Assembly (NCBI GenBank): GCA_963930775.1
Contig: OZ005698.1
Span: 6,826,501 to 6,890,500, forward strand
Direction of reading: 5' to 3'
Length of the DNA: 64,000 nucleotides
Origin: Cliona cf. orientalis
Lineage: Eukaryota; Porifera; Demospongiae; Clionaida; Clionaidae
In this document: positions 1-64,000 of the stretch, piece after piece
Layout: each line of letters begins with the position of its first letter
How positions within the stretch are numbered: the stretch's first letter is position 1
Made by a program: the position numbers and the translations under genes
Notes under the pieces: model-generated
Told to the model about the DNA's origin: nothing
The model's database searches: none
What the model saw: the letters and a program-made list of their open reading frames with translations, nothing else

Positions 1-133
1 TGGGCTGGAAGGCTATAGTAATTTTTGTACTTTCAGCTCTTATGATAGTGAATCATGCAGCATTAGCTCGATCATAAAATTAATAAGTTGCAGAAGGCTG
101 AAAGAGATAGATTAATGCATGTTAGCACTGAAC

Positions 134-1994
134 CTTGTTTTTGTAGTCTACCCGTGCTCCTTTGTCAATAAGCAACGCTGCTATAGTATCATGACCTCCA
201 TCACACGCTTCAATCAAAGCTGTATCACCAAATTCATCCTGCATTAATACTAGGTGATTAAGCTATACAGATATTAGTATTATGGTGCATGGATAAACTA
301 TTAGATGTAACTTACGTCAGTTGGCAAGTTTACATCTGCTCCATACTTCAGAAGAACTCTTACAAGACTAATATTTCCACTGTAAGTGGCATGCCAGAGT
401 GGAGTTCTACCACACTATATATAAGAATAAGAGACAGTTAATTATGGCTATAATTTAAGGCCTATGATAATGAATGGAGCCTTAATCATTTACCTCATCA
501 TAAACATTTGGATTCACCAGCGGTTGACTCAATAAATAGGGTACTTCGTTCTCATCATCAGTACCTTCATCACATAGCATCAAAATCTTCCTCTCATATT
601 CCTCCTGTAATAATAAGTTATTTTAGCATGGTCATGATGCAATATTCATCCATGATAGCAATAACGTAATCATGGCATAACCAATCAAAGTAAATTTATC
701 TGATTAACAATGGTAGCTTAAAGCAAGCAAAATTTACCGCCATGAAATAAAGTGGCTGTCCACCATGTGTGAGAGAATAAATTTGCTCAATATGGAAGAA
801 ATTGCCCGACAATTTCCCAATCACTGACTTGAATTCTGGAAGACAACTGGAGGGAATTATCCAGCTCAAAACGAAGGAGCTTCTTTTCTTTATCCCTATG
901 AGAATAAGGACAGTTTTGTACAACCTGATCTTACTGCAGACCCTCTTTCGAAGATCATCCAGCTGCCGCAGAGTATATGAGCTGGGATTTTCATCAAATG
1001 TTGCTCTTATCTCTTCAAAATGTGGAGGTATTTCGCGCACACCGGGCCAGTGATCCATCAACTCCAGCACAGTTGTCTGGTCTATGAAAACCTGCACCTT
1101 TTCAACATACTTGGACATGTCACTTTTCAGCTGTTTACTTCCGAATTCATTGATAATGTGCTCTAGAAGACCATAATCAATGAAGGTAAAGTGTGGATTG
1201 AGACGATGAAAGACTCTCCGGATGCTGTCTGCCCTTTCAAGTGTCTCCAAGTTCCTAAGAATGAATGACTGATATTCACTCCGGAGAGCAATCGGCAGCA
1301 AAGTTAGTGACTCAATTAGGATTTCAGGTGTCATTGTGGCATTCGTACTCAGCTCAGATGAAGTTTCTCGTTGAAGAGCTGAGAATTCTCTTTCCAATGT
1401 CTGTATTCTCTTTCCAATGTCTGTATCGCTCATACTTCTTCTGACTACACAGGTGAAAGATAAGAACATATACAGCTAGCTGCTATACATACTAAGTAGC
1501 GATTATAGTAGAGACAATTATCACTACTATAATAGCTATAGCTACTTTAAGTTAATGGCTCGTGCCTACCTTCTTCACTTCCTTCTCTTGCAATCACATG
1601 TAACTGCAAGGCAGTGCATCTTTCTGAAATTGAAAATATTCCTTTCAGTATATATGAGCGATACAAACAGTTAGAGTTAGCAGTTTTTCTTACCGCGCTC
1701 ATCCAACATCCTCCTCACAATATCATCAAAGTATACATCCTCTTTTAATACTTCAATCAAGGTTTTGAATTTATCCGAAGATGCTTGGACACTGTCAGTA
1801 ACACATGAAACTAGCCTCCCAGCTTTCTCCCTGCTTGATACACCTTGAGCTGTCAGAATCCATTCATGAACTTCCACGCTCACCAGCCCCTTCTCCAACA
1901 ATTTACCAGACACAGAAATGTAGTGTTGAAGGAGGCAAGTGAGTCCAGATGTACAATGGAGAACTGAAGTGTACTCTGGACTCCTGCACGACAT
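134..1994 (-). CDS. CARD-like + uncharacterised domain + ankyrin repeat protein (3' end beyond window)
   Basis: Minus-strand gene read as exons 1694..1994, 1570..1623, 738..1444, 494..604, 316..414 and 134..238, all with GT/AG borders and matching phases; it runs off the left edge. The first exon encodes a six-helix-like death-fold segment resembling a CARD (LLEKGLVSVEVHEWILTAQG, then REKAGRLVSCV). The third exon holds a ~235-residue domain also present in the divergent gene at 2581 (shared: ...FSALQ..., YGLLE, SKYVEKVQVF, the WIIP/WLVP stretch, and a final GGQPLY/DGRTLY). The last two exons are single ankyrin repeats (GRTPLWHATYSGN..., GDTALIEACDGGHD...), preceded by a linker exon. Death-fold plus ankyrin suggests an intracellular signalling or innate-recognition adaptor; that role is inferred. 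The start is uncertain: MSCRSP at 1994 is possible, but an upstream exon cannot be excluded. The CARD assignment is by motif only. Confidence 0.68.
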
Positions 1995-2319
1995 TGTTCT
2001 TTCTAATGTATGTAGCCAACTTTCTTCCTTTGGTTGCTATGCCAACCATGCATGATGTGTCTTTTTTATCAATACTCAGATGCTATGAATCAATGTATAT
2101 GGAGAAGATTCATATTGAGTTACCACCTTAGGGGTGTGTTACAGGTATACCGGCTATTCATTCATGCCTGTAATTTCTTAACGGTTAGATTGGATCGTAC
2201 GTTGTATATATAACTATCATTGTGAACAAGCCCCGCCTACAAACGTGGGCGTTATCCGTTACCTTACCGAGCATGCGCAAGAACCTCATATTTGGCCGCA
2301 GTGTGAGTGCATCCCCAAA

Positions 2320-2567
2320 AGTGGTGGAACCCCTCCAAAGCGGACACCGTTCAAGGGCGTTGGGACCAAAAATTTTGTCGGCTGTAGCATGGCGAGGTTG
2401 TTCACTACTGCGCAGGCTCGAACGGGACCAAACAATAGCGGGGTGTCCACTGTTGAGGGGGTTTGAATAATATATTGAAGTCTATGGAAATACATCCGGA
2501 CATTCCGTTATATCGCAGGTGTCCGCCGTTTCACGGAGGGGTGTCCGTTAAGCGAGGTTCCACTGTA
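2320..2567. mobile_element. Truncated pogo/Tigger-like MITE right end
   Basis: The right end reads as the inverse of CAGTGGAACCTCGCTTAACG and is followed by TA, the terminal style of Tigger/pogo-type TA-inserting elements. Internal AAGCGGACACC motifs recur. No matching left terminus is visible, so this is a truncated or degenerate copy. It ends 13 bases before the start codon at 2581. Confidence 0.6.
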
Positions 2568-2580
2568 CATGTAGCTAGCC

Positions 2581-5500
2581 ATGTCTGACCGTGCAGAAGA
2601 TATCAAATTCGAGATAAAAAACATCGTCATTGCCTTGAAGGATGTAATCGCCGAGTGGTATGACCTGGGTATCCACCTAGGTCTGCCAGAATCCATCCTC
2701 AAACTGATAGGCTTCAGTCCAGACATTGAGGGTCGCCTACGAATGATGGTGTCCAAGTGGCTGGACTATGACCCCGAGGCCAGCTGGGACAAGCTGGCAA
2801 ACGCCTTGAACACTATGGGGAAGAATACTATCGCTGCAAACATCAGAAGCAAATATGTACTAAGTAGCCAGATGATCCCTGAAGACTCTCCAGCTCCAGA
2901 CCAGGATGAAACTTCTGCCAAAGCACGTAAGTTTACTGTACTGTTGACATAGCATAAATAAAATTTAATATCATGTGATATCTCCTGGTGATATAAATAG
3001 AGCTTGTTAGGCCACTCCAATTTGATGTACCGTACTCGCTCTAATTATTCGAACATTCTAATAGCCCGAACGGTAAGTTTAAGTAATTTATTTCCTTCCT
3101 AATTCGTCGAACATCTTGAATTTCAAGTTTTCTCATCCACTCTAAATCAACCGAACGGCCACGCAGTATGGCATGGAAGGAGCTTGAGACATCTTTTCCA
3201 CGTTCATCGAAGAGTGTGGCTCCCACATCTCGGACAGCATATAAGAGCGGAAAGGTAATACAGACACAGACGGCGATCATTTTGCGATCACTCCTGAGAG
3301 CACAGCGATACTGAGAATTCTAGAGCTGACGACATTAAACCTATAGCTAGTTGGACATCGACTGCTGTTTCTTCGTCGCTATAATAGTGCTTTCTCCATT
3401 TGCACCGGATCCGTTCTATTTACATTCGAACAAGCCATTGCCCGAATTTATTTATTTTCTATTTAACACCAAACGGCGATATTAATAATTATTTTTGGCC
3501 GTTCGGATAATTAGAGCGAGTACGGTATTGTTTCACGAGTAGGATAGCCAGAAAAGTGAGTCGGTAGGTAGGAATAAATCGATAAACATCATATCATTAT
3601 AAGAATTATGAATTTTATTATTTTTGCTGTTTCCCACTTTGTCCAAAAGTGAGCCAAACGTATCCTCCAGCCCCCGCTTTACTTCAACACTGACCCACAG
3701 CTGATCTGTTATCTCCCACAAGAATTTACATGAAAACTGTGCCGACATTCCTATCACGAGGTGCAGCTAGGTACATGTATATGGCAGCAAATGCGCATGC
3801 GCACTTTTCAAACCACACCCACAAATTTATATTTATGAATCAAATTGGCAAAATATTGAGTTGCTGTACTCGTGAAACAATACATCAAATTGGGGTGGCC
3901 TAATGGATGAGATTAGTCTCATGGGCCAGCCCCTAGCCTCCTATATACCCAGAAAGGGAGAAAGAGTCTGGTCAAAAGGGTTGCACTAATGCATTCAGCT
4001 GGAATGCAATTCTGGTGTGTGTAAAATAGAAACTAACCACCACTTCTTCCGTACCATGTGCATAAGCTGAGCACATGTGTGTAAGTACAGACTGCACATA
4101 ATTACATTATCATATGACCACAGTTTTGCAACCTGATGGGGCCGCAATATACCGTATTTCTTCTAAAAATTCGGCATGAAAATAACAATACAGTCGAGCC
4201 TCCGATAACGGACCCTCCGAGAAGCGGACAACCTCTCTACAGCGGACAAGTGCCGTGTTACCGATTGAATTTAGCATAGTTATAGTACATTAGCAACCTC
4301 CGAGAAGCGGACGCTTCTCGATTCCGGACAGCGGACAAGATCCAAGCTCCCAACGTGACTTTTCAATGCAAAACTGCCTCTAAATAGCGGACATCCGGAA
4401 ACCACGCCCTTAAATTTGCGATGCCGCGCCCACCTTTGTCGCAATCTAGCTGTCGTGATATTATGCTGCATGCGCGATAATAATATTAGCCTTGAATCCA
4501 GATAACGATTTTGGAGTAGCCAGTACTTCAGAAACAAAAAAATTCAGCCTGTGCTATGTTGATACTGAAAACAGAACATACCAACCACTTGATTATCATC
4601 TCTACTGGTCTTATCATGCATTTCAGTGCATAATACAATCAAAATGGGTTGAAAAATCATGAACCTCCGAGATAGGGACAACCTCCGAGCAAAGGACAAG
4701 AGGCCCGTTCCCAAAGCGTCCTTTGTTCGGAGGCTCGACTGTATTGCTTTAGCTTCGCCGAATTTTTAGAGGTTAATATTCAACATTCTGTCTGCGTGCG
4801 CATTCCATTCCCGTTTATAGCATATACACATGACGACCTTTGCTGAAAAATTAGAGACTATATTCAATCATTCGGTAAAGGGTGCCGAATAATTAGAAGG
4901 GCCGAATTTTTAGAAGAAATACGGTAATAATATTATGTACCTTGAGGACAAGGAACCCTTTTGACCAGACCCTTTCTCATGCGTGCATGAAGGGGGCTGG
5001 ACAAGAGACTAGGATGAGATATGAACATAGCATGATGATTTTGTACCTTGTTGATTTCTCTACAGGTCAAGAAATGACTTGCACTGTGCTCCAAAAGATC
5101 AAACGTCAATTTGCATCGCTCCAGGTCGAAGTTAGATCAGCCATGGAAGCTAGACAGGTGAAAGTGAGCGACATTCATCAGTTCTTGGTGTCCTTCTTCC
5201 AGAGTGAATGCTGCATCCCTGAAGCTCCTGACCTCACTAAGCTATTCAACATCGTAACCGAGGCTAAGCTCTGGCGCTACGATCACTACGGACCGCTAAG
5301 AGAGCTCGCTCAAACATTCATACCCGATGAAAACCCTGTACGAAAGCTCGTGAGCAAATACAAGGACCAGCTCTCTGGGTTCTATATTACTACCAAGATT
5401 GTTGATTTCATTGATCTCTCTGATTTTGATGATTCTGAAGACGATTCTGATGCTGATTCTGACTGCGAAGATGACGGTCAACAACCACTTTCACCAAAGG

Positions 5501-6856
5501 AATCCAAGAAGCTATTTCGTAAGCTCAAAGTGAAGCTGAGAATCGATAGAACAACCAAATTTTCAGACGTGACCATGAGCTACATCGAAACACTTTGGAC
5601 GGCATTGATTGATGAATTCAATCTCCCTCCACTGACGGCTATCATTAAGAAGATTGTCAGGGGAAGTTTGATCATCTTCTGGCTTGTCCCACTGCAAGTT
5701 TCATCTGTGATTGCAGCATCTTATTCCAAGGCTTTCGGGTTCTACCAGCAGCACAACATAGTTCAAGTTCAATTGGATGGCCGCACTCTCTATGATGAGG
5801 AATGGATTGTAAGTTGAGCATGTATGGTGCACTGCTAGGAGGAAATTGGATCCATATATTCTGGAGTGGCCAACAAAATAATAATTATGGGACATTAATA
5901 ATTATTAGTGTGCATTCTCTGTACTCATGCAGACTGATGATATCAACTGTGCTCTGATCAGAGCAAGTGAGGAAGGATGTATTGAAAAGGTCACAGTGCT
6001 GCTTGATCTTGGCGCAGATGCAAACTACCAAGATGAGGTAAAATAGCAAAAATCTCAATTATAGTACGTGTGCATTGACAGCAGATGTTATTCATACTGA
6101 CTGGTCTTATACTACAGTATGCCCAATCAACTCTTTGGCGTGCAAGCTCTGCTGGTGAGACTGAGTGCGTGGAAGTGCTATTAAAGTATGGAGCTCAAGT
6201 GGACCTTCCAGTAAGATATAATGTGATATGATGTAGAGAAATGGATCTAGGGTTGAGGCATTCTGCTTAGGCAACTAATTTAATTGTTGGAGTGGGTGGG
6301 GGGGGGGGGATGTTTGACACGGAGTGGGAGGGGCTGATATTAGGCCACACCCCTTCCTAGATCATGATGGATACACACAATATCACATGATTGTAAGACA
6401 TCGGGGGAGGGGTGGAGTAATTTAAGTAAGAAAAGATGTGCACATTTTGTACGTGTGACTCAGTGTGTGTTTCAAAACTCATACAGGATATGTACAGCGG
6501 CGACACTCCCCTGATCACAGCATGTCGACGTGGACATGTTGAAACAGCCAGGGTACTACTAAAGCATGGGGCTAATGTGGACCAACAAAATTATGTGAGT
6601 AGCAGAAAATTATGAGTTTTAAAACATTTTGGCTCAACAAACTCAATATTGTTCTCCCATATGGTGGATCTAATGCAATCAAGCCATTGCTGGCTACTAT
6701 TAATCTTCCCTGACTATGTGGAGTAATGATTCGAAGTTTGTATCCTCTAGAGTGGGGGAAATAGCTTTGATTTGGGCTTGCTACGAGGGGAAATCAGAAA
6801 TCATTAGTTTGTTACTAAAAGCTGGAGCCAGGAAGGCGGACATCCAAGGAGAGTAG
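2581..6856 (+). CDS. Death-domain + uncharacterised domain + ankyrin repeat protein
   Basis: Exons 2581..2926, 5066..5808, 5933..6037, 6118..6210, 6487..6594 and a doubtful last exon 6751..6856. Residues ~15-90 form a Death domain (EWYDLGIHLGLPESILKLIG, then RLRMMVSKWLDYDP, SWDKLANAL). Exon 2 carries the ~240-residue domain shared with the divergent gene ending at 1994, with an acidic insert (DDSEDDSDADSDCEDD). Three single-repeat ankyrin exons follow, all phase 0 (NCALIRASEEGC, STLWRASSAGE, DTPLITACRRGHVE). The last exon has ankyrin sequence (LIWACYEGKSEIISLLLKAGA) but is one frame off the expected splice, so it is frameshifted or uses another acceptor. Expected to be cytosolic, with a scaffold or receptor role in death-fold signalling (inferred). 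It may originally have continued into the ankyrin exons from 8217. Confidence 0.75.
3010..3900. mobile_element. PIF/Harbinger-like MITE (GGCCAC ends, TTA/TAA target)
   Basis: Ends are GGCCACTCCAATTTGATG and its inverse at the right, flanked by TTA and TAA. The terminal repeat continues TATTGTTTCACGAGTA but is interrupted on the left by a second element (3030..3525). The GGCC start and 3-bp TTA-type target fit PIF/Harbinger; the class is inferred. It lies in intron 1 of the Death-domain gene. A related element is at 19798..20051. Confidence 0.75.
3030..3525. mobile_element. ACCGTA-type MITE nested in the terminal repeat of a PIF-like element
   Basis: Near-perfect ~26-bp terminal inverted repeats beginning CCGTACTCGCTCTAATTAT, flanked by TA on both sides. 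The uninterrupted right arm of the host element shows the pre-insertion sequence, so the TA duplication and element limits are directly visible. Short ORFs inside are not considered coding. Confidence 0.85.
4152..4924. mobile_element. ACCGTA-type MITE (outer member of a nested pair)
   Basis: Perfect ~25-bp terminal repeats beginning CCGTATTTCTTCTAAAAATT, flanked by TA. It lies in intron 1 of the Death-domain gene and contains a Tigger-like MITE at 4191..4741. The right side carries a second, diverged GCCGAAT..TTAGAAG motif just inside the terminus. Confidence 0.85.
4191..4741. mobile_element. Tigger/pogo-like MITE (CAGTCGAGCCTCC ends)
   Basis: 551-bp element bounded by CAGTCGAGCCTCCG and its exact inverse, flanked by TA. 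Several AGCGGACA and GGACAACCTC motifs repeat near both ends. It sits inside the ACCGTA element at 4152..4924. No transposase is seen. Confidence 0.85.
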
Positions 6857-6922
6857 CTAATGCCATATCTGTGGGAATTGATTTAGTGGTAGTGTATCAC
6901 AATGATGTCGCCAAAATTATTA

Positions 6923-7790
6923 CACTGCGTACACACATGCGCAGCAAGGGGTAAAGCAATCAGTTTGTCTGTCGTCTGTCAGCATAAAATCGGCAAAATC
7001 TCCAACATTTAAGCGAATGTATGATCAATAAATGGGATAAAATGGTCTAAGACAGCAAAACAACACCTTCTATCCCCTTCTTAATCCTAGGCAATTGCCA
7101 GGGGAGTTACAAATCATGCAAGTATGTCGGACACACACGAATGAACTATATAGGGCATCTACTGTGCATGCTCAGCTTCTCTACTAGGGAGTCTACTGCG
7201 CATACTCAAGCTTTGCTCCAAAATTAATGTGATTTGTGATTATCTCAGAAGGGAACAAAAGAGATCACTTAAAGTTTCTGAGCAGCAAGAGGGTGAATTT
7301 CAAAAAAACAGAGGCCTCTAAGAGAGGTATTGGTGTGATATTGCCATGGCACACAGCTAGGGTATGTGCTCTATGAGCTTTAGTTACCCCGTGCGCATGC
7401 GCAAGGGGTAAAGCAATCGGTTTGTCCGTCTGTCGTTGTTGTCGTCGTCGGCACGAAAATCGCCAGATCTCGAGTTCTAGGCGTCTGTGCGTACTGTAAG
7501 CACAATCAATCGATAGATATCGGTGAAAAACTGGTTTGTACGGGCTTCGAATTGCTCAAAAGGGCTTACTAGTGCTACTAATCGTGCATTTTCTGTTCAA
7601 AATGCCTGTGGTTTATCGATCACACCCACTCACTTAGCATGCTGATGCGACTGCGCATGCTCAAGCTCAGTGTTGGAAAGGGTCGTCAGGTCATAAAACA
7701 GCTATGCCGCAGAGTGTTGCAGTACTACGCTACAGTGGCTAGAGCGCGCGGGGTATGTGCTCTACAGAGCTCTAGTTATTGGTGTTATCA
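6923..7790. repeat. Two adjacent copies of a ~400-bp dispersed repeat (GCGCAAGGGGTAAAG...)
   Basis: A diverged copy (~6923..7385) abuts a better copy (~7386..7790). Each begins near CGCAAGGGGTAAAGCAATCG and ends GGTATGTGCTCTA..GAGCT, with shared interior words (TTGTCTGTCG, AAAATCG, GAAAAACTGG). Further copies lie at 48611..49004 and 57091..57728. No coding capacity is visible. It fills the gap between the two ankyrin exon groups. Confidence 0.7.
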
Positions 7791-8216
7791 AAATAATTAT
7801 TAGCAGATGTTTAATTTATTTGCTGGTTGTGAGGAAACCAGTTTTGAATTCCCCATAAATATTTCCCGCTACAAATGTATGCAGTACCTAATAATGTTTG
7901 GGTGTGGCTTCATTGCTTCTGATGATTCCATAGCACCAGCCTTATCCCCGGATTCCCTCAGCATCAGTAATCTAATGAGTTAGACATAGAAATGTTAGAG
8001 GATGGGCGTGGAGCTAAGGGCAAGGCTAGCCCAGCATAGCGGCCCTGACATTGCACAATGTAGCTAGCTGTGCATCTGTAGGTGAGTAGCAATGCATTAT
8101 GATTTGATTCTGTTCTGGAATAGTCAGACACCACTTGTAGCTATATAACTAACTTGTCGCTGTGTCAATCAGCTGTCTCTAGATATCGAAATCAATGAAT
8201 GTTGTTTATCATTCAG

Positions 8217-10009
8217 TATGGCCGGACTGGTCTAATGGAGGCCAGTTGGTGTGGCTTCACTGAGACTGTGAGTGTTCTCCTAGCGGCTAAAGCTGATTCC
8301 AACATCACTGACGAGGTGAAACTCCACTACAGCCACTGTTTGTACAATAGTAACTTGATGCACGCACTGTGTTATAGGACGGTGACGCTGCCCTCCATCG
8401 GGCTGCCTTGAGGGGTAAAATAGAAGTAATCGACCGTTTGTTGAAGCATGGAGCAGCAGTGGACATCAGAAACCAGGTAGTCAGCTAACTATAATATTAT
8501 GGTGACTTACATTGTGACACTGATCAATGTCAGAGTCAACTAGTGTACATGTACATGTGTGGTCTGTTCTAAAATTAATAATGCTTATACATGTAGCTGA
8601 CCGTCCCTAGGCATTTACACTGCTTTAATGATTAATAATATCAGAATGGGTGGACTGGTCTAATGTATGGCAGTTTTCAAGGCTTCACTGAGACTGTGAG
8701 TGTTCTCCTAGCGGCTAAAGCTGATCCCAACATCACTGACAAGGTGAAACTCCACTACAGCCACTGTTTGTACAACAGTAACTTGATACATTACGTGTAC
8801 AGGATGGTGTCACTGCCCTCCATGAGGCTGCCGCGGAGGGTAAAGTAGAAATAATCAACCTGTTAGTGAAGCATGGAGCAGCAGTGGACACCAGAAATAA
8901 GGTATAGCCATGCAATATTTATTGCACAGACAGCACACATGCACATCAGAGGTGGGACAGAAGGAGTATTAATTGTATAGACAGAGAATGATATTAAGTG
9001 AAGTGTTTATGTTACAGTATGGTGACACTGCCCTCCATCGGACTGCCAGGCGGGGTAAAGTAGAAGCAATAAAGGTGTTGGTTGACTGTGGAGCAGCAGT
9101 GGACATCAGAAACGAGGTACAGTGGTACAAAATTTATTGCACATAATAATTATTATAGAACACACGCATATCAGAGGTAGTGCATGTCGATTGTGTAGAT
9201 AGAGAATGATAGAAGTGAAGTGTTTATGCTATTAATAGTATGGTGACACTGCCCTCCATGACGCTGCCACGGAGGGTGAAGTTGAAGCAGTGAAGGCATT
9301 GGTTGACTGTGGAGCAGCAGTGGACATCAGAAATGAGGTATAGTCAATTCAGCGTTATTGTAGGGTCTGAGTTGACTTGTATAAGTGTAATAATGAGCTA
9401 TATATATAGCTGTGTTGGTGATATTAGTGGCTTCTATAGCTTGTAAAGTTAACCAAGAGAGAGGGTGTATGTGCATAATATCCTGATGTGGACATTGTAT
9501 ATCCTTCCCCACCACTATATAGGAGGGACTGACAGCCATGGAGGTAGCAAGGGGTGTTGGTGAAGAGGCTATACGTGCAGTGCTGGAGCAGCACACCACT
9601 GAACAAGAGAGGAGTGAACCCACTGAGGTGCGTTGGCAGCTGTGGTTTGTCAACCATTGGAGTGGTGGCCACAACTATGCCCACAATTACTCAAGTAACA
9701 AGAGGGGTCCCCCAATAGATGCACACATACACACACTTTAGCATAATTGCGTACATACATACACTTGTGCACACATACTAATTTCAGGAGCAAAGAGAGT
9801 CGGTATACCGGAGGCTCCTTAAAATGATGGAGAGAACGTTTCTGAAGGAGCAAGTGAAGAAGAGAGAAGAGCAGCAGAAGGAGCAACATCGTCCAAGAGA
9901 GGAGAGGGTTGGGGGAGAGAGGGGAAAGAGATCACTTTTGAATCGCCTCAGGGGACGTCGAGACAGACCAGGACAAATTATAGGGACAGCCCCTGCACCA
10001 GAGAAGTAA
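8217..10009 (+). CDS. Ankyrin repeat protein with charged helical C-terminus (5' end unclear)
   Basis: Eight phase-0 exons: 8217..8315, 8378..8476, 8645..8743, 8803..8901, 9018..9116, 9239..9337 (each exactly 99 nt, one ankyrin repeat), 9523..9627 and 9788..10009. Repeats alternate two types: TGLMEASWCGFTETVSVLLA, and DALHRAA/TALHEAA...EVIDRLLKHGAAVD. The last exon is rich in E, K, R and Q (MMERTFLKEQVKKREEQQKE, then RSLLNRLRGRRDR) and ends in TAA: a probable coiled coil or basic helix. No initiator exon is evident. The gene either begins upstream or is the 3' part of the Death-domain gene ending at 6856. The uniform exon length points to growth by exon duplication. Probably a cytosolic protein-interaction scaffold. 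Confidence 0.75.
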
Positions 10010-10839
10010 TACTGTTACAGTTTTTCAGTCTGATGTTATAATATTATGAGTTTTTGTGAAACCAACCCTATCAAACATTCCAATGCACAATAATAATTAT
10101 AGCTGTGTGTATTATTTTTGTTTTCAAAAATTTAGAATTAAATAGCCCTTCAAATCGAACAATAACACAGTACAATAATAATTATTGTTGTTGGAAGCAA
10201 TTAATGGTGCATGGGGGGGGGGGGGGGTGGCCCTAACCTTCCCAGCTTACAGTCCATGAACATTACAATGTCATGCAAAAATAAATTGAAGAACTGAACA
10301 TGGAATGGACTGGAATAGGTTGCCCCTGACTACATTCACGTTGATCAAAAGCTAGAGTCTGTGTAACACAGCAATAGCTAGTTGAGTCTTCTCTGTCTAG
10401 CTAGTTGGGCTATGGAGTGACTTGGATGTATACATACTTTTTGCCCGAGGGTATATACGTCCCCCACCTTGAACTCTGAAAACAGCTTAGGGGCATATCC
10501 TCAGCCAACATGAAGGGAAGGATCATGCACTCTCCACCACTCTGAAGGGTGCACATGGACATCAAGAGGACAGGAGCAGGGGGAGTGGGGGGATAAAAAA
10601 TTGACTGCATTTTCATCATAATATTATTATTATTATTATTGTCATAATTTCATCATAATTACCTCATCGATTGGCCAAATTGTTCTTTGTTGATTGGGAC
10701 TCGGGATGTAATTTGGCTACAATTTAGTAAATTATCAAAACTAATCATTCAGATAGCCTAATTAATTTTTGCCAAGAGCCAGTTCTGTGAGGAGATGCTA
10801 TCCCAGGCTCACCGATTTTCCAAGGGAAGTGTTCACCTG
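10010..10839. other. 3' flank of the ankyrin gene; no gene
   Basis: Non-coding, AT-rich, with a G run at ~10213 and an ATT run at ~10620. Duplicated at 27021..27830. Contains one of the 4-nt differences between copies (CTAGCTAG here against CTAG in the other copy, ~10397). Confidence 0.6.
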
Positions 10840-10848
10840 AGTCTACTT

Positions 10849-10886
10849 TAGTCTCGCAAGATTGAAGGGTGTGGCTTGCGAGACTA
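10849..10886. mobile_element. 38-bp hairpin element with 9-bp target duplication and matching empty site
   Basis: Perfect 12-bp inverted repeats TAGTCTCGCAAG / CTTGCGAGACTA around a 14-nt loop, flanked on both sides by AGTCTACTT (10840..10848 and 10887..10895). The duplicated block at ~27813 has a single AGTCTACTT and no hairpin. The insertion, its limits and the target duplication are therefore visible directly. Confidence 0.88.
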
Positions 10887-11154
10887 AGTCTACTTCTACA
10901 TGCTAATACAAGTAGCCTCCAGGCCAGCTCCTTATGACTTAGCCTCGTACCCAGAAGGGCCTGGGTACGTAGCTACGTCTTTGTGACCAGCTTGCAGTTG
11001 TAGTACCTTCTATCCACAGTCTCTTGGAAATGGTCGTCATTGCCCTGGGCATCAGTCCAAAATCGAGTCCAAATCTCAGTCCACAGTCCAGAGTCCAGGT
11101 TTTACACTTACCCAATTACCTCATAGATTACATCATAGTTGTCATCATTATCTA

Positions 11155-11757
11155 CCCAGTAGAAATTTACTTTTCTGTGGTTATGAGGTAATTGTGGTGT
11201 AATGTATGATGAAACCTATGGTGTAATCTCTTAGGTAATCTATGAGGTAATTATGAGAAAATCCAGGGCCTCGCTGGAGCCTTTCTGGGACTTGAAAATC
11301 AGTAAATATGTAGAATATCTTACGCGCGTATCCAGCGAATACATTATAAGCTGAGCGGTACTTTCTCTGAGAAGTACTGTTGGTTGAACTTCACGTGTTT
11401 CCTTGGCTTACGTAATGCCGTGGATAAATATAGCTAGCCTTGCGCTATATATAGCACGCATCACTGTCACAAGGGGCTGGCCTGCGCGGCGACTGCAGCA
11501 GCGTGACCAACCTGAAATTCGGAAGGAATACTGTGCAGTCGAGTTCGTCTCTGTAATTGAAGCATCGAAACTTGTCGCTATCAAGGTTGAGAGTCGATCT
11601 TAGACGCCATCTCCATGATTTCTGGGGCCAGCATCGATCGATGTGTACGTATTCTATTGACGACCTTTTACCACATGCACCATTACACTGTGTAGCTACT
11701 GGGGAGATGGTCAAGTGTTCATAACCACAGAAAAGTAAGCTATAATATTATACTGGG
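11155..11757. mobile_element. ~600-bp terminal-inverted-repeat element (CCCAGTA...TTTACTTTTCTGTGG ends)
   Basis: The left end CCCAGTAGAAATTTACTTTT and the right end (inverse: CCCCAGTATAATATTATAGC) share subterminal TTTACTTTTCTGTGGTTATG. A full relative lies at 54997..55606 and a partial one at 21806..22030. The copy-C block keeps only the right-end motif (~28110..28142). ORFs of 66-89 codons inside recur in relatives only as decayed sequence, so none is called. Confidence 0.75.
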
Positions 11758-11888
11758 GATGTAATATAATATACAATACATGATTGTATAACAGTACACA
11801 CCATAAAAATAGAAACCACGCGCCAAATATATCATGATAATAGAATTAAATGAGATATGTGATTTGTACTGTAATTGAGACGTCAACA

Positions 11889-12221
11889 TCAATAAACATG
11901 CACCATTCCATAGAGGAAAGTCCATAAGAGTACATAGGTGAACAGGCCTCTAATCATCCCATCGAACCAAATCTGCCTCCGAGTCGTGAAATAATTGCTC
12001 CAGTTTGATCCAGCCTTCGTGGCCAGCATCAGCGAGAGAGCCAGGGAGAAGACGAGAAAGAAAGCGAAGCCATTGAGTCCGGTCAGCCCCAGGATACCAG
12101 CTGCAGCTCCAGAGATGGCGGCCGCTGAGGTTCGACAGTAGTCAACGATGGACGCATTGAGCCGCACTGCTCTCTCATTGAAGACTGTGTCTGAGTCCTT
12201 GAGACGTAAGCCAGTGGTCAT
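11889..12221 (-). CDS. EMC6: ER membrane protein complex subunit 6 (copy A)
   Basis: Single-exon 110-residue protein matching EMC6/TMEM93 along its length. Diagnostic stretches are [40 protein letters not shown] and the C-terminal [11 protein letters not shown]. Two to three hydrophobic segments are visible (~40-60, ~60-75, ~90-108). EMC is the ER insertase for tail-anchored and multipass proteins, and EMC6 is one of its core membrane subunits. The usual IGGLFTY motif reads IRGLFTY here, putting Arg at a glycine that the other copy (28272..28604) retains; this copy may be weakened. Head-to-head with a truncated coiled-coil gene. Length equals the family norm. Confidence 0.93.
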
Positions 12222-12389
12222 GATTCAATTGGGAATATTAATTTATGCAAATTAATATTAAATTGAGACTCTGGGAGCAACTCAGTGAAAACTGTGGGAC
12301 CTGGACCTGTACGATAGAAGAAAGTCAGGGATTGAGTGAGTAGGAGGGTTCAGGCACTGCATGAGAGGGGGAGCTTCATGGAAGAATAG

Positions 12390-14022
12390 GCCTTGCTGAC
12401 ACAAGCTGCTGAGAGAGCTCAAGAACAGCTAATTATTGAGAAGGTATAAGGGTATAGCTATTAGTGTTGTCAAGTTGTAGCATACCGGCAATACCGGTAA
12501 TTAATTATCTCTAATAGCTACTTGAGGAAGAATCAGATGAATTTAGTTATTGGTCGTTAATTTTTGGTGTAGCAAAAATTGGAAGAACAAAAGCAGCACC
12601 TACAGGAGGCGGGTGAGCAGTTACAGTCACTGCTAGGTCATCACAGACAATTTGGACATCGCTCAAACAGAATGAGCTCTCCACATACTATAGCACAAGG
12701 TCTGCGGTGTGTATTAATGGTACAAGTAAAGTAGCTAACTGTGATTAATTTTGGTGAAGTATAGGTAGGAGTCAAGCAGTTGCTTTGAAACGGACACAAT
12801 TAGAGCAGTCTCGTCTTGAGAAGATCTTTCTTCAGCAACAACGTGAGATTAGAAATTTACAAAGAGAGCAGGCTGTTACCAAGTCAGGTAAAACTTGCAC
12901 TTCAAAATTATTGTGTGTGTATTAATTCATGATGTTGATAATAATTGATTTTTAGACTTGCTGGCAACTAAGGAGCATGCAGAAAAACTCCAGCACAAGT
13001 TAAAAGAGCAACTTAGGAAGAGTAAGTTATAGTAGTGTCTGTGTCAGGACTCTAGCTATCCCCCAGCATGCATGAAGCTCTGTATTGAGTATGTTAGTGA
13101 TCAAGTGGTTCATTTCCTTAATAGTGCACAAGTCCACATTGCTGATGACAAGCTATACATATGAAAGTCGAGCATCACGTGGAGAAACAAAGGTGAACAC
13201 ATTATTTTCGCACAAAATTAACGAATTAATTATATGACATTGTAATACAGCAGAAGGTAAAACAAAACGTGGATAAACTGCTAGCCAATCAAAGAACACT
13301 GGTAAGATACAAAGCAAATGCTTCAGTACACCTGTAATACAAAGATGTATGTACATGCAGGCACACGAGATAGAAAGGATGAGACGTCAGGTTCTTGACC
13401 AACAAAAAAGAGAAAGACAGCTTGAATATCGTCAAGTTGGCAGTCAGTGACAACTGAAGGAGACTGGCACAAAGTTAAAGTGGCAAGCAGCTTCTATCAG
13501 AGGAGGCTACGACTATCATGAGTACAGGAGACCTAGAGCAACTGGGAAGACAATGAAGGCTATATAGTAAGAAGGAGAGTGCAGAGTCAAGCCCTTACAA
13601 GCTGCCTGCTATTACAAACTCCAAAAATAAACGTCAAAAGAAAGTTAGGTATGGTGGTGTAATGCATAGCTATGTGTCAATTGCTAACTTTACATTAATT
13701 AGTTTTAGTTACTGCACATGCATACACAGGTCACCTTAATCTATACTCCGTCCATTGCGTACATAGATTGCATCAAGGAGAATCACACATCACTCTCCCA
13801 GTAATAACTCATGATCACACTGCTCAGCTACAGTCGGATCCAGGAGTTCGCGACTGTCATGAAAACTTCATCCTTAAGCCTCCGATTGGAAAGAAGAGTT
13901 TACCAAAATTCACTTTCACTAGGACTGAGCTATATACAAACTCTGGCATGTTTCAGGGACGATGAAGTGGCAGAGCAAGTGCTGGAGTGGCTGGAGATGC
14001 AGGGCAAATTGTCAGATAAATA
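12390..14022 (+). pseudogene. Coiled-coil protein gene, 5'-truncated and disabled at its 3' end
   Basis: Seven phase-consistent exons: 12390..12443, 12573..12699, 12765..12887, 12956..13021, 13125..13192, 13251..13301 and 13361 onward. They encode a Gln/Glu/Arg-rich helix (ALKRTQLEQSRLEKIFLQQQ; EIERMRRQVLDQQKRERQLE). A TGA at 13448 stops the frame, yet protein-like sequence continues in frame (WQAASIRGGYDYHEYRRP). It then resumes in a shifted frame (ESAESSPYKLPAITNSKNKR), and again near 13768..13960, where another one-base shift is needed to reach DDEVAEQVLEWLEMQGKLSD before TAA at 14020. No start exon exists; the first exon begins 31 bp after the duplication boundary at 12358. The family is not recognised. 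A genuine short C-terminus at the TGA is the alternative. Confidence 0.55.
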
Positions 14023-14169
14023 AGTATTAATATTATGACTGTATTAGCATATTATTATTTTGTAGTATTGTGAGATGTTCCTTTAACAGCTATAGCCATG
14101 ATCTCATGGTAGTCAATGTGCATATACAGTTAATTAAAATTTAATGTTGCACTAATCTTTGGTATAATA

Positions 14170-14244
14170 TTATACATCCTGCAGAACTTTCACCACACCA
14201 GCATGGCCATGTTTTCTGGCAAGCTTGCTTGGTGTCATCCCATC
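14170..14244 (-). pseudogene. Isolated terminal ankyrin exon fragment
   Basis: After an acceptor, 25 codons read DGMTPSKLARKHGHAGVVKV then LQDV and TAA: an ankyrin-type terminal repeat on the minus strand. No companion exons were found at higher coordinates. Probably the remnant of a lost ankyrin gene. Confidence 0.45.
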
Positions 14245-14599
14245 CTATATGAGTAAAATTAACAGCTAGCTATAGAGCTATGTACTTAAACATTACTTAA
14301 ATCAGGTTCTCCCCCTCATAAAAGGTAGTTTATGTGTTAATTATCACGCCGAAAGAAATTATAATAGCCTGGTTCAAGTAAGTTTTTCAAGTAAGTCACT
14401 GAGAAAGTTTTTCATCAGAAACTGAAGAACAGCGAGGGATCATGCAGATTGATTAGATTAAGTAATAACCAAAGGGAGAGACTGGCGAGAGAGTCTCAGG
14501 ACGAGCGTGATGCCAGACAGTGGACAGAACGAGGGCAAATCAAAGGGAGAGATTGGCAAATGCTTATACTGCTGTGTAGGTATACAACTATTACTTGAC

Positions 14600-16090
14600 T
14601 TCACTGAGACTGTGAGTGTTCTCCTAGCGGCTAAAGCTGATTCCAACATCACTGACGAGGTGAAACTCCACTACAGCCACTGTTTGTACAATAGTAACTT
14701 GATGCACGCACTATGTTATAGGATGGTGACACTGCCCTCCATCGGGCTGCCTTGAGGGGTATATAAAATAGAAGTAATCGACCTTTTGTTGAAGCATGGA
14801 GCAGCAGTGGACATCAGAAACCAGGTAGTCAGCTAACTATAATATGGTGACTTGCATTGTGATCCTGATCATATCAGAGTCAACTAGTGTACATGTACAT
14901 GTGTGCATGGTCTGTTCTAAAATTAATATGCTTATACATGTAGCTGACCGTCCCTAGGCATTTACACTGCTTTAATGATTAATAATATCAGAATGGGTGG
15001 ACTGGTCTAATGTATGGCAGTTTTCAAGGCTTCACTGAGACTGTGAGTGTTCTCCTAGCGGCTAAAGCTGATCCCAACATCACTGACAAGGTGAAACTCC
15101 ACTACAGCCACTGTTTGTACAATGATACATTACTAGGATGGTGTCGCTGCCCTCCATGAGGCTGCCGCGGAGGGTAAAGTAGAAATAATAAACCTGTTAC
15201 TGAAGCATGGAGCAGCAGTGGACACCAGAAATAAGGTATAGCTAGCCATGCAATATTTATTGCACAGACAGTGCACATGCACATCGGAGGTGGGACAGAA
15301 GGAGTATTAATTGTATAGACAGAGAATGATATTAAGTGAAGTGTTTATGTTACAGTATGGTGACACTGCCCTCCATTGGACTGCCAGGCGGGGTAAAGTA
15401 GAAGCAATAAAGGTGTTGTTTGACTGTGGAGCAGCAGTGGACATCAGAAACGAGGTACAGCGGTACAAAATTTATTGCACATACATACATATCAGAGGTA
15501 GTGCATGTCGATTGTGTAGATAGAGAATGATAGAAGTGAAGTATTTATGCTATTAATAGTATGGTGACACTGCCCTCCATGATGCTGCCACGGAGGGTGA
15601 AGTTGAAGCAGTGAAGGCATTGGTTGACTGTGGAGCAGCAGTGGACATCAGAAATGAGGTATAGTCAATTCACCATTATTGTAGGGTCTGAGTTGACTTG
15701 TATACATGATGAAAATCTGTAAGTGTACGTAATAATGAGCTATGTTGGTGATATAACCAAGAGGTGTATGTGTGGACATTGTATGTCCTTCCCCACCACT
15801 AGGAGGGACTGACAGCCATGGAGGTAGCTAGCAAGGGGTGTTGGTGAAGAGGCTATACGTGCAGTGCTGGAGCAGCACACCATGCACTGAACAAGAGAGG
15901 AGTGAACCCACTGAGGTAAGTTGGCAGCTGTGGTTTGTCAACCATTGGAGTGGTTATCGTATGTATATGCTGCTACTTAATAAATAGCTAATGTTTAATA
16001 ACTCAGTGTGACCCTGAAGCACATGCAGTAGAGGTGGCGAAGCGTTATAAGAGGAGTCGTGGTATTGAAACGAATCATGTGGTATCTTGA
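14600..16090 (+). pseudogene. Ankyrin repeat gene, duplicate copy B, truncated and frameshifted
   Basis: Copy of the exons 8217..9627: ankyrin exons at 14600..14659 (start truncated), ~14723.., 14993.., 15136.., 15357.., 15559.. and 15803... Three 4-nt insertions relative to copy A break it: TATA in exon 2 (frame hits TAA at 14764), TAGC in the last shared exon (~15826, frame hits TGA) and TGCA (~15883). Its proper tail exon now lies 10.7 kb away at 26769. A different terminal exon can be read at 16007..16090 (CDPEAHAVEVAKRYKRSRGI), ending in TGA. Unlikely to give full-length protein. Confidence 0.75.
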
Positions 16091-16148
16091 AATCCACAGC
16101 TATATCTGGAGACCCAAATATACATAACAAGCATTATTCAGTTACTAG

Positions 16149-16325
16149 TGGCACATGGACTGTGTACACTGTAAGCTTTGGATGCACCCAGATGGATTTG
16201 CATTCAATCTACACAACAATATATGGAACACGAACTATCCGCTCTGGTACCCCTTCACCGATCTTGAGGAGGATAAAAATTTCAAAGCTCGACTCCACAT
16301 GATCTGGTACAAAGATTTTACTTAA
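16149..16325 (+). pseudogene. Orphan C-terminal exon of an unidentified protein
   Basis: After an acceptor, 58 codons read as convincing protein: LWMHPDGFAFNLHNNIWNTN, then YPLWYPF, KARLHMIWYKDFT and TAA. The NLHNN.WNTN..W pattern recalls the C-terminus of DUF5054/glycoside-hydrolase-like proteins, but that is memory of a pattern, not a match. No upstream exons are seen. Probably a fragment carried in by rearrangement next to the copy-B breakpoint. Confidence 0.4.
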
Positions 16326-16399
16326 TAGCAAACAGCTAGCTGGGTAATACGTAACATTGTAATAATTTATTAACTTTGTATAATATAACTGATACAAAA

Positions 16400-16980
16400 A
16401 TCAGTACATGACATTGTAGCTATTATACACTGCTGAAGGCTAAAAATATTATTATTAATTTTAGGCACTATAATAATTATATTCAGAAGTGCCTGTAATC
16501 ACTAAATTAAAATTAATTTATAACCCTGCATGCATACATGTGCAAGGGATACATGCATGCAGTGACCGGTCTGTCCATCTCCATGGATGGAGTTTATCCT
16601 GTAATAGTACTGCTATAGCTAGACTTGGATAAGTTTACCAGTACGTATTGATCGCAGTGCACTATAGTATTCCTGATTGGTGACAATATTTCACCATTCT
16701 ATTCGATTGATAAGATGGTGCACTTCAATGCAAGGCTTAGTAATGATTATGTATAGCTGCACATCTGTAGACAAGTAGCTATATATCATCCTATGGGAAC
16801 AGAGAAGAAGACAGATTTCAGGGGTGCTAAAATTCTGTTTAGGTTGGAGACAACAGAATTTGGTGCCAAAATAATATTATTATGAGAAACACGCCTATAA
16901 CTGCCATTTCCAATCGGATCCCTCTCCCCCCTCTTGAACCTATGGTGCACACTGACTGGGTTCACAAACTTCATTGTTAT
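16400..16980. other. Intergenic, no gene seen
   Basis: AT-rich sequence with CATGCATGCAGTG and TAGCTA words. No exon-like ORF with splice sites was found. Confidence 0.5.
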
Positions 16981-16988
16981 AATATTAT

Positions 16989-17213
16989 AACCGTATGTAT
17001 ACTTTCTAATTAGCTACAACACCAAAAAAAAAAAAAAATTAAGACACGGCTTGGCGCTTAAATTAGAACGCAAAAATTACGTTTCAATGTCCACTGCTCC
17101 ATATAATATTATGACTGTACATTGGCGCTACAATTAAAACGAGAAAAGTGTTGTTTACCTCCGATCCAAGTGGCGTTTAAATTAGGATGGCGCCGTAATT
17201 AGAAAGTATACTG
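16989..17213. mobile_element. ACCGTA-type MITE (TATACTTTCTAATTA ends)
   Basis: The left end ACCGTATGTATACTTTCTAA and the right end (inverse: ACAGTATACTTTCTAATTAC) form imperfect terminal repeats. Internal TTAAATTAGAACG / TTTAAATTAGGA words mirror each other. About 225 bp, non-coding. Confidence 0.65.
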
Positions 17214-17713
17214 TATTACTTCAATGACAATAGTTGAGGGAATGAAAAAGAAAATGATTGTACATTCTGTCATGGAAAGAGTCGTACATGCAAGCATCGA
17301 GGTTCTAGATCTAGCATGTGCACAGCGGTAGCTAGCTATAAACAAACAACATGATTGGGTACAGAGAGCGCTGGTCTAATTTAGGCTCACCCAGCAGCAC
17401 AGTAGCTAGCTAGCTATTTCTACTAGTGTGCAGTCAGATGAATCGCACAGAAGCTATAGCTAGCTAGCTACCCCTGTGATTTCCGACAAGCCATGATAGC
17501 TCATTAGGACTGTACAGGTCCATAATTATAACCCATGCCAGCATGGGTACAATAAATTAGCACAGAAAGTGCCTATCCCCAGACCATAGCCATGGTCTAT
17601 AACCCTACTGCCCATGCGGCTAGCTATTATGGTGGCCCAGAAAGTGGATGGTTACTGGCAAGATCGTACTAGTTTACAAAGTGGCCCCAAGATTTTCTTA
17701 GACTAGTGATTTT

Positions 17714-17854
17714 TCAGCAGATGATGACACTATCCTCTGTTAATCTGAGTATGTTGTGGAGCAGGTTAATGTAGTTGAACGGGGAAAGGTTGTAAACATC
17801 AACTTCAAGTTGGAGGCTTATTTCCTTGAGGTCCTTGTTAACCGTGTGTCCAAT
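17714..17854 (-). pseudogene. Orphan terminal exon of an unidentified protein
   Basis: After a clean acceptor (CTATAG), 46 codons read IGHTVNKDLKEISLQLEVDV, then YNLSPFNYINLLHNILRLTE, ending in TGA. This is strongly protein-like, but no neighbouring exon was identified. Either a 3' fragment or part of a gene whose other exons I cannot see. Confidence 0.4.
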
Positions 17855-18052
17855 CTATAGATCTATCAAAGGTTTCTTGATTCCATCACAACTCCCATGC
17901 ACCCCATAATATATATTATAATAATAGCTGATTGAAGATAATTAATATTATTATCGTTGCCATAATTCAAGTACGAAATCAATATTCACTTCTAAACCTA
18001 TAGCTAGCTAGCTAACCTTTGTAGTAGTCCTTTTCATTTTGTGCATGGACTT

Positions 18053-18592
18053 TCACTGACTCGTAGCTGTTCCCATCAGTATCTGCACTGTATCATTCAC
18101 ATAGGACGGGTAGATGAGATCATACACCACTTGAGAAGTAACACCGTTAAAGTTGTTGTAGAAATCGGATAGGTCATCGTTAAAGAATTGAACAATCGTT
18201 TTGGTCATGATTAGTCCCACTCGAATTACCGGAAAACCTGGAAGCGGTGGTCTTAGCTTTGATTCTACGAATAGAGGATTTCCGGTAAGGGCTGCAGTAA
18301 TCACCTCCTGAAGCTGCTTATCACTTGCAATGACGATCGCCCCCCAGAGTTCCCCCTTGCTATTCTTTACGACCGTAGCGACATTGATGTTGCCCATTGG
18401 AAAGTGGGCGCGAATGATCGTTCGTAAAGCCGTACCTTTATTTTTATCGTCCACAACAATTGGAAGGACGTAGGCGTGCTCATTGGAGGTGTCGAGATCG
18501 CCGACAGTCACAGCTGGATCACAACCGAAAGTATTTGCGAATTTTTTCTGCAAAGTAAACCACGGAGGGCTCAGTGCGAGACCGGTAGCCAT
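18053..18592 (-). CDS. Intronless 179-aa protein resembling a bacterial hypothetical family
   Basis: A single exon from ATG to TGA with balanced, non-repetitive composition, unlike nearby decayed DNA. It opens LSPPWFTLQKKFANTFGCDP, then a -VLPIVVDDKNKGTALRTII- segment, FPMGNINVATVV, and a C-terminal TIVQFFNDDLSDFYNNFNG. The same layout (LSPPW start, FGxDP, VxNxxKAxAL, GNVxVxV, QFFNDDLSD.Y.NFN) belongs to short uncharacterised proteins I recall from Firmicutes. Function is unknown; there is no signal peptide or TM segment. Horizontal acquisition is the leading inference. Contamination is unlikely because sponge repeats flank both sides. Confidence 0.7.
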   Translation of the reverse strand: MATGLALSPPWFTLQKKFANTFGCDPAVTVGDLDTSNEHAYVLPIVVDDKNKGTALRTIIRAHFPMGNINVATVVKNSKGELWGAIVIASDKQLQEVITAALTGNPLFVESKLRPPLPGFPVIRVGLIMTKTIVQFFNDDLSDFYNNFNGVTSQVVYDLIYPSYVNDTVQILMGTATSQ

Positions 18593-18599
18593 TGTCTGT

Positions 18600-19790
18600 G
18601 TTTAATATGATCTGAAATAAAGTGCAATTCAGTCGTTCCGCCACCCGCCCAATTTAATTGAATTGCACTGAATTGTCGCTTTCTCGATTCGCAGCGACTG
18701 CGTGCTAAGCAGCGGCATTTATGGATGCACCGACCGGAAACAGGAAAATTGGGAAAGGTCGTCAAGTGGCCCCTGCTTCCGTCACCTATGCCCTTGGCTA
18801 ATAGGTCGCTAATTTAATCGCTAATAATTATAGGCCTTAATGAAGATTTTTTGTGGAAATTGCTGCGATTTTTTATCTCAGTAAGTGGGGGAGCCCCTGT
18901 CAACTAGTGCTCTGGTAGCAGTGTTCCCCCTAAAACTAGGTAATCCTTTTTGAGGTAAATACGGTGTAGCTATAAATCCAAGAATACCGAAGTTTCAGAG
19001 CACTGCATTATTGACTATTGTAGTACCATCACCAAGAAATCACAGATATCAGTGTTTTACCTACTTAAAGAAATTTCCTGGGGGAACACTGTCTGGTAGT
19101 GTCTCGGAACCCAAGCGCCGGGGTTTCTTGCATAATCATGTACCATAATTATGTAGCTAGGCCATAGACCATACGTGTTACGTAGTCTATAATTATCTAT
19201 GTGTAGGTCCTGCCAATTTTCTTACATATTCAACAGACCTTATTAATTTGCTAGATAAAGGTCAAAGTGCAACTACAATGTTGGTACCCCCAATAATGAT
19301 GTACTAGTCACCATTGTTATAAAAATTATATAGCTGACCAAGGATAGTGAAGAGCAGGAAGTAACAACACTGGACGTCATATTTTTTCCTACCTACCTAT
19401 CTACCTACCCCACTTCATTCCCCTATAACATGACATTGATTTGGCATGACGTTATTTTTCACTAGTCTCGTTCCCAGACTTCACCTTCAAGGAGGGAAAG
19501 AAGATTCAGCATGCAATGATTAGCAATATATAGAATCTGTAATTTTCTCCTTTTCCTTCCTAACTTGGGATTCTATGCCCTGTAGCAAGTAACCACAGTT
19601 GTAGCTACACTCAGGGCTGATTGGTGAAATTAAATTTGGCGATGTGAGGGCAGTGTCACTGTAGCTATACCTCTCGGACCAGGCTAGCTGTGCACACAGT
19701 ATGTTCATGAACAATACCCTAGCCTTTGATCTCTTAGTATGGCTTCAGACTGCATGAGGTAGTAAATACAAACAGCTAGTTCATGATCAG
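18600..19790. other. Intergenic, no gene seen
   Basis: Contains the 5' flank of the bacterial-like ORF, TA-rich stretches and a short imperfect repeat of CTGTCTGGTAG / CTCTGGTAGCAG around a TTTTAGGGGGAACAC-type motif (18910..19090). No supported gene. Confidence 0.5.
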
Positions 19791-19797
19791 TGACTTA

Positions 19798-20051
19798 GGC
19801 CACTACAATTTAATATTCTGTTTCTCGGGCTGGCCTTTCCTCAGGATAGGGTCGGTAGGCCGGCTTGTAAATGAAAATAAATTCAATTAACTGGGCGTGT
19901 CCTAGGTCAATAATCGAGATTTATCTCGAAAAACCTATTGCGCATGCTCAGAACGTAATTAAACCCGACCTCTGACCTCAAAACTAACAAAAGTTTTCTC
20001 TGAAAGTAGGGTCGGTCGGGCCGAGAAACAGAGTATTAAGTTGAAGTGGCC
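19798..20051. mobile_element. PIF/Harbinger-like MITE (GGCCAC ends, TTA target)
   Basis: 254-bp element with ends GGCCACTACAATTTAATATT and (inverse) GGCCACTTCAACTTAATACT, continuing CTGTTTCTCGG on both sides, flanked by TTA. Related in its ends to 3010..3900. Confidence 0.8.
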
Positions 20052-20267
20052 TTACAGGGCTTTGCAGAATCTTTGCAACAGGCTAGAGACATTGTATGTG
20101 TTGCTATATAAACTGTGAATGCACCACTGTCTGCCATTTCTGTGTGAAGGGGCTGTACTAAAGAAAATTGTGGTTGGTGTCTCTTTGAAGCTTGATTTCC
20201 ATATTTGGAAGTAACTGAGCCTACCTGTTGCATAAGCCACTGAACTATCAAGATCTAGTACTATAAT

Positions 20268-20292
20268 CAAGGGCTTACAGTATAAGCCCTTG
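20268..20292. mobile_element. 25-bp hairpin with CAAGGGCTTA ends and 7-bp target duplication
   Basis: CAAGGGCTTA and TAAGCCCTTG close on each other with a few bases between, flanked on both sides by CTATAAT. These are the ends of the foldback element at 22087..23524. Confidence 0.75.
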
Positions 20293-20545
20293 CTATAATG
20301 GATTTGTAGTACTGAGCAAAGAAAACTGTGTACCAGGTGCAAACCACATGTACCGCTAGTGTACAGTACAGGTGCTTTCTCCCAGCTGCTAGCAATAACA
20401 AGTCTGCTATACCCCTTGTGGGAGTATGTGGTAAGTGAGTTAAGCTGTTGTCTATATCCTTGATTTGTATGGCTTCAATACTACAACACAAGTTCAACTT
20501 TCACTGTGGTGTAGCTATAGCGGTCACTGAAACATAAGTTCATAA

Positions 20546-20719
20546 TAGCCTCGTTCCCAGGCTCTTCCCCTCCTCTTTGTTTTATGCATGTGTTTTTATT
20601 TACGCGAAATTTATATATAGCTAATACGTTATTATTTTTTTTTGAGTGAATAATAATTTCGTGTAAATAAAAACACATGTATAAAACAAAGAGGAGGGGA
20701 GAGCCTGGGAACGAGGCTA
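20546..20719. mobile_element. 174-bp foldback of the TAGCCTCG family with 9-bp target duplication
   Basis: ~60-bp inverted arms beginning TAGCCTCGTTCCCAGGCTCT are separated by ~50 bp. Perfect 9-bp duplication AGTTCATAA at 20537..20545 and 20720..20728. Same ends and target length as the 38-bp hairpin at 10849. Confidence 0.88.
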
Positions 20720-20729
20720 AGTTCATAAC

Positions 20730-21800
20730 ACAGCTACCATTAGTTTTGCTGACTCTAATAATGGATGCTGAACAGTACTATGGTGGACTATCAATCATCA
20801 CTTAAAATTTAAAAAAATTAATGCAATATCCTGACCTTTAGAGTATACACTGTGGTTAGTGGGCATACTGGTTTGTACAGTTTCTGGTTTGTTCTGTGCA
20901 CTCAGATAAGTCAGTCCCAGGTTTATTTCTGTGAGCATGTCAGAGTGCTAGAGTGTGCATTTTGTTTGAAGTTGAAGAGTAAAGTTAGCTACTTAACCTA
21001 CTGCTCAGCTTCCTTCATTGCTATAGCCAGGAAACTATTCAGTCTTCAGTTTACATCAACAAGGCTCAGTTTGGGCCTGGGACAGCCAGGCAAGACAGAC
21101 CCAAACTATAGCCTCCTTGATGCAAAAATGGGCATGGTTAAATTTGAACAAAATATGGGTATGGAAATTTTTTTCACATATATATACTGCAGATGTAATT
21201 ATATTCCTATGCCGTTAATGTCCACCTTAAAAATACATGGGACACAATTTTCAAAGGGAGGAGAGGAGGGGGGGGGGAAGTGTGCGCTAAGCACGCAGAA
21301 AATTTGTACTTAGAACCTTAAAATATGCATTAAAAATCAACAATTTGCTGCTAATTTGGTGCATTTTTGGCTATGCAACTATCATAACCTTCTTATGTTT
21401 TTGGTCTAAGTCCAACAATTTTTGCCATGCCTATATAATATTGGAGGGGGGGGGCAAAGCTCCCCTGGTGTCTACACCCATGAAATAGCATAGCTGATTG
21501 CATACATTAATAATTATAACTTCCAAACTACAAAGTTAAATTGAACACCTCACCTATAACCAATGTTTCTAAAATTATCATTGATGCCATGGGCCTAGTT
21601 GGCAGCTTTTACATGATTGTATATAATATGTATGATAAAAGTCAATCTTCTGTAGTATCAATCGCCAGTGTAGTATGGGTACATAGCAGCTGATGCTATG
21701 CCACAAGTGTTGTTTCTGTTCCTTGCCACAAGTATGTAGCCATTCATACCCCACTCTTCACCTGCAAGAGATGAAAATATACCGCTATTTTAGATGCCTA
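20730..21800. other. Intergenic, no convincing gene
   Basis: A 153-codon open frame at 20852..21313 has no splice or start support, no recognisable motif, and ends in a G-rich run. Two further G runs (21270, 21447) occur, the second beside GTGTCTACACCCA, which resembles the end of the element at 43192. Confidence 0.5.
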
Positions 21801-21805
21801 GTAGC

Positions 21806-22030
21806 AATTTACTTTTCTGTGGTTATGAGGAAATTATGACAAAATCTATGGTGTAATTATGAGGTCATTGTGAGGAGGTAATTCAAACAGCCTCTCTGGA
21901 GCCATTATGCATGGGCAGTAACAAATTGCTAGATATGTTCACACAAATATCCAGCAAATACATTATAAGCTGCCTTTCAAAATGTCCAACAAGATAGAGT
22001 GCTTTTGAATATATGCGGTCTCTCAGCTTA
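21806..22030. repeat. Partial copy of the TTTACTTTTCTGTGG element
   Basis: Has the left end (AATTTACTTTTCTGTGGTTA) and the internal ATCCAGC(A/G)AATACATTATAAGCTG word shared with 11155..11757 and 54997..55606. The right end is missing. Confidence 0.6.
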
Positions 22031-22086
22031 CATTATGCCATATTCAGGTGAAAGGCTAATTATAGCTAGCTCTCCAATATGGTTAT

Positions 22087-23524
22087 CAAGGGCTTATAGA
22101 CCCCAAAGGGGAGAGGGCATGTAACTGCCATATATACATGATAGCAAAGTTCAAATCAGACAGTGGTTTGTAACTAATTATAGTAACAGCTGCTGTCTGG
22201 ACTGCAGTGCAGTAGTGCTATGGACTGATAACCTAGATTTACTATTTTTAGCCTATGGATTTGAAGTTTGCCAGGTGCCAGTTACATGCCCTCTCCCCCT
22301 TTGGGGTCTATAATATGGAATTCCAAAGCGGACAAAATTGGATGATACACAAAATAATTGTCATACAGACTTACACATAAAACAATTGTCAAACTTGTCT
22401 AGAACAATTGTCAAGCTCGTCCAAAATAATTGTCAAACAGCTACACACAAAATATTGTGCACACTTTGCCTAAAACATTTGTCAGTCCTTGTACAAAACT
22501 ATTGTCAAAGACACACATTTGCAATGGTCAAGACCACACAAGTTTGTCATGCGCAAACGTACAAAATCGTTATGCTCAATCCACGCACCAATTAAGGTTG
22601 GAATCGGATATGGAATCCACGATACACAATTATGTCATTACGCGCTGCAGGTGTAATCTAAATAAAGCGCACCCTGCAGAGAGCGAGACTCAGTTGAGCT
22701 GTCGCACGAAGAAGTGAGGCTAAAATGACGTGCTATTGAGATGGACGTGGAGTACGAGTGTCTCTCTTCTTAACAAGTAGCTGTAATGTCAGAGTTCGGC
22801 GCAAAATCAGTCACGGAGCCAGTGTATGGTGGCCGCTATGCGCGATTGTTAGACTATAGATGTGTGTTGATGTATCTCGATATCCAGGTAGTTTTACCAA
22901 GCAGCTTGATCCCCGCCTAATGTCTGCAAAAGACTATGCATATATATCTTTGTGCATAAGTTGAATTCGGGGGGAGTCTGGATATTAATATTAAAAGTGA
23001 AGCCACGCTGACTGAATTTGCGCCGAACTCTGACATTACAGCTACCTAAGATTCAAGAGAGATACTCACACTCCACGTCCATCTCAATAGCACGTAATTA
23101 TAGCCTCGCTTCTTCGTGCGACAGCTTGACTGAGTCTCGCTCTCTGCACTGAGGGTGCGCTTTATTTAGATCACACCAGCAGCGCGTAATGATGTAATTG
23201 CGTATCGTGGATTCCATATCCGGCTATCCGATTCCAACCTTAATTGGTGCGTGGGTTGAGCATAACGATTTTGTACGTTTGCGCATGACAAACTTGTGTA
23301 TAGCAAATGTGTGTCTTTGACAATAGTTTTGTACAAGGACTGACAAATGTTTTAGGCAAAGTGTGCACAATATTTTGTGTGTAGCTGTTTGACAATTATT
23401 TTGAACGAGCTTGACAATTGTTCTAGACAAGTTTGACAATTGTTTTATGTGTAAGTCTGTTTGACATTTATTTTGTGTATCATCCAATTTTGTCCGCTTT
23501 GGAATTCCATACTATAAGCCCTTG
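22087..23524. mobile_element. 1.4-kb foldback transposon with 7-bp target duplication
   Basis: Ends CAAGGGCTTATAG / CTATAAGCCCTTG are flanked by TGGTTAT on both sides (22080..22086, 23525..23531). The interior is dominated by ~495-bp inverted arms (22316..22811 and ~23009..23509) around a ~200-bp centre. Each arm carries about six copies of an ACAATTGTCAA-type word every ~20-22 bp. A second, smaller inverted pair (TATAGACCCCAAAGGGG...) lies at 22095..22312 near the left end. The long arms, internal short direct repeats and 7-bp target recall Galileo/P-superfamily foldbacks; that class is inferred. Mirror-image ORFs in the two arms are repeat artefacts. No transposase. Confidence 0.85.
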
Positions 23525-23531
23525 TGGTTAT

Positions 23532-24185
23532 ATATTATCAGGAGCCCATGAACCACCTAAGGGTGGGAAGGAGCGTCTAAGTATGTATATCATCAAGGGC
23601 TTACCATCAGATGACTAAGCCACAGTTCAAGGATGACCATAAATGGCAATCGCTGCAGGCCACGTGGTCAACTTGTCTGGTACAAAACCAATGCATCCTG
23701 CTCAGCTGGGTGCAAGTGTAAGCCACTAAACCACCCTTATGTAGAGCTAATTACTATCAGGGGTCCGACAACCTTTTAGGGGTGTGGCCACAGTTGATCG
23801 AGGAGCTTCTGGGATGCTGCAGAGACTTACCCAGGCCAAAACTGACTGACCTGTGTAGTTGTATGAATGCTGTTGACCGTGATTAGATATCGTTTAATGA
23901 CTAGGTATCATATTATACCTAGTGAGAAAACTAGTTATCCGGACAATTTCACTTATCCGGTATGCTAGCATCAAGGCTGTGGCCAAAGGGGTCTGGATAA
24001 TCGAGGTTTCACTGTAAAAAAAGTTGAGGACCACACTGAAAGCAACATGCCGAAAATCACTGAACACTGATGACCAAAATATTTATACATTGCATGATGA
24101 GAACCAAATGTTGACACAAATTAAGCTCCACAGGAACCAATCATTTATCCCTTCCATGCACTTGTAACTAAAAATTATTACTCAC
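23532..24185. other. Repeat remnants; no exon found
   Basis: Holds a piece of the TATCAGGAGC...CC element (compare 56851), one CATCAAGGGCTTA end (~23592), and a Tigger-like end (GGATAATCGAGGTTTCACTG before TA, ~24000). The missing last exon of the cathepsin-like gene was looked for here and not found. Confidence 0.5.
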
Positions 24186-26489
24186 CCCAGCTATTTTGGC
24201 AAATCCAGTAGTCTTCTCCATTCATAGATCCATAGCCAACAACTAACATGGCATGGTCTAACCTTTCACCCGAGCACAGAGGGTCGTAATACACTCCATT
24301 TTGATAGGTCTGGAAACTCGTACGACTACCATTGATACCAATGGCAATGGGATTCTTAGCAACAGCCTCTGCAAGGGCTTGTTCATCCCCTACTGGCTCA
24401 ACCCACCTTCCACCACTAACGGGGAGCTCCACTTTGTACTTATCACTAGCACAAGTGTTATTCTCCGACTTATAATCTTCACCAGCAAGTCCTCCGAGCT
24501 TTGCTACACAGTCATAGGCAGATACATTCCACTGACTGCAGTCACAACAGTCAACAAACTCATTGATACTGGCATTTTTGAACTTTCCAGTTTTCACAGC
24601 CCACAGTGATTCAATTGACTGCGTAACGACGATGGCTGCAACTCGATCATTGGCTCCTTGATTGTATACCACTGGGACAGCACCTTTCTTACGCCAGTCA
24701 ATTGAATCAGGAACGTCAGCTCTGTTGCTGAAGACTTTGGATGGACCAATATAACTGTTCCATTTGCTTGGGATCTGAAGTGGACTCTTAGGAAGATCTT
24801 CAGTGCTCTATAGTACAGTATCATACATCCATAATAATTATTACTGATTACTGTAGAGTGACGATATTTGCAGGCATTTGTTTGGCAGTTCGCTCTACCG
24901 GGGTAATATCAGTTTTTGTGATATGATAATATTATATATCGTATAGCAGGAAACTTTGGCGAGCACTGATTAAATTTGGCGAATCAGTCATCCGAATGCA
25001 TTGGCAAATTTTAAAATTTGGCAATTGCGAGCGCTTCCAGATAGTGTATGAAATAACGCTGGCAGGTTTTAAAATTTGGTGATTTTCTAAAAAATTGCCA
25101 ATTCGCCAAGTTAAAAACATCACCAAAATTTCCCAATATACGGTATTCTTAAATTTTAATCTTCAGTAGTATGTGTAGCTCAAGAACTGCGTCCAGCCTG
25201 TCATCATTAGGCATGAAATCTTTGACAATGCCCACTTTCATTGAAACCACACCCACTTTGTGTTAATGATGTTCATAAGTAAGTGCTAGCCTTGTCACCA
25301 GGCTCCTTCAATGCTACATGCAGAAAACAGGAGAGCCTGGGAGGCATAATCACGTGAGTGCAATTGTGCAATCACTTTAAGGATAGAACTGTAAAAAAGT
25401 TATATTTTGAAGGGAGGTACTGGCTTGTCTTTACTCACTTCTTTTTCTTCACGTAGCAATAAAAAAACTGGCACAGGCAAGTGGTAGCTAGATTGTACTA
25501 ATGATACGCCAAAAATAATGATAGAAGGAGCATCAGGCCTGTGAAGCCCGTCTTGTTTCCATTGGCCACTGGCAAAAAGTGGTCAGCCTCCCCCCCCCTA
25601 GTCTCGTGAACCAGACCACTCCCTCCACAGCGCTGGATGTATTGCATCAGAGGAGGTTCGACAGGGTCAAAAGGTCACAATTAGCTAATCACGTGCTCCC
25701 ATATGTTTGCATGGGAGTACTAATTTCTCCGTTGTACCCCAGCTATCTTGCTACGAAAGTGTCTCTATCATGTTTTTCGTCGTGTCTAATACTGGTTCGA
25801 GCCCTGTACCCTTCGTGAACGATTTTCTAGGCTACCATATGGCTGACCTTTGCTACCTTGAACAGCAAGGCAAGCTGCTGTAGTGAGAATGATGGCATAG
25901 AAAAGCCGCCGATTACTTCTAAAATGTCTGTCATCCGCCTTGGAGAAAGCAGCGCCTGTCTCCATGATAAATCAGGACTGTCTAAATTCGGGGTCAAAGT
26001 ACAAGAATGCTCGTTAACGGAGGGTTATTGCTGACCTTTTGACCCTGTCGAACCTCCTCTGGTATTGCATCACCAGCACGTGCTGGTGATGCAATACATC
26101 CAGCGCTGTGGAGGGAGTGGTCTGGTTCACGAGACTACCCCCCCTCCTCCCCCCCCCCCCCCCCCCCCCCCCCCCCCACCCGGAGTTCCTACACCTATGC
26201 CAGAAAATGATAACTTCAGTCAGTGTAGCTGCTAGATAAAATTAAATCACAAATTACTCACCAAATGTGTGAACTTGTTCATTGTCACTGTATATGAAAG
26301 ACCTAGCGAATTGTGATACTTCACAAAATCAGCATTCCTTCTCCAGGTAGGATAAATCTTTTCTAGGTCGTCTCCATTGTAATACTGTGATACCCAATGC
26401 TTGAATTCACCATCATTACTGTAGTCGACACTTTGAGCGTCTATGCTGTAAATCACAGCTAACATTACCAGTAAGATAATGTAATTCAT
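24186..26489 (-). CDS. Cathepsin L-like cysteine protease homologue lacking the catalytic Cys (3' exon not found)
   Basis: Exon 1 (26262..26489) encodes a signal peptide and an inhibitor-type propeptide (YPTWRRNADFVKYHNSLGLS, MNKFTH). Exon 2 (24186..24807), joined in phase, encodes most of a papain-fold domain: DVPDSIDWRKKGAVP, NQGANDRVAAIV, LDHAMLVVGYG and YWICQNSWG. The normal NQGxCGSCWAF active-site loop is replaced, with Val at the catalytic Cys position, while the His and Asn of the triad remain. The CGGCNGG-like segment is also altered. It should therefore be a proteolytically inactive secreted or lysosomal pseudoenzyme. The exon ends at a donor within the NSWG codons, and the usual last ~25 residues are not visible to the left. 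Whether it is expressed or decaying is open. Confidence 0.75.
24936..25145. mobile_element. ACCGTA-type MITE (TATTGGGAAATTTTGG ends)
   Basis: The left ATATCGTATAGCAGGAAACTT matches the inverse of the right end (ATACCGTATATTGGGAAATT). The interior has mirrored AATTTGGCGAAT / TTCGCCAAG words. Lies in the intron of the cathepsin-like gene. Confidence 0.65.
25599..26137. mobile_element. 539-bp foldback of the TAGTCTCG family, C-run flanked
   Basis: Arms begin TAGTCTCGTGAACCAGACCA and are >95% matched for ~75 bp. The right arm holds an extra ~30-bp perfect palindrome (CACCAGCACGTGCTGGTG) absent from the left arm. Flanks are C runs compatible with a 9-bp duplication (CCCCCCCCC / CCCCCCCTC). In the same intron as the 24936 element. 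Confidence 0.75.
26138..26178. repeat. Poly-C tract
   Basis: About 40 bases, almost all C, directly after the foldback element. Length is likely unreliable in assembly. Confidence 0.8.
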
Positions 26490-26768
26490 CTCTCGAGAAT
26501 GAGGTGGATTTCACGTCGTTGACTGCTGAAGAAAACGGCTCACGTCGACTGGTATGGCACGGAATGGATGCCGATCGCTATCCTCGAGCTCTAGACCACT
26601 ACCCTCGCCCGAATCTGTTGGAAATGGTCGTCATCGGTGCACGATATACGTGATGTACATGTAGTATATAAAACTAGTACCCGGTACCCGGTACCCCCCA
26701 CCAATAGATGCACACTTTAGCATAATTGCGCATGCGTACATACACTTATGCATACACACTAATTTCAG

Positions 26769-27020
26769 GAGCAAAGAGAGTCGGTTTACCGGAGGCTCCT
26801 TAAAATGATGGAGAGAACGTTTCTGAAGGAGCAAGTGAAGAAGAGAGAAGAGCAGCAGAAGGAGCAACATCGTCCAAGAGAGGAGAGGGTTGGGGGAGAG
26901 AGGGGAAAGAGATCACTTTTGAATCACCTCAGGGGACGTCGAGACAGACCAAGAGGACAGCCCCTGCACCAGAGAAGTAATACTGTTACAGTTTTTCAGT
27001 CTGATGTTATAATATTATGA
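26769..27020 (+). pseudogene. Detached ankyrin-gene tail exon (copy C)
   Basis: After the conserved acceptor it reads EQRESVYRRLLKMMERTFLK and on through RSLLNHLRGRRDRP, then leaves the copy-A frame because of an indel and ends at TGA 27018. Its ankyrin exons are 10.7 kb upstream (copy B) behind other genes, so it is probably not spliced to them. Confidence 0.6.
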
Positions 27021-28271
27021 GTTTTTGTGAAACCAACCCTATCAAACATTCCAATGCACAATAATAATTATAGCTGTGTGTATTATTTTTGTTTTCAAAA
27101 ATTTAGAATTAAATAGCCGTTCAAATCAAACAATAACACAGTACAATAATAATTATTGTTGTTGGAAGCAATTAATGGTGCATGGGGGGTGGCCCTAAGT
27201 TAACCTTCCCAGCTTACAGTCCATGAACATTACAATGTCATGCAAAAATAAATTGAAGAACTGAACATGGAATGGACTGGAATAGGTTGCCCCTGACTAC
27301 ATTTAGTTGATATCACGTCGATCAAAAGCTAGAGTCTGTGTAACACAGCAATAGCTAGTTGAGTCTTCTCTGTCTAGTTGGGCTATGGAGTGACTTGGAT
27401 GTATACGTACTTTTTGCACAAGGGTATATACGTCCCCCACCTTGAACTCTGAAAACAGCTTAGGGGCATATCCTCAGCCAACACGAAGGGAAGGATCATG
27501 CATTCTCCACCACTCTGAAGGGTGCACATGGACATCAAGAGGACAGGAGGAGGGGGAGTGGGGGGATAAAAAAATTGACTGCATTTTCATCATCATATTA
27601 TTATTATTTTCGTCAAAATTTCATCATAATTACCTCATCAATTGGCCAAATTGTTCTTTGTTGATTGGGACTTGGGATGTAATTTGGCTACAATTTAGTG
27701 AATTATCAAAACTAATCATTCAGATAGCCTAATTAATTTTTGCCGAGAGCCAGTTCTACGGTGAGGAGATGCTATCCCAGGCTCACCGACTTTCCAAGGG
27801 AAATGTTCACCTGAGTCTACTTCTCTACATGCTAATACAAGTAGCCTCCAGGCCAGCTCCTTATGACTTAGCCTTGTACCCTGAAGGGCCTGGGTACGTA
27901 CGTCTTTGTGACCAGCTTGCAATTGTAGTACATGTATATACCTTCTATCCAGTCTCTTGGAAATGGTCGTCATTGCCCTGGGCATCAGTCCAAAATCGAG
28001 TCCAAATCTCAGTCCACAGTCGCTAGTCCAGAGTCCAGGTTTTGCACTTACCCAATTACCTCATAGATTACATCATAGTTGTCATCATACATTACAACGT
28101 ACATGTAATTACCTCATAACCACAGAAAAGTAATGGGGATGTAATATAATATACAATACATGATTGTATAACAGTACATACCATAAAAATAGAAACCACG
28201 CGCCAAATATATTATCATGATAATAGAATTAAATGAGATATGTGATTTGTACTGTAATTGAGACGTCAACA

Positions 28272-28604
28272 TCAATAAACATGCACCATTCCATAGAGGA
28301 AAGTCCATAAGAGTACATAGGTGAACAGGCCTCCAATCATCCCATCGAACCAAATCTGCCTCCGAGTCGTGAAATAATTGCTCCAGTTTGATCCAGCCTT
28401 CGTGGCCAGCATCAGCGAGAGAGCCAGGGAGAAGACGAGAAAGAAAGCGAAGCCATTGAGTCCGGTCAGCCCCAGAATACCAGCGGCAGCTCCAGAGATG
28501 GCAGCCGCTGAGGTTCGACAGTAGTCAACAATGGATGCATTGCGCCGCACTGCTCTCTCATTGAAGACAGTGTCTGAGTCCTTGAGACGTAAGCCAGTGG
28601 TCAT
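28272..28604 (-). CDS. EMC6: ER membrane protein complex subunit 6 (copy C)
   Basis: Single-exon 110-residue EMC6, differing from copy A at two residues seen by eye: RAVRRNAS here against RAVRLNAS, and the canonical IGGLFTY retained. Same diagnostic [16 protein letters not shown] and FLYGMVHVY motifs. Two conserved EMC6 loci in one window reflect the segmental duplication. This copy keeps the family glycine and is the better candidate for the functional gene. Its 5' end faces SGF29 across 269 bp. Confidence 0.95.
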
Positions 28605-28873
28605 GATTCAATTGGGACTAGGTACAGATTGAGATTCCGGGAATGAAAACTGTCGCAGGCCTGGACCTGTATGAGAGAAGAAAGTCAGAGATTGAGTGAG
28701 TTGAAGAGTTCAGGCACTAAGAGAGGGATGGAGAGGGAGGGGCGGGGGGAGAGGAAAAAAAGAGAGAGAGGGAGAGAGAGAGAGACGAACCTGATTCCTG
28801 GCTCATGTGGCTTTGCACGCAAGAGCACGAGTTTATAAATTTAACCCCTTTCACGCTCAATATCAAAACCAAA
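28605..28873. promoter_or_regulatory. Probable bidirectional promoter region, EMC6 / SGF29
   Basis: Only 269 bp separate the two divergent start codons. The region contains a GA-rich purine tract (28733..28786). Promoter function is inferred from spacing; no core element was identified. Confidence 0.45.
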
Positions 28874-31800
28874 ATGCCTCGAGGAGGAAAAACAGGTGGG
28901 AAGCTCGCTTCTTCGCGAAGCACCAGCGTCTACCATCGGTCATCGTCGGTAGCTTCGTCATCCAGAAGTCAGGATCTTTCTGGATCAGTCGCCTCTGTTC
29001 TCGCTGAGCTACAATCGCTGCTGGTACAAACACAGGTTGGTGGGCTCTATTTGGAATAACATGCTTAGTGTTGTTTACACCATGTTATCCCTACAGGAAG
29101 AGAGGGACAATGGAGAACAAGCACTCTCTGGGATTTCAAAGACTCACGAGAAAATGAAGAACGAACAGAGAGGTATTTAAAGTACAAAGTGTATAAATTT
29201 GAAGATATAAGTGTTAGCCTTTCATGTGTTCTTACAGTGTCTCTGTATTTCAAGCAGAAGCTCCAGGGTCTCTACGTCAATGCTCAGCAAGATTCAAAGA
29301 AGGAGCTTGTGTACGTTTCCCTTACATGGCAACTATATACAGTAATCCTGTGCTTTCTAGTGCAGTAAGGGTTATCAGCAGAAAATTCTTCGTGAGTGTG
29401 TTTGGTCTAGAGTAGAATATCCATTTTCCTATCCCTGGAGGCTGTATCCTGTTTGTGAATGCTTTAATAAGTACTACTTGCTAACCACCAGCATGTTCTG
29501 TCCCTCCATGTTGTTCATGTACGTGTACGTATCCCCACTGTGCAGACTTATAGAGCAGTGCTTGGATAAGATCTCGGAGCTCAAGCAGGAGATTGGAGAG
29601 AAACAAGGTATGATGATACGTGCATGTATAATGTATGTACTTGATGCATACATATATGTTCCTTCTGACTGTCCAATACCACGGTGCTGTATGCAATTCC
29701 ATATCAAGTACCACATGCCCAAAAATTGTTTGCAACGTGTATAATGCACATATGCATGCATTGTACATTATACTGCATTCATAATATTCCTGTGTACAGC
29801 TCGCCAGGCTCCTGTTGCTGCTAGGAATATTGAAGACTATCAAGCTAAAATGTAAGCTTTTTGTGTCCTTTAGGCTGGTCAACCTCATCACAGAGTGCAT
29901 ACTATCCTCTTCAATAGCTATTATACAGAGTATCATTGTGTGTGTGTGTGTTTTTTTTTGCTGACTCAGGCGTTCCGGTGGCATGGGTACAATGCGTCGA
30001 GGTATGTTGATGACGATCCTCCAGCAGTACGCCCTGGATCAGCCGGTCTGGAAGGGAAAATCAGGAGAGAGGTAAATAAAGTGTCCGTGTATATTAAATT
30101 ATGTGTGTGTACGTGTGTGTGTGTGTGTGGGATGTACATGTATATGGTAATTTTATTTTAATTTGCAGTCCTCCCCCTCTATGTGGAGCAATCCCTGCTG
30201 ATGAGAAGTACAAGTGTAAGCCAGGAGATCAGGTTGGTTGCCTTGGATACAGTGTATAGTGTACATGTATACCAGTGTGATTGTGTGATAAGAAAGGAAA
30301 GGAGCATTAGAGGTAGGGAGAGAGAGAGGAGAAAGGATGGGAGAGGGAGAGAAAGAGAGTGAGAGAGGGGGAGAGGGAGGGAAGAGAGAGAGAGAAACTG
30401 ATGTTTTTCCTCCCCACAGGTGGCTGCCAGGGTGAAGACTGAGGAAGGTGATGAACAGTGGATTTTGGCAGAAGTGTTTTCTTACAACTCTCATAACCAT
30501 CGCTACTGTGTGGATGACATCGACGAGGAAGGCCACTGTGAACAAAGGTACATGTACGTACTGGCTAACCCTAGCCACGTTACTTACGTTACATGTACAT
30601 TACCATGTTGAATTTGAATTATTTTTTAATTTTGAACTTGCGTGATTGTGTGTGTTTCTGTAGACGCTATCATGTGAGTAAGAGGAGGGTCATTCCTCTA
30701 CCCATCTACAAAGTTGATCCTGAATCTCAACAGCATGCACTCTTCAAGCCTAAACAGGTACTTTTATATACCAAATATTATTGAGAGTTAGACTAAAGTA
30801 CAAGGCTCTACTATATACTAGACTTGCTAAAAAGACCTATGATGCAATAATGTGTGTGAATACTGTGAAGGGTGGGGTGTCTCCTGACCTGAATCAGATT
30901 TGAAATTTCCCCAAAGGAGCTTCGCTGCAATTTTCCCACCCCAAGAAGTAGTCATGCATTTGATGTGTACATGTACAAGTTTCATAATAATAATAATAAT
31001 ATTATTGCTATACGTATATCAAGTATAGTCCTCCTCCTCTCTTTCAGCTCGTTTTAGCTCTCTACCCCCAAACTACATGCTTCTACAGAGCCATCATCCA
31101 CGAGCAACCAAAGGATGTGAGTACTTTGAAGATGCATCTACATTCACATGCACACGTACATACACACACGGTAGTACTGCATATTGAAAAAACGTAGCCT
31201 TACTTCTGTACAGCACGGCACGGTACCTTGCTTGATCAATACAAGCACAAGTATAAATTTGCAATTTGCTAAATGAATGCACAGGAGTGCAGAACCCTCA
31301 CCGCTACACGCATGCATGACTCATGCACATGTACATGTAGATCTATAGCATGTCTCAATGTGTATACCTGCTCAATATATCAGGAGTATTGAACTAGCTA
31401 CATACCCTGCACCTGAGGTACTCGGGTTTTCTTCAGAGTCAGTGCATCATATAGGTGTAGGGGGAAGGCACCTGGCTATGTCACTGAAAGCCTCTGTGAC
31501 TACTTTAACTGAGTTATGCACTTGAGAGCCACTGCCTGTTTACACTGTCACTGCATTGACAACTGACCAGCAAGGCACAGAATGGCAACCACAGCTGCAC
31601 ACTACTACACCGCTGGGCAGGACTTAACGTGACCACTCTTCCTTGATGCCTGGTAATTCTCGGATGCGTACTTTCTCTCAGACAACCCTTACCATATGGA
31701 CGGACGGACGGACAAAAATTGCCGAATGATTGCAGTAACCCTCCGCCTACGCTTTGCGGCAAGGGTTAATTAGAACGGCATACAGTATATACGGCTCATA

Positions 31801-32213
31801 GCCCAGGCATGAGAATGCACAATGGAATATTTTACATTTATGTTCATAGAGCCATGCTGGGGATATATTTTCACGTGACAAACATATCATAACAATAAAA
31901 ATTAAAATAATATTATATACAATTTGCGCACAGCTGTACCGTTTATGTGGGGCTCGCTCAGGCTTGCCCCAATTATACAATATCTACGTAGCTAGCTCTC
32001 ACTCGCTCACTCATTCACTTTCATCCCCCATCTCTCTCTCTCTCTTACTCTCTCTTCCCCCCTCTGTCTCTCACACACACACTTTATTATTAGGTAAACT
32101 CAGAGTACTCTGTCCTGTTTGAAGACAACACGTACTCTGAAGGCTACTCGCCTCCCCTTGACGTGCCCCAGAGGTATGTCCTGCCTATGAGAGAGACTAG
32201 GAGAAAAACATAA
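28874..32213 (+). CDS. SGF29: SAGA-associated factor 29 (tandem Tudor H3K4me reader)
   Basis: Eleven exons in consistent phase: 28874..29035, 29097..29172, 29238..29310, 29546..29607, 29800..29851, 29970..30071, 30169..30232, 30420..30547, 30664..30757, 31048..31116 and 32094..32213. The N-terminus is Ser-rich then helical (LAELQSLLVQTQ; IEQCLDKISELKQEIGEKQ). It continues MRRGMLMTILQQYAL, SPPPLCGAIPA, then the SGF29 C-terminal tandem Tudor: VAARVK, GDEQWILAEV, YCVDDIDEEG, RRVIPLPIY, LVLALYPQTTCFYRAIIH, YSVLFEDNTYSEGYSPPLDV and QRYVLP. SGF29 binds methylated H3K4 and recruits the SAGA/ATAC acetyltransferase module in the nucleus. Introns hold GA, GT and CT microsatellites. Intact, with normal family architecture. 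Confidence 0.95.
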
Positions 32214-32713
32214 TCTGTAATATGTCGTCAATGCTTCTTTCATCCCATGTATGTGTGCCGTCTTTATTTGTTATAACAGTAGTAACTGTCAATATCATCC
32301 ATCTCCTCCTTACATGTATGTTAATACTTTTTCGGTCCACTAATTGACTCTCGTTACAGGGTTATATTACTTGGTTTGTGTGTGTATCTATATTTCTAGC
32401 AGCTACATAATATTTTTACCTGCATGGTTCATACGTCCACAGTGCGGCAATATTGAGCTTCCTTTAATCACAGAATCAACTGACAAAACTCAACTTATCT
32501 AACAATCAATTTTCTCAGTCAATTATGACATAACAACGAAACTAAGTAATAAATTTAATGATAACTATTCGTTCACAATTCCTATAATTATTATTGTACA
32601 GATTATTGTTACAGCAATACATTGCTCATTCTCTGCTTACATGCCTAATAAAAAAAAAGCTGTTCCATTAGTTAGGTTGCTGCTGCTAGCAGCCACAGTA
32701 TCAGGAGCTCCTC

Positions 32714-33137
32714 CTAGCTGGTCCCCGTTCTGGTCCTGGTAGTTCCGGACCTGGTAGTTCCGGACCTGGCAGTTCTGGACCTGGCAGTTCTGGTCCTGGT
32801 CGTTCCCATCTTGGTATCGTCATAGTTCTCTCGTTTGAAAATGTTTTCTTCAGAGTTGAGGCCGTCATATCGAGCTTCATTTGTCAGTCCAGTGTATTTG
32901 TTCTTTTCCTCCTTTGGTGCTCCATCGATGGGCTACATAAAATTAATAGTATCATGTTACAATGTACAGCTAGTAGCCTGGAGCTAAGATTGATTGTTTC
33001 ACTGCATGCTTCCTTATTATTTTGAATAAAGCTAGATATAATATAATTGTACATGTACTTGTGTGACTTACCATTACTACTAGGCATAATATTATGCATA
33101 TGAGCAGGGAGATTCCAATGATACATTTGAACTTCAT
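32714..33137 (-). CDS. Small secreted Thr/Arg-rich repetitive protein
   Basis: Exon 1 (33072..33137) is a 22-residue signal peptide beginning MKFKCIIG. Exon 2 (32714..32932) encodes PIDGAPKEEKNKYTGL..., ENIFKREN, then a short tail of TRTRTARSRTARSGTT type repeats, ending in TAG. The GAPxEEKNxKY start and ENIFKRE motif recur in the paralogue at 34813..35402. A dibasic KR before the repetitive tail suggests proprotein processing. Function unknown; an extracellular matrix or mineral-associated role is only a guess from composition. Confidence 0.65.
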
Positions 33138-33540
33138 ATCAGCGGAGCGGCTTTACTCGGATTTCTGACTGTACATAAACGTGACAGTAGAGCTACACCA
33201 AAAATGTTTGCTAGGTTATATCCAATCAGGCTACCGCTGCTGCTGCTGCATACTGAGAAAGTGTTAGTCACCTTTTTTATATACTCGCTCCAGTCTTGGT
33301 TATTTCAGTCTGGGGTTGGTCTCAGTACAGTGTTACTGCACTGATCCATGTTGTGTGGTCTGAGCTACTGCCCCTTCCCATGTGATAGTCACAGTGCTTC
33401 CCAGGGTGCTCAGTGCATGTAGTGGTAGGCTGAAGGGTCATACTGGTAGCCACTACCACCTAGTAGGCAGCTTTGTTTCTCTGCCTTGTGCATGTCCACG
33501 GAGCAATGCATCATAGATTTCTTTTTTTTTTAAGATGTTT
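33138..33540. other. Gene spacer, no coding sequence seen
   Basis: Upstream flank of the 32714 gene. Contains (CTG)n-like CTGCTGCTGCTGC and a region resembling the flank of the next paralogue. Confidence 0.45.
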
Positions 33541-33880
33541 TCTTTAGAGTTATGGCTGTACTTCATTTGACACACCGGTGTATACAATATTCTTTTCCTC
33601 CTCTGGTGCCTAAATACATGCAGAATGATTGCTTCCTTGTTTGGAAGCTATTGCATGTAAGATGTGCACACAGTAACTATATAAGTGACTTACCACTATT
33701 AACAGTAAATTAAATTTGCACCATTGGATTCAGCACACATAGGGCTATCAATCTATGCTAAAAACTCAGTTTTTATGAAAAATTGCAAATGGTCTATTTT
33801 TCCATAGCAGGTCACAGTTACTACTAGTCATGTGAGTAGAATGTTTCTTATGATACTTTGAACTTCATATCAGCGGCTTT
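33541..33880 (-). pseudogene. Decayed paralogue of the small secreted protein family
   Basis: Reads backwards as CTGATATGAAGTTCAAAGTA (broken signal exon) and, further left, as CACCAGAGGAGGAAAAGAAT plus AAGAAAACATCTT, which match the APxEEKN and ENIF segments of the intact neighbours but without an open frame. Its position between the two intact genes indicates tandem duplication. Confidence 0.6.
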
Positions 33881-33961
33881 ACTTTATTTCCGATCATGCA
33901 TAAACTTGACGGGCTCTAGAGGTATGTCTTGTCTATGAGAGAGACTAGGAGAAATTCATTC

Positions 33962-34150
33962 ACCGTAGATCGGGATATTTTCGCTGACAAAATATTTTGC
34001 TCGTTAAATTTTCGTATTTTTGTCGCATACACGAACGTACGTAATACATCATTGAACTAACTAATGCACACAAGATATTTCACATATTTAATTTTCGTCG
34101 GGAAAGATTGTTGACGAAAATTTTAACGACGAAAATTTCCGATCTACGGA
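33962..34150. mobile_element. ACCGTA-type MITE (GATCGG.AAATTTTCG ends)
   Basis: The left ACCGTAGATCGGGATATTTT matches the inverse of the right end (CCGTAGATCGGAAATTTTCG). The interior is rich in GACGAAAATT words. Relative at 46150..46337. Confidence 0.7.
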
Positions 34151-34375
34151 ATGCTGTATGCTGTCTTTATTTATAGTAGTAGTAATTATCATTGTCATCT
34201 TAACCCTCGTTGCAGGGCTCCATGAAGTTATGTTACTTATGTCTGTGTGTGTTACCACACTAGTAGCGACATTATACCTCAAGCTTGGGTTGTTTTACAT
34301 GTATAAATCCAATGTGAGACAATATTTAAATTAGTATCTTGCATTACGTGGACTGTTCTGTTTGGGATATATGCA

Positions 34376-34541
34376 GGGTTTATTCAGAGGGTGGTTTCAC
34401 TGCCCCCCCCTCCCCTCCCGAGATTTATTTGCCTCCCTTAGAAATTGGCTATCCCTCTCCTTAATAATTATGGGGTCCCCCCTTGAAATTGGGCACTAGG
34501 CGTTTGTCCCCTCTTGAGGGAAATCCTGAAATAAACCTTGC
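34376..34541. mobile_element. Short inverted-repeat element (CAGGGTTTATTCAG ends)
   Basis: The left CAGGGTTTATTCAGAGGG and the right end (inverse CAAGGTTTATTTCAGGATT) form imperfect terminal repeats around a C-rich interior of ~165 bp. Confidence 0.5.
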
Positions 34542-34812
34542 CTTGGATATGGCATTACTTGACTGCCATGATGATCGGCTTGCGACTTCTATTCTTGACA
34601 CACGATTTTTATGTATACATATCTTGAACCATATACCCTGATACTGCAATACCTAATTTCAGCATAAAAATTAATAATGTAATAACCTTGAGCCTCAACT
34701 ACATGTACATGTAGTAAAAAGAAAAAAAATATTGTTCCTGTTCTATTAGTTATTTTGCTGTTACTACCTGCCACAGTATCAGGTGGATCTTATTCCTGCC
34801 CTCATTCCAGTC

Positions 34813-35402
34813 CTAGTACTTGGTTGTCTTAGTTCCAGTCCGCGTTCCAGTCTTAGTTCCAGTGGCAGTTCCGGTCTTAGTCCCAGTCTTAGTCCCGGTC
34901 TTAGTCCCGGTCCGTGTTCCAGTTTTTGTTTTGGTTGTAGTTTCGGTTTCAGTGTCACCACATGATTTATCGTCCCATTTACTTCCACTTTTCTTGTAGT
35001 AGTCGTAGTACTTCTTCCAGTGATGCTGTTTATAGTAGTACGATGAAGGGTAGTAGTAGCGTTTATCTCGATTGACACCATTACCACCAGGCATCCCCGC
35101 TTCCCTGCCCTGTGCGTGTCCATGGAGCGATGCATCGTGGCTCTCTCTTTTGAAGATGTTTTCTTGAGGGCTGTCGATGCGGAGCTCGTTGGATACTCCG
35201 GCATATTTGTTGTTTTTCTCCTCAGTAGGTGCTCCATGGATGGGCTACACATAAAGATTAAATATTATCACAATGTATACAGGTCAGCTTGGAGCTTTGA
35301 GCGTTTCCTTATTTGGAGCTAATAAGATATACACACAAAAATTCTGTGACTTACCACCACTACTGCTAGACACACGAGCAGAAAGATACATTTGAACTTC
35401 AT
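34813..35402 (-). CDS. Small secreted Tyr/Lys-rich protein with Thr-Gly-Thr-Lys tail
   Basis: Exon 1 (35355..35402) encodes a 16-residue signal core (MKFKCIFLLVCLAVVV). Exon 2 (34813..35244) encodes PIHGAPTEEKNNKYAGV, ENIFKRES, then NRDKRYYYPSSYYYKQHHWK, a KYYDYYKKSG stretch, one Cys, and about ten TKTGTRTGT-type repeats to the stop. It shares the GAPxEEKN prosegment and dibasic sites with 32714..33137 and APAEEKN with 40785..41463. Alternative frames across the repeat are also open because of the periodicity, but only this one joins to the signal exon. Secreted; composition (Tyr, Lys, Thr) resembles structural or adhesive proteins. Role unknown. Confidence 0.7.
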
Positions 35403-36445
35403 ATCAGTTGATTCCTGACCGTACTTGAGCGTTACACTGGGATACGTATTTGGCTATCCAATCAATCGATTGAATGTACTGGGAAAGCAATCGTCGCCTT
35501 TATATACTAGCCAAGCTCTTTTGTCGCAGTGCTTTCTATCACTATTCAGTCTGCGGCCAGCTATTCACTATTATCCTGCTATGATGTGTAGTCTTAGAGA
35601 TGCCGCATCGGGTTACGGTCGGATGGAAAAGGTTCACAGTTTACGTATGTAGACAGCATTCCTTAGCTAGCTGTAGCTGCTGGGAACACGAGTACAACAA
35701 CGGGCTTTCACGAAGTGACTAGTCTGCTAGTCTGAATTTTTGACATGCGTCAAGCTACCTTGACGACCTATACCAACCTGTAGTGGTATCTTGACCAGCT
35801 ACTTTGACGACCAGTACCTGATACAATTTGAATTTACAAGGCTGGTAACTAGCTTAGCTATGCAAATTATTACTATGGCATAAAAACCTGCCCTGATAAT
35901 ATATGGTGTTTTCTATAGATCCTAAATTTGGTCATCTGGCAAGACAGCTTTTCAAATCAGCATTCCTAGTTATTCAAACCTTATGCCAGAAAGTTGAAAT
36001 TTGTATTGAAGTTTATGTTATGACGGCATGCATGCATGAGAAGAGTGGGTGAGGGAACTTCACCATGAATTCCATGTGTATCCTGAGTGTGCTGGTGTGT
36101 AGCCACATAATTATAATAATTATAATAACATTAAGTTTTGCAAGTATATATTTATAAACTGCCGTAGACGATACTAACTAACTAAATCATTGCTTGTCCC
36201 ACAAAAGCTATTATAGTGATGTTGCTAAAATACTACACAATCGTATAACATGTAGGTACGGCATTATCTTCTGCCTGAGTGCTAATACCACACAATTTTA
36301 TTCAGTTTGCCCAATGGGTCATTAATACATACATGTAGCTATAATACATTTCTCTTGTCGAGTTATTAACAGATGATAAAATGATATACGTAATAAAAAT
36401 GCCTTTCAGTTTCTTTTGAGTTTATGTAACTAGCGCTAGAGCTAA
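35403..36445. other. Intergenic, no gene seen
   Basis: 5' flank of the 34813 gene, then AT-rich DNA with no exon-like reading frame. Confidence 0.5.
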
Positions 36446-37534
36446 TTAATAACGACGGCGACCGAAAACACAGCGACATCTTCGGTTGGTCCTTGCCCCC
36501 TTTGGGCACTGGTCTGCTATGATTGGCCTCAGTCGCTGCTGCTTCTTTCCACCACCTCCAGAAGATGAGTCGCTTGAGTCACCCTTGCCCGAGTCAGACC
36601 TCTTGGATCTGCTGCCATAGTGACGCTTGCCACCATTACTGCTACTTGACGATGAGTCAGACCTCTCACATCCGCTGTCACTGCTATCTGAGTCAGATCC
36701 TCCATCCGAAGAGTCACTGTCCGAGGATTCATCATTTTTGCAGACCGGACGCCTCCTTCTTGGTGCTACAGGAATAATCACCTTCCTGCACTCACACTCG
36801 CAAGTCTCCTTGTTGAACTTCTGAAGTCGGTTGCATTTTGCAGGCTCTGAGCAAACACACTCACATGTTTTTGGGTCCAAGACCTGATTGCGGCCACAGG
36901 CCTTTTCCGCCTCAGCTGGGCACTCACATACACACTTGTCGGGGTTAAAGTACAGCTTCCCATGACAGGTGCCCTTGAGGTCGTGTTTACACACACATGC
37001 GCAAATTGACTCGTCAAAGACTTGATTCCAGGGGCACTTGTCAGCTAAGCCTGGTGGGCATTTTGGTGGGAGAGGCTTGATTTTAACGCAGCCACACACC
37101 ACAAGGTCTAGCTCATAGCCATCGGGGCAGTTGAAGTATTCAGGCTTACACACCACCTCTTGACTCTCTGGTCCAGGAAAGACAATCCCATGAGCAACCT
37201 TAGTAGTGAAATAAAACGATATTATTAGCAGCAGGATGATTTATTTAATGTGATTAGCTACTATTAAATTTCAGAACTGAGAACATCAATAGGTTTGTAG
37301 CTACATTATCTGGCATGAATATGATGCATTATTGTTTGAGATGATCCCTCTTTTGATTAATACATAATATTATGATCATGGTTGGCACTAATTACAAGTG
37401 AAATTTGCTACCTATTATAGTTTAATAGGTACCACTAAAGCTAGGATACAATGTTGTTAGCCAGAGATACATGTACTTACCAGTGTCATGCATGACAGCA
37501 GAAGGAGAGTTGCAGTGACACTGAGCTTTCTCAT
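36446..37534 (-). CDS. Secreted Cys-rich CXCXC-repeat protein with Ser/Asp/Gly-rich basic tail
   Basis: Exon 1 (37481..37534) encodes a signal peptide (MRKLSVTATLLLLSCMTL). Exon 2 (36446..37198) encodes about five repeats of the form NQVxDPxTCxCVC spaced ~30 residues (CGRNQVLDPKTCECVC, FNKETCECEC), like the C-terminal repeats of VEGF-C and Balbiani-ring proteins. A basic linker (APRRRRPVC) and a long SDSSDGGSDSDSSDSG-type region with KR sites follow, ending CRCVFGRRRY. The Ser-Asp-Gly tail resembles that of 40785..41463. Secreted, heavily disulphide-bonded and probably phosphorylatable: a matrix or biomineral candidate by composition only. Confidence 0.75.
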
Positions 37535-38100
37535 TCTGGAAGCTAGAGCTGGAGAACTAGAGATCCTAAACTTGGAGTTGATTTGCCTTAGCTCTAAGCT
37601 AAGTGAATTGATTGTGATCTGTGTGGTTGTGATCTTTCCCTTTTTGTAGCAAAAGCTCAGGGGCCATTATTGCCCTGTCTTCAAGCAGAGGGTGTGAGTG
37701 TCTGGCATGCTGTTTCTCATCAACACTTTGCAAACATGTTTTAGCTGACCACTTCCAATTGGCCCAACAATTGAGTTAGGCAGGTCTTCAAGACCTGGTC
37801 TTTTGTTAATTAGGCATACTTTTCAGACCCCACCCAGCCAATTCATTGACAGACTGTAATATATAGGTGATAATATCATTGAGTCTTCAACCTGTTTACA
37901 ATTATTTTTGTACTTCCTTGGCATAATGGTCTTTGTCAGTTTGGTAGACATAGCTAGTAGTGATGACACCATGCATACACAAAGTCTTTTGTTTGCATGC
38001 ATTTGTCCATAGCTATGTAGCTTAGTTTTTTTTCTTTCTAACATCAGACAGCCTTCCATTGTCTGTTCTACAATTGCATTTATTTACTATTACAAAGTAC
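37535..38100. other. Upstream flank of the Cys-rich gene; no gene seen
   Basis: AT-rich, no supported exon. Confidence 0.45.
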
Positions 38101-38102
38101 TT

Positions 38103-38390
38103 TTGCAGATGCTCTCTCTTTCACTTTCTTTCTCCCTCCCTCTCTATTCCATCTCTCTCTCCTCTCCCTCAAGTCTCTGTCATTTTCCAGCTCTCCTTTT
38201 CTCTACACTCTGTTTCTCTCTCCCTCCCTCCCTCCCTCCCTCTCTCTCACCCCCACCCTCTCTCTCTTTCTCTTCCTTTCCCACCCTCCTTCTCTCCCTC
38301 TCTCCCTCTCTCTCCCCCCTCTTTCTTTCTGTCTCTCTCAGCTCAGGCTGTCTCTCTCTCTGCTTCAATAATATTATTCAATTGTAGCTG
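38103..38390. repeat. Long CT-rich low-complexity tract
   Basis: Almost pure pyrimidine (CT/CCT) for ~290 bp. The Ser/Pro/Leu ORFs inside are composition artefacts. Confidence 0.85.
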
Positions 38391-40784
38391 ATGTGAGGCC
38401 CTGGGGGGATATAAATTTAATAGAGTAGCCATTTGTTGACACACACACCCACTAAATGGGAAAACATCCTGCTTCCAAGTCTAGACACACTTAGTGCATA
38501 ATAGTGAGCTCTAGCTTTTTTATGGTGAATAACCTATACTCACGCCACACACACAATCATACAATGTCATATTCTTCTTATTGTACTAACTACAATTATC
38601 ACGTATATTATGGGTATTATTCACGTATGCATGTGCAGTGATAAGGCTTTATTATTGCAACAGCTGCCTAGCTGCATGCAAGTTCATATACATCTTGCAA
38701 CACCATTAGCTATCAGACTCCTTTTTGAATTCCGAGTGTGGCATAGACACAGCCAGCCAGAGAAGCTGCACTATATTATTGTAGAAAGGGAATTCACATG
38801 CAATGTCACATTTAATAGCTTTGGAGACATAGCTAGGTTGTGCATCGCCATGCTGTAATTTTTCCTTAAATGGTCACATTTCACATAATATCAGTTGTTT
38901 GTATAATACCGGCATTATACAGCTTCGCTGAAAAAAGTTGGAGTACTGAGATCAAGATATACAATAGCGTATGTGGATGCTTTTCTGCTTGTGTCATGGC
39001 TAGTCTAAGAGTAGCAGCTGCTTGTTCCATTAGAAATGATTGCACACATTCAAAGTTATGTTTAGGGAGATAATAATAATAATATTTTTTGCCACAGCGT
39101 TGTATCATGTTTCATTTAATATCCATGGAGAATAAGGAGAAACGACATTATTTTAAAATTTTTTGAGAGCAATCCGTGCATGGAAGGCATTCAGGAACAG
39201 ATGTTCATAACTACTCATACTTTAATTTTTTACTCACATCCTAAGGTATTAAACATTGAATATCAATTCCTTGCTCTCACCCTCACCCCTTTACCACCCA
39301 ATGCATACACACATCTTGAGCCATTATCACTTGAGTAGTATTTATGTGTAATAATATAGTTGTATGGTTCCACACCTCACTGTCAGTTTAGCTGAGGAAG
39401 GTCCATGGCAAGGGCCGAAATGTCCAGCTTTTTATAATTGTGTCTACTTTCAAGAAGTCTCATGAGAAGCAGTTTGGGTTCAGCACTACCATCAAACGAT
39501 ATAGCGGTCACTGCACTCACCTTTCAATTTGCAGCCACTCTCCAAGTGGCAAAGCTCCATGCATGCATACATCACACACCAGCAGCCACCTCTCGATTAC
39601 AGTGACTGCATGATTTTCAGCCCACGGGTGACCACTACAGGCAGGTTCCACTGTCCCATCCGATCGGGGACAAGTATACTATAGGAGGAAGCAACTGCAG
39701 CATAGCAGCAAACTCCACCTACAGTGCATGCATGGAGAAGACCAATGCAGGCCTGGCAGAAGCTATGACCTCTATATAGGCAGAAAAGCATGCATAAAAG
39801 AAGAATAATAATATTATTGACGATAGACCTCAATTCGGTTTGGTTGAGGTAGCTAGAAGAATAATGTTACATAGAAGGTGAATAGCTAATTGTCAGATGG
39901 GTAGCTATAGGATGATGAGAGGAGAATTCAGAGAGCAAATTTTGGAGCTGGAAAATTTAATATTAATTTTATGTGCTTAAGTCTGCCAAGAAATGAATAA
40001 AGGGTCTGTCTCTACATAGCCTCTCATGCAGCCAACAAGACTGAGACTCGTGAGGATGTTGGGACTCGGGCTGAAAGAGGAGCCTTAATTTCAATCCACT
40101 GCCATGGCATGGTGGAACTCTGAATAGCAAATGAGCAGGTTTGGCTACCGCACATATCACATAGCTAGCTACAAGGACCAAGCTGTTGCAGGCTTCTGCA
40201 TGCTTACTTGGATACCACTACTATAAATTAAATAGCTATAGAACATCCATGCATGCAGGCATATTTATTTATCGACTGTATAGACATACAGTAATGTGGA
40301 TATAATATTATAATATAAATTTTGCCTCTTGCTGCTTGGTAGCTACAGCTAACAAGCGGAGCGGATGTACTATAATTAGTGAATGTTGATTGTTATCTGT
40401 TAATAATATAATAATAATCATGATTATGCTCTTATTTTTCCTATACACTATGGTTATTCATGGTCCTTGACTCTGATTGTATATGCATGCATGGAATTCT
40501 GTTTGGTCTTGCTGCATGTGTGAATATGCATTGCGTTGTGAGGGGACCTCAGGCAGCATTCATGCATACGCAGTTGACTTTATGAAAATTATAGGTATGA
40601 TTGTTCATTCATGATTGTATGCATATTAAAATACAGCCACCAATGAAAGAGTGTATGGTAAGCATGCAGACTGAATTTAACTGATGAATCACAAGGATCT
40701 GTCAAACTATTGTGTTCATTGTTCCTGATTATGATATTCTGTATACAGTTTAGTCTGGAGTTATTCCTTTGCAGCCTCCACCTC
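38391..40784. other. Intergenic, no gene seen
   Basis: No exon with splice support. A GCTGAGGAAGG...GGCCGAAATGTC word (39391..39425) resembles a motif seen in retroelement tails. Several CATGCATG and TAGCTAG words. Confidence 0.45.
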
Positions 40785-41463
40785 TTAACTGCTGTCACTC
40801 CTGTCACCGCCACCCTTTCCATAGGGGTAGTAGTAGCCATAGTAATACTTTCCTCCTCCTCTCCTTCTTCCTCCTCCATTGCTGCTATCGCTGCCCCTTT
40901 TACCTCCACTGCTGCTATCGCTGCTATCACTGCTATCTCCTCTTCCTCTGCCATAGTAGTAGCCATAGGGATCGTATTTTCCCTTTCCACCTCCATTGCT
41001 GCTAGAATCACTTCCTCGACGTCCTCCACTACTGCTGTCTGAGCGAGATCTTCCACCTTTACCCCGTCTACGCTTTGGTCGATAGCCGTAGTAGTTGTAG
41101 TAGCCATTGATGCCTCTCTTCTCACGATCATTCTCTTCATCTACCGGATCAGCGTTGTCAGCCAAGGAATCGTCACTGGCCACATTTTCTAGATCTCTCT
41201 TTATGTCCACCTCAGCTTCATTCTTTTCCTCCGCTGGTGCTGCCTTAACTGCCTATGTATACAATGATAATAAATTGTTGATTATTATGTGACAGCAATA
41301 AACTTTGATCATCTTACTAGTCTACAACTTTAAAATTTCAAGGCAGCAGCTAGTAGTATTATGACATTGTAATAATTATTATGCATGCATAAAATAAAAT
41401 CATTGCACAATTTACCAATGCTAGGCATATAAATAGCAGAATACCAGCAGTAATTCCTTTCAT
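40785..41463 (-). CDS. Small secreted Ser/Asp/Gly/Tyr-rich basic protein
   Basis: Exon 1 (41416..41463) encodes MKGITAGILLFICLAL. Exon 2 (40785..41252) opens AVKAAPAEEKNEAEVDIKRD, then an acidic prosegment ending NDREKRGING with a dibasic site. The mature part alternates Tyr-rich (GYYNYYGYRPKRRRGKGG; KYYYGYYYPYGKGG) and Ser-Asp-Gly blocks (SDSSSGGRRGSDSSSNGGG). About 170 residues. It shares the APAEEKN prosegment with the genes at 32714 and 34813 and the SDSS/GG/KR tail style with 36446. Alternating polycation and phosphorylatable serine blocks are a silaffin-like or spongin-matrix-like composition. That is an analogy, not homology. Another open frame across the same repeat lacks the signal exon. 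Confidence 0.72.
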
Positions 41464-42096
41464 GATGATCTTGATTTGATGATTTGATGTCAACTTTCAG
41501 CCTACCAATGAGGTAACTGGTCCAGCTGCATCACGCGGCAACTTTATATAGCTTGCCACCGTCAGCCATATTGACAATAGCGTAGGCTAGGCTAGATACA
41601 TAGTGTATAGTTGGCAGCATGATGTGTCTGGGTGGTGCATTAGGTTTGTTGCTGTTTTGTGTAGTTACAGGAACTCGATGAAGACATGATACTTTTACCG
41701 TCAATAGGCCTGACTGCATACTTCATTATCAACAAAGTTGATGCAAGGTGGAAATTTGCGCCATTTTCAATTTAAGAAGCCTCACCATTAAAATTTACTA
41801 TATACGTCTTACAGCTCCATAATAGCATGCGCGGGACAACAATAAAAGCGACAATCATGTGACACGTATGATTGCGCATGCGCACAGGGGGTGGTCGCCT
41901 CGTGCACGCGCATGATTCCCAAAATACGTGCGCTGTAAAGACAGTAAACATTCAACAGTCGTCTAAGGACCCCTCCGTTATAATAATTATATCAATCATT
42001 ATATACTGTATAGTATCAGGCTAGCCTCCAGCCAGTGAAAATCATTGTATTACACTCATTTTTTGTGTAGCAGCTCAGAAATAGAATAGCTAAGCC
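41464..42096. other. Intergenic
   Basis: Divergent spacer between the secreted gene (-) and the two-TM gene (+). Contains GCATGCGC-rich DNA at 41828..41940. No gene. Confidence 0.5.
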
Positions 42097-42799
42097 ATGT
42101 CCTACATTCCTCTTGTGGGCTCTGGACTAGAGTTAGTACAGGGAGATCCAAAGATCAATAATTACAGAACCATTAGAGGAAGGACTCAACGTCAAGAAAA
42201 CTTTGATCCGAGACAGCCATGGGTGGCAGTTGATTCCATCACCAGAGAAATCGTGAAGCCTAATATTCAACAGCCAGAACCAGGCCGCCTGGTGCTGCAG
42301 GCTGGAATCAATGGGCTTGGACATACCGGGTATACATACTATGATAATGTACCAGTTTGGTACCAAAGAGTCCTTATTGCTACAGTAATATTTGCCATTA
42401 TTGCCACTCCGCTATCACTGTGCTGTTTTATCCCAGCCTTGGAACATCTAAAGAAGGTGATTGATGCATGTAGGCTTTAGAAAAATTAATAATAAAAGTT
42501 AGTTGTGTCGTGCTTATCTGCTTGTTTTTGCTAAGTGCCAAAGGCTCAATGATATACGATTGGGAATAACATGCCTAGCTATATGGTTTGCATAACATTC
42601 ATGATAAAGTTTCAATTTTTAATTTTAATTTTCCATACAGGTAGAGCATTCAGTCCAGGAAGATAAAGTCGCTCAAGCTCGTGAACATTATACATGGTTT
42701 CAGCAATGTTTAGTTTTGGGTATTGTCTGGGTCTTTATATTTTGCACTGCGGCTGTTGCTACGCTCTTACCGGTGATTATTGTGTTGGCTACTTCATGA
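42097..42799 (+). CDS. Uncharacterised two-transmembrane protein
   Basis: Exons 42097..42456 and 42641..42799, phase 0, ~172 residues. The soluble N-terminus begins MSYIPLVGSGLEL and includes RTIRGRTQRQENFDPRQPWV and GLGHTGYTYYDNVPVWYQ. TM1 (VLIATVIFAIIATPLSLCCF) is followed by a charged loop (LKKVEHSVQEDKVAQAREHY) and TM2 (LVLGIVWVFIFCTAAVATLL), ending VIIVLATS. No signal peptide. I do not recognise the family. It lies 160 bp upstream of the phospholipase B-like gene on the same strand. Confidence 0.7.
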
Positions 42800-42958
42800 C
42801 TCACCTGTACCCAATTGCACAGAACTGTTTTAATTTGTAGTATTATGTATAGCTAACTTTTGGTATGAATTGTACACGCTGCACAGTTGTGCGCATGCGC
42901 AGGTGGCACCTGACGATTGCTAGGGCGACCCTTTACCTAGTCAGAGGTTCTCAAAGAC

Positions 42959-44805
42959 ATGGCTCGAGGTGCTTCATGTATTTGGTTTGTATTCGTGCTA
43001 CTCTTGTTGTGTAGCAGTATAAATGGTGACGCTGCACCGCGACCCCCACCGAGCAAGATCATCTCCGCCGTGAGCGATGGAAAAGGTGGATTCAAGATCG
43101 TCAACGGGGCAGCGAGGGGAGCCATCCTCAGAGCCAACTTCACCGATAGGATCAATGCCTCAGGGTAAATCTGATAAGTCTAGGGTTGCATGGGTGTAGA
43201 TAACTTTTCTAGTTGGGGGGGGGGGGGGGGTCTTATGTTTCCATGCCCAATTTTGTGACCACTCCTATTTATTATTGGATTGCTGTGGAGTGGTGTTACA
43301 ATGAGGGAGTGGCTCGTCCCTTTTGGCAAAATGAAAGTATTATACTGAGCCATGCACAGTTTGATAAGCCCTTGATTATACATAGTTTATGGTGAAACAT
43401 CTTGGGGGGGGGGGGGTGGTTGGGGGCTTCAGCCCCCCTAGCCCCCCCCCCCCCCCCCCCCACCAAATTATCTACACCCTTGGGTTGTCGGTGGGTGTGT
43501 TGTAACATGGATCCTTGGTAGCCTCGTCCCCAGGCCACTCATATTTTCTATGCTACATGCAGAATAGTCTCGTGCCCAGCCTGTGTTAAAAGAGGCTGGG
43601 CACAAGACTACATGCAGAAAAGGACTGAGACTCAGTGATAAGCGGCTAGATCCTTTGTATCGGAGGAAACTAGGCATGGACTATTATAATATTATGATAG
43701 TATGGATAGTTTACAGTTATTGTCTTCCATGAGAAATGTAAGGCATTTATGGATTGCATTGGGGAAGTTGGGCGGAGTTTGTGACCATAATAATAGATGA
43801 TATTACGTTTTAATACAGAAAATAGGGATGGGGGTCCTGCTCTGCTGAAAGGGCCTAGGGTACTAAGACCAAATATGTACATAATATTATGCTTGTGGGT
43901 GGAAGTAGGGACTGTCCGAGATTAACATCTAATATTTCATCAGAGTAACGGATATCAACTATTACCAGGCTTCAATTTAGTGCATGTATTCCTGTATGCA
44001 ATGACTTGCTACTATTACGCCATTGAAAGTGTGATATATTCGACTCTACATGACTATGTAGGTGGTCGTATCTACACATAGCCGACGTAAGGAAAACCAT
44101 CCAGAACAAAGGTGTTTTGGACGAGGACGTCGCCTTCCTTGCTGGTCAGATGGAGGCCTACCTCACAGCTCCACTCATTCGCATGCACTGGCAGAACACT
44201 ATGGGAGACTACTGTGCATCACCGTCAGACTACTGCACCAAGCTACAGGACTTTGTCAGCAGGAGTGTGTCATGGATGAGCACTTTGTCATGTGAGTGGA
44301 ATGTATTATACATTGTGGGTAACATCAAGGGCTTATAGACCCCAAAGGGGGACTCTATAAGCCCTTGATATTGTGTTGTATTATACAGCTGCATGTATAT
44401 ATGGGCTGATTGTAGTGTGATTGACTATGTGTGCACAGGGGCGGATCCAGAGGGGGTTCGATGGGCTCGGACGAACCCCCCTTTCTGACTAGCTGTCTAG
44501 TACTTAGCCTGTATAGTAGTGTAAAATCTAGGCTTCATAGAACCCCCATGTCTTTAGCTAGCTACAGTACTAAAGCCTCTGTCTTTAGCTCACCTACTTG
44601 GACGTTTCTTAGTGAATATTTGGTCGATTTGAAATCTTGGAGCACAAGACCTCGAACACGCAATCTAGCGAGAAATGGGTGTGGTCAACGACCAAAGTGG
44701 GCGTGGTTTAAAAATTCGCACGCGCTTTGCACGCATAATGTTAAAGTAAGAACCCCCCTCTGATAAATCCTGGGTCCGCCCCTGGTGCACATGTGTGTTT
44801 TTGAG

Positions 44806-44840
<35 letters not shown>

Positions 44841-47800
44841 CGTGTGCATGCACACATGCATATCCTTATCCATAATAACAATATTATTTGTGCATATACA
44901 TGAAAATGAATGTTTTCTCTCCCACTATGATGACTGTTTGCCATATGTGAATTACATGTATTACTTCAGCGGAGGTTGGATATCAGGTGAGGCTATATTT
45001 GCATGTGGTTGTGTACATGTTATGCTATTGTTTCTCCTGAGTAGGCATCACTATGGTTAAATCAACTGAAGGGTCTGCAGAGTGGCTATGATGAGTCTGG
45101 TGAACAGGCAATACCTATGGACAATGCCCTAATGTAAGAATGCTTACGTAATCCATGGAAGAGTGTTAGTTAATGAGGCACTTTCACTTCAGTATCTCCC
45201 TAGCTCCTCTCTTTAGGAGGGAGAGAGGGTGTAACAGCAACAGTTTCTCTCTTTGTTTCCTCACCCTCTCTCTCCCCCTCCCCACTTGCTCTCTTTCCTC
45301 ACTCCCTCACTCTCTCTCCCCCTCCCCTTAGGATGCTTCAGATTCAGGGTGATTTAGAGGATCTAGAGGCTGCTTTGGGAGCCAAATCTGAGGACATTGG
45401 ATTGAAACCTCGTGGTATTGGTTCAGGCTCATGCTCTGCTCTAGTGAAGCTTCTCCCTGGCTACAAAGAGCTCTATGTCGCCCATGACACTTGGGGTGAC
45501 TATAATGCAATGCTGAGAATCTTTAAGCGTTATGATCTGAAATTTGACATCGGAGGAGGATTCCGTAAGTACATGAATATAGCCTATAGATGATTGATAT
45601 CGCGTAATATTATAAGGAATGGATAATAAAGTACATATACATGTACATGCTACAAGCCAGAGCTGGTTCTTTCACTGGGGTGGAGGGAAGGGAATGGCTC
45701 AGTACCTCACCCCCTCCCGGCCCCGCCAAAAGTAGCACTAGCTACAGATGATAAAATTGTTTTTCTGATAGTTAAAAGTCAAAACCACAAGAATATACCT
45801 CCAATAGCCATGGCTAGCTAATGTTAAAAATTTAGGTTAATTTTAATGAGTCACTAACTGATACTATTTTTGTTATGTCAGACTGGGTGATCCCAGGCAG
45901 TATCCAGGCTTTCTCCTCCTACCCTGGAGTGCTGCTCAGCATGGACGACTACTACCTACTCGGATCAAAACTGGTAAAATAAATACTTGCGAAACTTTTT
46001 AGGATAAAATTAATATTTTACATTTTGTTCAAAATCTGCTCAAAAACAGTTTCATAGATGACATAGTGTAATCAAGGGCTTGTAAGCCCTTGGTGTAATT
46101 TATCCATGTTTGTCTATATGAAGTCCATAAATATTATGTAGGTATATACCGTAGATTGTAAAATTTTCGCCATTAAAAAATTTTCACTGATGACCTTTTC
46201 CAACGAAAATTAAACACATAAAATATTTGTGTAACGTACGTCGAGCTATACCTATTTTGATCGCTAAAGTCTGGCGATGAAATTTAGACTACATGCACGC
46301 GAAATATTTTACCGGCGAAATATTCCAATCTATGGTATGTGGGGTGGGAAGGACTATACGTGCATGTATGTGGTAACTAGTAGAATGAATGCTCTAGTTT
46401 TTCTTGATTGATAACTCTGCATATTACTGTAGGTAACGATGGAGACAACGATAGGTAACAGTAACCCTGACCTGTGGAAGTATGTGAGTCCCAGTGCTCT
46501 GTTTGAGGGCATTAGAGTTGTCATTGCCAACCGACTGGCCACCTCTGGACAAACATGGACAAAATACTTCTCCATGTTCAACATGGGAACGTAAGGGATT
46601 AACTTACTCCTAAGATTTGGTGCTCTAATTGTTTTAGAAGAATTGTGATATTTGTACTCAGTATGTGCATTGCAAGTTAATTGAGAATGACCATTCATCA
46701 TTCCTAATTAATTTTGTTGCATGCATGGCTGCAGTTATAATAACCAGTGGATGATTGTGGACTATAATAAATTCAATATTGGCAAAAACATCACCAATGG
46801 GACTCTGTGGATTGTCGAACAAATTCCGTAAGCCACTGCTAGATTCATATTCTCGTTATCTCAATATTAATGTACACTTTTCCCTTCATAGTGGGAATAT
46901 CACCGCTGGAGACCAGACTGATATTTTAAGGAAGCAACTATACTGGCCTAGCTTCAATGTTCCGTGAGTTGCTTTACATTAATTAGCACTCCAAATTGAT
47001 GCTCGAGTTCGCTAATTATTAAAATGCTTCACCGGGGTTAAGTGCCAATGAGTAGGCAGATTAGCAGTGTGGTATTGTACAGCTTGACTCAAGAATATGA
47101 CTTTCATCCTATAGCTACACTTCTAAGTACCGTATTTCCTCGATCAGACGCCGCCCTCGATCAGACGCCGCACTCGAATAGTCGCCGCTAGCTACACATG
47201 CCTGATCTTTATTGTCGCCGCCCTCGAATTATCGCCGCACTATCTAATTATAGCCCACTAGCCACGCCCTTAAACGGTGTCCACGTGCTTGCGAGCAGTG
47301 CTACTGTACGTGAGAAAGCCATCAAGGGACTAGTAAAGCTTCTGACGAAGGCAGACGGTGAAAAGCAGCTAGGTATTGAACTTAGAACAAACCTTTTCAT
47401 TATTCTTGTATGCAGTTCTACTACTATGAAAGTTTTTGTCGCCGCCCTCGAGTAGTCGCTGCCCTCGAATAGTCGCCGCTAGTTTCAGCAGAGGGAAAAA
47501 ATTAGTCGCCGCGGCGTCTACTCAAGGAAATACGGTAACTTCTTTGAGTTCATACTCAACCATGCATACGTACTTTCTTCATGCACATGACTGTAATGTT
47601 ATTCACTGAAATATTTGCTGCACACGCAGTTTCTACAAGAATATCTTCAACACCAGTGGAGCAGCTAAGTTGGCACAGCAGTATGGCGACTGGTTCACCT
47701 GGGACGGCTCCCCCAGGGCTAAGATCTTTGCCAGGAACCACACGTCTGTCACCAATATCTCCACCATGGTCAAACTGATGAGGTACAATATCATAGAATT

Positions 47801-49293
47801 GTAATTGTTATGAGACCTACATGTAGCTATTAAGTTTGTGAGCTGGTACTAATAACTACTCACTACTCAACCCATACCCAGAGCATCTGATAATAATGTG
47901 TCTGCTTAGCCTCGTCCCCAGGCCACTCCCATATAACATTGAGAACGTGGGAGTGGCCTGTGGGTGAGGCTAATATCTGCTAGATTTCAAGCCTACAGTA
48001 TAGATGAAGTCTAAGATGGAAAATAGTAATTATTGCTATGTTTGGTTTTCTGATTTTGCACGATTCCAAGTTGTCACGTACGTATACATTATACTAATAT
48101 GTTATTGTTTAGGTACAACAACTTCCAGCATGACCCTCTGTCTCAGTGTAACTGCACTCCTCCCTTTTCTGGAGAGAACAGTATTTCAGCTCGCTCTGAC
48201 CTCAATCCTTCCAACGGCACTTACCCTTTCGATGCCTTGGGCCATCGACAACACGGAGGAACTGACTGCAAGGTATGTGTTTTGATTATCACTCACACAT
48301 ATAATATGTAGTTGGAGGATAGTATCAATTTTCAACAAGGAAATTGAAGGCCCGGTTCATGAAAATGCGACCCTACTTAATTTCTGTCTATAGCAATAGA
48401 ATACTAGCAGTGTACTGATTGTTCTACCTAGCCCAAAGCCAGTACGTATACAGTGCAATCTCCCTATCAAAGACTTATGAAGAAACGAACTCCTCTCAAA
48501 CTAGGATGTATGTATGTAAAGACCAGCATATTATGAATCTTTCTGTATGGATAATGTATAGATTAGGTAGTCAGGTAGGGTTTAGGGTTTGGATTAGAAC
48601 AATAGGGTTGGTATTATTACCCTGCACGCAGGCGCAAGGGGTAATGTAATCGGTTTTGTCTGTCGTTGTTGTTAGCACAAAAATCGCCAGTTCTGGAGAT
48701 CTAGGCATCTGAGCGACTCGTAAATACAATGTATCCATCAATATCGCCGAAAAACTGGCTTCAGTATGCTTCGAATCGTTTCACAAGGCCCACGAGCGTT
48801 GCAAATACTGCGTTTTGTTGGCCACACCTATGGACACTTCCCACTATGTGCTCTCTGCTCATGCGCACAACCCTGGCACAATATGTAGGTAAAGGTCGTC
48901 AACAGGCTGCTCGCATCTGCATCATCGAGCTCTCTGACCACAGATATGCTCTGACATCGACGCTGCAGCGCGCGGGGGATATGTGTTCTATAGAGCTCTA
49001 GTTGTTGTGGGATTAATTGCAAAAGGGTAGCAGAGGTCATAGGTCATACAGAAATCTATGTGTATATCTCCCACTGTTATGATGCATGGATCAAGAATGT
49101 GTTTTTAATTACACCGTACCCTCAGGTGACCAGCTTTGAAATGTTGAACAGCACGTTGTCTTGCCTGGCAATCAGTGGTCCGACCTTTGACCAGCAGCCT
49201 GTGTTTCAGTGGAGTACATCAGGATTCACTCCAGTGCCTCTGGGACACCCGGACAAGTGGGACTTCCCCTTAGTCAATGTCAAATGGAACTAG
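42959..49293 (+). CDS. PLBD1: Phospholipase B-like protein (lysosomal Ntn hydrolase)
   Basis: Twelve exons: 42959..43164, 44062..44291, 44970..44986, 45045..45133, 45332..45564, 45882..45973, 46433..46590, 46735..46827, 46892..46963, 47630..47782, 48113..48272 and 49126..49293; phases agree throughout. Signal peptide (WFVFVLLLLCSSINGDA), then family segments: YLTAPLIRMHWQNTMGDYC, LNQLKGLQSGYDE, GSGSCSALVKLLPGY (Cys is the presumed N-terminal nucleophile after self-cleavage), AHDTWGDYNAMLRIFKRY, SSYPGVLLSMDDYYLL, RVVIANRLATSGQTW, NNQWMIVDYNKF, LWIVEQIPG, NNFQHDPLSQC and ARSDLNP; it ends FPLVNVKWN. Such proteins are lysosomal hydrolases proposed to deacylate phospholipids. PLBD1 against PLBD2 is not resolved. 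Exon 3 is only 17 nt. Confidence 0.9.
43192..43480. mobile_element. Foldback element with G-run/C-run arms
   Basis: GGGTGTAGATAACTTTTCTA plus a G run on the left and the inverse (C run, then AAATTATCTACACCC) on the right, in intron 1 of the phospholipase B-like gene. Confidence 0.6.
43565..43610. mobile_element. 46-bp hairpin of the TAGTCTCG family with 9-bp target duplication
   Basis: Arms TAGTCTCGTGCCCAGCCT and its inverse with one mismatch. Perfect 9-bp duplication CATGCAGAA at 43556..43564 and 43611..43619. Confidence 0.88.
44326..44367. mobile_element. 42-bp hairpin with CAAGGGCTTATAG ends
   Basis: CAAGGGCTTATAG / CTATAAGCCCTTG ends around ACCCCAAAGGGGG, the same subterminal word as the 22087 foldback. 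No clear target duplication. Confidence 0.65.
44436..44784. mobile_element. hAT-like MITE (CAGGGGCGGATCCAG ends)
   Basis: Ends CAGGGGCGGATCCAG / CTGGGTCCGCCCCTG with GTGCA repeated at both flanks. 349 bp in intron 2 of the phospholipase B-like gene. The terminal sequence is of the type seen in many animal hAT MITEs. Confidence 0.7.
44806..44846. repeat. GT microsatellite
   Basis: Uninterrupted (TG)n followed by TGCG variants. The Cys/Val and His/Thr ORFs across it are artefacts. Confidence 0.85.
46073..46092. mobile_element. 20-bp micro-hairpin with 7-bp target duplication
   Basis: CAAGGGCTTGTAAGCCCTTG, flanked on both sides by GTGTAAT. It consists of little more than the two ends of the 22087 foldback family. 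In an intron of the phospholipase B-like gene. Confidence 0.75.
46150..46337. mobile_element. ACCGTA-type MITE (GATTG.AAAATTTTCG ends)
   Basis: The left ACCGTAGATTGTAAAATTTT mirrors the right end (inverse ACCATAGATTGGAATATTTC). ~188 bp, related to 33962..34150. Confidence 0.65.
47130..47537. mobile_element. ACCGTA-type MITE rich in CGCCGC
   Basis: TACCGTATTTCCTCGATCAG against the inverse of the right end, TACCGTATTTCCTTGAGTAG. Subterminal repeats of GTCGCCGCCCTCGA on both sides. In an intron of the phospholipase B-like gene. Confidence 0.8.
47907..47972. mobile_element. 66-bp hairpin of the TAGCCTCG family
   Basis: Arms TAGCCTCGTCCCCAGGCCAC and inverse with few mismatches. Flanks GTGTCTGCT / ATATCTGCT match 7 of 9. 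Confidence 0.78.
48611..49004. repeat. Copy of the GCGCAAGGGGTAAAG dispersed repeat
   Basis: Begins near CGCAAGGGGTAATGTAATCG and ends GATATGTGTTCTATAGAGCT. Shares interior words with 7386..7790 and 57091..57728. In the last intron of the phospholipase B-like gene. Confidence 0.7.
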
Positions 49294-49615
49294 TGACCAC
49301 AGATGAGTGTAATACCACAAATTGGTGTTAGATTATTATAATGGACCTTTGTATAAATTTGAACTTTAAGTGTGAAGTAGCTATATTATGTTTTATATGC
49401 ATGATCACAATAATCCTCACTTGTCTATGATTCAAGTTGCTGTATGGAAATTTAATTTTGACATCAACATCACCATGACAAATTGTGGTTAGTAGCTGGG
49501 CAGCTGCTACTAGCTAGCTAGCTAGCTTGCTAACTGTATTCATGCCCTACTGTAACCGCAGCTATGATATCACATCCTAAATTACACTATTGACATGTGT
49601 GCTGCACACTTTTAC

Positions 49616-49671
49616 TAGCCTCGTACCCAGGCCACTCCCACGTTTTCAATGTTACTGGGTGTACGAGGCTA
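49616..49671. mobile_element. 56-bp hairpin of the TAGCCTCG family
   Basis: Ends TAGCCTCGTACCCAGGC and inverse. Flanks CACTTTTAC / CACTTAAAT agree at 6 of 9. Confidence 0.7.
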
Positions 49672-50107
49672 CACTTAAATTCTTATTATTATTCCACTTA
49701 ATGTATCTGCTACAGAATCTTGACTTTAATCCACTCACTATAGTATCAGTCTGTAGCTATAAATTAAATATTATATTACAGAATATTTGACCTTCTATAA
49801 TTATGAGGTTCGATTTCATTTGATATTGTAGCTATAATGAAATTTAAGTCTGAATGTTGGGAATGTATTACAGTTCACTAAGATGAATAAGGTCACTAAT
49901 ATCCATGTCCGCATGCACTTCCTATTATACTTTCTCATGAAACGTAATCGTGTCATTATATACATCAGCAGAGTACATGTATAATAATTATTGTGGTGTA
50001 GCAATTAGCTGCATGCTTGCAATTAATTTTTATCTATATGTAGCTATTCTGCTATTTTAGAGTAGCTGTTTATGCATCGATCTATCCATAACATGTCTTT
50101 GATCGTG

Positions 50108-51991
50108 TTACACACTGCATGACATTGTGACATCTCTGTCATAGTTCTCTGGATTGACCATGCGATCAGGAAGTTCATAATCATCTTCATTATCACTCTT
50201 GTTTGTATTTCGCTGATTCGTAGTTACTGTAGTATTATTGTTAGTACTGGTTTCCGAGCTATCTTCCGCTTTTCTGCAGCACCTGGTCAGGTATAGATTA
50301 GATGGTGCCAGTGGTAATTTGTCAAGTTTTATGAACGCAAATATCCGTTTAAATGGGACTATTCTGTAAGTAATGTAACCAAGAAATCCCCACATGGGCA
50401 CGGATCCTATCACACCAACACATAGAGCATAGAAGAGGGCAGCATCAGAGCCCAAGGTTTCACTAAAATAGAGGTCAAGCATAACGAGACAAAAGGAGAG
50501 ATCGGCTAGCAGTAAAACATCGATCACGTTCATGTACATTTTCTTGTACGGCCGAATCAGTGCCACAAAGATGGCAATTCCTCCAATAAGCAAAGCGTTG
50601 TAGAGTAAGAACTTTTCAGCTATGCTTATGAGGTAGACGAATATCCGGAGAATGAAATACAAAGAAGCAAGCGCCCTCATATCACGTTCGCCATCCAGAC
50701 CGTCTCTGTAAGAATCATAGAACTTTTCAACAAAAATGTTAAGTGCGGCTCTAGTGTGTCCACTGGAGAAACACTTCAGTAGCAAAGATCTGAAGATTTT
50801 TGTGGGATACAGAGCTAGCAAAGTAATGGGAGGAAAGATTAGCACAATGAATAAGATAAACGATACGATTAAATAGGGTACATTTTCTACTCCAAACCAT
50901 TCAATACTTGGGTCGACAAGCAAGACTCTTCGAGTTGGGAGATTGTTTATGTTCAGAATAAAGTCAGGCTCGATTGTGTCAACAAAAATTCCCAAGATTT
51001 TCGTGTAAGAGAGAAGAAGAAATGTACTGAAAACATCAATTATTGTACTTTTAGATTCTCTTTTCATACGTTTAAGGATAAGTTTATCGAGTTTGTTCCA
51101 CATCCAAACAAAAGCCTTGAAGTTTCGTGAGTGGAGTGTGATGCAAATCCAAGTGGTGCCAATTAGAATGAGTGGATAAAATGCTGAGATGTATCCAAGA
51201 AAGACGATATGAATAACTCGGAGGCTTGAAGATATACAGAAGGGGGGAATAAGGAAACGAAAGAAATCCAAATTCCAAAATCCATAGAACGAAATTACAA
51301 CACTGAAGTAGTAAATTACTGGACTTGTCTCAAACGAGTAAGGACCGAAAGCTGCAGTAACAGCTGTCACAGCAAATTGGCTGAACAGTACAAAGGCTGT
51401 GAAAGGCGAAGAAGTAAGGCCGACTCGAAATACCAAAATTATGAGGTAGAAAATCGTTATGGGAACAAATTCGATGAAGAGGTACAGCAGTATGAACCAA
51501 GGATTAGTACAACTGGAGCAACTAAATCCATAAAATGTAGCAGCAGGACCAAACGACTCGATACACTCACTACAAACTAGTCCTTTGCGATTCATTGGTC
51601 CACACATGTACTGATTGAGCTCTGAGATATTCGCCGGGAGGGATATGAATCCTGGAGATGTTTCAGACACATCATGTCCTTGAACTTCAAAGCTTTGACA
51701 TCTTCCTACAAATGTGCCCTGTCCCTCTTCATACGTCATGCAAAAACCATACCTCAGTAGAGCTCCTTGTTCTGTGCACTTGACAATATCATCGGTGCCT
51801 GGGCTACGCTGGCACTCACAGTTTCCAGTTTCAGAATTGAAGGCGAACCACGGAGGGCAGTCACCTTGTTCAATGCTTGCGTTCTGCAGCACAGCCTGTG
51901 ATGTTGATTTCAGGTTTGACATACTCTCTACTGTAACATGTTTAGTTGAAAGCAAGAGTGCCAACATCACGATAATACTTTTCCCCATCAT
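50108..51991 (-). CDS. Intronless 627-aa Cys-rich ectodomain + multipass membrane protein
   Basis: One exon. Signal peptide (~1-22), then a Cys-rich extracellular part with CPPWFAFNSETGNCEC, a -MCGPMNRKGLVCSECIESFG- type motif, and CSSCTNP just before TM1 (WFILLYLFIEFVPITIFYLI). About nine to ten hydrophobic segments follow, including FTAFVLFSQFAVTAVTAAFG and ALLIGGIAIFVALIRPYKKM. The charged Asn/Thr-rich C-terminal tail (~560-627) is probably cytosolic. I associate this layout with large, uncharacterised multigene families in sponges and cnidarians; no function is known to me. Start at MMGKSIIV with the signal peptide immediately after supports this start. Being intronless in an intron-rich genome suggests a retrocopied ancestry. 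Confidence 0.78.
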   Translation of the reverse strand: MMGKSIIVMLALLLSTKHVTVESMSNLKSTSQAVLQNASIEQGDCPPWFAFNSETGNCECQRSPGTDDIVKCTEQGALLRYGFCMTYEEGQGTFVGRCQSFEVQGHDVSETSPGFISLPANISELNQYMCGPMNRKGLVCSECIESFGPAATFYGFSCSSCTNPWFILLYLFIEFVPITIFYLIILVFRVGLTSSPFTAFVLFSQFAVTAVTAAFGPYSFETSPVIYYFSVVISFYGFWNLDFFRFLIPPFCISSSLRVIHIVFLGYISAFYPLILIGTTWICITLHSRNFKAFVWMWNKLDKLILKRMKRESKSTIIDVFSTFLLLSYTKILGIFVDTIEPDFILNINNLPTRRVLLVDPSIEWFGVENVPYLIVSFILFIVLIFPPITLLALYPTKIFRSLLLKCFSSGHTRAALNIFVEKFYDSYRDGLDGERDMRALASLYFILRIFVYLISIAEKFLLYNALLIGGIAIFVALIRPYKKMYMNVIDVLLLADLSFCLVMLDLYFSETLGSDAALFYALCVGVIGSVPMWGFLGYITYRIVPFKRIFAFIKLDKLPLAPSNLYLTRCCRKAEDSSETSTNNNTTVTTNQRNTNKSDNEDDYELPDRMVNPENYDRDVTMSCSV

Positions 51992-53020
51992 GTCGATCTA
52001 TAGTAGGTATACACCTCTGCCACCCAATGCACTAACTGTTAGCTATGCACATGCACTTTAGATTTTATTGCCCTTGAACTATATATAGTTTCAACTGCAT
52101 GATTAACTTCCTCAATTTGCAGCTATGGGTTGTACAACATGCATGATTGTCATCTTTTATGTCATACTATTGAAGACCCTTGAGTATTAAATCATCCTAT
52201 ACTGGGAATGATGAAACCAAAATGCCTCAGATTCTGATGGAGATAGCAACCCCAGACTTCCTTTAAATTTGGTTGTTTGCTCACTTGTACATGCAGTAAC
52301 ATAAAGAGTCCTTACTAAGTGCAAAGCTATATAAATTGTGAATTGATGATTCCCATGAGTGCAAAATGTCATAAAAAAATTAATGGTCTGGATCTGTGAT
52401 GTACACCAATAGGATTCATCATTTCTTGTTTTTGTTACAAGCATGCATAGGTGTTCTACACCATTACTTCTTTTTATTGTATAAGTGTAGGTATTCTATA
52501 GCTACTGATATGCCTTATTAAGTGGTTCTGCAAATTGATGTGATACTGCGTCAAAATTTAATGCTTCAGATTTACGTTACATTGAATCATCAGTGCACTG
52601 AAACACTAAGTGTATATAGTGACATCAGATTGCCATTCGTGTCAAATAACATGTCTTGTCAGTGCATGTGTGCACAAATTGAAGGCCCAATGTGATGGTG
52701 TTTAAGTGATCAATCCGATGACTCGAGCTGCAGGCAGGTTGTCTAATAATGATCCAATCAGGTGCACAGTGCGTAGCTATAGCTACCATGATAATAGTGA
52801 CAGTTTTCATCCTTATAATACTGACGGAAAACATGTTTTTAGTTTCTTGGCATCTCATTCTGCATGGTTTGTTGGTTTTCCCAAGGTGCCACTTTATTCT
52901 CCTTGGAGTAAAAATGCCAATGGAGGGTCTAAATAGCCACCGACTTAATAGTATAATTGCATGTGAATCTACTATTCTACCATGGTTGTAACATTCTGAC
53001 CAATCAGATTGCTCTAATGG
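51992..53020. other. Intergenic, no convincing gene
   Basis: A 136-codon open frame (52625..53035, -) has no domain, signal or splice support and runs into repeat sequence. Otherwise AT-rich. Confidence 0.5.
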
Positions 53021-53021
53021 A

Positions 53022-53104
53022 GGTTGATAAATCACTTATCAAACCTACAAGAGATTTATCAACCTAACAAGTTATTTATCAACCTACAAGTTATTTATCA
53101 ACCC
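53022..53104. repeat. Short tandem repeat, ~20-bp unit x4
   Basis: Variants of TTATCAACCTACAAGTTATT repeated about four times, beside a GCGCGCGC word. Confidence 0.7.
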
Positions 53105-53479
53105 GCGAGTGGCGCGCGCGCTTGAAAGGTAATTAAGTGGGTGGAGTAATTGGATGCAAGGTCAGCAATTTTTCTAACTGCTGCGTGGCTGCTTCGATGC
53201 TGCAAGAAGAGCCGCCATTTTTATGCTTGATCAGCGAGATATCGCTGCAGTAGATGACGAAGACCGTCCTCACTGTATTTTAGGTCAGATTCTGGAAGCC
53301 TTGAAGGAAAGAAACCGCTTCAATCGTCGACGACTATCGCGGTCGCTCGATCACGGCTGATATCGAGCGGCTCTAGTGCTCTTCATCGATACAGAAGGCC
53401 CTGAATGGCGAAGCGAGCGACAGCGTAGGTACTCTAGCTACAGTACTAAGTACTATTGAGCATAGTTTACCATGGTAGA

Positions 53480-53850
53480 AGTCGGTTATACACCTCGGTT
53501 ATGCACCTATCAATGTATTGCCCCAGGTACCACCCCACGGGCAAGGGTGGGGGATTTGACCTATGTGAAATCAATTGCCTCTCCCCTGGAGCGAATGCTA
53601 GGATCAAATGCCCCCATTAGGACTGTATATTTCCCCCCTACTATCCGTAAATATTGATCAAATCCCCCTGATCTGGGGCATGTTTATTGGTCAAACACAA
53701 TCAAATCCCCACCTTTTGCCAGTGGGGTGGTAGGTGGGGCAATACATTGATAGGTGCATTACGGTAGCTATGGTGATTTATCATACCTCGTGCCCTGCAG
53801 GCCCTCGGTATGATAAATCCCATAGCCACCTACACCTCGGTGTGTAACCT
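53480..53850. mobile_element. Nested palindromic elements
   Basis: An inner foldback (53503..53758) has perfect ~23-bp ends TGCACCTATCAATGTATTGC and inverse. It is flanked by a second, imperfect pair (GGTTATACACCTCGG / ACCTCGGTGTGTAACC), with a further palindrome GGGATTTATCATACC / GGTGATTTATCATACC on the right. Confidence 0.65.
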
Positions 53851-54990
53851 ATACATAATAACATTATTTGAAGACCCATGAGTATTGGATCATTTATACT
53901 ATAGGATCCGGAGATGCATACTGATAATATATACCTGATATTTTGCCTCCTCTATGTTGTACTGCTGTGTACTAGTACTGTGTTTATCTCTAGTAGTTAA
54001 TCATGCAGTGTTACTCTCATCTGCTGACCATAAGTATACAATGTCATCAAATCAGATACACTCCACGCATAATAATACATGCACGCAGTAGTAGTTAGTG
54101 GTTCCCTCGACAGTATGCATGGTATCACCTGTTACATTATTCAGTAAGTGTTTTCACTAGGTGCTCCAGTTATGGGTATATCACTGGCTATTGATATCGA
54201 TATCAATAATTATTATAATAATAGATATCATCGTTTATGTTTAACATGAACTTAAACAAAATTGTCCAATGACCTACCAGTGAAGCCGGATCACACAATG
54301 CATAAAATTAATATCTACCAGCTGAGTGTGGGGAATCTATAGACTATTATTATAGATGCCTCAATAATAATATTATGTGTATGCACACTAATTAAAAGGA
54401 ACTGAAAGAAAATCATTAACCTAATCCCAGGCTTGTGTACATAACGTAATCTTGTGTTTGAATTGTAATTTCCTACTAAGTCTTCCCTTAGTACAACAAA
54501 TACAACTTGTTTACTTGGAAAGTGATTCAGCAGAAGTAAGATTCACACCGATTGATACGCAATGGAGATCTATTAGGTAGCTATAGTATAAACGATAGCC
54601 TACACCTTAAGTATATTATTATCTATAGCTTCAGCTGTCACTTCTTGGATGGAAAAGGCTCTCATTGCAAGCTGATAGTGAGTTTGGATGAAGCTGAGAT
54701 GACATGTACACTAATAAACATCTTTTAGTATGGAAATCAAAATTATAGCTCACTAGGACTAGGGGTAGGTAAATTATGCTGGCATAATTAAATTTTTGAG
54801 CATAATAGGTGTGTGTAAGCATTTGAGAATTATGCAAGCATTATAGGCATCAACTGGCATACCTTTGAGAATTTTAGGGCACACAATCGCATGTAGCTGT
54901 TAATCAACCTTTGTCACAACGCCTGGACTACATATTATGGACTGGTAAAGGGTTGATCAATCAGCTGGTACCCACTTTCGAATCGATCCA
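53850..54990. other. Intergenic, no gene seen
   Basis: AT-rich, TA-repeat words, no exon-like frame. Confidence 0.5.
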
Positions 54991-54996
54991 AATTAC

Positions 54997-55606
54997 ATCC
55001 CCAGTATAAATTTACTTTTTTGCGGTTATAAGGTAATTATGTTGTAATTATGATGTAACCTATGTCGTCATAGCGCTAAAATTCAGAGCCTTTACAGAAC
55101 ACTTCTGAGACCTGAAAATCCACAGAATCGTATATTAACTTACATACATATCCAGCGAATACATTAAAAGCTGAGTGCTACTTTCTCCGACAAGTAATGC
55201 CAGCCGAACTTCACGCGTTCTCCTGGCTGACGTAATCCTGTGGATAAATAAAGCTAGCCTTGCGCTATTTATAGCACGCGTCATGCCACAACCGATCTGA
55301 AGTTCGGAAGCTGTACTGTGCTGTCGAGTTCATCTCCTTTGATTGAAGCATCGAAACTCGAAGTCGAAAGTTGATCTTAGACTCCATCTCTGCGATTGAG
55401 GCCCCGGCATCGATGTGTGTATTGACGACCTTTACCACATGCACCATTAGAACTATGCAGCCACTGGGGATGTGGTCAAGGGTTCATACAATTGTAAAAC
55501 TGAAATGGTTGCTCTCGACGATAGTGTAACTGAGTCTCCTCATATCTCATATCGTAATAATATTAACCCATGACCACAGAAAAGTATATTATTATTGCTA
55601 CTGGGG
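54997..55606. mobile_element. ~610-bp TIR element (CCCCAGTA...TTTACTTTT ends)
   Basis: CCCCAGTATAAATTTACTTT on the left and TACTGGGG on the right, with inner ACCACAGAAAAGTA. Shares internal sequence with 11155..11757, including the GCGCTATTTATAGCACGCG region; ORFs there are not coding. Confidence 0.75.
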
Positions 55607-56850
55607 ATAATTATTACACTTCCGTATGGCAAGTATGCAGCGTAACAATGCATGACTAAAAGAGTGGGCAGGTAGTTCTATTGCTGCCAAAAACATGTAG
55701 CCTGATATAGGCTGGAAGCTGCTGCCGCATGCGGAGAAATCCTGTACTGCAAGACTATAATAATATTATCATGACATATGAATCAATGTTTTCCATAATT
55801 TATTAATTTACGGAAGCTACATGTATGCATGTAGTATGATAATAATAATATAATAGTATAAATAATTCATGACAATACAAGTGTACCCTTGTGTACAGTA
55901 TTGATTCTGCCACCACACCAGCCACCAATGACTAGGATTTCAGTTGATGATAAAATAGCAACTCCAGAGAGAGACCGTGGAGCAGGTAGATCACTGATGT
56001 AGATCCAGGAGTTGGCAGAGGGTGAGTAGACTACAGGCATATTTCCTTCTCTATAGATAGAAGGCTGCCAACGAGCATGGCTGCAGCTGCTGATTGACAG
56101 TTTGGAGTTTTGGGTAGTATCTTCCAAGCCGACTGAGTGTCACTGCTACCACTCTGGGTGGTCTGAGTGGCTAGTACAGGATTACCAAAGAGATTGTCTG
56201 TTGAGGCATAGAGTGCTTGACTGAGGTGTAAGTCGTTATATCCTCCAAGTGCATAGCATGTGTTGCCAATAGCAGCTAATGAAATATTACGGCAAGCTGT
56301 TGGTAGTGGATCAGTCCTGTACCACTGTGACACGTCTGATTTGAAGATCTCAACTGCAGTGCTGTATGCTGATGTGCTTCCACCTGCCACTACAAGTGCT
56401 GATTGGAGGCTCAGAACACCTGGGGATCGTCGAGCTGTTGGCATGGGAGGAATGGTCTGCTTCCATTTTTGTGATCTGTCGTCATGCATGTATACTTCGT
56501 TAGTTGCCCTAAAACTACTCTCCTTTCCCCCGACAGCTACCAGGTTGCCATTGACTTGACCCAGACCAAACCAATAGACAGGAAGTGGTGGTAGAGTAGT
56601 CCACTTATCTTGTGAAGGGTCATAGCAGTAGACAATATATTGATCATTATCATGATTATTAGTCGCTCCTCCTCCACAATAGACCTTACCATTGATGATA
56701 GTAGTCTTTCCTTCACTTAATCTGGTTGGCAAGTCTGCACACTGTTTCCAGGTGATCATGATACTAGCCTGTAATACCTACAATAATAATATAATAAGCA
56801 TAACAATAGTTGGATAGAGGAAAGTGAGACAATCATGATTCTGATATGTA

Positions 56851-57090
56851 TATTATCAGGAGCATATGAGCCGCCCGAAGGGCGGCGAAGGAACGTCCGA
56901 CTGCGTGTCAGATGTATTAGGCGAAGTTCATTAGCAATGCTTGACCTTATATGGAGTGGCCAGCTGCAGGGTATTTCCATTGGTTAAGCTCCATAGTGAT
57001 AGCACCGCCCGTGACTTCGCCTAACACATACTACCTACGGTAGTCGGATGCTCCTTCCCCGCCCTTCCGGCGGCTCATATGCTCCTGATA
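56851..57090. mobile_element. 240-bp foldback (ATCAGGAGCATATGAGCCGCC ends)
   Basis: TATCAGGAGCATATGAGCCG and its inverse at the right, with inner GGAAGGA(A/G)C...GACT also mirrored. Lies in the intron of the kinase-kelch gene. Remnant of the same family near 23540. Confidence 0.8.
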
Positions 57091-57728
57091 TTTACCCCGC
57101 GCGCATGCGCAAGGGGTAAAGTAATCGGTTGTGTCGTCGTCGTCGTTGTTGTCGTTAGCACAAAAATCGCCATATCTCGAGATGTAGGCGTCTAAGCGAC
57201 TTGTAAGCATAATGAATCAATCGAAATCGGCGAAAAAATGGCTTCAGTGTGCGTAAAATCGAGGGATACGGTCCACGAACGTCATAAATAGTGCCTTTTT
57301 GTTGGCCATCGTAGCCACGCCTATCGGCAGTGCCCACCAATGAATGATGCATGACCATTGTGCTTTCTGCTCATGCGCACAACTAATAAGCGTATGACTG
57401 GTAAAGATCGTCGATGTTCTAAAATGAATGATGCTCATGCGCACAACTAACAAGCGTATGACTGGTAAAGATCGTCGATGTTCTAAAATTAATAATGCTA
57501 TAGTGACGGAACCAATCACTATGTAAGATAGCTATACTATTAAATATAGGTACAAGTTCATGTCTTCCTGGTCTGGGTACAGAGAACGCTGTTTAAAGTG
57601 TCACCAGAACAATTAAGCAGCATTTTCATTATTTCTCTCAAGTTCACAAAATTATAGCCATGCATCGAAAATAAATCTATAGATTGCGCAATGTGTGCGC
57701 GGGGTATGTGCTCTACAGAGCTCTAGTA
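57091..57728. repeat. Copy of the GCGCAAGGGGTAAAG dispersed repeat with internal tandem duplication
   Basis: Directly abuts the foldback before it. Ends GGTATGTGCTCTACAGAGCT. Contains a ~66-bp tandem duplication (ATGCTCATGCGCACAACTAA..., 57367..57490). Confidence 0.7.
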
Positions 57729-57770
57729 TTTATAGTGATACTAGTCTAGTGCTGCATGATATACTATTCT

Positions 57771-57857
57771 TAGCCATGTTTCCAGGCTCTCCCCCTCCTC
57801 TTTGTTTCGTATGCATAAAAAAGCGGAGGGGAGGAGCCTGCATGGGAACGAGGCTAG
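57771..57857. mobile_element. 87-bp hairpin of the TAGCCTCG family
   Basis: Left arm TAGCCATGTTTCCAGGCTC, right arm ending GGGAACGAGGCTA. Flanks TACTATTCT and CATTATTCT (7 of 9), the latter after an extra GCTA. The CTCTTTG arm resembles 20546..20719. Confidence 0.7.
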
Positions 57858-57917
57858 CTACATTATTCTAGTGCATTGATAATAACTATTGAGATAACGT
57901 ATAATAATATAATATAC

Positions 57918-58061
57918 TTATTGCCATAGTAGAACGACGATACCGGGAAATATCACGAGTTCATTGCCGCGTATTTTTACGAGTGCGAAGCACGAGTAAC
58001 AATGCAAAAGGCAATGAACGAGTGGTATTTCCGAGGTATTGTCGTTCTACTATGGCAATAA
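57918..58061. mobile_element. 144-bp imperfect palindrome
   Basis: TTATTGCCATAGTAGAACGA...ATACC and the mirrored GGTATTGTCGTTCTACTATG on the right, with inner CACGAGTTCATTGCC / GGCAATGAACGAGTG. Probably a foldback MITE. Confidence 0.75.
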
Positions 58062-59245
58062 GGTATTTATCGTATATTTAAGAAGCCTATTCTGTACTGG
58101 AGCTTTAGTAGCTCGAGCGGCAAAGCTAAGAAGGGACTGCTTTAAGTTTTGGTGATGGCCGCCGTCATTTCAGGCACCGAAGACTAAGGCGTATAGCTAA
58201 GTAAGGTAAGGGCAGCAGCATCGTGGCTCATTTTTCTAACTCGGGCAACAAAAATGACTGGTAGCAGCAACTCACTTTCTTCTCTGGCGCTCAACATTCA
58301 ACCATTGTTCAACGTTTCAACACTGTATATATGGCGATCATGTGATGAACACGACTGATACAGATTTTGCACGTGACGAACACGACTGATATGGGAAATT
58401 ATCATACATGTTTCCACCCACGCGTTTCCCATATGTTTGTATTACGGGTCAAAGTTCAATATACGATAATAGTAGGTATAGCTAATATCATTCTGCCAAT
58501 ATTCATTACTTTTATCAAATATTCTCTTAATGCCCCTAAAATGGGACAGAATCAAGAGAAAATTGGCCAGTTCAAATAGTTGATTACCAGCTAGCATCCC
58601 AATCCCCAGTGAAGTCCACTTGTCATGATCACTATTATAGAGCATGTGTATATGCCAGCTGATCGTCACTCAGTTAGCTATAGAAACTCATCAGTATTCT
58701 TGCATCCAGCTTTGCTCACAAGGGCTCCGAACAAGCTAAGGAGCCTAAGGATCAAGGTGATAATATCATGGGTAACGACCCCATATTTCATTTAAGCGAT
58801 AAGGAATGGACCGAGTGATCACTTGAATCGCCCGTGTTTATACAAGGTGGCAATGGAAATGTTAAACACCTCGGTTGGCAGTTTGCAGTGCTGCAGTGTT
58901 GGTACAGCCAAAATATGATTGTCGATTAGAATAGAATTAGCTATTGGTCACTCTTTTGAGTTCACCAGGCCAACTTATGTATATGTACACATCAATCTAA
59001 TTCTGCCCGTTATTGTTTGAAGCAGCTTATTTTAGTCACGGATGGGGCCACACCTAGCCACGTCAGTGGACTGGCTATCTGTTGTAATGCTTCAAGACCA
59101 GCAATGCCCAAAACGAGGTCCAAAATTTTAGCTCAGGTTGAATGGCTTCTAGTCATCTCCCGCTTGTACACATGCACACACAGATGGACTACAATATTAC
59201 TATATAATGACATGCACTAACATATCAGCAATAATAATTCCTCAC
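58062..59245. other. Intron of the kinase-kelch gene; no coding sequence seen
   Basis: Separates the coiled-coil and kelch exons. No exon-like frame with compatible phase. Confidence 0.5.
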
Positions 59246-60574
59246 CTTTTGTTTAGTAGCCAGATATTTTCTTGTTTTAGCGATTTGTTCACTCATTGCT
59301 GACATGGTGGCATTTTTTCTCTTCGAGAGCTCTGCTCTTGGCTTCAAGTTCACGTGCAGTTTGCTCTCTTTCTTGAAGCAGTGTTTCCACCTGATCTTTC
59401 ATCGAATATAGTTCTATTATTTTTTCTTCATATATGACCTTTATTAATTGATTTCGTGTATTCAAATCTCTTACTTGCATTTCGAGTCGTTCAACTTTTT
59501 AGTTGATCAATTTCTGCAGCCTTTTCTTCCTCTTCAGCTTGAATTTCTTCTTTGAGAGATGAGATTTGTCTTTCTTTTTGCTGAACCTCCCTGTCTCTTT
59601 GTTTTCCTTCTTCAATCAAGGCTCTTTTTTCCTCTCTTTCTGTTTCTATCTGCCTTAGCATATCCAATCTCGTGGCAAAGGATGCAGGAAATCGTGATGC
59701 TACCTCACCAACATGCCTAACAATCTCACTGGCATGAGGTCTCAGCTGGGGGTCATTGCTGATACAGCTATGGATGAGGTTCATCAAAGGATGATCATCT
59801 TCAATCACTTTAAAGAATACCTCACGTCGTTCAGCCTCCGTAACTGGAATCAGTGTGCCTCCTTCAATTCGAATTGGCCCAACTTGTGGCTCTGGCCACT
59901 GACCACTGAACATGTGGATCATCAGAATGCCATATGAGAACTCATCAACACCTGTGTCGTATTTAGGCTTGGCTACCATCACCTCTGGTGGCATATAGGC
60001 AGGGGTACCAGGAGTCCCAGTCATGCGACTGATCTTTAGAGGTGTCAAGTTGAGGATCCTGGCTACTCCCAAATCAGATATCTTAGCTGTCATGTTGGGG
60101 GTGAGGAGGATATTGTTGGAAGTGAGATCTCGATGAATAATGGGAGGAGTTTGGCTGTGGAGGTAGCACAAGCCCAGAGCCACATCATGAAGGATGGAAT
60201 AGCTGATCTCCTTTGGAAGACTGATGCAATTTTGGTCAATGCAAGAGGTAAGGTTTGTAGGAAGAAACTCCATGACTAGGATAGGTGCTCGCACTCCTTG
60301 CTGGAAGTAGACTCCCAGAAACTGAACAATGTTGGGGTGGCGTACTTGACTGAGTAAACGACATTATTCCTCAAATCTACGAACAGTGTAACTAGTTTCT
60401 CCTTCCTTTAGCAGCACTTCATGTATCTTCTTACCAGCACATTTCAGTCCCATGTAGCTACTCTAGTTCTAGTACAGTGGCACAAGAGCCATGTCCCAAC
60501 TCTTGATCTGTCACTCTAACTCCAGTCAGCGTATAGGGATCAAACCCAGTGAATGCTGCTCTTTCAGCTACCAT

Positions 60575-61746
60575 GAAACTAGTTGAAAATGGGGTGTATA
60601 GACTATAGATAGACAAAGCATAATAGATCATGATCATGTGACATGCACCCATGAACAGCATTCTTTGTGGTTGTGATAATAATATTAGCCATACCATTGT
60701 GTACTTATTGATATCAGTTCTTGACCACAAGTATACATGCAGGCACTACTCTGAGAATATGCACTTTATAATATACATATGTAATATTATACCGAGAATT
60801 TGTGAATAGAATTAGCTATGCACAGATCAAAATAATAATATAATATTATTTTTCTCTCCCTTTCTATCCATATCAATAATTATTATCACTCTATATAATA
60901 GTGTGGTAATAATATTATGAACCTAGCCACCTATAGCTAGCCACATGTAGCTATATACCTAGGTAACAGTCTAATTAATATTCAGTAGCGCAACATTTCA
61001 TCGAGCACTATAGCTAAGTGCTCCAGTTTAGTCATAATTCATGCACTATCACTCGTTAACATGAGCCTAATTCATGCACTGTCACTCGTTAACATGAGCC
61101 TGAATTAACTTAGCTCAATTGAGAGAGTTGTCTAGAGAGGACACTTGTCACATCCCCAAAAATAATAATAGATCAAAGTTAATCTAGATCATGATAGTAC
61201 CATGCATATGCACAAAATAATCATTGCTTCATGAATGAGGGCCAGCCCAGTATTATAATTATTCTTGTAGTGTAAATTTGAATAGCCTCATGCATGTGGC
61301 TATAATTATAGCTACATCATTATAGTCATTCTTAGAACCTGCATGATGCTAGTGTACATGAATCCTATTGGATCATAACTGATATACATTCTTCAATCAG
61401 ACTGCTGCTAGCTATAGCCAGTTCTTGCGGAGACAACCTTCTTGGCTGTGAAAATCATGAATATTTAATTTCCGTTTCCCATGATGATATTAAGCACTTT
61501 AAATTTGAGTATAACATTTCATGGAATGTCTCTTGCCTCCATGCAGTAATCATTGCATCCTAATGAATATCATGCACTGTATGACCACAAGCTTAAGACT
61601 TAGTATATTATATGGGTGTGACCAAACAACAGTGAAGAGCTGATTCTTCAAACCCCTTATCCAGTAGTAAGTTCTAATCAGTAATGTTATGATTGAGTGA
61701 CACTGTACGATGTCATGCACCTGAATTAGTTATACCTGCTAGTACA
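60575..61746. other. Divergent intergenic region
   Basis: Between the kinase-kelch start (-) and the receptor start (+). Contains a 38-bp direct tandem duplication (CATGCACT(A/G)TCACTCGTTA, 61036..61103) and AT-rich DNA. No gene. Confidence 0.5.
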
Positions 61747-64000
61747 ATGAATTTGAAATTGTTCATAATTGGAGTGATACAGTTGGCATCTGGTGAGTTA
61801 AATCTTCCTGACATATGCATGGCCATGGCCGCGTTAGATATGCATGGTACCACAATCAGCTATTAAATTAAATATACAATGTATATTAATTCTGTAGCAA
61901 CAACCGTCTTGGTGCCACCTAATGAAATAATTTGCCGTGGAGATACTGTAACCTTTAACTGTTCAGTGACTCTGTCAACATGCGGGGTTCTCTCTTGGTC
62001 AGTCAACAACGTAGCTGTTGGTTCATTTCTTGACATTACAGGTCAAGTTGGGACAAGAGCCTCTAATCCCGATTTTCCAGGAGTTGTGGCTACTATTACT
62101 GATGTTGATGTTGATGCAAACAACATATCTTCCTCATTGACGATCTCTTATGTGGGATTAAACAACTCAGTGGTTTTGTGTACCGATCATAATGAGCAAG
62201 ATCAAAGGGAGTTAATGGTTGCAAGTCAGTTTATTATCGCTATAGCTACTACTGCATGTTTTTCATTTTATTGTATAATCTTCAGTAATAGACCTGGTGA
62301 CCACTGTGTGTCCAACCCTCGTGAGTGCTAGTGTGTTAGTGGAGTCCAGAAATTCCTCAGCTTTAGAATGCATTGTTGCTTACCACATTGTGGTAGTACC
62401 TACAAATGCAAGTGAAGGCCCTCCTCTTTCCGTGAACAGCAGTATAAATATCATCACAGTTCATGGACTAAACTTTTGCAAATCAAACTATACGTTCAGA
62501 ATCACAGTATTCGATCGAAACAATGACACCTACAATGATACTGTTGGCAATGTAGTTGGAGATCTTAATGGTATTATAGTTATGCTACAATTTTATTCTA
62601 CCAGCAGGGCAATATATTATAGCATTATTTTGCTCTTCTTTTATATTATGCATACAGCATTGAATATAGTCATTGAACCATTTCAGAACGGTTCAGTCCT
62701 TCAATGGGATCTTATGAGATCTGACCATCCTGAGAACTGTGATGTAATGTACGAAATAACATTCAATGGAGAGGTTCTCAGCCATTTGATATCAGAAACA
62801 CAAGTATCAAAGGAGACTCTAATACAAGAAGGATTTCCATACTGCCGTTCCACAGTAGTATCAGTGGCTCCACATGTCAGTGCTCACAGTGTGATCAGAA
62901 ACTTAACAAAATACACTACTTATCTTGTTATTCCTGGTAAAAAAATATCTAGGCCCTCTGCATGCATGTATCAATCTATACCTACATAGATAAATTCATT
63001 GCAGATTTTTCTGGTCCCAACATCGTGAAATCTATTCCAAAATTTATTTACAAGAGTGCTGAATCTACTGAACTACAAGTTAATTACACTTGGAATTCAG
63101 TACCTAATGGAGTGAGATATTCTTTATAATTAATCATAGTACTAGTTGTTAATAATTATTCTATCATTGTGAATTAGACCTTCGGCAAAGATATTGACAT
63201 TTCAACTGCTGTGACTTTCAGGTGTGGTTTACTAGACACTTTTGGCCAATTGACGCTTGCAAATAGTACATGTAATTCAAGTACCCAACATTCATTCCCA
63301 ATAACTGCCGACAAAAAACCATTTGGAAAGAAGTATCTTGTCTCTGTTCGAGTGGATTATGATGAGTGTCAAAATCTCTCTTCAACTTCACCTGTGTCAG
63401 GTATACAAGACATGATTAGTGTTAATTCCAATGCTAGGGAGGATATAATAATATTATATTCCTTTATGATACATGTACATTTTGTGCATGTAAGCCAGTG
63501 CTTAACACATCAATAGGACGATAAAATTTGTTGGAAAAAAATTTACATAATTATTAGCTAATTATAGGTGGGTGGGGGCCAGGGAATTGGACCAATTCAA
63601 TGATTTTCACCTGTTAATTATTGCAGTTACTGCTGTCATCACTTCATTTCCAAAACTAACTGTGAAAGCCACATCAGTTGATATAGTACTAGATGTGAAT
63701 TCAACACTTGTCCCAGATGGAAGCAATGTGGCTGTGTCCATTCAAATGGAACCACAGAATCCTGTTTCAAATGGAAAATTTAGCACTGTGATCTATGGTT
63801 TGCAACCCAATTATCCATATGATTATAACATCACATTCTTGAGAAATGATAGTGGTGCCATCATAGATAGACCAATCTATGGATGTTTTATGACACCTGA
63901 GAAGAGTAAGGGTTAAATTATATAAAGCGGCTCATGTGTATGTATATTGCTGTCACATTATATAGGTGTTAACCTTAAATTTGTGATCATTCTCTCCTGT
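61747..64000 (+). CDS. Ig/FN3-like cell-surface receptor, 5' part (runs off right edge)
   Basis: Exons 61747..61792, 61898..62224, 62286..62570, 62658..62936, 63005..63111, 63178..63400, 63627..63905 and 63966 onward, all phase-consistent. Signal peptide (MNLKLFIIGVIQLAS), then an Ig-like domain (ICRGDTVTFNCSV, LSWSVNN, SSLTISYVGLNNSVVLCTDH), then repeated beta-sandwich units with FN3-like features (FCKSNYTFRITVFDRNND; VLQWDLMR; YGLQPNYPYDYNITFLRNDS). Very many N-x-S/T sites. The first residues of exon 8 (VNLKFVIILSC) look like the start of a membrane segment, which is cut by the edge. Sponge receptor kinases have such ectodomains, but the cytoplasmic part is not visible, so the receptor class is unknown. 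Confidence 0.75.

Follow-up and report, generated by a model that had tools for sequence, protein, structure and literature searches.

A 38-bp hairpin between 9-bp target duplications in the sponge Cliona cf. orientalis and its proposed derivation from a DUF6589-bearing DNA transposon family

Introduction

Miniature inverted-repeat elements (MITEs) depend for their movement on a full-length relative acting in trans. In P elements, aborted gap repair gives rise to excision footprints and to internal deletions. For the P-MITEs of Anopheles, sizes of 205–2,450 bp are reported (PMC1562414). Mutator-like elements (MULEs) are reported to have target duplications of 8–11 bp (PMC6446971). Muta1 is reported to duplicate 8–9 bp and, in a yeast test of donors lacking flanking duplications, its excision occasionally left behind up to 13 bp of the terminal repeat (PMC5225508).

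Here we describe a 38-bp hairpin in a window of Cliona cf. orientalis DNA (GCA_963930775.1, contig OZ005698.1 (C10), 6826501–6890500), the window being the whole stretch of 64,000 nucleotides that was analysed, and its relatives in the 216,785,154 bases (216.8 Mb) of the genome, held in 149 contigs. As in MITEs, these short units combine terminal repeats and a duplication length like those of a gene-bearing relative with many copies and no coding capacity. Unlike the P-MITEs of Anopheles, they measure 22–60 bp, and the ones analysed consist of two ends alone, joined at six junctions that all differ. As in P-element footprints and internal deletions, terminal pieces of both ends are joined, the duplication is intact and the junctions are variable with short overlaps; unlike in P elements, where the duplication is 8 bp, it is 9 bp in the present family, and such terminal-only remnants seem to be very common. 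The length of 9 bp falls within the 8–11 bp described for MULEs including Phantom/Muta1 and Rehavkus (PMC6446971, PMC5225508). Unlike MULEs, the gene-bearing relatives found here carry the domain DUF6589 and no listed match to the MULE domain PF10551, and their ends begin with TAGTCTCG and are identical over the 30 nt read.

Results

The initial annotation had described a 38-bp hairpin, made of two 12-bp arms and a 14-nt loop, with the 9-bp sequence AGTCTACTT on each side in one copy of a genomic repeat (copy A), and a second copy (copy C) with one AGTCTACTT and no hairpin. Each part of this description holds at 10840–10895 and at the empty site (Table 1). The hairpin fills 10849–10886 exactly, and its arms reach 13 nt when the T and the A just outside are included. 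Folded as single-stranded DNA it gives −11.4 kcal/mol (z = −7.25), and none of 200 shuffles was equally stable. The hairpin that adjoins the insertion is probably an older, decayed relative, because the start of its arm recurs in other copies of the repeat.

Table 1. Positions in the window of the hairpin, its insertion site and related units
Feature	Position	Strand	Basis
1,098-bp relative, one mismatch per 8-bp end, duplication GGATGAGAT	3914..5011	+	Window end-pair scan
Left target-site duplication AGTCTACTT	10840..10848	+	Sequence
Left arm, 12 nt from one transposon end, TAGTCTCGCAAG	10849..10860	+	Sequence, end comparison
Loop of the hairpin, belonging to the terminal repeat of the opposite end, no foreign sequence	10861..10874	+	10859–10886 matches the 28-nt ends of L096 and L084
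Right arm CTTGCGAGACTA	10875..10886	+	Sequence
Right target-site duplication AGTCTACTT	10887..10895	+	Sequence
Hairpin with TAGCCTCGTACCCAG-like arm, adjoining the insertion	10936..10979	+	Arm start also in other repeat copies; putative assignment
174-bp relative, TAGCCTCG ends, duplication AGTTCATAA	20546..20719	+	Window end-pair scan
539-bp relative, identical 28-nt ends	25599..26137	+	C-run flanks, one mismatch
Empty site in repeat copy C, single AGTCTACTT, hairpin absent	27814..27822	+	Alignment with copy A
A second, 46-bp tiny hairpin, one of its 8-bp ends with one mismatch	43565..43610	+	Duplication CATGCAGAA at 43556–43564 and 43611–43619

Copy C lies ~17 kb from copy A in the same host repeat. 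Eight loci were cut out of the 70 matching stretches listed for this repeat, and copy A was aligned with the seven others (copy C and L003–L008). The hairpin was absent from all seven. Five of them keep a single AGTCTACTT target, in L005 with its last base changed, and in the remaining two the region is partly lost. Since none of the seven has the hairpin, the simple reading is that it was inserted into copy A and not deleted from copy C. A precise deletion from copy C, with the hairpin ancestral to both copies, was rejected on account of the same seven copies. The transposon-type insertion claimed for this site is borne out by the 9-bp target duplication together with the empty sites elsewhere.

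The window contains 53 end pairs of 20–2,000 bp, and 5 of these had 9-bp flanking repeats with no more than one mismatch; seven shifted offsets each gave 0 of 53, and each of 30 shuffles gave none. These five are the hairpin itself and the relatives of 46, 174, 539 and 1,098 bp in Table 1. The duplication of the 539-bp relative is weak evidence because its flanks are runs of C. A further observation concerns the ends themselves: TAGCCTCG stands in place of TAGTCTCG in the 174-bp relative, in the hairpin adjoining the insertion, at 43519 and at 49616–49671, which suggests a sister set of ends.

The initial annotation had made its case depend on further copies with the same ends and 9-bp flanking repeats, and the genome contains them. 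Units of 20–50 bp (TAGTCTCG-N4..34-CGAGACTA) were found at 231 places and units of 51–111 bp (TAGTCTCG-N35..95-CGAGACTA) at 495, compared with one and four places, respectively, for the identical end patterns read backwards; the counts are of places with exact 8-bp ends, some of them duplicates inside larger repeats. The hairpin-type structure is far beyond chance. In the 20–50-bp class we read the first 35 places in contig order (L009–L023, L064–L083). Exact 9-bp direct repeats abut the ends at 14 of these 35 consecutive places, and repeats of 8–10 bp with at most one mismatch at 22, leaving 13 with no recognisable duplication. When left and right flanks were paired across different short sites, 3 of 1,190 pairings gave exact 9-bp repeats and 6 of 1,190 gave 8–10-bp repeats with at most one mismatch; two of the three exact matches must come from L019 and L020, because these two loci have common flanks. 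Among the first ten places of the 51–111-bp class, four had a duplication and six had none, compared with 0 of 90 mismatched pairings. Perfect 9-bp duplications occurred beside units as small as 22, 25 and 29 bp. Of the units read, the smallest to retain an intact duplication was the 22-bp TAGTCTCGTGGGCACGAGACTA, flanked by a perfect 9-bp CTATCAGAC (L101, C1:31637482–31637543), and a 20-bp place (L102) had no 9-bp duplication.

The longer TAGTCTCGCAAGCCACACCC ends were found at 122 and 120 places in the genome (control, 0), and, among the 100 of these 242 places that were listed, nine facing pairs lie 314–335 bp apart, two of the pairs being one locus duplicated. One such element of 327 bp (L096), read whole, has the duplication TGGCTGGCC. 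Positions 10859–10886 of the window are 100% identical to the 28-nt end of this 327-bp element, to that of a 2,264-bp element and to an element end in L084. Judged by its sequence, the 38-bp hairpin thus consists of 12 nt from one transposon end and 26 nt from the opposite one, fused together. Matches to the two ends sum to 40 nt in the 38-nt unit, an overlap of 2 nt.

Six tiny members of this subfamily (38, 43, 45, 50, 51 and 59 bp) have six different junctions. The ends overlap by 1–4 nt at four of these, the other two falling short of full length against the single parent used, and a perfect 9-bp duplication flanks every member except the 45-mer, which has none. The exact 38-mer occurs at one place in the genome, and two more places match it with three mismatches. 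At the first of these (C13:8708953), three transitions separate the two sequences and the junction is the same, in different surroundings and with no recognisable duplication; at the other the junction differs. Six junctions in six tiny members suggest separate collapses of longer copies, not propagation of a 38-bp unit. The propagated, homogeneous short family that characterises a MITE is therefore not what the tiny members form, and the 327-bp form comes closer to it.

Facing end pairs with an intact duplication delimit two longer elements, the 2,264-bp element (TAACGAGAC), whose ends alone were read and whose end matches the 28-nt end of the hairpin exactly, and one of 5,954 bp (GGTAAAGATC, C2:1827276–1833229). 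Perfect copies of the duplication AATGAGCTT flank another element, of 5,626 bp (C12:5390570–5396195). On its minus strand, the 5,954-bp element has in its middle two stretches that match the Pfam domain PF20231 (DUF6589) with E values of 4.1e-12 and 6e-35, the latter scored after 550 further bases had been read. Parts of one DUF6589 gene were read, and the parts of the element that were read match DUF6589 only. The 5,626-bp element encloses a DUF6589 match (E = 2.0e-30) with one stop inside. The two ends of each of these DUF6589 elements are mutually identical over the 30 nt read. The terminal repeats that a MITE has in common with its gene-bearing element are present here in a close, not identical form, the ends of both elements matching that of the hairpin at 25 of the first 27 nt, and the duplication length corresponds as well (9 bp at the hairpin, 10 and 9 bp at the two elements). 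The initial annotation had called for an autonomous element with the same ends; gene-bearing elements with closely related ends were found, those of the DUF6589 elements differing at 2 of 27 nt.

A DUF6589 gene lies between paired TAGTCTCG-type ends with a duplication in these two elements, and at two more places one end was seen; single ends in the correct direction lie 2.9 and 3.4 kb from DUF6589 matches on C13 and C11. Searching the genome for DUF6589 gave at least 122 matches (102 of 338 candidates scored), that of the 5,954-bp element included without a stop, and the same domain had no match in any of 14 control genomes. Allowing one mismatch, the longer end TAGTCTCGCAAGCCACACCCCCCAATC was found at 37 places (control, 0). 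A DUF6589 match lies within 6.5 kb inward of six of the 37 and outward of one; 20,000 trials of random placement averaged 0.15 and reached 3 at most. Two of the six inward-facing places lie in the element that supplied the pattern, and the other four still exceed the random maximum. This comparison used 102 of the 122 DUF6589 rows, the omitted 20 being second stretches beside genes that were used, and approximate lengths for three contigs. A sister end type speaks against the association: compared by eye with the 122 DUF6589 matches listed (102 of 338 candidates scored), none of its 34 places had one within 6.5 kb. A candidate full-length element at C2:2975793–2980361 was rejected after all 4,569 bases had been read: its flanks mismatch and its ends come from two elements.

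The DUF6589 stretches contain GGD...DWH and DLHMEHLN motifs, which we regard as candidate catalytic regions, and we propose DUF6589 as the putative transposase of the element family. None of 13 candidate stretches in viral contigs was confirmed as a relative of DUF6589, and searches of solved structures gave nothing credible (one match at E = 0.99, otherwise none). PF20231 is annotated as a family of unknown function. In the open-access papers searched, the word DUF6589 was absent and the sole paper found for PF20231 was an unrelated optics paper; no title or abstract among the open-access matches listed describes the element family, which may bear other names in repeat databases.

Discussion

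Directly seen are the insertion, its 9-bp duplication, the common ends, and DUF6589 in two paired-end elements with duplications. We consider it fairly probable that the hairpin derives from, and retains only the termini of, a cut-and-paste family of DNA transposons with TAGTCTCGCAAGCCACACCC ends, a duplication of about 9 bp (8–10) and a DUF6589 transposase, and that it collapsed after insertion. The DUF6589 gene of the 5.6–6.0-kb elements, whose ends are closely related, would encode the transposase, and this enzyme would mobilise the 327-bp and other short copies in trans. A longer copy would have inserted into one copy of the genomic repeat at 10840, duplicating AGTCTACTT, and its entire interior would have been lost, bringing 12 nt of one end together with 26 nt of the other, overlapping by 2 nt. 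Most likely this loss would have happened at the 10840 site, when a cut was followed by aborted copying or by end joining, or through deletion across the hairpin; the 9-bp duplication would survive such repair. The order of events, with collapse following insertion, is what we infer. For the tiny forms in general, the interior would mostly have been lost once the site had been cut, given that every analysed junction is unique and that end joining commonly involves short overlaps.

The main alternative, possible in our view but not the expected one, is that the hairpin moved as the 38 bp seen today. The transposase would then need only about the outer 8–12 bp of each end, and terminal-only units of 22–60 bp would be mobile. 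Such mobility would account for the perfect 9-bp duplications beside units of 22, 25 and 29 bp, and the decayed 38-mer at C13:8708953, with the same junction between other flanks, is explained by movement as 38 bp no less well than by collapse; however, that copy has no duplication, the exact 38-mer was found once in the genome, and the six tiny subfamily members have six junctions. The 32-nt core of a 64-bp hairpin occurs at four places with at most one mismatch (flanks read at one of them), consistent with some mobility of very short forms. Yet the identical or near-identical tiny units at L019/L020, L022/L064 and L080/L081 have identical or closely similar flanks, as do those at L089–L091, where an identical 55-bp unit at three places has identical flanks; because of these flanks we read all of them as duplications of larger repeats and rejected them as proof of mobility. 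It is a more tentative proposal, and a doubtful one, that DUF6589 defines an undescribed superfamily of DNA transposons with 9–10-bp duplications, whose enzyme excises and inserts very short units, some tens of base pairs long, that are just two fused ends, hundreds of the 22–60-bp hairpins being truly mobile.

Collapse of a longer DUF6589-type element also has to be weighed against two readings of other kinds. The initial annotation had proposed trans-mobilisation by a Mutator-type enzyme. The gene-bearing elements carry DUF6589 rather than PF10551, the MULE domain, and the proposal is probably wrong; we hold mobilisation by a MULE transposase to be very unlikely. Duplications of 9 bp are typical of MULEs (8–11 bp, PMC6446971), and a search for PF10551 gave at least 58 matches in the genome (150 of 153 candidates scored). 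On the other side, 30 of these MULE loci were read with ±1.5 kb of flank, and paired ends with a duplication were seen at none; just two of the 30 contain an exact TAGTCTCG or CGAGACTA, and the two gene-bearing elements found carry DUF6589. Among the PF10551 matches listed (150 of 153 candidates scored), none lies in C2:1827276–1833229 or C12:5390570–5396195. A profile comparison of ten MULE proteins with a DUF6589 stretch gave no match, a single short sequence being a weak query, and DUF6589 could be a remote relative of MULEs by fold. Because the protein fails the Mutator criterion by sequence, we do not file the element family under Mutator. The other reading, hardly credible here, has a polymerase that switched template or slipped, making the hairpin and a short flanking repeat with no transposon involved. 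AGTCT is indeed present in both the 9-bp repeat and the hairpin end, but such an event is contradicted by the recurrence of the hairpin's 8-bp ends at hundreds of places, by 9-bp flanking repeats that differ between the sites read, and by longer elements with the same 28-nt end.

With the elements described here, a protein family of unknown function gains a testable role as a transposase, in what is an abundant transposon family with a probable new transposase. The data suggest that transposons in one genome shrank to their bare ends many times with the insertion scars kept. Terminal-only remnants resemble random hairpins and are easily missed. Mobility of bare ends bears on the minimum DNA that a transposase needs; if true, mobile units of 22–60 bp would be, to our knowledge, the smallest in any nuclear genome.

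Several minor observations were made at the MULE loci. At L043:3110, an element that starts with TAGTCTCGCGGCGCCGCCCC begins exactly where 99% similarity between two MULE copies ends, and it is probably an insertion into a MULE copy. By eye, 31 of the 58 listed PF10551 matches lie on contig C1 (37.5 Mb, ~17% of the genome), where DUF6589 matches also seem frequent. MULE-domain frames of 1,022 aa are present at three places (L057, L058 and L059); the first two share 99.6% identity across 3.3 kb, and because of this a Mutator-like element was probably active recently. At L041:616–2028 and L047:448–2010, an ALS2CR8 domain is joined to a MULE/ZSWIM RNase H-like domain, and such proteins are perhaps the source, or a relative, of the host genes so named.
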